DNA from: Bacteroidota bacterium
GTDB lineage: Bacteria > Bacteroidota > Ignavibacteria > Ignavibacteriales > Ignavibacteriaceae
NCBI GenBank assembly: GCA_021777835.1
Contig: JAJYDC010000023.1
Span: forward strand, 1 to 37,193
Length of the DNA stretch: 37,193 nt
Reading direction: 5' to 3'
Shown: positions 1 to 37,193 of the stretch, in pieces
How positions within the stretch are numbered: position 1 is the stretch's first letter
Layout of the letters: every line of letters begins with the position of its first letter
Translations under genes and position numbers: made by a program
The notes under the pieces: model-generated
What the model saw: only the letters and a program-made list of their open reading frames with translations
Told to the model about the DNA's origin: nothing
The model's database searches: none

Positions 1-1599
1 TTGAAGCTGCACGACCATAACTTGCTGTGGGTGAGCAATTATATGATCATCTTCATAAAAATCCATTTGCACGTCAAAATTTCTGCTTGATAAATAATAA
101 AGATATTTTCCATTCGCATCGAATACAGGATTTATATTATCAAAGAAATCATCAGTGAGTGCGTATTTCTTATTTTGATCTAAGCTATAAAGGAAGATTT
201 CACTGTTGCGGTTATATTGAACAAAGCTATAAGTAATCCATTTACTATCGGGCGACCAATTATAGTCGCTAATTTCCCAATAGAACTCATCATTCTTCAT
301 TTGGTTTGAAGAATCTATCTTCACAAGTTTCTTTGTTTCGACATCGACATAGAAGATAGCAAATTGTTTATTCCCGAAGAGAATTTTCTTACCATCAGGA
401 GACCAGAGCAAATGATAATCCGTTCTATCTAGTGTTTTTGTCAGTTGAGTCCATTCGCCTCCTTTAATACTTTGAATATAAAGCTCATACTCACCTGATT
501 TATCAGAAAAGAAGGCAACCTCTTTGCCGTCGGGAGAAATTTGCGGATACATTTCTCTTGTGCCGGGGGTATTTGATAGATTAAGTGTATTACCTTTGCC
601 GGTAGGTATGGCGAAAATATCACCTCGAGCTTCGAGAGCAACAGTTTTTCCGTCGTTAGATATATTAGTGAAATGGATATAATCTTTTGGGTTTATAACA
701 CGGTCTCTTAGCTGCCATTGATCTGAAGGAACATCGACTACTATCTTTTGGGATTGGTCGGTATTTGTATTAAGTACATAAAGATAGCCGTCATGTAAGT
801 AGACAATTTGGTCTTTATCGTTTGAAGGGTACATTACATCTACGTCGCTGTAATTTGTAACCTGTGTAATTTCTTTTGTGTCGAGATTTTCTTTGAAAAT
901 ATTAGCTATACCGTTACCGCGGTCAGACACGAAATACATGAAATTCCCGATCCACATTGGATATGCGTTTTTACCGACGTAATTAGACACGGGAGCAAAT
1001 TTATTATTTTTGAAATCGTACATCCAGATATCTGTATACCAGCCGCCTTTGTAACGTTTCCAATTGTATTCTTCAAGGCCTTTTCTAACGTAAAGGATTT
1101 TAGATCCGTCGGCAGAGAAACTGCATCTTACGCCGCGGTCAAGTGGAAAGCGTTCAGGAGCTGATCCATCTTTATCAACGAAATAAAGATCAGGATCGCG
1201 CATAATAAAATTTTCGAAGTAAGAGCGGAAGACAACACGTTTACCGTCGGGAGTCCAGCAAATTGTCTGTGCACCGCCCGGATTGTAAGTAATTCTTTTT
1301 GGTTTTCCGCCTTCGGTAGGCATTACATAAACATTATAAGATCCGTCATAACTTGCTGTAAAAGCAATTTCCTTTCCATCGGGAGAAAACTTAGCGGAAA
1401 ATTCATCACCGGGGAAAGAGGTCAGCCTCGAAGCAGTTCCGCCGGAGGAGCTAACAGTCCACAGATCGCCTTCATAGGTAAAGACAATTTTGTTTTTATA
1501 AATATCGGGATCGTGAGTGAATCGAGCCTGAATTCCGGCTAAAGAAAAGCTTATGAAGCAGATAAATGAAATAGAGAAGGAGAGTAGCAACCTTTTCAT
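1..1599 (-). CDS. Tricorn protease homologue, N-terminal part (cut by window edge)
   Basis: Reading down from the ATG at 1599, 533 codons run open to base 1, so the C-terminal part is missing from the window. The product starts with a signal peptide (MKRLLLSFSISFICFISFSLAG, roughly residues 1-22) and continues as beta-propeller repeats of the WD40/TolB/PD40 kind, with recurrent FSPDGKEIAF-like and WSPDGKKILF-like strands. The segments RYKGGWYTDIWMYD and LTDDFFDNINPVFDANGKYL are typical of bacterial tricorn homologues, which degrade peptides and carry PDZ and S41 serine-protease domains after two propellers. Those catalytic parts would lie left of base 1 and cannot be verified. A GGAG sequence 6-9 bases before the ATG supports the start. 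The signal peptide implies a periplasmic or surface location, unlike the cytoplasmic archaeal enzyme. A plain TolB-like propeller protein is the alternative. Confidence 0.82.
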   Translation of the reverse strand, partial: MKRLLLSFSISFICFISFSLAGIQARFTHDPDIYKNKIVFTYEGDLWTVSSSGGTASRLTSFPGDEFSAKFSPDGKEIAFTASYDGSYNVYVMPTEGGKPKRITYNPGGAQTICWTPDGKRVVFRSYFENFIMRDPDLYFVDKDGSAPERFPLDRGVRCSFSADGSKILYVRKGLEEYNWKRYKGGWYTDIWMYDFKNNKFAPVSNYVGKNAYPMWIGNFMYFVSDRGNGIANIFKENLDTKEITQVTNYSDVDVMYPSNDKDQIVYLHDGYLYVLNTNTDQSQKIVVDVPSDQWQLRDRVINPKDYIHFTNISNDGKTVALEARGDIFAIPTGKGNTLNLSNTPGTREMYPQISPDGKEVAFFSDKSGEYELYIQSIKGGEWTQLTKTLDRTDYHLLWSPDGKKILFGNKQFAIFYVDVETKKLVKIDSSNQMKNDEFYWEISDYNWSPDSKWITYSFVQYNRNSEIFLYSLDQNKKYALTDDFFDNINPVFDANGKYLYYLSSRNFDVQMDFYEDDHIIAHPQQVMVVQLQ

Positions 1600-1952
1600 G
1601 GATAACTCCATTTTTATTTAAAAGAATGAAATTCAAAAAATAAATATTTATGAAAATTTATACAGGAAAACATAAGTATATCTTATTAAAATTAAAATAA
1701 TTTGTATTGAAAATATGATAAACAAGGTTTTATCAAGGATGATTGTCTAATTGGGAGAAATTAAGAGCGGAGAAGTACTAGATAAGTCAAAAATACATTC
1801 TCTTATTAATTAGAAAATTTCTGTTAATTCTTCCCATCATTGCAAAATAGATATTGCTTGTGATATAGAATACCTCTAAAATAGTAAAATTTACTATTGG
1901 TACACAACTTGTAATTTTAATTCAAGTTAAAGTAATTAACGCTCTTTGCGTT
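1600..1952. other. A+T-rich intergenic region with one perfect palindrome
   Basis: This 353-base gap separates the leftward tricorn-like gene from a possible small rightward ORF. I see no RNA gene or convincing coding frame. It must hold the promoter of the leftward gene, but I cannot assign boxes. The one clear structure is the palindrome at 1880-1898, listed separately. Confidence 0.5.
1880..1898. promoter_or_regulatory. Perfect 9-1-9 palindrome, candidate operator
   Basis: The sequence AATAGTAAA-A-TTTACTATT is a perfect inverted repeat with a one-base centre. It lies 55 bases before the ATG of the small membrane ORF and about 280 bases before the tricorn-like gene start. The arms are too A+T-rich for a good terminator and no T-run follows, so a protein-binding site is the more likely reading. 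No cognate regulator can be named. Confidence 0.4.
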
Positions 1953-2120
1953 ATGAAATTTTTAAGTAAATATACGGGGTCGAAAATGATTTGGGTCAAA
2001 GTTAAGGATTTCATCTCGTCATATAACATAATATTGTTTATGATTTTCATTACCCTTGGCTGGGTAATTCTGTACACGTTTTTTATTGTCCTGGCGATTA
2101 TTTCGTTTGCGATACATTGA
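1953..2120 (+). CDS. Small membrane protein of 55 residues, unknown function
   Basis: The frame from ATG 1953 to TGA 2120 encodes a peptide beginning MKFLSKYTGSKMIWVKVKDF, with a basic N-terminal third and one long hydrophobic segment from about residue 25 to the end (IILFMIFITLGWVILYTFF and on). That is the layout of a single-pass inner-membrane peptide with its basic tail inside. A second in-frame ATG at 1986 would give 44 residues and is an equally possible start; neither has a strong Shine-Dalgarno. The stop codon is followed after one base by the heptamer repeats. I do not recognise a family. It may be a real small protein or a chance frame; the membrane-like composition and the palindrome upstream argue mildly for a gene. 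Confidence 0.4.
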   Translation: MKFLSKYTGSKMIWVKVKDFISSYNIILFMIFITLGWVILYTFFIVLAIISFAIH

Positions 2121-2121
2121 G

Positions 2122-2274
2122 TAGTGACGAGTGACGAGTGACAAGTGACGAGCAAGTGCAAGTAGGGAGTAGGGAGGAGTGAGTAAGGAGTAGGGAGTAG
2201 GGAGTAAGGAGTAGGGAGAAGAAAGAAGCTAGAAGAAAGAATAAGAAGGAATGGGGATTATGAGAAGGGGAGGG
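2122..2274 (+). repeat. Heptamer repeat tract (GTGACRA)n-(GGAGTAR)n, solo arm of a dispersed element
   Basis: The tract opens with TAGTGACGAGTGACGAGTGA and continues through GTGACGAGCAAGTGCAAGTA into tandem 7-base units of the type GGAGTAG/GGAGTAA, then decays into purine-rich sequence (2220-2274). It matches the terminal arm of elements A and B in order of parts, but the core and the second arm are absent. Translations of this tract in any frame are low-complexity and are not genes. Confidence 0.8.
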
Positions 2275-2320
2275 GGTTTTGTATGTTGAGTGGGAAATTA
2301 ATTTAAAAAGGGCGGGACAA

Positions 2321-3295
2321 GTGAAAGTTTTTATTTTTCTGTTGAGCTTATCCATTTTTGGATTTGCGCAGTCTTTTGGACAAAATAATTCTGGTGAGTC
2401 TCTTGCTGTATTACCATTCAGCGCTAACGGTATTGATTCTATATCCGTGCAAACTTCGGAATCCATTTTAATTCTTGAATTAACCAACAGAACGAAGCTG
2501 AATATTATCCAGTTGACTCCGGGTAATGACTCGCTTTATTATTCAGGCTGCATGGATAGTAAATGCGCTGCTGAGATAGGAAGAAAAATCGGCGCGGCTA
2601 AAGTTTTAGGTTGCAAATTAGCTGCATTGGGCAATAAAATTATTGTTCAGTATTTCCTTGTTGATGCTTTATCAGGTAAGGAGTTATTACTCGATCAAAT
2701 AACTTCTTCTTCAGTTGAAGACTTACAAACCGCTATGAAAAGAATAGCGCAAAGCGTCGCTGATTCAACACCTGCTTCTGAGGATGTCGCTGTCGGCACT
2801 ATCCTAAAGGATGAATCAAAACCTTCATTAAGAAGATCTACAAGAAAAAATGTCGGATTATCATTCGGATATCTTTTCCCGCAGAATGGATACGACGACC
2901 AGGGGAAAATTTTTCTTGTCGATCTGCGTTTGGACTATGAGTTAAAGGATTATGCAGTAGGAATGCTATTCGGAATACGGCAAGGTTTTGCTATGAATGT
3001 TTACGGTGATTATTTGTTTTCTCAGAAAGATGTTGCTCCATATATAGGCGGAGCATTCGGATTTCATTGGGTATCTCATGATTCTAACCCAACGATGCAA
3101 CTTGACGGAACTACTAATACTTATCCAACATATATTAACTCAAATAAAAGGGGCGACGGTTTTGAGGTTACTGCTAATACCGGGCTAAGGATTTTGCATA
3201 CTTATAATTTCCAAATTCTGCTTAATCTTGAATTTATATATACCCTTAATGACTATAACGATAGCGCTATAGTTTTTACGATAGGGTTTTTATAA
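2321..3295 (+). CDS. CsgG/FlgO-like domain protein with C-terminal outer-membrane barrel
   Basis: I place the start at GTG 2321, since this puts a signal peptide (VKVFIFLLSLSIFGFAQSFGQ) at the very N-terminus with GGGCGGG just before it; a TTG at 2279 would add 14 residues of non-signal sequence. The product is 324 residues. Residues about 25-155 resemble the CsgG/FlgO/TolB-type fold: an LAVLPFSANGID opening, a CMDSKCAAEIGRKIGAAKVL segment and a LVDALSGKELL strand, a pattern common in Bacteroidota lipoprotein or secretion accessory proteins. From about residue 170 the sequence turns into alternating amphipathic strands (VGLSFGYLFPQ, LVDLRLDYELKDYAVGMLFG, IGGAFGFHWV) and ends in IVFTIGFL, as expected of a small beta-barrel. 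The role is unknown. It follows the heptamer tract directly and appears monocistronic. Confidence 0.7.
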   Translation: MKVFIFLLSLSIFGFAQSFGQNNSGESLAVLPFSANGIDSISVQTSESILILELTNRTKLNIIQLTPGNDSLYYSGCMDSKCAAEIGRKIGAAKVLGCKLAALGNKIIVQYFLVDALSGKELLLDQITSSSVEDLQTAMKRIAQSVADSTPASEDVAVGTILKDESKPSLRRSTRKNVGLSFGYLFPQNGYDDQGKIFLVDLRLDYELKDYAVGMLFGIRQGFAMNVYGDYLFSQKDVAPYIGGAFGFHWVSHDSNPTMQLDGTTNTYPTYINSNKRGDGFEVTANTGLRILHTYNFQILLNLEFIYTLNDYNDSAIVFTIGFL

Positions 3296-3390
3296 GCAAA
3301 TATATCCCTCTTTGCTTTCCATCTGATTGAAATCTTAAGCATTTCTTTATCTTTGCTATAGAGTATTTTAATATTATTTAAAAATCTTTA

Positions 3391-4626
3391 TTGACCGGAT
3401 ATAATTTGCAAAGTACAGAAATCAAAACTCCATCTATTTTCGATTTAATTAAAACAGGACTTTACCTCGGGGCGACATCGTACGGCGGACCGGCGATGAT
3501 TGGTCAGATGAAGAAGACGATTGTCAATGACAAAAAGTGGATTAACGAATCGCAGTTCCTGGATGCAATGAGTTTCGCACAGATACTTCCGGGCGCTACA
3601 GGCGTTTTGTTGATGGGATATATAGGCTATGTTCTTAAGAACGCATTCGGAGCAATTATAATATCTCTTTTCTTTGTATTACCATCGGCGATTGCTATAG
3701 GTCTACTCTCATTTCTTTATTTTAATTATAGGCAGCAGACTTTTGTGAAATCACTTTTTGCGGGGTTAGGAGCAATGATTGTATCTCTTTTGGTTGATGC
3801 AATTTTAACACTCGGCAAATCTGTTTTCCCGAAGTTGTCGATAAGGTATTTAAAGGGCTATATAATTTCCGCGGTGGTATTTACTCTCGCTTTCTGGTTT
3901 AAGTTTGACAGCGTTGCATTGGTTTTAATATCAGCCGGACTTGGCTATATACTTTTCTTTTCTGTTAAAGACTTTAAGAATATTTCAATACCGCAATTAT
4001 CAAGTGAGAATAATCATTCACTATTTAGTGAGAGTTTATCTAAGAAGAAATATGACTATATATTTTTAGGTACTTTAACTTTAGTTCTAATTATTCTATT
4101 AATTTTTGAGCCTCAGATCAGAATTATATTCCTAACATTTTTCAAGATAGGTACATTCGCATTCGGCGGAGGTTATAATTCCATTCCGCTGCTGCAGCAT
4201 GAAACAGTGAATATTCATAAGTGGGTATCGATGAGTCAATTTAGAGATGGATTGGCGATGGGGCAGATTACACCGGGTCAGGTATTGATTACGGCGACTT
4301 TTATAGGGTATAAGGTGTTTGGAATTCCGGGATCGGTCGCAGCTACCATAGGAATATTTCTGCCTTCAGTTATTGCAGTAATTATACTGAGTAAATTTCA
4401 TCAGAAGATAATACAGATGCCAATTACTCATTCTTTAATAAGGGGAGTGCTTGCAGGGTTCATAGGGCTGCTTTTGTCGGTTACTATCAGTTTTGGAATT
4501 CACTCATTAGTTAGCTGGCAAACCTGGGGGATATTTATAATCACACTTGTATTGCTGGCTTATTACAAAGTCGATCCGCTCTGGATTATAATTGGGACAA
4601 TTATTATTTCGCTAGTGGTTATATAG
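3391..4626 (+). CDS. chrA: Chromate transporter (CHR family), long two-domain form
   Basis: The 411-residue product has the internal duplication of long-chain CHR proteins. The first half carries YGGPAMIGQMKK (about residues 30-41) and FAQILPGATGVLLMGYIGY, and the second half FGGGYNSIPLLQHE and GLAMGQITPGQVLITATFIG, both hallmarks of the family, with about ten hydrophobic segments. The family exports chromate in characterised members, driven by the membrane gradient; many homologues have unknown substrates. No ATG fits the N-terminus: TTG 3391 is taken here, and TTG 3406, which has GGA seven bases upstream, would be five residues shorter. The C-terminus ends LVVI with stop TAG 4624-4626, and that TAG is the first triplet of repeat element A, so the original C-terminus may have been altered by the insertion. 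The next gene, converging from the right, is an H+-ATPase. Confidence 0.88.
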   Translation: MTGYNLQSTEIKTPSIFDLIKTGLYLGATSYGGPAMIGQMKKTIVNDKKWINESQFLDAMSFAQILPGATGVLLMGYIGYVLKNAFGAIIISLFFVLPSAIAIGLLSFLYFNYRQQTFVKSLFAGLGAMIVSLLVDAILTLGKSVFPKLSIRYLKGYIISAVVFTLAFWFKFDSVALVLISAGLGYILFFSVKDFKNISIPQLSSENNHSLFSESLSKKKYDYIFLGTLTLVLIILLIFEPQIRIIFLTFFKIGTFAFGGGYNSIPLLQHETVNIHKWVSMSQFRDGLAMGQITPGQVLITATFIGYKVFGIPGSVAATIGIFLPSVIAVIILSKFHQKIIQMPITHSLIRGVLAGFIGLLLSVTISFGIHSLVSWQTWGIFIITLVLLAYYKVDPLWIIIGTIIISLVVI

Positions 4627-5001
4627 TGACGAGTGACGAGTGACGAGCAGGAGAGAAGTAAGGAGTGGGGAGTGACCTGTCTGCGACAGGTGGGAGAGGG
4701 GGAATAGTGACGAGTGACGAGTGACAAGTGACAAGTGACAAGCGGGAAATGGTGACATGTGACTTGTAGCCAAATCAAAATATTATTTCTGACAATGTAT
4801 ATTTCATCCCTAATGGGACTGTATTTTCTATTTAGTATACTTTACTATAAATATTTCGTCTCTAAAGTAACTGTAAATCTTTCAATGCCAAATTGAAGAT
4901 TAATTCAGATACTCTTTGTCATTCCTTACTGTCACTTGCCTGCCGCAGGCAGGTTACTCGTTACTTGTTACTTGTCACTCGTTACTCTTTACTCGTCACT
5001 A
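4624..5001 (-). repeat. Dispersed element A, MITE-like, 378 bp
   Basis: Both ends read TAGTGACGAGT inward, with GTGAC/GTAAC heptamers behind them, so the ends are inverted terminal repeats. Outside each end stands TA (4622-4623 and 5002-5003), a possible target duplication. Read on the minus strand, the core (about 4745-4955) matches element B over about 210 bases at roughly three in four or better by eye. It contains the palindrome around GCCTGCCGCAGGCAGG (about 4938-4953) and two direct motifs at 4799-4820 and 4851-4872. A second palindrome, ACCTGTC-TGC-GACAGGT, lies at 4675-4691 in the left arm. No coding frame fits; the element fills the gap between convergent genes. Confidence 0.8.
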
Positions 5002-5004
5002 TAC

Positions 5005-7425
5005 TTACAATCCGAATAACTTGAATGCATAATATTTCGGTACGTCTATAGCAAGAGTAAATACTGCCGAAAAAATAAGCGCGGTCATTACTTGCGTTAC
5101 TGTTAATGCCGGTATTATTAAACCATAAATTCCTAAAAGGACAAAGACTATGAGGCTGATCGATGTAGAAGCAATAAGTGCTTTGCCGGGCATTGAATAC
5201 CAAAAGAAATTTCTTTCTCTTACAATTAATACTCTAAATTGACTCGTGAATACAAGCATAAGCATAATAAACGCCTGAAGTGGTTTCTGACTTAATCCAA
5301 AATAGCTTGATCCGATTATAATTCCGATTACTCCTTCTACTACAAGCAATGCGCCAATTATAAGTGATGCAAATGTAATATTCTTTACATCCCAGTTATT
5401 CGGAGCTTCGGTATGTTTAACGTTATCGGTAGCTAGTGACATTGTAACAAAGTCATTTGCAAAAACCAGTAAGGACATTCCTAACAGCGACAGTACCATT
5501 TCATCTTTCATAAAGAAGCCTATGGTAAGCAATCCGACTACCTGTATTACCTTAGTCACCTTATTTATAACCCAGGTAAGCATTCTCTGATATGTTTCTC
5601 GGCTTCGTTTAATAGCTTCAACTATTACACTTACGCCCGGTTCGGTAAGAACTACGCTTGCAGAAGCCTTTGCAACATCTGTAGCGTTACTGACGGCTAT
5701 TCCCATTTCAGCTTGTTTAAGTGCAGGGGCATCATTTACTCCGTCACCTGTCATACCGACCATAAAGCCTTGTGATTGGAGCAGCTTAACTATTTTATAT
5801 TTATCTTCAGGATATATTTCAGCAAATCCGTCAGACTCACTTACAATTTTTGCCTGTTCCGGTTCTGTCAATCCTTCAAGATCTTTAAGTCTAATTATAT
5901 TATTACCGATACCTACCTGGTGAGCAATCTCCTTTGCAATAGACATATTATCGCCCGTGAGCATTAATGCTTTTACACCTAGTTTCCTAGCTTCTTCGAT
6001 CATTGTTTTTGAATCACTACGCGGAGGATCGGCGAGCGGAAGTAATCCTACAAGTTCTAAGTTATCAAAATTATCACCGACTGATTTTGCGACTGCAATA
6101 GTTCTATAACCTTTTTTGGATAAGCTATCGATATTAGAATCTACAAGATCATGAGCTGTTTTATCCATTCCCGAGCACATTGGTATTACAACCTGTGCCG
6201 CACCTTTAATAACTTTAAATTGTTTTCCATCGGATTCTATAATTGCTTCGGTTCTTCTTATAGCAGGATTGAATGGAGTATAACTAACCTGTTTTTGTGA
6301 ATCATGGTTTGCATTAATTCTTTTGGCATAATCCATAATGGCAACATCTATTAAATCCATACCCTCGGCGCGAGAGGCTAAATTACCATAATTGGCGACA
6401 TCCAATTTAGAATAATTCGAGAAGGGGATGCTATCGGTTACAGATAATTTATTTTGAGTAATAGTTCCTGTTTTATCAAGGCAAAGAATACTAATTGAAG
6501 CCGCATCTTCAATTGAATCAAGTCGTGCTACAATTATTCCTTCTTCGGCGAGTTTCATACCGGTAGCTGCTTGAACTATAGTAAGTACAGCAGGAAGGGC
6601 AACGGGTACTGCGCCCATAAGAAAGATTACTGCAAATGTTATTATTAATAGCACGCTTACATTTATAAAGACAGCATATATTGCGACTATTATTGATGCT
6701 ACGATTCCCAGGTACATCATGTACTTAACAATTTTAAGCATGATTTCTTCCTGGTGGGATTTTGGTTTGGCTATTTTGACTAACTCAGCCGTTTTGCCGA
6801 AATAAGTATTAGCCCCTGTGTTTACAACGATACATTTTGCTTCGCCTTGCTTTACGACCGAACCCGAATAGGTAACATCAAGCGCCTGAATTTCAACGGG
6901 AAGGGATTCACCGGTTAAGGCTGATTCATCAATTGAAACTTCACCGCTAATTATTTTTGCATCAGCAGGGATAATATCTCCGAGCTTCACAATAATAACA
7001 TCTCCGGGTACGATATCGCTAGATTCGACCAAAGACCAAGCGCCGTCACGTAAGACTTTCGCTTTTATAGCGAGCCGGTGCCTGAGTAATTCAACAGCCT
7101 TCTGAGAACCATGAGAATGCATAAAGCCGATAATTGCGTTTACGGTTAAAAGGAAGAAGATTATTATAGCTTCAATATCATGTTTTAGAAAAAATGAGAG
7201 GACCATTGCAAGTTCAAGAAGCCAGGGCATTGGACCCCAGAAGCGACTGATAAATTGAATAAATGGATTTTTCTTTTTAGTCTCAATAGCATTTCGCCCA
7301 AAGGTGGCAAGTCTTTTTTGGACCTCTGCATTATTTAGTCCTGATTCTGTTGCATCCAAGTATTTTAGCGTTTCATCTAAAGATGATTTCTTAAAATCTG
7401 AAGTAGGTAGTAGTTTATATTCCAT
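5005..7425 (-). CDS. P-type H+-transporting ATPase, PMA (P3A) type
   Basis: The 806-residue product has every landmark of a P-type pump: actuator motif ALTGESLPVE, phosphorylation site CLDKTGTITQNK with the phosphorylated Asp at residue 317, MLTGDN, and GMTGDGVNDAPALKQAEMGI. The N-terminus (LDATESGLNNAEVQKRLATF, then NPFIQFISRFWGPMPWLLE) and M4 segment PVALPAVLTI are those of plasma-membrane proton pumps. Asp658 in LLVFANDFVTMS sits where the proton-binding Asp of plant AHA2 (Asp684) lies. In these pumps ATP hydrolysis expels H+ across the inner membrane. There is no long C-terminal autoinhibitory tail as in plants; the protein ends at YYAFKLFGL. Start ATG 7425 has GGAAGAAA upstream. It is monocistronic and divergent from the outer-membrane protein at 7605. 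Confidence 0.9.
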   Translation of the reverse strand: MEYKLLPTSDFKKSSLDETLKYLDATESGLNNAEVQKRLATFGRNAIETKKKNPFIQFISRFWGPMPWLLELAMVLSFFLKHDIEAIIIFFLLTVNAIIGFMHSHGSQKAVELLRHRLAIKAKVLRDGAWSLVESSDIVPGDVIIVKLGDIIPADAKIISGEVSIDESALTGESLPVEIQALDVTYSGSVVKQGEAKCIVVNTGANTYFGKTAELVKIAKPKSHQEEIMLKIVKYMMYLGIVASIIVAIYAVFINVSVLLIITFAVIFLMGAVPVALPAVLTIVQAATGMKLAEEGIIVARLDSIEDAASISILCLDKTGTITQNKLSVTDSIPFSNYSKLDVANYGNLASRAEGMDLIDVAIMDYAKRINANHDSQKQVSYTPFNPAIRRTEAIIESDGKQFKVIKGAAQVVIPMCSGMDKTAHDLVDSNIDSLSKKGYRTIAVAKSVGDNFDNLELVGLLPLADPPRSDSKTMIEEARKLGVKALMLTGDNMSIAKEIAHQVGIGNNIIRLKDLEGLTEPEQAKIVSESDGFAEIYPEDKYKIVKLLQSQGFMVGMTGDGVNDAPALKQAEMGIAVSNATDVAKASASVVLTEPGVSVIVEAIKRSRETYQRMLTWVINKVTKVIQVVGLLTIGFFMKDEMVLSLLGMSLLVFANDFVTMSLATDNVKHTEAPNNWDVKNITFASLIIGALLVVEGVIGIIIGSSYFGLSQKPLQAFIMLMLVFTSQFRVLIVRERNFFWYSMPGKALIASTSISLIVFVLLGIYGLIIPALTVTQVMTALIFSAVFTLAIDVPKYYAFKLFGL

Positions 7426-7604
7426 TTTGATTTTTCTTCCTTAAAAGATAGTTCCTAAGTTCAATATTAAATAAATTTAAAATGTAGACATCAAATATAA
7501 AGCATTTTTAAATACGAGCTTATGGTAAAAACGTGAGATTAGTCAAAGGTAAATTCAAAATGTATAACCATTAGACTTGATAAAAGAATGATGTAAATTT
7601 AGAT

Positions 7605-10600
7605 TTGAAAATCACAAAACTAATTCATCTGTTGAAATTTAAGCTATTAATCATTCTCGCATTCTTTTCTTTAAATGCTGTACAAACATTATTTGCCCAG
7701 CAAAAGTACTATAATTCAATAGTTACTGATTCAATCAGAATAAATTTTGGAAATGAATATTATCTTTCTAATCCTGTAATAGTACCTTTTTCAGAGATAA
7801 TAAAGCTAAGGGGAAAAATACTATCTCATAAAGATTATATATTTTCTTATCCAACTTCATCGTTTACGCTTTCCGATAGTCTTCATTATTCTTTATTTGA
7901 TACATTAATTGTAACCTATGAAACTATAAACCTTGCACTTCAAAAGGATTACAAGAATAGAATCTTGACATATAGATTTGATAAAGCATTAGGCGACACC
8001 GTAGGGGTTGCGAATAATGAAAGTACACCATTTACTGCTGAGACTATTTTTGGAAGCGGTATGCAAAAGAGCGGCACAATAGTCAGGGGATTTACAGTAG
8101 GAACGAATCAGGATTTGTCACTCAACAGCGGACTACGACTTCAGTTATCGGGAAGATTATCTAAGGAAATTGAAATTGTTGCTGCGCTTACAGACCAAAA
8201 TACGCCGATTCAACCGGAAGGGAATACAGCAACACTTGACCAGCTTGATAATGTTTTTATACAAATAAAGCATCCAAATGCCACGGCGACTTTTGGAGAT
8301 TATACACTTCAAAAGAAAATAGGTACATTCGGACCCATAGATAGAAAGCTTCAGGGATTACTAGGGGAATTTAATTACGGTGAGCAAAAGGCATACGTTG
8401 CAATTGCGAATGCTAAAGGTAAATTTACAACAAATAGTTTTACAGGTTCGGACGGTGTGCAAGGTCCATATATATTAACGGGAGCAAACAACGAAAGGAA
8501 TATTATAATTATTGCCGGCTCCGAAAAAGTATATATCGATGGAATTGAAATGAAGAGAGGAGAAAGAAACGATTACATAATCGATTATGCGAATGCTCAG
8601 ATTACTTTTACTCCTAATAGGCTTATTACCTCGGCAAGCAGAATATCAATTGACTTTGAATACTCAGATCAACAATACCAGAGGACATTCTTTGGCGCGG
8701 GAGTTGAGTCGGAATTATTTAAAAATAAGTTAGGTATTAAATTTCAATATCTTCGTGAAGGCGACAACCAGGATGCACCGATTAATACTTTATTATCAGA
8801 CTCGGATAAAGCACTTATTGCTGCAGCGGGGAATGATCCTTCGAAGGCGACAAAATCGGGAATTACAATAGCGCAGCCTGATTCAGTAGGAGTTGTTCAC
8901 GGAACTTATTCAAGAGTCGATACAGTAATAAACGGCTCACCCTATACTTATTATTTATACAATCCCGGAGGTGCAAACTCAATTTATAATGCAGTCTTCA
9001 GTTATGTAGGTGCGGGGAAAGGCGATTATAATAATATGAGCATCGGTGATTATAATTTTGTGGGAGTTAAACAGGGAAGTTATGCGCCTGTAATTTTCCT
9101 TCCGCTGCCTGAATTAAAGCAGAATGCTAATTTTGCAATTGATTATAAGCCCGAGAAAGGGGTGAGTCTTAACGTAGAATATGCCGGCAGTCTTTATAAC
9201 CGCAATAGATTTTCTTCGGCAGGAAATAATAATTTTGGTTACGCTACTAATATTTTATTCAATGTTGATCCCAGAAAAATTGAGATAGGAAAAGTTTCAT
9301 TAGGGAAAATTGGAATATCGTATCACGACAGGTTTATACAGTCTAAGTACTCCTCACCCGACAGAATAAATCCCGTTGAATTTAACAGGGACTATAATAT
9401 TGATTCGACTACAACATCTCAGAGTCAGCAGTTACGTGAATTTAATTTGGCACTAATTCCGGTGAGTCAATTGAGTATAAATTCGTCTTATGGTTTGCTG
9501 ACGCAGGGAAGCAGCTTTAAGTCAACACGATACAATAATACAATTAAATTCGGCGACAATAAGAATTACGGATTTCAGTATAACCTTGACTATGTAGCAT
9601 CAGAGAATTTAAGTTTTAAGAGCTATTGGCTAAGGCAGCAAGGGCAGGCATTTTATAATATTTGGAAGCTCAGACCGGGAGTAGGATTCCTATCCGAGAA
9701 CAAAAATGATAAACAAGGCGGAGTTGATTCATTGTTATCAACGAGCTTAAAATATTATGAAATAGATCCATTTCTTGAACTGGTAGATCTTTATGGGCTT
9801 CACCTTATTGCGAAGTATTCCCTGCGAGATGATTATGCGCCATTATCGGGTATAATGACGAACCAGGCGACATCTACCGGTCAGTCACTTGAGTTGAATT
9901 ATAGCTGGAGCGGAAAGTTCAATTCGACATTAAATTTTACTGTTAATAATAAAAATTATTCGGAGGCATTTAAGAAAATAGGATACCTTAACAGTCAGAC
10001 AATTTTAGTAAGGTCACAGTCAAGATTTAATTTCTGGAATCCGCTATCGGGTGATTTTTATTATGAAGTATCCACTCAAAAATCAGCTAAGCTTCAAAAG
10101 GTATTTGTGCAAGTTCCGGCAGGTACAGGAAATTATATTTACCTTGGGGACTTAAATCATAACGGTATTGCGGATGAGAATGAGTTTCAGCCATCACTAT
10201 ATGACGGCAATTATGTTCTTGTAACCGTGCCTACAACACAGTTATACCCCGTAATAGATCTTAAGACAAGTTCACGCTGGAAGGTAATTTACGGTAATAT
10301 TTTTGATAGAGGGTCTGTACTTCAAAGCATACTAAAACCCTTTTCTTCGGAAACATCGTGGAGGGTAGAGGAAAATAGTACCGAGCCTGATTACAAGAAA
10401 ATATATTTGCTTCAATTTTCAAACTTTCAAAAAGAAGCAACGACCATTCAAGGATCAAATTTTATTCAGCAGGATTTATATGTTTTTGAGAATGACAGGG
10501 ATCTTTCATTCAGGCTAAGATATGCACAAACAAAAAGCTTAAACCAGTATAGCGGGGGATCCGAAAGGATATACAACAGGGAGCAAAGCATAAGAATAAA

Positions 10601-11096
10601 TTTCAAAATGGTGAAGGAAATTAGTAACCAAACAGACATAACAAACCAGACAAATAATATCGGCGCTCCAATAATATCAAACCTGCAGCAGCAAATCTCT
10701 GGTAATAATATTAGCTCTGATTTTTCATATCGTCCTGAAAAAAATATTGAGGTAGGATTTATAATTAAAGTCGGCAAGAGTCAGGATAATTTTCCTAAAA
10801 CTCCGACGATTATTAATCTTAATTCTCAGACATTGCGTTTTAATTTATCATTTGCGAATACCGGGAGATTAAAGATTGAGTTTAAGCGTGATGAATTGCT
10901 GGCTAATACAACGACTAATATTATGCCTTTCGAATTGACATCCGGAAATGTAATCGGTAAGAATTATTATTGGCAGTTGAATTTTGATTACAGGCTTGCT
11001 TCTAATCTTCAGTCGACGATAAGTTATAACGGAAGAGCACTAGGCAGCGAAAAAACCGTACACACTGCCAGAGCTGAAGTAAGAGCATATTTCTAA
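7605..11096 (+). CDS. Large outer-membrane beta-barrel protein, SprA-reminiscent, unknown function
   Basis: TTG 7605 begins a 1163-residue product with a signal peptide ending about LFAQQ (residue 33). Most of the remainder alternates short polar and aromatic strands, and the chain ends RAEVRAYF, a terminal Phe being typical of barrel proteins inserted by BAM. The stretch around residues 155-245 (GTIVRGFTVGTNQDLSLNSG, LSGRLSKEIEIVAALTDQNT, ATFGDYTLQKKIGTFGPIDR) reminds me of the repeated modules in gliding/type 9 secretion protein SprA, but it is about half the size of SprA or less. Residues 849-860 (DLNHNGIADENE) fit a calcium-binding EF-hand-type loop, with D849, N851, N853, D857 and E860 in the ligand positions. 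The next gene starts 24 bases downstream. Function is not established; a surface porin or a translocon component are both possible. Confidence 0.7.
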   Translation: MKITKLIHLLKFKLLIILAFFSLNAVQTLFAQQKYYNSIVTDSIRINFGNEYYLSNPVIVPFSEIIKLRGKILSHKDYIFSYPTSSFTLSDSLHYSLFDTLIVTYETINLALQKDYKNRILTYRFDKALGDTVGVANNESTPFTAETIFGSGMQKSGTIVRGFTVGTNQDLSLNSGLRLQLSGRLSKEIEIVAALTDQNTPIQPEGNTATLDQLDNVFIQIKHPNATATFGDYTLQKKIGTFGPIDRKLQGLLGEFNYGEQKAYVAIANAKGKFTTNSFTGSDGVQGPYILTGANNERNIIIIAGSEKVYIDGIEMKRGERNDYIIDYANAQITFTPNRLITSASRISIDFEYSDQQYQRTFFGAGVESELFKNKLGIKFQYLREGDNQDAPINTLLSDSDKALIAAAGNDPSKATKSGITIAQPDSVGVVHGTYSRVDTVINGSPYTYYLYNPGGANSIYNAVFSYVGAGKGDYNNMSIGDYNFVGVKQGSYAPVIFLPLPELKQNANFAIDYKPEKGVSLNVEYAGSLYNRNRFSSAGNNNFGYATNILFNVDPRKIEIGKVSLGKIGISYHDRFIQSKYSSPDRINPVEFNRDYNIDSTTTSQSQQLREFNLALIPVSQLSINSSYGLLTQGSSFKSTRYNNTIKFGDNKNYGFQYNLDYVASENLSFKSYWLRQQGQAFYNIWKLRPGVGFLSENKNDKQGGVDSLLSTSLKYYEIDPFLELVDLYGLHLIAKYSLRDDYAPLSGIMTNQATSTGQSLELNYSWSGKFNSTLNFTVNNKNYSEAFKKIGYLNSQTILVRSQSRFNFWNPLSGDFYYEVSTQKSAKLQKVFVQVPAGTGNYIYLGDLNHNGIADENEFQPSLYDGNYVLVTVPTTQLYPVIDLKTSSRWKVIYGNIFDRGSVLQSILKPFSSETSWRVEENSTEPDYKKIYLLQFSNFQKEATTIQGSNFIQQDLYVFENDRDLSFRLRYAQTKSLNQYSGGSERIYNREQSIRINFKMVKEISNQTDITNQTNNIGAPIISNLQQQISGNNISSDFSYRPEKNIEVGFIIKVGKSQDNFPKTPTIINLNSQTLRFNLSFANTGRLKIEFKRDELLANTTTNIMPFELTSGNVIGKNYYWQLNFDYRLASNLQSTISYNGRALGSEKTVHTARAEVRAYF

Positions 11097-11120
11097 ATTT
11101 ATTACTAATAAGGTGAAGTA

Positions 11121-11597
11121 ATGAAAATAATTTCTAAAATAGTAGAAATTCATATATTTAGGGAAAAAGGAAATAAGCTGCAATTTCTACTATTGAAACG
11201 GGGCGCAAATGAAATATATCCCGGTTTGTGGCAGATGGTATCGGGAAAAATTAGAAAGAAGGAGAAAGCATATCTTACTGCTATAAGAGAGATGAAGGAA
11301 GAAACAAATTTAACTCCCGTTAAGTTGTGGGTTGCGCCAAATATTAATTCATTTTATGATCCGTTAAGCGACAGTGTTACAATCATCCCGGTATTTGCTG
11401 CGCTGGTGGATTCAAAAAACGTAGTTAAAATAAGTAATGAGCATAGTGAATTCCGTTGGGTGTTTATAAGTGAAGCAAAGAAAAAATTAGCGTGGGAAGG
11501 GCAAAGGAAATCCATAGATATAATTTCGCAATATTATTTGAAGCAGAAGAATTTTCTTGACTTCGTCCAGATGGAAAAAGTGACAAGTGACAAGTGA
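11121..11597 (+). CDS. Nudix hydrolase (NudB-like)
   Basis: The 158-residue product carries the Nudix box at residues 42-64: G42, E48, then R56-E57-x-x-E60-E61, with N63 where Gly is usual. The Glu residues coordinate Mg2+ for hydrolysis of nucleoside diphosphate-linked substrates. The flanking LLLKRGANEIYPGLWQMVSG and the late FRWVFISEAKKKLAWEGQRK resemble NudB-type enzymes acting on dATP or dihydroneopterin triphosphate, but the substrate cannot be fixed from sequence. AAGGTGAAGTA precedes the ATG. It lies 24 bases after the barrel-protein gene and is probably cotranscribed. The last residues, KVTSDK and the TGA, are encoded by GTGACAA heptamers of element B, so the original C-terminus has been replaced or trimmed by the repeat. 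Confidence 0.88.
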   Translation: MKIISKIVEIHIFREKGNKLQFLLLKRGANEIYPGLWQMVSGKIRKKEKAYLTAIREMKEETNLTPVKLWVAPNINSFYDPLSDSVTIIPVFAALVDSKNVVKISNEHSEFRWVFISEAKKKLAWEGQRKSIDIISQYYLKQKNFLDFVQMEKVTSDK

Positions 11598-11951
11598 CAA
11601 GTGACGAGCAGCTGCAAGTAAGGAGTAGGGAGTAGGGAGTAGGGAGTAGGGAGAAGGAAGCAAACGGAAGTAGTGACGAGTGACCTGCCTACCGCAGGCA
11701 GGCAGATAACAGTAATGAATATCAAAGAGTACCTGAATTAATCTTCATTTTAGCGAAGAAAGATTTACAGTTCCGTTAGGGATGAAATATTTTTAGCAAA
11801 GTATACCAAATAAAAAAAAGTCCCGTTAGGGACGAAATATGTTTTAGCTAAAATAATATTTTGTGTTGGCTACAATTAACATGTCACTATTTCCTACTCC
11901 TTACTCCTTACTTGCAGCTGCTCGTCACTCGTTACTAGTCACTCGTCACTA
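11579..11951 (+). repeat. Dispersed element B, MITE-like, about 373 bp
   Basis: Left arm: GTGACAA/GTGACGA heptamers, then GCAGCTGCAAGTAAGGAGTA, then GGGAGTA heptamers. The right arm is the same in reverse complement: 11601-11627 and 11902-11928 form a perfect 27-base inverted repeat. Between them lies the core (about 11678-11888), homologous to element A in opposite orientation, with the palindrome around CCTGCCTACCGCAGGCAGG, direct motifs at 11769-11790 and 11819-11840, and a shared block about AATAATATTTTG then TTGGCTACAA. The right end is CTCGTCACTA (11942-11951). The left border is less sharp because it merges into the Nudix coding end. No coding frame is credible inside it. Confidence 0.8.
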
Positions 11952-12062
11952 TTTCCCCGTATTCTGGGATACAATTATTCGACAGTCACTATACATTATT
12001 ATATATTTATATATTTTTGCGACATTTCCAAAAAGCAATTATACAATTGAAAGGATTAAAGA

Positions 12063-15000
12063 ATGAGGCGCCTTAGATTTCATCTGTTGATAAAAGTATT
12101 CCTAATTACTATTCTTTTGTGCATTCCTCAAATAATCTATTCTCAAAAAGACTCGTCTAAAAAATTTGATATTACTTCCGGATTAAAATTTAGAAATATA
12201 GGTCCTGCTATAGGAGGCGGCAGAGTGAGCTCTGTAGTTGGTATTCCGGGACAGCCTAATATTTATTATATAGGAGCGGCAGGCGGCGGTGTATTTAAGA
12301 CTGTCGACGGAGGCTTTTCATGGAAACCAATATTTGAAAAAGAGCCTGTGTCTTCTATCGGAGCAATTGCCTTAGCACCTTCGAATCCTAATTTAGTGTG
12401 GGTAGGCACGGGAGAACCAAATATTCGAAATGATGTGCTTAATGGAAAAGGAGTTTATTTTTCACCCGATGCCGGCACAACTTGGAAGTTTATGGGATTG
12501 AAGGATGCTGGACAAATTTCACAAATAGTAATTGATCCTACTAATCCTGAAATAGTTTTTGTTGCTGCACTTGGTCATCCATGGGCGCCAAATAAAGAAC
12601 GCGGATTGTATAAAACAATTAACGGCGGTAAAACCTGGAAGAAAGTACTTTTTATAAATGACACAACAGGTATTTCTGATGTAGTAATGGAACCCGGGAA
12701 TCCGGAAGTTATGCTAGCTGCAGCCTGGCAGGTTGTTCGATATCCCTGGGCATTAGATGACGGAGGAGCCGGGAGCGGTATTTATCAGTCAAAAGACGGC
12801 GGCGAAACATGGAAGAAAATCTCAGAAGGAATTCCAAAAGGTATATTGGGAAGAATTTCATTTGCGACCAGCTTGTCTAAACCGGAACATGTTTATGCAT
12901 TAATTGAATCTCATAAAGGTGTGCTTTGGGATTCGCATGACTTCGGAGATCACTGGCAGATGGTTAGTAATAATCATGAATTAAATGTAAGACCATTTTA
13001 TTTCTCGCGAATGGAAGTTGCGCCTAACGATGATGAGAAAATTTATTTTCTATCTTTTTTAATTACTGTTTCTAATAACGGCGGTAAGACGGTTACTTCA
13101 ATAAACAAAGGAATACATGTTGATCATCATGCTATTTGGATCGATCCTAAGAATCCTGAAAGAATAATTGAAGGAAATGACGGAGGTGTTTATTTATCTA
13201 TGAACGCCGGTGAATCTTGGCACTTTCTTGACAATATCCCAATTGAACAATTTTATCAAGTAGCTTTAGACTCTTCGTATGCATACAACCTTGGCGGGGG
13301 ACTTCAGGATAATAATGCCTGGTACGGTCCGTCAAGAAATTTAAATGGAGGAAGTGTTGATGGGTCAGGCTGGTATATTGTAGCGGGAGGCGACGGTGAG
13401 TATGTTGTGCCAGCTCCGAGTGATCCTTCAATTATTTATGCAGAATCTCAAGACGGATTTGTGCAAAGGTTAAATACAAAAACGGGAATTACTCATCAAA
13501 TCCGGCCTTACTTTTTTGATGTATCCGATAAAAAACCGGATCAATTAAAATACAGATTTAATTGGACTACGCCTATTGCAGTGTCTTCATCCGATGCAAA
13601 TGAAATATTTCTTGGCGCTAATGTATTATTTAAGTCAAACGACGGCGGAATAAATTGGAGTGCTATAAGTCCTGATTTAACACGTAATGATAAGTCAAAG
13701 GAAATTATCAGCGGAGGACCGATAAACCATGATATAAGCGGAGCTGAGACTTTCGGAACTATATTATCAATTGGACTTTCGGATTTAAAGCCAAATGTTA
13801 TTTGGATTGGAACTGACGATGGTCAGGTTCAAGTTACGACGAACGGAGGGAAGAGCTGGACAAATGTATCAAAGAATATTCCGAATCTTCCTAGTTGGGG
13901 AAGGGTATATCAAGTTGGAGTATCTCCATTCGATGCCGGTACGTGTTATATTGCTGTTGATAGACATATGATGAATGATGATAAGCCATATCTCTATAAA
14001 ACTGATAACTATGGGAAAAGCTGGACTTCAATTTCAAGAGGATTGCCGGAAGATTCATATGCAATTGTTGTGAGAGAAGATCCTGATAAAAAAGGATTCT
14101 TAGTTGTAGGTACTGAGACAGGACTATTTTATTCTAACAATAACGGTGAAAAATGGGAACAATTAAAATCGAATTTTCCGACTGCACCTGTATTTGATTT
14201 AAAGTTTGCAAAGAAGAATCATGACCTTGTAGTTGCAACACACGGAAGGGGAATCTTTATTTGCGATAATATATCTCCACTTGAAGAAATACCTGAGAAG
14301 AGCAATACCAATTTCAAAATGTTCAGTGTACTGCCGTCATACCTTTATAATATTTGGTACAAAGGAGGATTGAATAAATCCGGCAAATACACAGCTCCAA
14401 ATCCGCCTGCTGGAGCGGTTATTGATTACTTTATTAAAGATTCAATAAAGGCAACAAAAGCAGAAAAACTTAAACACGAGTCACCGGTTAAAATTGTTAT
14501 AACTGATTCCAAAGGTGCCGTAGTTGATACGCTTTATGGAACAGAGCATAAGGGTATAAACCGGATGGAATGGAATTTAAATTATTCAAGCGGGCAGATG
14601 CTATCTACCGATACTTTGCAAGGGAAACATCCGAACTATCATGCAGGTCCACAAGCCATTCCCGGTACTTATAAAATAACGGTTGACTTTAACGGAGAAA
14701 AGCAAACTCGGAATTTCGAACTCAGACCTGACCCGAGAATTCCATTTAATTATAATGCAGCAGAAGAGCAACTTAACGCATCAAAGGAAATTCAAGGTGA
14801 AATATCGGCGATGAATATAATGTTGAACCGGATTGACAATATTCACGGGCAAATAGTCAATTTGAAGAATGCATTAAAAAATAATGCTTCATTAGGCAAT
14901 GACGGAGGCGAATACAAACCTGTTCTAAAAAGTGCGAATAACATAGATTCAATGCTTACTTTAATTAAAGACACTTTAATGGATACAAAAGCACAGCCCG

Positions 15001-15263
15001 GGGTAGGCGAAGATGATATACATTATACAACAAAACTAAGAAATTGGATTATAGGAATGAAGTACTGGTTGTCCAGCGACTATGATTCAGCGCCTAATGA
15101 TATGCTGAAAAGTGAAATGATTAATTTAAGGACGGAACTTGCAGGTTTTATTGATAAATTTAATTACATAAGTAAGACTGAAATTTTATCCTTCAACAAA
15201 CTTGCCAGTGAAAATAATGTCCCCGTTTTGATTGCGGGACCGCCTATAAAAATTCCAAACTAA
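12063..15263 (+). CDS. Secreted BNR/Asp-box (VPS10/sortilin-like) beta-propeller protein
   Basis: The 1066-residue product has a signal peptide (MRRLRFHLLIKVFLITILLC through about IIYSQ, residue 27). It then has many Asp-box repeats: KTVDGGFSWKP, SPDAGTTWKF, KTINGGKTWKK, QSKDGGETWKK, SNDGGINWSA, TTNGGKSWTN, KTDNYGKSWTS and others, over about residues 40-740. Such proteins form one or two large propellers and are commonly called sialidase-like, VPS10 or YVTN/BNR proteins; no sialidase active-site set could be confirmed. After residue 760 follows a FlgD/Ig-like strand-rich part (VKIVITDSKGAVVDTLYG, RMEWNLNY) and a helical C-terminus. AAAGGATTAAAG before ATG 12063 supports the start. Likely periplasmic or surface-located, with an unknown ligand or substrate. 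The gene ends just before a strong hairpin. Confidence 0.8.
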   Translation: MRRLRFHLLIKVFLITILLCIPQIIYSQKDSSKKFDITSGLKFRNIGPAIGGGRVSSVVGIPGQPNIYYIGAAGGGVFKTVDGGFSWKPIFEKEPVSSIGAIALAPSNPNLVWVGTGEPNIRNDVLNGKGVYFSPDAGTTWKFMGLKDAGQISQIVIDPTNPEIVFVAALGHPWAPNKERGLYKTINGGKTWKKVLFINDTTGISDVVMEPGNPEVMLAAAWQVVRYPWALDDGGAGSGIYQSKDGGETWKKISEGIPKGILGRISFATSLSKPEHVYALIESHKGVLWDSHDFGDHWQMVSNNHELNVRPFYFSRMEVAPNDDEKIYFLSFLITVSNNGGKTVTSINKGIHVDHHAIWIDPKNPERIIEGNDGGVYLSMNAGESWHFLDNIPIEQFYQVALDSSYAYNLGGGLQDNNAWYGPSRNLNGGSVDGSGWYIVAGGDGEYVVPAPSDPSIIYAESQDGFVQRLNTKTGITHQIRPYFFDVSDKKPDQLKYRFNWTTPIAVSSSDANEIFLGANVLFKSNDGGINWSAISPDLTRNDKSKEIISGGPINHDISGAETFGTILSIGLSDLKPNVIWIGTDDGQVQVTTNGGKSWTNVSKNIPNLPSWGRVYQVGVSPFDAGTCYIAVDRHMMNDDKPYLYKTDNYGKSWTSISRGLPEDSYAIVVREDPDKKGFLVVGTETGLFYSNNNGEKWEQLKSNFPTAPVFDLKFAKKNHDLVVATHGRGIFICDNISPLEEIPEKSNTNFKMFSVLPSYLYNIWYKGGLNKSGKYTAPNPPAGAVIDYFIKDSIKATKAEKLKHESPVKIVITDSKGAVVDTLYGTEHKGINRMEWNLNYSSGQMLSTDTLQGKHPNYHAGPQAIPGTYKITVDFNGEKQTRNFELRPDPRIPFNYNAAEEQLNASKEIQGEISAMNIMLNRIDNIHGQIVNLKNALKNNASLGNDGGEYKPVLKSANNIDSMLTLIKDTLMDTKAQPGVGEDDIHYTTKLRNWIIGMKYWLSSDYDSAPNDMLKSEMINLRTELAGFIDKFNYISKTEILSFNKLASENNVPVLIAGPPIKIPN

Positions 15264-15276
15264 TAAGTTAATAAAT

Positions 15277-15319
15277 ACCTCCGGGGTTAAAGAAAATCCC
15301 GGAGGTTTAAATTATTTTT
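15277..15319 (+). terminator. Rho-independent terminator after the BNR protein gene
   Basis: ACCTCCGGG (15277-15285) pairs perfectly with CCCGGAGGT (15298-15306) across a 12-base loop, followed by TTAAATTATTTTT. It lies 14 bases after the stop codon. Lying between convergent genes, it may also serve the receiver-domain gene, though the T-run on that side is weaker. Confidence 0.85.
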
Positions 15320-15389
15320 AGGGTTATTATTCTAAAGATAGGATATGAAAATTAAGCGCCAATTATCATTTCAGTAACTTGACCTCAAT

Positions 15390-15767
15390 TTATTTCTTGA
15401 GAGCCTCGATAGCCTTTTGGATTCTTTCGTAAGTGTATTCTGCGCGAATTGGTTTTAGAATATAATCTGAGATGCCAAGTCCAATCATTTCTCCGATAAT
15501 ATCTTTTTCGTTTATAGCAGTAAGTATAATTACAGGTGTATTCTTAAACTTCTCAATCTTTCGCATTGTTTTAAGGAATTCAACTCCGTCCATAACAGGC
15601 ATAGAAATGTCAAGGAGAATTATATCGGGGTTTGAGTTCTGCAAATGCTTTAACCCTTCAACTCCATTCTCAACCATTTGAATAGAAGTACCGAATTTCT
15701 TTGAAATTATTCTACTTAAATAAGCCCGGACTGTTGGGTCATCATCAACGATAAGAAATGAATACAT
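15390..15767 (-). CDS. Stand-alone response-regulator receiver domain (CheY-like)
   Basis: The 125-residue product is a complete receiver and nothing else. Acidic pocket Asp8/Asp9 (FLIVDDDP), phosphoacceptor Asp53 (IILLDISMPVMDG), Thr83 (VIILTA) and Lys105 (YILKPIRAE) are all present. In this family the Asp is phosphorylated by a histidine kinase and the receiver changes partner binding; without an output domain it would act through protein contact, as CheY or Spo0F do. No kinase is nearby, so its partner is unknown. It converges on the BNR gene and stands 208 bases beyond the end of argH; the gap (15768-15975) is A+T-rich with no feature I can name. Confidence 0.9.
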   Translation of the reverse strand: MYSFLIVDDDPTVRAYLSRIISKKFGTSIQMVENGVEGLKHLQNSNPDIILLDISMPVMDGVEFLKTMRKIEKFKNTPVIILTAINEKDIIGEMIGLGISDYILKPIRAEYTYERIQKAIEALKK

Positions 15768-15975
15768 TATTATTGCTTCAATTGTTCAAAATTTATAATT
15801 ATAAAGATAATAAAACATAATTAGACATATTATCGATACAAAATACTAATTAATTAAATAATTGAAGTGAGCTAGACTATATCTAAACGCGGTTGTTAAA
15901 TAGAGGAGGTCTAAATAAGTTGTTTTTGAGCTAAAAAGATAATATTAAGCAAATAGAAGGCACTATAAACTAAAG

Positions 15976-17352
15976 TTACTTTTGTCCTAGTTTCCTGTTC
16001 CAATACTCGATTCTTTCTTTGACTATTGCAGGATTGGGAGAACCAAAAGTTTTCTTTCTTTCTAAAGAGGTGGTGATATCTAAGCATTTAATAGATGTTT
16101 CATCAAATATTTGGTCAATAGTTTTTAAATAATCTAGAGTAACTCCGGAGAAGTTTAGATTTTTCTCCTCTAAACCTTTGACAACCCTGCCTACTATTTC
16201 ATGTGCATTTCTAAACGGTATTCCTTTAAGAACAAGCCAATCTGCTAAATCAGTTGCAAGGGAGAAATCTCCATTTAAATCTTCTATAAATTTCGTCTGA
16301 TTGAATTTTGCCGATTGCATCATTTGCGTCATAATATCAAGTGAAGCTTTGTAGGTATAAAAGGAGTCGAACAGAGGTTCTTTATCTTCTTGAAGGTCAC
16401 GGTTATAACTAAGAGGCAGACCTTTCATCGTTGAGATAAAAGCAATATAATTCCCAAATGACTTTCCTGACTTTCCCCTAATAAGCTCGGCAATATCGGG
16501 ATTTTTCTTTTGAGGCATTAAGGAAGATCCTGTAGAAAAATTATCAGATAATTTAATAAGATTAAATTCTGAAGTTGACCAGATAATTATTTCTTCGGAT
16601 AATCTGCTTAGATGCATCATACCTATTGAGCATCCGTTTAAGAAATCCAAAATAAAATCCCTATTGGAAACAGTATCGAGTGCGTTACCGGTAGGGAAGG
16701 CGAAGCCAAGTTTTTCTGAAGTAAAATCTCGATCAAGAGGAAGAGTAGAACCTGCAAGTGCACCGGAGCCAAGTGGGGATTCAGACAATGATTCAAATAT
16801 GAAATTTAGTCTATTTATGTCCCGTTCAAACATTTCAACATAAGCTAAAAGGTGGAAAGCTAATGAAATGGGCTGTGCTCTCTGCAGATGAGTGTAGCCT
16901 GGAATTAAGGTTTCGGTATGGGAAGATGCTATCGCCATAAAAGACTTTTGAATTTCTTTTAATGACGCTATTAAATGATTGCAAGCTTTTTTTGTCCATA
17001 AGATCAGATCTAAAGCAACCTGATCATTCCGGCTTCTGCCAGTATGAAGTTTTCCTGCAGTATCTCCGATTAACTCGAACAATCTTGATTCAACTGCCGA
17101 ATGAATATCTTCAAATTCATTCTCAGCAGGTTTCCATTTATCTAATTCCCATTCGCTCTTAATCTTTATGAGACCGTCTACTAAAGTCGTTAACTCCTCT
17201 GGAGTAACTAGTCCTATTTTAGACAGCATTTCTGCATGAGCAATACTACCTTCAATATCTTCAAGAATCAAATTTATATCGATATTCAGCGAAGAAGAAA
17301 ACTTCAAAGCATCAGAATTAAGACCTCCGTCAAACCTACCTCCCCATAACAT
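15976..17352 (-). CDS. argH: Argininosuccinate lyase
   Basis: Cleaves argininosuccinate into arginine and fumarate, the last step of arginine synthesis, in the cytoplasm. The 458-residue length is normal. Superfamily motifs are intact: HTGRSRNDQ at residues 103-111, the catalytic His155 in PGYTHLQRAQP, and the signature GSSLMPQKKNP at 275-285 with the catalytic serine loop. The N-terminal MLWGGRF is typical. The ATG shares its A with the TAA stop of argG (TAATG), which implies translational coupling. It is the last gene of the operon; I see no convincing hairpin terminator after it. Confidence 0.97.
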   Translation of the reverse strand: MLWGGRFDGGLNSDALKFSSSLNIDINLILEDIEGSIAHAEMLSKIGLVTPEELTTLVDGLIKIKSEWELDKWKPAENEFEDIHSAVESRLFELIGDTAGKLHTGRSRNDQVALDLILWTKKACNHLIASLKEIQKSFMAIASSHTETLIPGYTHLQRAQPISLAFHLLAYVEMFERDINRLNFIFESLSESPLGSGALAGSTLPLDRDFTSEKLGFAFPTGNALDTVSNRDFILDFLNGCSIGMMHLSRLSEEIIIWSTSEFNLIKLSDNFSTGSSLMPQKKNPDIAELIRGKSGKSFGNYIAFISTMKGLPLSYNRDLQEDKEPLFDSFYTYKASLDIMTQMMQSAKFNQTKFIEDLNGDFSLATDLADWLVLKGIPFRNAHEIVGRVVKGLEEKNLNFSGVTLDYLKTIDQIFDETSIKCLDITTSLERKKTFGSPNPAIVKERIEYWNRKLGQK

Positions 17353-18572
17353 TATACAGTGACCTCCTGTTTAGAGAATTTTTCAACTTGTGTAATAGTT
17401 TTATACGGAAGACCGTATATCTTAATAAAGCCTTCTGACGCTTTGTGGTCAAAAGTATCTTCCGAAGTATACGTTGCCAAATTTTTATTGTAAAGGCTAT
17501 AAATAGAATTTCTAGAAAGTGTTTTAATTGTACCTTTATAAAGTTCTACTTTAATTTCGCCTGTTATATTCTCCTGAGTTGAATCAACAAAAGCCATTAG
17601 CGATTTGAAAAGGGGAGAATACCAAAGTCCGTCATAAATCAAATTAGCGATTTTATTTGATATATTTTGTTTGAACCTAAAAGTCTCCTTATCAAGAATG
17701 AGTTTTTCTAATTCAAAATGCGCATGATGAAGTATTACTGCTGCAGGTGCCTCGTAGACTTCTCTTGATTTAATTCCGACAACTCGATTTTCGATTAAGT
17801 CTAATCTGCCGATGCCGTTATTAGCGCCAACTTCTTTAAGCTTTGTGACAAGATCAACAGCATTCATTTCAATTCCATTTAGACTAACAGGGATACCTTT
17901 TTCAAATCCAATAACAATTTCTTCAGAAGTATTAGGAGCTTTTTTAGGATTAGTAGTAATTTGATAAGCGTCTTCCGGCGGTGCAGCTTCAGGGTCTTCA
18001 AGCACGCCGCATTCTATTGCGATACCCCAAAGGTTCTCATCAATTGAATAGGGATTATCTTTTGTGGCTTTAATAGGGATATTATTTCTTATTGCATAAT
18101 CCATTTCTTCTTCCCGGCTTTTGAATTCCCATATTCTAAGAGGAGCAATAATTTCAAGATCGGGTGAGAGGGTTTGAACGCCGACCTCAAATCTAACCTG
18201 ATCATTGCCTTTACCGGTACAACCGTGGGACACTGCATCTGCATTTTCCTTTTCGGCTACATCGACTAACATTTTTGCAAGTAAAGGTCTTCCGATGGCG
18301 GTCGCCATCGGATATGAGCCTTCGTATAGAGCACCTGCTTTAAGAGCATTCCAGGCATATTGCGTTAAAAATTCCTCTCTTAAATCAAAAACATATGATT
18401 TTACGGCACCAGTTTTTGCAGCTTTTTCTTTTACTCCTTCAATCTCTTTTACCTGTCCGAGAAACCCGGTAGCGGTAATTATTTCAGCATCGTATTTTTC
18501 GCTTAGCCATTTTACCATTACAGACGTATCTAAGCCTCCCGAATAAGCGACAACAATTTTTTTCTTTGACAT
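17352..18572 (-). CDS. argG: Argininosuccinate synthase
   Basis: Joins citrulline and aspartate with ATP to give argininosuccinate. The 406-residue product starts with the PP-loop [11 protein letters not shown] (SGGLDTS at 11-17) and has the conserved [16 protein letters not shown] segment and [20 protein letters not shown], as expected in the family. AAGGAGATAAAA lies directly before the ATG, a strong ribosome-binding site and the best in the operon. The stop overlaps the argH start by one base. It follows argR by 22 bases. Confidence 0.97.
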
Positions 18573-18594
18573 TTTTATCTCCTTATAAATATAA

Positions 18595-19050
18595 CTAACC
18601 GACTTGTTCGGTCATCATTTTTTTAATTAGCGTTACCAGATTTTCAATATGATTATGTGAACTTGGAATAACCATAACAGTATCATCACCTGCTACGGTT
18701 CCTATAATTTCCGGGTTGTTTAATCGATCAATAAAATGAGCAATACCTTGGGCACGACCGGCTAAAGTTCTTACGACTACGAGAGACTCATTATGCTGTA
18801 CGTTGAGAATTTCAAAGCCTATTAATTTCGCAATTTGTTTACCTGATTCGTGTGAGTCGAGAATATAGCGGGGACCTTTTTCCGTAATTGTACGAATGAC
18901 TCCAAGCTCTGCAAAATCACGGCTTAAAGTGGCTTGCGTAACCATTATTCCTTCAGAGTCAAGCATCTTTACAAGGTTATCATGAGATGAAATAAATCTA
19001 TTGCTCAGAAGTTCCTTAATGCGGTTTAATCTCTTTAATTTTGCTGACAT
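18595..19050 (-). CDS. argR: Arginine repressor
   Basis: The 151-residue product has the ArgR/AhrC layout: an N-terminal winged helix with TQATLSRD at residues 38-45 and a C-terminal hexamerisation/arginine-binding domain ending in GTVAGDDT (117-124), whose Asp pair contacts arginine. With bound arginine these proteins bind ARG boxes and repress biosynthetic promoters. It is encoded inside the operon, between argD (24 bases upstream) and argG, so it should control its own synthesis through the ARG-box-like site before argC. No Shine-Dalgarno is evident before its ATG. Confidence 0.95.
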
Positions 19051-19074
19051 AATTTATGTTTAAGTTAATTTGTC

Positions 19075-20223
19075 TTATAAGTTTGAAATAACCTTTTTGA
19101 GCGTTAAAAGGAATTTTGCTATTTCGTTTTGAGTTATTATAAAAGGGGGCAAGATTCTCAAAACATGTTCACCTGCTGTTCCTACAACGAAGCCCTCTTC
19201 AAGCATTTGTGCAGCAACTTGTTTAGACTGGACAGCATCTGAAAATTCAACGCCTATAATTAAGCCCTTTCCACGAATATTCTTTATAGAAGAATGATGC
19301 AAGCCGTGAAGTCCGTTCATAAATATATTTCCGATTGAAGTAATACCGTCAAGAGCAGCATCATCTAATAATTCAACAACTTTATTAGCAACTGCAACTG
19401 CGACAGGATTGCCTCCGAATGTCGAGCCATGGTCTCCAGGTTTTATAACTGCGGCTACTTCTTTTGAGCACAAAGTTGCGCCAAGAGGAATTCCATTAGC
19501 TAAGCCTTTAGCTGATGAAACAATATCAGGAATAATATTTTCATGCTGATAGGAGTAAAACTTTCCTGTCCTTCCAATACCTGTTTGAATTTCATCAACA
19601 ATAAGGAGGATATTTTTTTCGCTGCAAAGATCACGAAGCCCTTTTAGATAATTCTCAGGTGGTTCGTTCACGCCTCCTTCGCCTTGAATACTTTCAACAA
19701 TAACGGCTGTTGTTTCGTCAGTTATTGCATTTGCAATTGCAGATAGACTTCCATAAGGGACATGTGAGAAACCTGGCACTAATGGCTGAAAACCGTTCCA
19801 GAATTTGTACTGTCCTGTTGCGGATAAACTTCCATAGCTTCTTCCGTGAAAGCTGCCGTGGGTTGATATTATATGGCTTTTTCCGTTACCCCATTTCCTT
19901 GCAAACTTTATTGCAGCTTCATTAGCTTCTGTGCCAGAATTAGAGAAAAAAACATAATCCATTCCTGATTTACCGGCTAATTTATTAGCTAATGATTCCT
20001 GCAATGAAGATGAGAATAAATTTGAAGTATGCCAAAGTTTATTGATTTGTTCGATCGCTGCAGCTTTTAATGTGGGGTGATTATGCCCAAAACTAGTTAC
20101 TGCGATTCCGCAGTAAAAATCTATATATTCTTTTCCAGTAGTATCATAAAGAAAGAACCCATTTCCTCTTTCAAACTCTATCGGGTATCTGTTGTAATTT
20201 TTAAGCAATGCTGACTTTTGCAT
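19075..20223 (-). CDS. argD: Acetylornithine aminotransferase
   Basis: PLP-dependent class III aminotransferase converting N-acetylglutamate semialdehyde to N-acetylornithine. The 382-residue product has the PLP lysine at 239 (SSAKGLANGIPLGA), the Asp210-Glu211-x-Gln213 cofactor motif (LLIVDEIQTGIGRTG) and SNSGTEANEAAIKFAR. A succinylornithine or ornithine aminotransferase reading is excluded mainly by context. The start ATG lies 23 bases inside the 3' end of argB, in another frame, so the two genes overlap and are probably coupled. Confidence 0.95.
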   Translation of the reverse strand: MQKSALLKNYNRYPIEFERGNGFFLYDTTGKEYIDFYCGIAVTSFGHNHPTLKAAAIEQINKLWHTSNLFSSSLQESLANKLAGKSGMDYVFFSNSGTEANEAAIKFARKWGNGKSHIISTHGSFHGRSYGSLSATGQYKFWNGFQPLVPGFSHVPYGSLSAIANAITDETTAVIVESIQGEGGVNEPPENYLKGLRDLCSEKNILLIVDEIQTGIGRTGKFYSYQHENIIPDIVSSAKGLANGIPLGATLCSKEVAAVIKPGDHGSTFGGNPVAVAVANKVVELLDDAALDGITSIGNIFMNGLHGLHHSSIKNIRGKGLIIGVEFSDAVQSKQVAAQMLEEGFVVGTAGEHVLRILPPFIITQNEIAKFLLTLKKVISNL

Positions 20224-20989
20224 AGAGGCTTCCTGTTTTATTTATAATCCATGTTCCTTTTGTTTTTTCAGGATCCAAAAGTTGAGATCCAATCCAAATT
20301 CTATTTATTCCCATCTTTAAAAGCTCAATACAGCTTTTCAATTTTGGTATCATACCGTCGGTGATTTGCCCTTCTACAATTCCGCTGATAATTTCCTCTT
20401 CCGAGAGATAACTAACATAATTGCCGTCCATTTTCACTCCTTCAACATCAGAAACAAAAAATACGGAATCTGCTTTCACCGCAAGGGCAATTGTCTCTGC
20501 AAAAAGGTCTGCATTTACATTCATTAAATTACCGTCTGCATCTCTGCAAACACTTGAAAAGACAGGTATAATCCCGTCTTTTAGGAGATCAGTAATCCAA
20601 TTTGAAGATCCAATAATTTCTGGTTTACCAACATAGCCGAGATTCTTATCAAAATAATTTGCAATAAAAGTTCCGCGATCGATGCCAGACAGTCCGATTG
20701 CTTCAAAGTTAGAGGAACTCAGCTTTGCTACAAGTTGAGAGTTTAGCAAGCCTGACTGCACGGCAGCAACAACTTCCATTTGCTGAATTGAAGTGACCCG
20801 CTGACCGTTAATAAATTTTGTTTCATGTCCTAGTTTTTCAGACCATTCGGAAATATTTTTGCCTGCTCCGTGTACTACAATGATTCCTTGAAAATCATTA
20901 TAGAGCTTTTTAATAGAATTAATCCAGACTTCGGTTGAACTAAATTCAGAAATAGTTTTACCGCTAATTTTTAGAACTGCAATTTTCAT
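20201..20989 (-). CDS. argB: N-acetylglutamate kinase
   Basis: Phosphorylates N-acetylglutamate with ATP, usually the feedback-controlled step. The 262-residue product is a complete amino-acid kinase: LKISGKT at the N-terminus, VVHGAGKNIS near residue 38, GLSGIDRGTF, NVNADLFAETIALAVKAD and the late MIPKLKSCIELLKMGI. The second loop reads GAG rather than the usual GGG, a mild variation. There is no N-terminal helix extension of the arginine-sensitive hexameric enzymes, suggesting the E. coli-like dimeric, arginine-insensitive class; that is inference. AGGAG stands before the ATG, 13 bases after the argJ stop. Confidence 0.95.
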   Translation of the reverse strand: MKIAVLKISGKTISEFSSTEVWINSIKKLYNDFQGIIVVHGAGKNISEWSEKLGHETKFINGQRVTSIQQMEVVAAVQSGLLNSQLVAKLSSSNFEAIGLSGIDRGTFIANYFDKNLGYVGKPEIIGSSNWITDLLKDGIIPVFSSVCRDADGNLMNVNADLFAETIALAVKADSVFFVSDVEGVKMDGNYVSYLSEEEIISGIVEGQITDGMIPKLKSCIELLKMGINRIWIGSQLLDPEKTKGTWIINKTGSLYAKVSIA

Positions 20990-21002
20990 TATATTCTCCT
21001 AA

Positions 21003-22208
21003 TCAAGTCCTGTAATCAGCATTTATTTTTATATACTCTTCGCTAAGATCACATGTCCACCAAGTTGCTTCTTCAGGACCTTCTCCTAAGTCAATATGAA
21101 TTTCGAATTCTTTTTGAGATAAAATTTTAGAAGCAAGCTCTTCGTCAAGTGTAAGAGTAAAATTCGGTAAAAGTATCGGGAGGTTACTAAAACTTATAGA
21201 AACTTTAGCAGGATCAAAATCTGCTCCGCTTTGACCTGCTGCGCTAAGGATTCTTCCCCAGTTAGCATCGGCACCGTGGATAGCAGTTTTTACCAAAGAA
21301 GAATTTGCAATTGATTTGCCTATTAGATTTGCATCAGATTTAGTCTTAGTTCCGCTGACCTTAACAGTAACTAATTTAGTAGCGCCTTCTCCATCAGAGA
21401 CAATTGACTTAGCCATTTCTATAGTTAATGCTTTTAATGCAGATAGAAATTCGGGATAATCCTCTGAATTTTCCATTATTGAAATTCCCGATGAACCGTT
21501 GGCTAAAAGAATTACCATATCGTTAGTACTGGTTTCTCCATCGACAGAAATTTTATTAAAGGAAACGTTTACAGTTTCTTTAAGTAAAGTTTGAAGGAGA
21601 TCTTTTTCTATTTTAGCATCTGTTGAAATAAAACCTAACATTGTAGCCATATTAGGCATAATCATACCGCTACCCTTGCAAATACCGCCAATTGTAACGT
21701 TTCCGCTCTTTAATCTAACTTTGACAGCGTAGGATTTAATCCTGGTATCAGTAGTCATAATTGCTTCGGCAGCATCATATCCACCATCTTTGGATAGCGA
21801 AGGTATTATTTCGTCAAGACCGGTTTGAATTTTTTCAACAGGAAGTTTTTGACCAATGACACCGGTTGAACTAATTAGGACTTCGGTAGAAAGGAGGTTC
21901 AACTTTTCAGCACACCATCTTTGCATTTTGAGTGCATCATCATAGCCGGATTCTCCGGTACATGCATTTGCATTGCCAGAATTTATTAAAATAGCTTTTA
22001 CGCTTTTATCAAGTTTAATCACATTTTGTGAAATAACTAACGGTGCAGCCTTAACTTTATTCATTGTAAAAGTGCCTGCAGCCGTGCAAGAATAATCAGA
22101 AAAAATTAAAGCTAAATCCTTTTTCCGCTTTTTAATTCCGCAATATATACCTGCCGCTTTGAATCCATTTGGTGAAGTTACCGAGCCGTTTTCAATAAAC
22201 TGAAACAT
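21003..22208 (-). CDS. argJ: Glutamate N-acetyltransferase / ornithine acetyltransferase
   Basis: Transfers the acetyl group from N-acetylornithine to glutamate, closing the acetyl cycle, and in bifunctional forms also uses acetyl-CoA. The 401-residue product has the self-cleavage site CKGSGMIMPNMATMLGF, with nucleophile Thr189, so it should mature into alpha and beta chains. It starts 17 bases inside the 3' end of argC. Its presence explains why no argE deacetylase is in the cluster. Whether it is mono- or bifunctional cannot be settled by eye. Confidence 0.95.
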   Translation of the reverse strand: MFQFIENGSVTSPNGFKAAGIYCGIKKRKKDLALIFSDYSCTAAGTFTMNKVKAAPLVISQNVIKLDKSVKAILINSGNANACTGESGYDDALKMQRWCAEKLNLLSTEVLISSTGVIGQKLPVEKIQTGLDEIIPSLSKDGGYDAAEAIMTTDTRIKSYAVKVRLKSGNVTIGGICKGSGMIMPNMATMLGFISTDAKIEKDLLQTLLKETVNVSFNKISVDGETSTNDMVILLANGSSGISIMENSEDYPEFLSALKALTIEMAKSIVSDGEGATKLVTVKVSGTKTKSDANLIGKSIANSSLVKTAIHGADANWGRILSAAGQSGADFDPAKVSISFSNLPILLPNFTLTLDEELASKILSQKEFEIHIDLGEGPEEATWWTCDLSEEYIKINADYRT

Positions 22209-23223
22209 TTTTAACTCCGTTATTTAGTAAACTTAATGTTTCATCCCATCCAAAAAGTATATTCATGTTTTGAATTGCCTGTCCCGAGGCGCCTTTAATT
22301 AAATTGTCAATTGCGGATGTAATTATTAAGACTTTATCTTTTACTGATATGTTTATATCGCAAAAATTAGTATCTACTACCCAGTTCAATTGGGGAGGAA
22401 CTTCTCTTATTCTTACAAAAGGGGAATTAGAATAGAAAGATTTATATTTCCCGATGATTTCATTTTCTGAGATAATATTCTTCAAATGAATTGAAGTCGT
22501 TGCATAAATTCCAACGGCTATAGGCAAAAGATGGGTAGAAAATGAAAATGGAGAATCAAATTCAAAAGTCCGCAGCATCTGTAGTATTTCAGGCTGATGT
22601 CTGTGTTTATTAAGACTATATGCCGATACATTTCCGTGCATTTCAGACATTAATAATTCCTGCTTTGGAGATTTACCCGCACCGCTTGTACCTGAATATG
22701 CCACAGTGCTTACAGTTAAAATATCATCCACAAACGAATCTACGAATGGAAGCAATGAGAGTATGGTTGCCGTCGGATAGCATCCGGGATTTGCAATTAA
22801 GTCTGTTGTAGAATAATCTAATCGCTGATAGTCAGCCAATCCATAAATCTTTGAATTTAATAGTTCAGGAGAGGTATGTTTTTTACCATACCACAACTCA
22901 TACTCGTCCTTAGAATCCAGTCTATAGTCACCGCCAAGATCAATGACTTTCTTGCCCTTGTTAATTAATTGAGGAACTATTTTAAGAGCTTCGCCATGCG
23001 GTAATGCAATAAAATAAACGTCATGCTCACTCAGATTATCAATGCTGTTAATTATAGAATTATTTACAATATTGTTGAATTCCGGAAATAGGTCATACAA
23101 ATTTTGTCCTGCAGTTGAATTTCCATACACTTTTAATTCTGCTACAAATGGGTGACTGTTGCAAAATTGAACAAGTTTCTTTCCCGTATATCCGCTACCT
23201 CCGATTATACCTACTGAAATCAT
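22192..23223 (-). CDS. argC: N-acetyl-gamma-glutamyl-phosphate reductase
   Basis: NADPH-dependent reduction of N-acetylglutamyl phosphate to the semialdehyde. The 343-residue product has the nucleotide-binding GIIGGSGYTGKKLV at the N-terminus, the catalytic Cys148 in ANPGCYPTATIL and the His-containing HRHQPEI region. It is the first gene of the seven-gene operon. AAGGCTAA directly precedes the ATG, and the ARG-box-like palindrome starts 11 bases upstream. The 3' end overlaps argJ. Confidence 0.96.
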   Translation of the reverse strand: MISVGIIGGSGYTGKKLVQFCNSHPFVAELKVYGNSTAGQNLYDLFPEFNNIVNNSIINSIDNLSEHDVYFIALPHGEALKIVPQLINKGKKVIDLGGDYRLDSKDEYELWYGKKHTSPELLNSKIYGLADYQRLDYSTTDLIANPGCYPTATILSLLPFVDSFVDDILTVSTVAYSGTSGAGKSPKQELLMSEMHGNVSAYSLNKHRHQPEILQMLRTFEFDSPFSFSTHLLPIAVGIYATTSIHLKNIISENEIIGKYKSFYSNSPFVRIREVPPQLNWVVDTNFCDINISVKDKVLIITSAIDNLIKGASGQAIQNMNILFGWDETLSLLNNGVKNVSVY

Positions 23224-23234
23224 TTAGCCTTGCC

Positions 23235-23252
23235 TATGAATAATTATTCCAA
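23235..23252 (-). promoter_or_regulatory. ARG-box-like operator before argC
   Basis: TATGAATAATTATTCCAA (plus strand) fits the E. coli ARG-box pattern wnTGAATwwwwATTCAnw at all defined positions but one (C for A). It lies between the proposed promoter and the argC start, where ArgR binding would block transcription. Only one box is seen; E. coli operators usually have two. Confidence 0.65.
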
Positions 23253-23272
23253 TTATTAAATTCTTAGGACTA

Positions 23273-23301
23273 AATTTATACAATAATAGATTATTTGTCA
23301 A
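23273..23301 (-). promoter_or_regulatory. Candidate promoter of the arginine operon
   Basis: On the minus strand TTGACA (23301-23296) is followed 17 bases later by TAAATT (23278-23273), or 15 bases later by TATAAA. The same region contains TATATTTG (23306-23299), which fits the Bacteroidota -7 pattern TAnnTTTG, so the exact start is unresolved. Either places the ARG-box-like site near or downstream of the transcription start. Confidence 0.4.
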
Positions 23302-23306
23302 ATATA

Positions 23307-23662
23307 TATTGTATATAATTGCAATTAGATGTCACTAAGGTATTATTTCAGGGACTAATATGGATATATATGCATAAATATGTGTACAATTACCTAATTG
23401 CTAAAAATCAATTATGATTAGGGGCTATAAAAGCATGCGTGAAGATTGGATAAATATGCAATATCGGGATTAATAGTTAACCTTTTGAAGTCAAGAATCT
23501 GATCATTTATATAAGCTTGGGAGTGCCATATAAGTGCTTGATTAAATTTGTAATTGTGTTTATTCAAGTAATTCTTAAATAAATATGGAATTTCAATCTC
23601 GAAATGATTTGTAAAGTGGAAGAAGTTAAAAATGCTTCAGTTTATGCGAAAATTCGTTCAAT
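23307..23662. other. A+T-rich intergenic region, nothing identified
   Basis: About 350 bases between the arginine promoter and the terminator of the tRNA gene. I find no coding frame of note, no RNA gene and no repeat shared with the rest of the window. Confidence 0.5.
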
Positions 23663-23698
23663 AAAAAAGCCTTGCAACATTATGTGTTGTAAGGCTTT
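23660..23698 (-). terminator. Terminator of the tRNA-Ala gene
   Basis: AAAGCCTTGCAACA (23666-23679) pairs with TGTTGTAAGGCTTT (23685-23698) over 14 pairs including one G-U, with a 5-base loop. On the minus strand the hairpin is followed by a T-run. It starts seven bases beyond the tRNA 3' end. Confidence 0.85.
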
Positions 23699-23705
23699 AA
23701 GAAAG

Positions 23706-23778
<73 letters not shown>

Positions 23779-23915
23779 AAAAATGAATTCTATTTGTAAT
23801 CTTTCGGAGCCAAAAATATAGAAGAAACCTTTGTTTGTCAAATTTGATTACCGAATTTTACATTGTTATGTTATTAAATAGGTTTTATTTTTTATTGAAC
23901 AAAATTAATGGATTT

Positions 23916-24317
23916 ATGAGACTCTTATTTTCGTCCTTCTTATTATTATTTTTTGTATCACTTGTTGTTTCGGGCTGCAAGGATTCTATCACGGGGAGTC
24001 AATTAGACTCAGTTGTAATTCCTTCATCTAATGTATCTTATAAAACGTATATTCAGCCTGTGTTTACTTTGAAATGTGCTAACTCTGGCTGTCATGATGA
24101 CGGTACTATGGCTGCCGGGTTGAGTTTGACGACGTGGGCTGGTGCAACTAATCTTCAGTATGTTACTAAAGGTCATCCTGACAATAGTATTTTAGTGCAA
24201 TCAATTGAGGGGCTGTCAGGTTCCTCTCCAATGCCTCCTGTGGGATACCCGGTTATGACAGCAAATCAAATTCAAGGTGTGAGAGTTTGGATTGCCGAAG
24301 GAGCAAAGAACAATTAA
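23916..24317 (+). CDS. Lipoprotein with a cytochrome c-like (CX4CH) domain
   Basis: ATG 23916 starts a 133-residue product with a lipoprotein signal: MRLLFSSFLLLFFVSLVVSGC, lipobox VSGC, Cys21. A frame extension up to TTG 23835 exists but would bury the signal. The mature part has YKTYIQPVFTLKCANSGCHD, with CX4CH in place of the usual CXXCH, and SPMPPVGYPVMT with a Met that could be the sixth heme ligand. The closing NQIQGVRVWIAEGAKN is the usual end of planctomycete-type (PSCyt1-like) cytochrome c domains. Such domains occur in Bacteroidota-group surface proteins; heme attachment through CX4CH is not certain. Its neighbours give no pathway. It is divergent from the tRNA gene and convergent with the aldose epimerase. 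Confidence 0.72.
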   Translation: MRLLFSSFLLLFFVSLVVSGCKDSITGSQLDSVVIPSSNVSYKTYIQPVFTLKCANSGCHDDGTMAAGLSLTTWAGATNLQYVTKGHPDNSILVQSIEGLSGSSPMPPVGYPVMTANQIQGVRVWIAEGAKNN

Positions 24318-24358
24318 TAAATTATTTGAGGATCAAATCGCAACGCATAATATTTTAT

Positions 24359-24425
24359 CGTGTCTACTTTGAGTAACTTCATAAAATATTAATGATAATA
24401 TACGAACGTACTCGAAGCAGACACG
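24359..24425. repeat. Imperfect long inverted repeat between convergent genes
   Basis: Arms CGTGTCTACTTTGAGTA (24359-24375) and TACTCGAAGCAGACACG (24409-24425) pair at 15 of 17 positions, plus one G-U, around a 33-base A+T-rich loop. It might terminate one or both converging genes, or be a relic of a small repeat. There is no good T-run right after either arm. Confidence 0.45.
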
Positions 24426-24471
24426 AAGTGCTACTATGAATGTTTTTTTGATATCATGAAATAGCGGCAAA

Positions 24472-25611
24472 TTATTTTGCTGAAAATTTATAAATAGTAG
24501 TCTGCCTATATGTCTGACCGGGATTTAAAACAACTGAAGGCCATTTAGGCTCGTTTGGAGAATCCGGATAATGTTCAGCTTCCATCGCAAATCCAGTACG
24601 GAATAAATACGCAACACCATTTTTGCCTAAAGGAGTTCCATTAAGGAAATTGCCGGTATAAAATTGAAGTCCGGGCTCATCGGTAAATATCTGCAAGTAT
24701 CTTCCGGTAGTTGGCTCATAAACATCTGCAGCTTCACGAACTTTTCCGTTATAGTTATTTAATACGTAATTAAAATCATAGCCATGTGCTAATTTAAGCT
24801 GTTCAAAATTATCATTAATACGAGATCCGATAGCTGTTAACTTAAGAAAGTCTAATGGCGTGTTTTCAACTTTGTCTATCTTTCCTGTAGGTATAGATTC
24901 TTTGTCAATCGGAGTATAATAATCAGCATTAATCTTTACTTCATGATTGAGTATTGTATTTGTGAAAACGCCGGTAAGGTTAAAATAAGTATGATTCGTC
25001 GGATTAAGAATAGTCGGTTTATTTGTCGTCCCTTTATAATCTATTCTTAATTCATTATCATTAGTGAGTGTATATGTTACATGCAAGGTGACTTCGCCGG
25101 GATATCCTTGATCACCGTCGGGGCTTACTAAAGTGAGTTCAAGTGCCGGTCCTGATTTACTTTCAAATGATTTAGCTGTCCAAAGATCTTTGCTGAATCC
25201 TATTTTCCCTCCATGAAGCTGATTCTTGCCGTCATTAGCGCTTAGTTGATAGGTTTTCCCATCTAATGTAAACTTAGCACCAGCTATTCTGTTTGCATAT
25301 CTGCCAGCAATAGCTCCCAAATATGCGGATCCTGTTTCATAGCCTTCAAGATTATCATAGCCTAGTGCTACGTCAGCATATTTCCCGTTACGGTCAGGAG
25401 CAGTCAAAGACACTACAGTTGCACCGTAAGTTATTATCTTGACCGTGGCTCCCGGTTTATTTTTTAAAGTATATATATAGACTTCTTTACCGTCTTTCAA
25501 CTTACCGAATAGCGATTTTTCAATCATTGCATGATCCTTTTTATTAGTTTGTCCAATTGTTGTAACGAACGGAATCACTAATGCAATAAATAAATAAATT
25601 ATTCTTTTCAT
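24472..25611 (-). CDS. galM: Secreted aldose 1-epimerase (galactose mutarotase)
   Basis: Interconverts alpha and beta anomers of hexoses. I take ATG 25611, which gives 379 residues, a signal peptide (MKRIIYLFIALVIPFVTTIG) and a GGAG nine bases upstream; the frame stays open for 33 more codons but without signal-like sequence. Family landmarks are present: NQLHGGKIGFSKDLW, NPTNHTYFNLTG with the catalytic His, EPGLQFYTGNF, and the catalytic Glu in AMEAEHYPDSPN near the C-terminus. The signal peptide puts it in the periplasm, where it would act on sugars before uptake. No sugar transporter is adjacent. Confidence 0.92.
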   Translation of the reverse strand: MKRIIYLFIALVIPFVTTIGQTNKKDHAMIEKSLFGKLKDGKEVYIYTLKNKPGATVKIITYGATVVSLTAPDRNGKYADVALGYDNLEGYETGSAYLGAIAGRYANRIAGAKFTLDGKTYQLSANDGKNQLHGGKIGFSKDLWTAKSFESKSGPALELTLVSPDGDQGYPGEVTLHVTYTLTNDNELRIDYKGTTNKPTILNPTNHTYFNLTGVFTNTILNHEVKINADYYTPIDKESIPTGKIDKVENTPLDFLKLTAIGSRINDNFEQLKLAHGYDFNYVLNNYNGKVREAADVYEPTTGRYLQIFTDEPGLQFYTGNFLNGTPLGKNGVAYLFRTGFAMEAEHYPDSPNEPKWPSVVLNPGQTYRQTTIYKFSAK

Positions 25612-26187
25612 TATGATGCTCCAGAATGTATTTAAAACTATCATTTTTTTTGCAGGCGAATAATAGCACAGAAAAATAATTAATGCCACAGGGGACAAAT
25701 TATTTTGCATTGTGCGAGCGGGGAGAAGGTAGGAGTAAGGAGTAAGGAGTAGGGAGTAGAGGACAGGGGCTTGGGTAATATTGGGACACTGTATTTGAGA
25801 AACAATTTATAATAATAATTGGAATAATTATTTATTACATTTGGATTATTACACAGGCTCTCAAGCAGGATGGTCTCTCCTTGCAAATGTGTGTAGATTA
25901 TAAAGATTTCTACTAAATAAAGGTGCTTAAATAAATGCTAAATAAATGCTAAATAATTTTCTAATACTGAATTTTTGAAAGTTTTCAAATACTATTTGAG
26001 GTATTTCGCTGATTTTCATAACTACAAAATAATATAGATTGCCGCTGCAAAGCATGTTGTACCTTCTTAAAAGAGCGAAATGTCAAACAAGTAGCACGTT
26101 AAAATATTTTAGCTAATATTTTAATAATTTAAACCTTATTAATGTTTAAATTGTCATATAATTTTAAATGAATCTAAAGGAATATAA
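25612..26187. other. Intergenic region between divergent galM and isochorismatase-like genes
   Basis: This 576-base gap must contain both promoters. It holds the heptamer tract at 25712-25766 and, at about 25927-25958, nearly three tandem copies of an 11-base unit TAAATAAATGC. I see nothing else that can be named. Confidence 0.5.
25712..25766 (+). repeat. Short purine-rich heptamer tract, degenerate arm of the dispersed element
   Basis: GAGCGGGGAGAAGGTAGGAG leads into four GGAGTAR heptamers, then decays. It corresponds to the GGAGTAR section of elements A and B, without GTGACRA units of good quality and without the core. Confidence 0.6.
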
Positions 26188-26775
26188 ATGGAAAGTGAAT
26201 TGAAAATAAATAAAGACAAGACGGCAATAGTTGTAATTGATCTTCAAAAAGGAATTACAGTAATGCCCGGGGTGCCTTATTCAGCTCAAGATATAATTTC
26301 TAATACATCAATGATTTTAAGTGCTGCTCGAAAGAATAAGATGAATGTGTTTTTAGTCCGGGTTACGCCATCTCCGGACTTAAAAGATACTTTGCGCCCA
26401 ATATCCGAAACCTCATTCCCTGTTAGAGAATTTAATCCGGAATGGAGTGAATATGTCCCGGAATTAAATATTCAGCCATCAGATTTCTTAATTACGAAAC
26501 ATCAATGGGGTGCTTTTTATGATACAGGTCTGGATCTTCAATTAAGAAGAAGGGGAATTGATACAATTATACTTTGTGGAATTGCAACTAATATGGGCGT
26601 TGAAAGTACTGCAAGGTTTGCATATGAGTTTGGGTATAACCAAATATTCGTTGAAGATGCCATGTCTGCGCGATCTAAGGAAGAACATGAATATCCGATT
26701 AAGTATATTTTCCCAAGATTTGGTTTAATTAGGAAAACGAGTGAAATGGTAAAAGCTTTAGAGATAATTTATTGA
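26188..26775 (+). CDS. Isochorismatase-like hydrolase lacking the catalytic cysteine
   Basis: The 195-residue product has the family core: Asp18 in IVVIDLQKGI, Lys104 in ITKHQWGAF, and the strand-turn CGIATNMGVESTARFAYEFG. Cysteine hydrolases of this fold have Cys at the position that is Gly137 here (GxxTxxC replaced by GIATNMG). Glycine at that position is what true isochorismatases such as EntB and PhzD have, where no nucleophile is needed to cleave the vinyl ether. However, no siderophore or phenazine genes are nearby, so the substrate is open. AAAGGAATATAA before the ATG supports the start. The gene lies upstream of the efflux operon with a 116-base gap. Confidence 0.82.
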   Translation: MESELKINKDKTAIVVIDLQKGITVMPGVPYSAQDIISNTSMILSAARKNKMNVFLVRVTPSPDLKDTLRPISETSFPVREFNPEWSEYVPELNIQPSDFLITKHQWGAFYDTGLDLQLRRRGIDTIILCGIATNMGVESTARFAYEFGYNQIFVEDAMSARSKEEHEYPIKYIFPRFGLIRKTSEMVKALEIIY

Positions 26776-26791
26776 TAACTTCCAAAATATC

Positions 26792-26810
26792 ATTGATGAT
26801 ATGCATCAAT
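26792..26810. promoter_or_regulatory. Perfect 7-5-7 palindrome before the efflux operon
   Basis: ATTGATG-ATATG-CATCAAT is a perfect inverted repeat 82 bases before the first efflux gene and 17 bases after the isochorismatase-like gene. It has low G+C and no T-run directly after it, so an operator is likelier than a terminator. The regulator is not encoded next to it. Confidence 0.4.
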
Positions 26811-26891
26811 AAATATTTGCCCATATATTATTAGATTGATTATATATTAAGCCAATTTTTTGTAAGTGACCCAGAAAAAAAATATTATTTT

Positions 26892-28214
26892 ATGAAGAAG
26901 ATTATTCTATTATTATTTGCTGTCTATTTTACCTCCTTCAAGTTTTATTCTATGTCTTTAATCTCCTCAGATTCATTACTAGAAAAGGCTACCTTGCAAA
27001 ATTGTGTACAGTATGCACTAAGGCATCAGCCGCTTATGAAACAATCACGTTTGAACGAAGAGATTACCGGATATCAAATCAGAAGTAAGTTAGCAGATTG
27101 GTTCCCACAGTTGAATTTCAACTATAATTTGCAGCATAATTATCTACTCCCAACATCTAATTTCCAGGGAAACACTATTAAAGTAGGTCTGAATAATACT
27201 TCCAGCGGACAGTTCTCTTTGACCCAAACAATTTTCAATAGAGACGTTTTACTAGCCGCCAGCACTGCAGGTGAGGTACGAAATCAAGCGAAGCAAATCT
27301 CGGTTAATAATAAAATCAATGTTGTTGTAAATGTAAGTAAAGCTTTTTATGCAGTACTCTTTACACAACAGCAAAATAATTTATTAGATGAAGATATAAT
27401 CCGCCTGAAGCAAAGCTACGAAGACGCATATAACCAATATAAAGGCGGGGTGGTTGATAAGACAGATTATGAGCAGGCAGAAATTGCTCTTAATAATGCA
27501 GAAGCAGAAAAGAAACAAAATGAAGAGTTACTTAAAGCAAATTATGCAAACCTGAAAGATCAAATGGGTTATCCCTCGGACGGCGATCTAAGCCTTTTAT
27601 ATAACATTACTACTATGGAAAACGAGGTTTCGATAGATACTTCTGAAGCACTAAATTATGATAAAAGGATTGAGTATAAACTATTGCAGACTCAATATCA
27701 TTTAGATCAAGCTAATCTTAAATATTATGAGTGGAGTTTTCTCCCGTCATTAAACGCTTTTGCAGAATATAATTTCAATTATCAGAATAATGATTTGCCA
27801 AAACTCTATAATCAAAATTATCCTAATTCATACGTAGGCCTGCAATTGTCTTTCCCGATTTTTCAGGGAGGCAAGAGGATTCAAGAGATAGGGCAGGCAA
27901 AGCTTGAATTAGAACGTTCCGGTTATGATATAGTTTCGTTAAAAAATTCTATGAATGCGCAATATGTTCAATCAATGTCAAATTACAAAAGCAATCTAAA
28001 CAACTATATTATAATGAAGAAAAATCTGGAATTAGCAAAGGACGTCTATAATACTATTGAACTGCAATATAAGTCGGGTGTAAAAACCTATTTAGATGTC
28101 ATTACCGCTGAATCAAATTTAAGAACTACTGAAGTTAATTTAATAAATGCACTGTACCAAACACTAAGCAGTAAGCTGGATGTTCAAAAAGCATTAGGCA
28201 CCATTCAATATTAG
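26892..28214 (+). CDS. TolC-family outer-membrane efflux protein
   Basis: The 440-residue product has an N-terminal signal (MKKIILLLFAVYFTSFKFYS) and two outer-membrane efflux protein repeats of long alpha-helical hairpins, for example LTLQNC-type opening ATLQNCVQYALRHQPLMKQS, DYEQAEIALNNAEAEKKQNEE and the second-repeat VYNTIELQYKSGVKTYLDVI with AESNLRTTEVNLINALYQ. Such proteins form the trimeric exit duct of tripartite pumps. The length is usual. It is the first gene of a three-gene operon with the adaptor 19 bases on. Confidence 0.92.
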   Translation: MKKIILLLFAVYFTSFKFYSMSLISSDSLLEKATLQNCVQYALRHQPLMKQSRLNEEITGYQIRSKLADWFPQLNFNYNLQHNYLLPTSNFQGNTIKVGLNNTSSGQFSLTQTIFNRDVLLAASTAGEVRNQAKQISVNNKINVVVNVSKAFYAVLFTQQQNNLLDEDIIRLKQSYEDAYNQYKGGVVDKTDYEQAEIALNNAEAEKKQNEELLKANYANLKDQMGYPSDGDLSLLYNITTMENEVSIDTSEALNYDKRIEYKLLQTQYHLDQANLKYYEWSFLPSLNAFAEYNFNYQNNDLPKLYNQNYPNSYVGLQLSFPIFQGGKRIQEIGQAKLELERSGYDIVSLKNSMNAQYVQSMSNYKSNLNNYIIMKKNLELAKDVYNTIELQYKSGVKTYLDVITAESNLRTTEVNLINALYQTLSSKLDVQKALGTIQY

Positions 28215-28233
28215 AAAACAAAAAATAATTTAT

Positions 28234-29373
28234 ATGAAGAAGAAAATTGTATCTCTAGGTCTATTAATTGTTGTCACTTTAATCATATCCTCGTGCGGAG
28301 GTAATAAAGTACAGCAGAAATTCCCTCCGACGCAGGTAACAGCATATGAAGTTAAAACAGGAGTAGCATCTTACTATGATGACTATCCCGCTTCAGTTGT
28401 AGCATTGAATCAAGTCGAAATTAGACCTGAGGTTTCGGGATATATATCTGATATATATTTCAACGATGGTCAGTACGTGACTAAAGGAGCAAAATTATAT
28501 TCGATTGATCAACAGCAATACAAAGCTGCATACGAGCAGGCTATGGCAAATCTTAATGTTGCGAAAGCAAATCTTATGAAAGCTCAGCAGGATGCAGACA
28601 GATACAATGAGCTTGCTAAGAAGAATGCCATTGCACGTCAAGTATTAGAGCATTCTCAGGCTGATTTGGAAGTGGCGAAGATGCAGGTTGCAGCAGCCGA
28701 TGAAAATGTAAAAGTAGTTCAAACGAACCTTCGCTACTCTACAATAACTGCACCTTTCAACGGTACAATTGGAATCTCTTCGGTTAAATTAGGATCCTCC
28801 GTTGTTGCAGGTCAGACTCTTTTAAATACGATATCATCGGACAATCCAATGGCAGTGGATTTTCCCGTTGAAGAAAGTCAAATTGGACGATTTACCGAAT
28901 TACTTAATAAGAAAGCTTCACCGAGTGATTCGACATTTACATTAGTTTTACCTGATCAAAAAGTTTATCCTTATCCGGGTTACATAACCTTACTTGACAG
29001 AGCAGTAGATCCGCTTACAGGGACAATAACTGCAAGAGTTGTATTTCCTAATGTGAAGAATTTATTACGACCGGGTCTTACCTGTAATATACGTGTAAGA
29101 AATATTAGTCCTGCTAATAGTATTCTTATTCCTTATATCGCAGTAAGCGAACAAATGGGCGAATATTTTGTTTACCTCATTAACGGTAATAAAGTAAGCG
29201 AACGTAAGGTTAAATTAGGCAGAAATTTGGGCAAAATGGTAATTGTTGATAGTGGATTAACTCCGGGAGAAAAAATAGTTGTTGAGGGCATTGAGAAGTT
29301 AAGAAATAATTCTCCTATTCAAATAATGCCTTCTGCTGGCTCACAGAATTCTGAATCTCCAGACAGTAAATAA
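28234..29373 (+). CDS. RND efflux periplasmic adaptor (membrane-fusion protein), lipoprotein
   Basis: The 379-residue product begins MKKKIVSLGLLIVVTLIISSCGG, a lipoprotein signal with Cys21 as the anchor. It then has the split biotinyl-lipoyl domain (VEIRPEVSGYISDIYFNDGQ and YSTITAPFNGTIGISSVKLG) around a helical hairpin (about residues 95-160), followed by beta-barrel and membrane-proximal parts. This is the AcrA/MexA pattern: it links the inner-membrane pump to the TolC duct. The start has no Shine-Dalgarno, only A+T-rich sequence. It lies 19 bases from both neighbours. Confidence 0.93.
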   Translation: MKKKIVSLGLLIVVTLIISSCGGNKVQQKFPPTQVTAYEVKTGVASYYDDYPASVVALNQVEIRPEVSGYISDIYFNDGQYVTKGAKLYSIDQQQYKAAYEQAMANLNVAKANLMKAQQDADRYNELAKKNAIARQVLEHSQADLEVAKMQVAAADENVKVVQTNLRYSTITAPFNGTIGISSVKLGSSVVAGQTLLNTISSDNPMAVDFPVEESQIGRFTELLNKKASPSDSTFTLVLPDQKVYPYPGYITLLDRAVDPLTGTITARVVFPNVKNLLRPGLTCNIRVRNISPANSILIPYIAVSEQMGEYFVYLINGNKVSERKVKLGRNLGKMVIVDSGLTPGEKIVVEGIEKLRNNSPIQIMPSAGSQNSESPDSK

Positions 29374-29392
29374 GACTTCAACAGGAAAAAAG

Positions 29393-32300
29393 ATGATTGC
29401 TAATACGTTTATTAAGAGACCGATAACTGCAATAGTTATTTCAATTATCATTGTCTTGGTTGGATTGATTTCAATATTCAATCTTCCCATCAGTCAATAT
29501 CCGGATATAACACCTCCGACTGTTCAAATTACAGGAGTATTTAGCGGTGCTGATGCGAAGACAGTGGAGCAGACAGTAACTACGCCGATAGAATCTCAGG
29601 TTAACGGTACACCAGGCATGGCGTACATGCAGAGCAATAGTACCAGTAACGGACAGTCTTCCATTAACGTTACATTAAATATTGGAACTAACCCTGATAT
29701 TGCCGCTCTTGATATCCAAAATAGAGTAGGCATAGCGACACCTCAGCTTCCCAATGACGTCAAAAGAATCGGCATAACTACCAGGAAAAGGAGCCCAAGT
29801 ATATTGTTACTTGTTGCGATTTTTTCGCCAAAGGGAACACACGGTATTTCTTTTCTAGATAATTATACAAATATTTATATAAGGGATGCTCTTCTACGAG
29901 TAAATGGAGTTGGGGATGTGTTTACCCGTGCTGATGATTTTAGTATGAGGGTTTGGTTAGAGCCTGATAAATTAGCGCAATTAGGGCTTACTACAAATGA
30001 TGTCATTAATGCTTTATCAAATCAGAACGTACAAATTGCAGCCGGTGCTGTAGGGGCGCCGCCGCAGAATAAAAATCAGGCATTTGAATATTCTGTATCG
30101 ACTAATAGTCGATTAAGTACGGTAGATCAGTTTAAGAATGTAATTGTACGTGAAAATACTAAGGACGGTTCTGCAGTTTATCTTAAAGATGTTGCACAAG
30201 TGCAGCTTGGAAAAGCGAGCTACGCAAACAATTCTTATGTTGATGGTAAAAGATCTTCGTTCTTATTGGTATTCCAGGCGCCCGGGAGTAATGCACTTGA
30301 AGTTGCCAAGGGTATAAATAAGACTATGGCACAATTAAAGAAATCATTTCCGCCTGATGTAGGTTATAATATTCCGTTTGAATCAGTATCAGTAGTTAAA
30401 GTCTCTATTGATGAAGTTGTAACAACATTGCTAGAAGCTTTGGGTCTTGTTGTTATAGTTGTATTTCTTTTCCTTCAAAGTTGGCGCGCAACTTTAATTC
30501 CGGTGCTAGCAATTCCGGTGTCTATAATAGGAACCTTCGCATTTTTTATTCCATTCGGGTTTACGATAAATACATTAACTATGTTCGGATTTGTCCTTGC
30601 AATCGGAATAGTTGTGGATGATGCTATAATAGTGGTGGAAGCTGTTCAGCATTATATAGACAATGAAAAGCTATCACCGAAAGAAGCCACAATAAAGGCT
30701 ATGAGTGATATATCGGGACCTGTTGTAGCAATAGCTTTAATTTTAGCGGCAGTTTTTATCCCAGTTGGTTTTATTCCAGGTATAGTTGGGAAGTTGTATC
30801 AACAGTTTGCAATTACTATTGCAATTTCTGTTTTAATATCAGCTTTTGTTGCTTTATCTCTTACGCCCGCATTATGTTCTTTATTCCTAAAGCCTTCACA
30901 TTTTGAAAAAGGAGATAAGGGCATTCATAAATTCTTTTTTAGATTTAATGAATGGTTTAGGAAGACTACTGAAAATTATGCAGAGGGAGTTAGGAAGAGT
31001 ATAAAACTAGCACCTTATTTTTTAATAGTTTTAATCATGATTTATGCTGGGACAGTACTTCTATTTGAGAAGAAACCTACTGGATTTATTCCAACGGAAG
31101 ATGAGGGGCGCTTATACATTACTTTTCAATTACCGGAAGCGTCTTCAACTACAAGGACTCTCGAAGTGCTGAATCAAGAAATGAATATCTTGAAGCATAC
31201 ACCAGGAATTGCGCATTATGCAGGTATAGGCGGATTGAATGTTGTTAACTTTTCTACTAAGTCTAATAGCGGTACCATATTCGTAATGCTTAAGCCATGG
31301 AGTGATAGAACTAGCAAGGCTCTCCAGCTAAACGCATTAGAAGCTACGCTGCAAAGAAAGTTTGCAGCTATTAAAGATGCTTACACAATAGTGATAAGCC
31401 CACCGGCTATTCCGGGATTGGGGCAGACGGGTGGATTTACTTTTGAATTGGAACAGCATGAAAGCACTGATAATATTCAACAGTTTGCGAAAGTTGTACA
31501 AAACTTTGTTGCAGCTGCTAATAAGAGACCCGAGCTAAGTCATGTGTTTTCTTTTTTTACTGCTAATACTCCAGGCTACCAGTTAAACGTTGATAGAGAT
31601 AAGTGTGCTAAACTTGGCGTTTCTGTTGCCGATGTTTATAGTACGATTCAAACCTTCCTTGGAAGTTCTTATGTAAATGATTTCACAATATATGGAAGGA
31701 ATTTCCATGTAGTAGCTCAAGCAGATACTAGCTATCGTCAAAGTATACAAAGCCTTTCTAAGTATTATGTGAAGAATGCGTCCGGAGACATGATCCCTTT
31801 AAGTGCTCTTACTCAATATAAAGTGACTGAAAATGCTTCTCTTATTTCTCATTATAATATGTTCCGCTCTGCTGAAATAGACGGCAATGCTGCAACAGGT
31901 TACAGCAGCGGAGACGCAATAAATGCATTAAAGGAAGTAGCAGCGCAAGTGCTGCCTGCAGGTTATGGTTATGATTTCTCTGGTCTTAGCAGGGAAGAGA
32001 TAAATGCAGGTAACAGTACTATAGTTATTTTCTCATTATCACTACTCTTTGTTTTTCTATTTCTTACAGCACTATATGAAAGCTGGTCAATTCCTCTTGC
32101 AGTTTTATTTTCAGTACCAATTGCGGCATTCGGTGCTATACTTACATTAACAGTATTGCCTAAGTTAAGTGACAACGTATATGCGCAGATTGGACTCATT
32201 GCATTGATAGGTCTAGCTGCCAAGAACGCTATTCTTATAGTGGAGTTTGCCAAGGAAAGAGTCGCCAGGGGGATGGCTGTAGTGCCTGCGACTATAGAAG

Positions 32301-32545
32301 CAGTTAAACTACGACTGCGTCCGATACTAATGACCTCGTTGGCTTTTATTTTTGGAGTATCACCATTAGCCTTTGCTACGGGAGCAGGTGCCCAAGCGAG
32401 ATCTACAATAGGATGGACGGTACTAGGTGGAATGCTAGCTGCAACAATGCTTGCGATTTTTATAGTTCCGGTTTTGTTTGTTACAATAACAAGATTAACT
32501 AATCGTAAAGATAAAGTCGAGGGCTTAGAAGCGACTAAAGAATAA
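29393..32545 (+). CDS. RND multidrug efflux pump, HAE1/AcrB type
   Basis: The 1050-residue product is full length for an AcrB-type trimeric drug/proton antiporter of the inner membrane. It starts FIKRPITAIVISIIIVLVGL and has the proton-relay residues: Asp409 and Asp410 in TM4 (GIVVDDAIIVVE) and Lys944 in TM10 (GLAAKNAILIVEF), matching AcrB Asp407, Asp408 and Lys940. The phrases QYPDITPPTVQITGVFSGAD and ANTPGYQLNVDRDKCAKLGV are typical of HAE1 pumps rather than heavy-metal CzcA pumps. AGGAAAAAAG lies before the ATG. Drug range cannot be read from sequence. No local repressor gene is present. Confidence 0.95.
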   Translation: MIANTFIKRPITAIVISIIIVLVGLISIFNLPISQYPDITPPTVQITGVFSGADAKTVEQTVTTPIESQVNGTPGMAYMQSNSTSNGQSSINVTLNIGTNPDIAALDIQNRVGIATPQLPNDVKRIGITTRKRSPSILLLVAIFSPKGTHGISFLDNYTNIYIRDALLRVNGVGDVFTRADDFSMRVWLEPDKLAQLGLTTNDVINALSNQNVQIAAGAVGAPPQNKNQAFEYSVSTNSRLSTVDQFKNVIVRENTKDGSAVYLKDVAQVQLGKASYANNSYVDGKRSSFLLVFQAPGSNALEVAKGINKTMAQLKKSFPPDVGYNIPFESVSVVKVSIDEVVTTLLEALGLVVIVVFLFLQSWRATLIPVLAIPVSIIGTFAFFIPFGFTINTLTMFGFVLAIGIVVDDAIIVVEAVQHYIDNEKLSPKEATIKAMSDISGPVVAIALILAAVFIPVGFIPGIVGKLYQQFAITIAISVLISAFVALSLTPALCSLFLKPSHFEKGDKGIHKFFFRFNEWFRKTTENYAEGVRKSIKLAPYFLIVLIMIYAGTVLLFEKKPTGFIPTEDEGRLYITFQLPEASSTTRTLEVLNQEMNILKHTPGIAHYAGIGGLNVVNFSTKSNSGTIFVMLKPWSDRTSKALQLNALEATLQRKFAAIKDAYTIVISPPAIPGLGQTGGFTFELEQHESTDNIQQFAKVVQNFVAAANKRPELSHVFSFFTANTPGYQLNVDRDKCAKLGVSVADVYSTIQTFLGSSYVNDFTIYGRNFHVVAQADTSYRQSIQSLSKYYVKNASGDMIPLSALTQYKVTENASLISHYNMFRSAEIDGNAATGYSSGDAINALKEVAAQVLPAGYGYDFSGLSREEINAGNSTIVIFSLSLLFVFLFLTALYESWSIPLAVLFSVPIAAFGAILTLTVLPKLSDNVYAQIGLIALIGLAAKNAILIVEFAKERVARGMAVVPATIEAVKLRLRPILMTSLAFIFGVSPLAFATGAGAQARSTIGWTVLGGMLAATMLAIFIVPVLFVTITRLTNRKDKVEGLEATKE

Positions 32546-32690
32546 TAATATAGGCCGGCAACTTCGATATTGGTCTTCGTTCGCGGTATTCGAGCAATAT
32601 ATCTTTTGGGAAATTGTGTGAGTATTCTATAAGGAGTAATCGGATAGGATGACTTGAGTGATCGTCTAAAATGCTTATTGCAAATTAGAT

Positions 32691-33404
32691 TTATTCGGGT
32701 ACGTGAACAAGGAAATATTCTTTAGCTGACCTTCCTATTGATTTAGCTTCTGATATTGACATATGCATTCCATCAGGAGTTTCGTCATCATGTCCTGCTT
32801 CAATAATTGCAAGGTCGGAGTTTTTAGCCATCTTTACTAAGTCAGTGCAGTATGCAGTATCCCCACCATAGCATATTTTTACTTTATTAAAAATAAATTT
32901 ATAACCTAATGCAGGCACCTGTCTAGTAGTTATCCCATCATGTAAATATTCTTTATGTATAACAGGGAAGGGGTGAATTGTTACGTTTTTACTTTTAAAT
33001 GTATTTACGTGGTCTATCACCTTTAAGTTAATCTTATATGGCAGAGTCTTACCATACACCTTTTGAAAAGCATGATATATACTTTCTATTTCAATGCATC
33101 CCTTTGGGTAATAGATTGTAAGAGGTGTTTTCTTATTCATTACGCGCATATATGTAAGCAAAGCCCACACACCGCCTACATGATCATGATGACCGTGAGT
33201 GATAAATAGGTCGTTTATTGACAATATCTTTTTTGTTCCGATTTCTTTATTAAGATCTCTTAAGATTCCGTCGCCTGGGTCAACTACAAAGTAGTTGGTA
33301 CCCGCAGTTAATAGTATCCCTGTAGCAATATTAGGGATTGAGCAAAATATCTTAATTGAGTAATTATCTCTTTCCCAATTTATCGGATATTTATGAATTG
33401 TCAT
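32691..33404 (-). CDS. MBL-fold (RNase Z-like) metallohydrolase
   Basis: The 237-residue product has the metallo-beta-lactamase metal motif HGHHDH at residues 70-75, His150 in FPVIHK, Asp182 in YGGDTAYC and His214 in HMSISEA, a full set for two metal ions. The last two blocks resemble RNase Z and related phosphodiesterases. It lacks the tRNA-binding exosite arm, and the C-terminus ends at FLVHVPE, so it is shorter after the final strand than RNase Z. Substrate unknown. It follows the Fur-like gene by 40 bases and may share its transcript. Downstream it converges on the efflux operon across a 145-base gap with no clear terminator. Confidence 0.85.
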   Translation of the reverse strand: MTIHKYPINWERDNYSIKIFCSIPNIATGILLTAGTNYFVVDPGDGILRDLNKEIGTKKILSINDLFITHGHHDHVGGVWALLTYMRVMNKKTPLTIYYPKGCIEIESIYHAFQKVYGKTLPYKINLKVIDHVNTFKSKNVTIHPFPVIHKEYLHDGITTRQVPALGYKFIFNKVKICYGGDTAYCTDLVKMAKNSDLAIIEAGHDDETPDGMHMSISEAKSIGRSAKEYFLVHVPE

Positions 33405-33444
33405 ATTTAGATTTTTATATTTTTATATTATCTTTTATAATCTG

Positions 33445-33903
33445 TTACTTTTTCTCTTTAAAATATTTGCATTTCTTAGTATTCTGGCACCTTGCAAATA
33501 TATTGAATGAGTAACTTTCAACATCAAACCCAAGCTCTTTACTTATTTCTTCAGGGAGTTCCTTCACCTTTGGATTAGTGAATTCTACTATTCTGCCGCA
33601 ATCCATACAAATTAAATGATCATGACTTTGCTTCTTAAAATTGCTTTCATAGCGTGTCATGTTATCGCCAAAATTTCTCTTTAGAAGCAATTCGCATTGT
33701 GCTAAAAGTTCTAGCGTTTTATATACTGTAGCACGTGAAACCCGTGATTTTTGATTCTTCATCAGGATAAATAAATCATCTGCTCCGAAATGACCATTAT
33801 ACTCCAATGCTGCATCAAGCACTTCAAAGCGCTCCGGAGTTATACGGTTCATGCCGTCTTTTAGATATTTTCTGAAGATCTCAGTAGCTTGTTTATTTTT
33901 CAA
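33445..33903 (-). CDS. Fur-family metal-dependent transcription regulator
   Basis: The 152-residue product has the Fur winged helix (RITPERFEVLDAAL and SRVSRATVYKTLELL, residues about 20-67) and a dimerisation domain with HDHLICMDCG (His94, His96, Cys99, Cys102). The second structural zinc pair is Cys139 and Cys145, that is CX5C, instead of the usual CXXC. Whether it senses Fe2+, peroxide (PerR) or zinc cannot be decided by eye; its place right behind feoAB (50 bases) suggests iron. In Fur proteins metal binding allows DNA binding at A+T-rich palindromes. Confidence 0.88.
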   Translation of the reverse strand: MKNKQATEIFRKYLKDGMNRITPERFEVLDAALEYNGHFGADDLFILMKNQKSRVSRATVYKTLELLAQCELLLKRNFGDNMTRYESNFKKQSHDHLICMDCGRIVEFTNPKVKELPEEISKELGFDVESYSFNIFARCQNTKKCKYFKEKK

Positions 33904-33953
33904 TTTATTATAATAACAGTATTAAAAATTATACAAATAATTTATATTTAATA

Positions 33954-35993
33954 TTATGGCACTCCTAGAAACCTTAGTCCATTAACTGTAATAAAGGCGA
34001 AGATGTATGCCATAGATGTATAAACGAATAATTGAAGCATTGGAATTTTCCAACTGCCTGTTTCTTTTTTGGAGACTGCAATAGTCGAAAGGCATTGCAG
34101 TGCAAAGACAAAGAATATTATAAGACCGAAAATAGTAGAAGTTGTAAATAGTTTTTTATTAGTACCTTCAATCTTAGCTTTGCGCATTGCATCTAGTATC
34201 GAACTTTGGAGGGATGCTTCGCTATCTGTTACCTTGAATATTAATGCAAGAGAGCTTACGAATACTTCACGAGCAGTAAAAGCGGATATAAGTGATACTC
34301 CAACTCTCCAATCCAATCCAAGAGGTTTCATAAGAGGTTGAATCCCTCTTCCTAAGTCTGCTGCATAAGAGGAAGTCAGCCTGTCGGCTTTCTGCAGTTG
34401 AATAATCTGACCCTGGTTTAATCCGTTAGTGTTAATCTTAGGATTACTGTTTGGGAAATATGTTAAGAACCATAGTACCATTGAAAAGCCGAGAATTATT
34501 GGCCCTGCTTTTCTGAAATATAATCTTGCACTATGATATGCGTTGTTTGCAACCACACTGAACTTTGGTTTCCGGTAAGCCGGAAGTTCAAGAATAAAAG
34601 AAGAGTTCTCATTTCCGCTGAATAATTTGCTTCTGAATCTATTTAGGAGTCCAGCGATTGTAATTGAGCTTGCGGTACTGAAGACATAGATAGCGGCAAG
34701 GACGATTCCTGCTACCCAGGATTTATCTCCAGGGAACAAGAATCCTATTAACAGGGCATATACCGGGAGTCTGGCACTACAGCTCATTAAGGGGATTATA
34801 AATATTGTAAGTAGTCTTTCTCTGCGGTTGGGAATAGTGCGTGCAGCTAGCATAGCGGGAATAGCGCAAGCGAATCCTGAAAGCATTGGAACGAATGAGC
34901 GTCCGTTTAATCCGATTTTAGATAGGGGTTTGTCGATTAACATTGCTCCTCTTGCGAGGTAACCTGTATCTTCTAATAATCCAAGTATCAGAAAAAGTAT
35001 AAGTATTTGCGGGACGAATACCAGCACCGAGCCTGTACCGGTAATTATACCGTTTGCTACGAAATCACCTATCCAGTTATTGCCTATCAATAAGAAGGCT
35101 TTATCTGCTGCTAATCCGAAAAGGTCTCCTATCAATTTCATTATAGGTGATGCAAGCCAGAATATAGAAGTAAAAATTCCTGCCATAATAAAAAAGAATA
35201 CAACCAGGCCCCATACTTTATGTAAGAGTATTTTATCAATCTTTAATGTAGTTGCATCGAGATTGTTATTCCTTATTCCGGTTGCGGGGTCATTTAATAC
35301 TACTAGGCGCTTATTAGCAGTTGCAAGATCGATATTCTTTTGATTTGGGAGACTAATTATTACTTTACTCTCGATCTTCTCAATCTCTTTAAATAGGTCT
35401 ATTAGACCTGAATTATTGAAGCTTTTTTCAAGGTATAGTGGCTTTTCGACGCCTTCAATTTGTATTTTCTGAATATTAAGTTCGGCTACTTTTAGAAGAT
35501 TTTCTACACCCTTACCTGTTCTGCCGTCTATTTTTACTACGTTACACTCGAGAAGGTTCTCAAGTTCATTTATATCGACGTCAAGACCTCGCTTATTAAG
35601 CATATCGGTCATAGTCAAAGCAATTAAGATTCTGAACTTTGCTTTCTTTAACTGTTGAACTAGCAAGAGATGACGTGATAACTGACTTGAGTCAACGGTA
35701 ATGATAACTAAGTCAGGAATCCCAAATTTCGGATGATTATAAATTGCATCTATAGATACCTTTTCATCAAGTGATTCGGGTATCATGCTTATAACACCGG
35801 GTGAGTCTAGGAGATAAGCTTCAAAGTTAAATTTCTTTAACATTTTTGAAACCGAATATTCAACAGTTGCGCCTGGATAATTAACGGTCTTAAAATTCTT
35901 TCCGCTTAAGTAATTAAATAATGTAGTCTTACCTGAATTAGGAGGTCCGATTAACGAGATAAAAGGAATCTTCTCTATAGTTTCTGTGATCAT
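33954..35993 (-). CDS. feoB: Ferrous iron transporter FeoB
   Basis: The ATG at 35993 overlaps the feoA stop in ATGA; a GTG at 36008 would add five residues. The 679-residue protein has an N-terminal G domain: G1 GPPNSGKTT (16-24), G3 DSPG (63-66) and TMTD (127-130) where NxxD is usual for G4. It is followed by a spacer helical region and a membrane part with two Gate domains, including the conserved Cys405 in MSCSARLPVYALLIG and the segments LLEDTGYLARGAMLID and FTAREVFVSSLALIF. It imports Fe2+ across the inner membrane under control of the G domain. Translationally coupled to feoA and followed by the Fur-like gene. Confidence 0.95.
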   Translation of the reverse strand: MITETIEKIPFISLIGPPNSGKTTLFNYLSGKNFKTVNYPGATVEYSVSKMLKKFNFEAYLLDSPGVISMIPESLDEKVSIDAIYNHPKFGIPDLVIITVDSSQLSRHLLLVQQLKKAKFRILIALTMTDMLNKRGLDVDINELENLLECNVVKIDGRTGKGVENLLKVAELNIQKIQIEGVEKPLYLEKSFNNSGLIDLFKEIEKIESKVIISLPNQKNIDLATANKRLVVLNDPATGIRNNNLDATTLKIDKILLHKVWGLVVFFFIMAGIFTSIFWLASPIMKLIGDLFGLAADKAFLLIGNNWIGDFVANGIITGTGSVLVFVPQILILFLILGLLEDTGYLARGAMLIDKPLSKIGLNGRSFVPMLSGFACAIPAMLAARTIPNRRERLLTIFIIPLMSCSARLPVYALLIGFLFPGDKSWVAGIVLAAIYVFSTASSITIAGLLNRFRSKLFSGNENSSFILELPAYRKPKFSVVANNAYHSARLYFRKAGPIILGFSMVLWFLTYFPNSNPKINTNGLNQGQIIQLQKADRLTSSYAADLGRGIQPLMKPLGLDWRVGVSLISAFTAREVFVSSLALIFKVTDSEASLQSSILDAMRKAKIEGTNKKLFTTSTIFGLIIFFVFALQCLSTIAVSKKETGSWKIPMLQLFVYTSMAYIFAFITVNGLRFLGVP

Positions 35994-36211
35994 AATACTT
36001 TGATACACTCCGCTTCATTTTTCCTAATGGCAATTAAGGTACCTCTAATTGCAAATGCTAGGGGGTCGCTAAATATTGAAGCACTAATCAGTTCAATTTC
36101 CTGTCCGGGAGTAAATCCAACTTCAAGAATTCGTCTTGCTGAAGGATGGGATTCATCAATATTAGTAATCCTTACTCGTTCTCCGTTTTTTAGATCTGCC
36201 GCTGTTTTCAT
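35990..36211 (-). CDS. feoA: Ferrous iron transport protein FeoA
   Basis: I take ATG 36211, giving 73 residues of regular FeoA length (MKTAADLKNGERVRITNIDE to AECIKVL); upstream extension in frame adds sequence unlike FeoA. It is a small SH3-like cytoplasmic protein: the pattern ARRILEVGFTPGQEIELIS and DPLAFAIRGTLIAIRKNEA is that of FeoA family members, which modulate FeoB. The TGA lies inside the feoB start (ATGA), a 4-base overlap. Confidence 0.93.
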   Translation of the reverse strand: MKTAADLKNGERVRITNIDESHPSARRILEVGFTPGQEIELISASIFSDPLAFAIRGTLIAIRKNEAECIKVL

Positions 36212-36806
36212 TCTAAACTGTAAATGGATTATTAGATAAATTATTTTGTATTTATTCATTGGTAAACTTGAGTTTGTTGGCTCAGAAACCAATAGCAATA
36301 ATGATTATTTTTAAAAGTACATATTATTAAGATTTAGTCTACATAAAGATAAGCATCATAGTAATAATTGTCAAATATTTATATTGAAGACCGTTGTTAT
36401 TTTTAACAAATGCAGTTAGATTCATTGGTATAAATGCACAAAAAATTGGATATAATTGTTCTAGTTTGGTCCTATTATGCTTATTATTGATTGTTTTGTA
36501 GGTCTTACACAGGCAGTAAGGCTTTTCAAGGAGTATTCAGGATTCGAATTTGATTAACTTTCACTATAGGCAGGTTCCGACAAGATAACTGAAGTCAACA
36601 ATGAGATGATAACACCCAGAAAAAAAGAACAAATGTTTTTGTTTCAGTTAAAATATTAAATTATAGAGCGTTATGCAACCTGCATTATAATTGTTGCGGG
36701 TTATAACAGGTACCTAATATTTAATTAGTCAACCCTTAAAAGCTATAAGGCATTAAAATAAAATAGATTAAATTGAAAAATGCTAAGTAATAATTGCAAG
36801 AATTAA
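36212..36806. other. Intergenic region between feoA and the transposase gene
   Basis: A+T-rich and without a convincing coding frame. It contains a Fur-box-like palindrome (listed) and should include the left end of the insertion sequence, whose border I cannot fix because the other end is outside the window. Confidence 0.5.
36297..36309 (-). promoter_or_regulatory. Possible Fur-box-like palindrome before feoA
   Basis: AATAAT-G-ATTATT is a perfect 6-1-6 palindrome 86 bases before the feoA ATG. Compared with the 7-1-7 Fur pattern TGATAAT-N-ATTATCA it agrees at 10 of 14 positions. In such A+T-rich DNA this is suggestive only. Confidence 0.35.
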
Positions 36807-36814
36807 TATATTTG
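36807..36814 (+). promoter_or_regulatory. TAnnTTTG-type -7 element before the transposase
   Basis: TATATTTG fits the Bacteroidota -7 hexamer TAnnTTTG exactly, 24 bases before the ATG at 36838. I do not see a matching -33 TTTG at the usual spacing. Confidence 0.3.
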
Positions 36815-36837
36815 CATAAAAAACCTTGCAAAATAAA

Positions 36838-37193
36838 ATGATAAAAAAGACAGAAAAGAAATCACAGACAAGTATGTTTTTTTCGTTAAAAGACACATTA
36901 GATCAGAAACATCCATTATTCATATTGACAGAAAAAATTGACTGGCATCAATTCGATGAGGCATTCAGCTGTCTTTACTGTTCGGATAATGGGCGCCCGG
37001 CACTGCCGATTCGGCTGATGGTAGGTCTGTTGATATTAAAACATCTGCGTAATATTTCAGATGAAAGTGTAGTTGAGCAATACTCGGAAAATGTTTACTA
37101 TCAATATCTGTGTGGACAGAGTGAATTTGTAGCCAAAGTACCATGTGAGGCAAGTGAGCTGGTTCATTTCCGAAATCGCATAGGCGAGCAAGG
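36838..37193 (+). CDS. IS5-type transposase, N-terminal part (cut by window edge)
   Basis: From ATG 36838 the frame is open through the last base, 118 codons. The product begins MIKKTEKKSQTSMFFSLKDT and contains RPALPIRLMVGLLILKHLRN, SDESVVEQYSENVYYQYLCG and PCEASELVHFRNRIGEQG, the N-terminal helical domain found in IS5-family DDE transposases. The catalytic DDE residues would lie beyond the window. Codons here are richer in CTG, CCG and CGG than in neighbouring genes, which fits an acquired element. A second Met at codon 13 is an alternative start. Confidence 0.85.
   Translation, partial: MIKKTEKKSQTSMFFSLKDTLDQKHPLFILTEKIDWHQFDEAFSCLYCSDNGRPALPIRLMVGLLILKHLRNISDESVVEQYSENVYYQYLCGQSEFVAKVPCEASELVHFRNRIGEQ

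Follow-up and report, generated by a model that had tools for sequence, protein, structure and literature searches.

The STRR sequences of cyanobacteria are heptamer repeats, and these and the small dispersed repeats of Nostoc are reportedly the subject of papers by Elhai and by Mazel. Heptamer repeats of cyanobacteria, xanthomonads and Beggiatoaceae have so far no agreed origin. Further repeats of this kind are built on GGGNATC (PMC4692102) and on TAACTGA (PMC4679880), and heptamer arrays of Bacteroidetes are absent from relatives that have the same neighboring genes (PMC4679880). According to the available text on these repeats, the roles that have been discussed are regulation, slippage and G-quadruplexes. 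STRR, GGGNATC and TAACTGA repeats resemble the elements described here in that they have seven-base units, are mostly intergenic and in some cases overlap stop codons; they differ in that the available text of PMC4692102 and PMC4679880 gives no tie to a gene family, no inverted arms and no target duplications.

The second described system is the intervening sequence (IVS) of 23S rRNA genes, in which a PF05635-family gene (S23p/IVP) is located in an inverted-repeat stem. In the Coxiella 23S insert, tandem GACAGAT heptamers lie directly upstream of S23p, the number of heptamers varies between strains, and the gene is subject to decay; the available text of this paper (PMC4990558) also notes the patchy distribution of 23S IVS and the suspicion that they transpose. 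Their mode of movement is not known, and no explanation exists for the many 'four helix bundle proteins'. Among the literature matches listed, the Coxiella paper was the only one to connect heptamer repeats with PF05635 genes. In the accessible parts of two other papers, PF05635 proteins are said to resemble Avd of diversity-generating retroelements (PMC10053308), and a PF05635 gene is listed among the functions associated with cas loci (PMC3936711).

Anatomy of elements A and B and of their sites

The window analyzed here is a stretch of 37,193 nucleotides (contig C16) from a member of the Ignavibacteriaceae. An earlier note had described in it two related, MITE-like elements, A and B, and this relationship was borne out: the reverse complement of A aligned with B at 78% identity over 264 bp (blastn, E 6e-57), and the core used as the query gave 80% (E 5e-49). 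The local alignment score of A and B was 156, while 300 dinucleotide shuffles reached 24 at most, and the core without arms or palindrome scored 91 compared to 23. The order of parts that had been reported is present in both elements, in opposite orientations: a heptamer arm, the CCTGCC..GGCAGG palindrome, GAATTAATCTTCA, GAAAGATTTACAGTT, two direct hairpin motifs, AATAATATTTTG..TTGGCTACAA and an inverted heptamer arm (Table 1). The inverted ends were likewise confirmed; they are arrays in which two heptamer types occur, AGTRACR and AGTARGG, and a further palindrome, CCTGTC..GACAGG, lies in the left arm region of A. The two arms of A resemble each other (score 32) no more than its left arm resembles that of B (score 42). 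Both elements fold as long hairpins, A at -152.3 kcal/mol (z -10.2) and B at -163.1 kcal/mol (z -14.6), with none of 100 shuffles as stable in either case.

Table 1. Positions of the elements, arrays and neighboring genes in the window
Feature	Position	Strand
Solitary array, AGTGACG then AGTAGGG units, without inverted partner	2123..2216	+
Chromate transporter gene, ends in A left arm	3391..4626	+
Element A, inverted heptamer arms round core, without PF05635 gene	4624..5001	-
Left arm region of A, starts inside chromate transporter stop codon	4625..4743	+
AGTGACR units of A left arm region	4625-4645, 4706-4740	
AGTARGG units of A left arm region	4657-4670	
Hairpin pair in A loop, motif copies 4799-4816 and 4851-4868	4799..4868	-
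CCTGCC..GGCAGG palindrome, inner edge of A right arm	4938..4953	.
Right arm of A, inverted AGTRACR units	4952..5001	-
Cation-transporting ATPase gene, convergent, end adjoins A right arm	5005..7425	-
Nudix gene, end now inside B left arm	11121..11597	+
Element B, inverted heptamer arms round shared core, without PF05635 gene	11579..11951	+
Left arm of B: AGTGACA units, linker GAGCAGCTGCAAG, AGTAGGG units	11579..11657	+
CCTGCC..GGCAGG palindrome of B	11684..11702	.
Hairpin pair in B loop, motif copies 11773-11790 and 11823-11840	11773..11840	+
Right arm of B, inverted, linker identical to that of B left arm (GAGCAGCTGCAAG)	11884..11951	-
Sortilin/BNR-repeat gene 3' of B, reference for empty-site comparison	12063..15263	+
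Short solitary AGTARGG array	25731..25763	+

Neither element contains a long ORF, and a search of the window with a PF05635 model built from 43 proteins gave no match. At gathering thresholds, Rfam models matched only a tRNA in the window, and A and B are not in a 23S rRNA gene. The inverted-repeat stem is a feature that A and B have in common with 23S IVS. In contrast to these, which are located inside 23S rRNA genes and encode S23p (PF05635), A and B are gene-less and, like the other elements described below, are intergenic and positioned at stop codons. The chromate transporter gene terminates in a TAG (4624-4626) within which the left arm of A begins; on the other side, 4 bp separate the end of the right arm from the stop of the convergent ATPase gene (5005-5007). 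The Nudix gene now takes its stop codon from the left arm of B. The two sides of A share only TATA, which is itself a palindrome, and no duplication was visible at the junctions of B. TA at several arm ends hinted at TA as the target of A and B; this was rejected because B lacks TA and because the plasmid sites described below have longer duplications.

Among the matches listed, at least six relatives have the Nudix gene followed by the BNR gene, and B was absent from all six that were found. For A, one relative was found in which the chromate transporter and ATPase genes are end-to-end neighbors, G007, and the element was absent from it. The earlier note had looked to orthologous empty sites as support for mobility. 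Absence of both elements from the relatives found was thus obtained, but a precise empty site was not found in the nearest relatives compared, because divergence in their genes is about 20% and the DNA between these genes does not allow an alignment. An inversion between A and B was not indicated, as the gene order in G007 is the same; the genes lie there on two contigs, with the junction inside the ATPase gene.

Heptamer arrays and hairpin pairs elsewhere in the genome

With up to two mismatches allowed, AGTRACR arrays gave 83 pattern matches in the 3.64 Mb of the genome, mostly on contigs C11, C16 and C30, while a reversed control pattern gave none. The number of units varies between arrays, and the arms carry point variants. 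The solitary array at the start of the window may be a one-arm remnant. Across the genome, the full core was found in two copies only, and the hairpin pair in three further copies (one on C11 and two on C8). Both copies on C8 are without heptamer arms, and in the congener G009 the hairpin pair occurs in tandem.

These armless and tandem copies, and the two Y1_Tnp genes present in the genome, are what would be expected if the hairpin pair were a REP-type repeat mobilized by a RAYT (Y1_Tnp), with the heptamer arrays serving only as a preferred landing place. The small hairpin repeats in the loops of A and B do resemble REP/REPIN sequences. To our knowledge, heptamer arms, anchoring at stop codons and target duplications are not among the features of REPINs. 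Both Y1_Tnp genes are flanked by hairpins other than those of A and B, and their products were therefore rejected as the movers of the two elements. Since this explanation also leaves the shared inverted arms and the copies bearing a PF05635 gene unaccounted for, it appears very improbable.

A and B resemble MITEs in being small, with inverted ends and no ORF, and their two related copies and their absence from relatives would also fit deletion derivatives of an insertion sequence that are moved in trans by a transposase recognizing the heptamer ends. However, the ends consist of arrays with a unit that changes from one related element to another, not of one fixed terminal repeat, and no transposase with the ends of A and B was found in the loci read, Y1_Tnp being the one family searched for. 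Because a matching transposase was not found, the hairpin pairs also occur armless and the ends are heptamer arrays, a reading of A and B as classical MITEs is not supported, and this origin is considered quite unlikely. Of the mobile, non-autonomous character proposed earlier, the inverted ends, the lack of a long ORF, the dispersed arms and the absence from relatives stand, while a transposase partner of the ordinary kind was not found; the gene that does occur with arms of this type is PF05635.

PF05635 genes between heptamer arms in two phyla

In G009, an intact PF05635 gene (C60:12133-12561) is located between inverted AGTRACR arms that are the same as those of A and B. Contig C11 of the genome under study (G000) also carries a PF05635 gene with AGTRACR arrays on both sides. 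This contig may be foreign, to judge from its sequence, because it is 97.3% identical over 1,981 bp to a contig of G011, as compared to about 80% for the BNR gene. The wzi locus was considered as the empty site of the C11 element and set aside, as the relatives are too diverged or have other sequence there. In a scan of 36 sequences, one of nine inverted AGTRACR pairs enclosed a PF05635 gene, the other eight including A and B, and most single arrays had no PF05635 gene near them.

The association with period-7 arrays extended beyond this unit. Strict period-7 arrays were found within 600 bp of PF05635 in 12 of 50 genus loci (from 82 rows) and in none of 235 control tiles covering 373 kb (Fisher p 2.6e-10), the controls being 20 stretches picked non-randomly from the large contigs of nine genomes. 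In the 47 genus loci left after three were dropped as too short or containing N, the flank identity at lags 7, 14, 21 and 28 was 0.370, 0.353, 0.346 and 0.319, respectively, compared to about 0.29 around control ORFs. The two flanks of these loci paired in inverted orientation with a score of 19.1, while mismatched pairs scored 12.1 and the flanks of 76 control ORFs 12.4; in direct orientation the flanks of the same locus scored 14.4, also above mismatched pairs. The 30 phylum loci, which were returned by a search and are biased to high-scoring proteins, gave 16.4 compared to 11.5, with a lag-7 identity of 0.351. The values for 14 plasmid loci were 19.9 compared to 11.4 and 0.449, in a sample that represents 14 of 37 records, is entirely cyanobacterial and includes two closely related pairs (L340/L341 and L347/L348). 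The inverted pairing did not exceed the 95th percentile of mismatched pairs at 26 of 47 genus, 16 of 30 phylum and 8 of 14 plasmid loci.

Heptamer arrays also exist elsewhere in the control genomes, as the window shows.

The arms begin at the upstream stop codon: in a profile of 65 of 95 elements, which covers the upstream genes of these elements and no other genes, the lag-7 identity was 0.24 at 30 to 21 bp before the stop codon and reached 0.47-0.49 over the 20 bp that follow the first base of this codon. Insertion was demonstrated for the plasmid elements only. There, the comparison of occupied and empty sites revealed 5-bp duplications, GTAAT and TTCTA, and two more of 3-4 bp when read strictly or 5 bp with one mismatch, and the duplications span the stop codon. 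Two of six sites gave no readable duplication; the junctions of the Picosynechococcus cas10-cmr3 site and of the Nostoc edaphicum TraM site were too diverged for such a reading. A gene-less version with the same left junction as the occupied site is present on Nostoc pNsp_c, and a left-arm remnant is found at the plasmid site in Nostoc C052.

If the arrays were simple repeats generated by slippage and inverted through template switching, and the A/B core an ordinary duplication, no transposition would be needed. The variable unit numbers, the point variants in the arms, the private linker common to both arms of B and the mostly solitary AGTRACR arrays are consistent with this, and the available text of PMC4679880 mentions such an origin for heptamers. 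However, slippage would not predict occupied and empty plasmid sites with junction duplications, arms that begin at stop codons or a link to one gene family (PF05635), and it is regarded as an unlikely source of A and B.

A proposed mobile element and the behavior of its arms

A and B are probably gene-less members of a group of mobile elements in which two inverted arrays built from seven-base units enclose a loop. The loop of a complete element would contain a single PF05635 gene (23S_rRNA_IVP, S23, 'four helix bundle protein') some 120 codons long. Such an element would insert where a gene has its stop codon and duplicate up to about 5 bp, the stop included, and would therefore fit into tight intergenic spaces with the genes unbroken. 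Later loss of the PF05635 gene would leave a loop with other sequence, which in A and B is the REP-like hairpin pair, and an alternative course of decay would leave a single arm as a solitary heptamer array. We infer that A and B arose by this route. The PF05635 protein, which is a pentamer in its solved structure, would bind the arms and take part in the movement. Two predictions follow: the protein should bind the arms of its own element, and new insertions should be accompanied by short duplications at stop codons.

More tentatively, these elements may constitute a transposon class, present in at least two phyla, with fast-changing inverted ends of heptamer arrays, insertion at stop codons, a duplication of about 5 bp and a pentameric four-helix-bundle protein. 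On this view, the IVS of 23S rRNA genes would be an element of the same kind in a different location, and heptamer repeats would be living or dead arms. If this link holds, a single mobile element would account for heptamer repeats, 23S IVS and four helix bundle proteins, and the use of the stop codon as a target would explain how such elements settle inside operons, including CRISPR operons. Such elements would be widespread and barely recognized, and would offer a possible answer to the puzzle of seven-base repeats.

Copying across the hairpin could presumably maintain the similarity of the two arms of one element. Selection acting on the stem at the RNA level was rejected by a wobble test on 41 of 94 elements (arm score threshold 17): the arm mismatches comprised 52 G.T and 62 A.C (p 0.40), and with no excess of G.T there was no indication that the pairing is important in RNA form. 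When protein and arm similarity were compared for 57 of 95 elements, some pairs with at least 70% protein identity (L221/L222, L343/L344 and L347/L349) had low arm scores. AGTCAGA-like units recur in both phyla, and the arm units are thus not all private.

Elements A and B and their sites

The earlier note described A and B as two inverted copies of a MITE-like element with heptamer arms and a shared core, and the alignments confirm that they are related. Reverse-complemented A matched B at 78-81% identity over 191-264 bp (E 5e-46 to 6e-57), with a local score of 156, whereas 300 dinucleotide shuffles reached at most 24; without the arms and palindrome, the core still scored 91 compared with 23 in shuffles. 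Each element folds as a single long hairpin (z -10.2 for A, -14.6 for B; 0 of 100 shuffles equally stable). The two elements are genuine and related to each other. Because they have the core and palindrome in common, a single composite must have undergone at least one round of copying. AGTRACR and AGTARGG units make up the arm arrays, and the linker GAGCAGCTGCAAGTAAGG is common to both arms of B and absent from A. Left-right arm scores were 50 within B and 32 within A, and the left arm of A scored 32 against the right and 42 against the left arm of B.

Coordinates of the elements, arrays and loci
Feature	Genome and contig	Positions	Strand
Element A	own genome, window	4624-5001	-
Element B	own genome, window	11579-11951	+
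Solitary heptamer array	own genome, window	2123-2216	
Stretch compared with G011 (L052)	own genome, C11	1-1981	
Match to L052 (L142)	G011, C36	8551-10531	
Tandem higher-order units (L053)	own genome, C30	1981-2360	
Y1_Tnp gene (L056)	own genome, C67	400-1700	
Y1_Tnp gene (L057)	own genome, C57	about 27080-27800	

The full core has two copies in the draft genome (95 contigs). The hairpin pair (GTCCC..GGGAC, then GAAATAT) has three further genomic copies, one on contig C11 and two, both without heptamers, on C8, and related hairpin repeats were found in 12 of the 59 genomes searched, the own genome included. Since the pair also occurs outside the elements, it is an independent repeat sitting in the loop. 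In the relative G009 this hairpin is in tandem on contigs C145 and C3 (L146, L148), with a spacing of about 52 bp. The AGTRACR pattern had 83 matches in 3.64 Mb, mostly on C11, C30 and C16 (the window), and its reversed pattern had none; the arm pattern matched exactly in 7 of 164 genomes of the order, four of these being among the 13 genomes of the genus. The C30 locus consists of four tandem units of about 100 bp, each with an AGTRACR array, a linker, an AGTARGG array and a CTGCCTGCGGCAGG palindrome.

Element B lies between Nudix and BNR genes, an order kept in at least six relatives (G001, G004, G005, G008, G009 and G012), and none of these six has a B-like element there; in G011 and G007 the BNR gene is in a different context. 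The chromate transporter and ATPase genes next to A lie end to end in G007, where the roughly 140 bp separating them are a different sequence and contain no A. The G007 transporter ends at the codon corresponding to that of the window gene, which indicates that the window array begins inside the stop codon. No target duplication was readable at either site, where the relatives are too diverged for more than presence or absence. From these relatives and better-resolved members, we infer that A and B themselves were probably mobile.

PF05635 genes between heptamer arms

On C11, arrays of the A/B-arm kind stand on both sides of an intact PF05635 gene; the nearest array on each side points the same way, and the inverted partner is farther off. 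The product of this gene matches 2GSC (E 5e-29), a solved structure described as a homopentamer (PMC4990558). In G009, a PF05635-matching gene is directly bracketed by inverted arrays, one ahead of its start and one behind its stop. L052 and L142 are 97.3% identical over 1,981 bp, and the BNR genes of the same two species about 80%; this may reflect transfer or misbinning, and C11 may be foreign. In 36 sequences scanned, eight of nine inverted AGTRACR pairs had no PF05635 gene between the arms, and the majority of single arrays had none nearby.

The family was found in all 13 genus genomes (82 rows in total), and in 116 of 148 phylum genomes; the 14 control genomes yielded none. A strict period-7 array lay within 600 bp of the gene at 12 of 50 genus loci examined, and the 235 control tiles (1.5 kb each) had none (Fisher p 2.6e-10). 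Other periods were rarer (8 in four loci, 6 in four, 9 in one), and many remaining genus loci have weaker inverted arms, read by eye, with a unit that varies by locus. At 47 genus loci, flank identity was 0.370, 0.353, 0.346 and 0.319 at lags 7, 14, 21 and 28, compared with about 0.29 around 76 control ORFs. Inverted pairing of own flanks was 19.1, against 12.1 with other genes' flanks, 12.4 for control ORFs and 14.4 for own flanks in direct orientation; 21 of the 47 loci exceeded the mismatched pairs' 95th percentile, and the other 26 did not. Thirty wider-phylum loci gave 16.4 against 11.5 and a lag-7 identity of 0.351 (14 of the 30 passed the 95th percentile and none passed the 99th), and the plasmid loci sampled (14 of 37 records, all cyanobacterial) gave 19.9 against 11.4 and 0.449 (6 of 14 above the 95th). 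When the 65 of 95 PF05635 elements with a codirectional upstream ORF were profiled, these elements alone being covered, lag-7 identity was 0.24 at 30-21 bp ahead of the upstream stop codon and climbed to 0.47-0.49 over the 20 bp that follow the first base of that codon.

Arms were alike mainly where proteins were more than about 60% identical, with exceptions, so the arms appear to travel with the element yet change fast. Certain units, AGTCAGA among them, are found again in both phyla. Four congeners have PF05635 genes or remnants upstream of apparently the same gene (L240, L254, L257, L261); arm units differ among these loci, and left and right units agree in the intact ones.

Occupied and empty plasmid sites

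Occupied and empty sites were found in plasmids of Nostoc-type cyanobacteria. The Trichormus variabilis site, compared with an empty Nostoc linckia plasmid (99.0% identical), has the duplication GTAAT, which includes the stop codon TAA, and the Nostoc ATCC 53789 pNsp_a site has TTCTA, where a single base directly following the right copy has been lost. The strict duplication was 3 bp at another ATCC 53789 site (on pNsp_c; empty relative 94%) and 4 bp for a gene-less Nostoc C057 element compared with an empty Nostoc UHCC 0926 plasmid, or 5 bp at each with one mismatch; at two further sites it was not readable. In the pNsp_c plasmid (97%), the TraM site shows the left junction of a gene-bearing Nostoc edaphicum element and a loop without the gene. 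A Nostoc C052 plasmid (92%) retains the left arm at the Trichormus site and has no gene. The plasmid elements show stop-codon insertion with a short duplication, inverted heptamer arms and gene loss in place, and the gene-less and one-arm versions look like counterparts of A, B and the solitary array.

The TraM junction is a recurrent target. Two Nostoc plasmids (L356, L357) differ there by an element that has ATTCAAA arms and no gene, and whose empty site is nearly precise; other plasmids have a GGGAACA-armed element. PF05635 genes also lie within CRISPR operons of cyanobacterial plasmids (L344, L345, L349), as cas6-IVP-cas4 and cas10-IVP-cmr3. Plasmid pAQ6 of PCC 7002 (L358) has no such gene between cas10 and cmr3, and together these loci suggest insertion. 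Elsewhere, 18 IVP genes were counted in cas loci (excerpt of PMC3936711).

Proposed mechanism and related systems

The PF05635 pentamer may bind its own arms and contribute to movement of the element, perhaps together with a further enzyme or functions of the host. The two arms might stay alike by copying across the hairpin, and gene-less members would have moved in trans or be leftovers. A wobble test on the arms did not point to selection for pairing as RNA.

In the Coxiella 23S intervening sequence, tandem heptamers of strain-variable number lie directly upstream of the S23p gene, which has a large deletion in one strain (excerpt of PMC4990558); this agrees with the element picture. Heptamers of the sequence TAACTGA are described, with no evident mechanism, from Beggiatoaceae, cyanobacteria and Bacteroidetes (excerpt of PMC4679880). 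Among the matches listed in a literature search, no paper joined heptamer arms, the PF05635 family and target duplications. The own genome also has two Y1_Tnp genes (L056, L057), each surrounded by hairpin repeats specific to it (CACCTAACTGAAGTTAGGTG; AGACTGATAGTCTGTGCTACGGGGG), and in RAYT/REP systems the gene likewise lies among its own hairpins.
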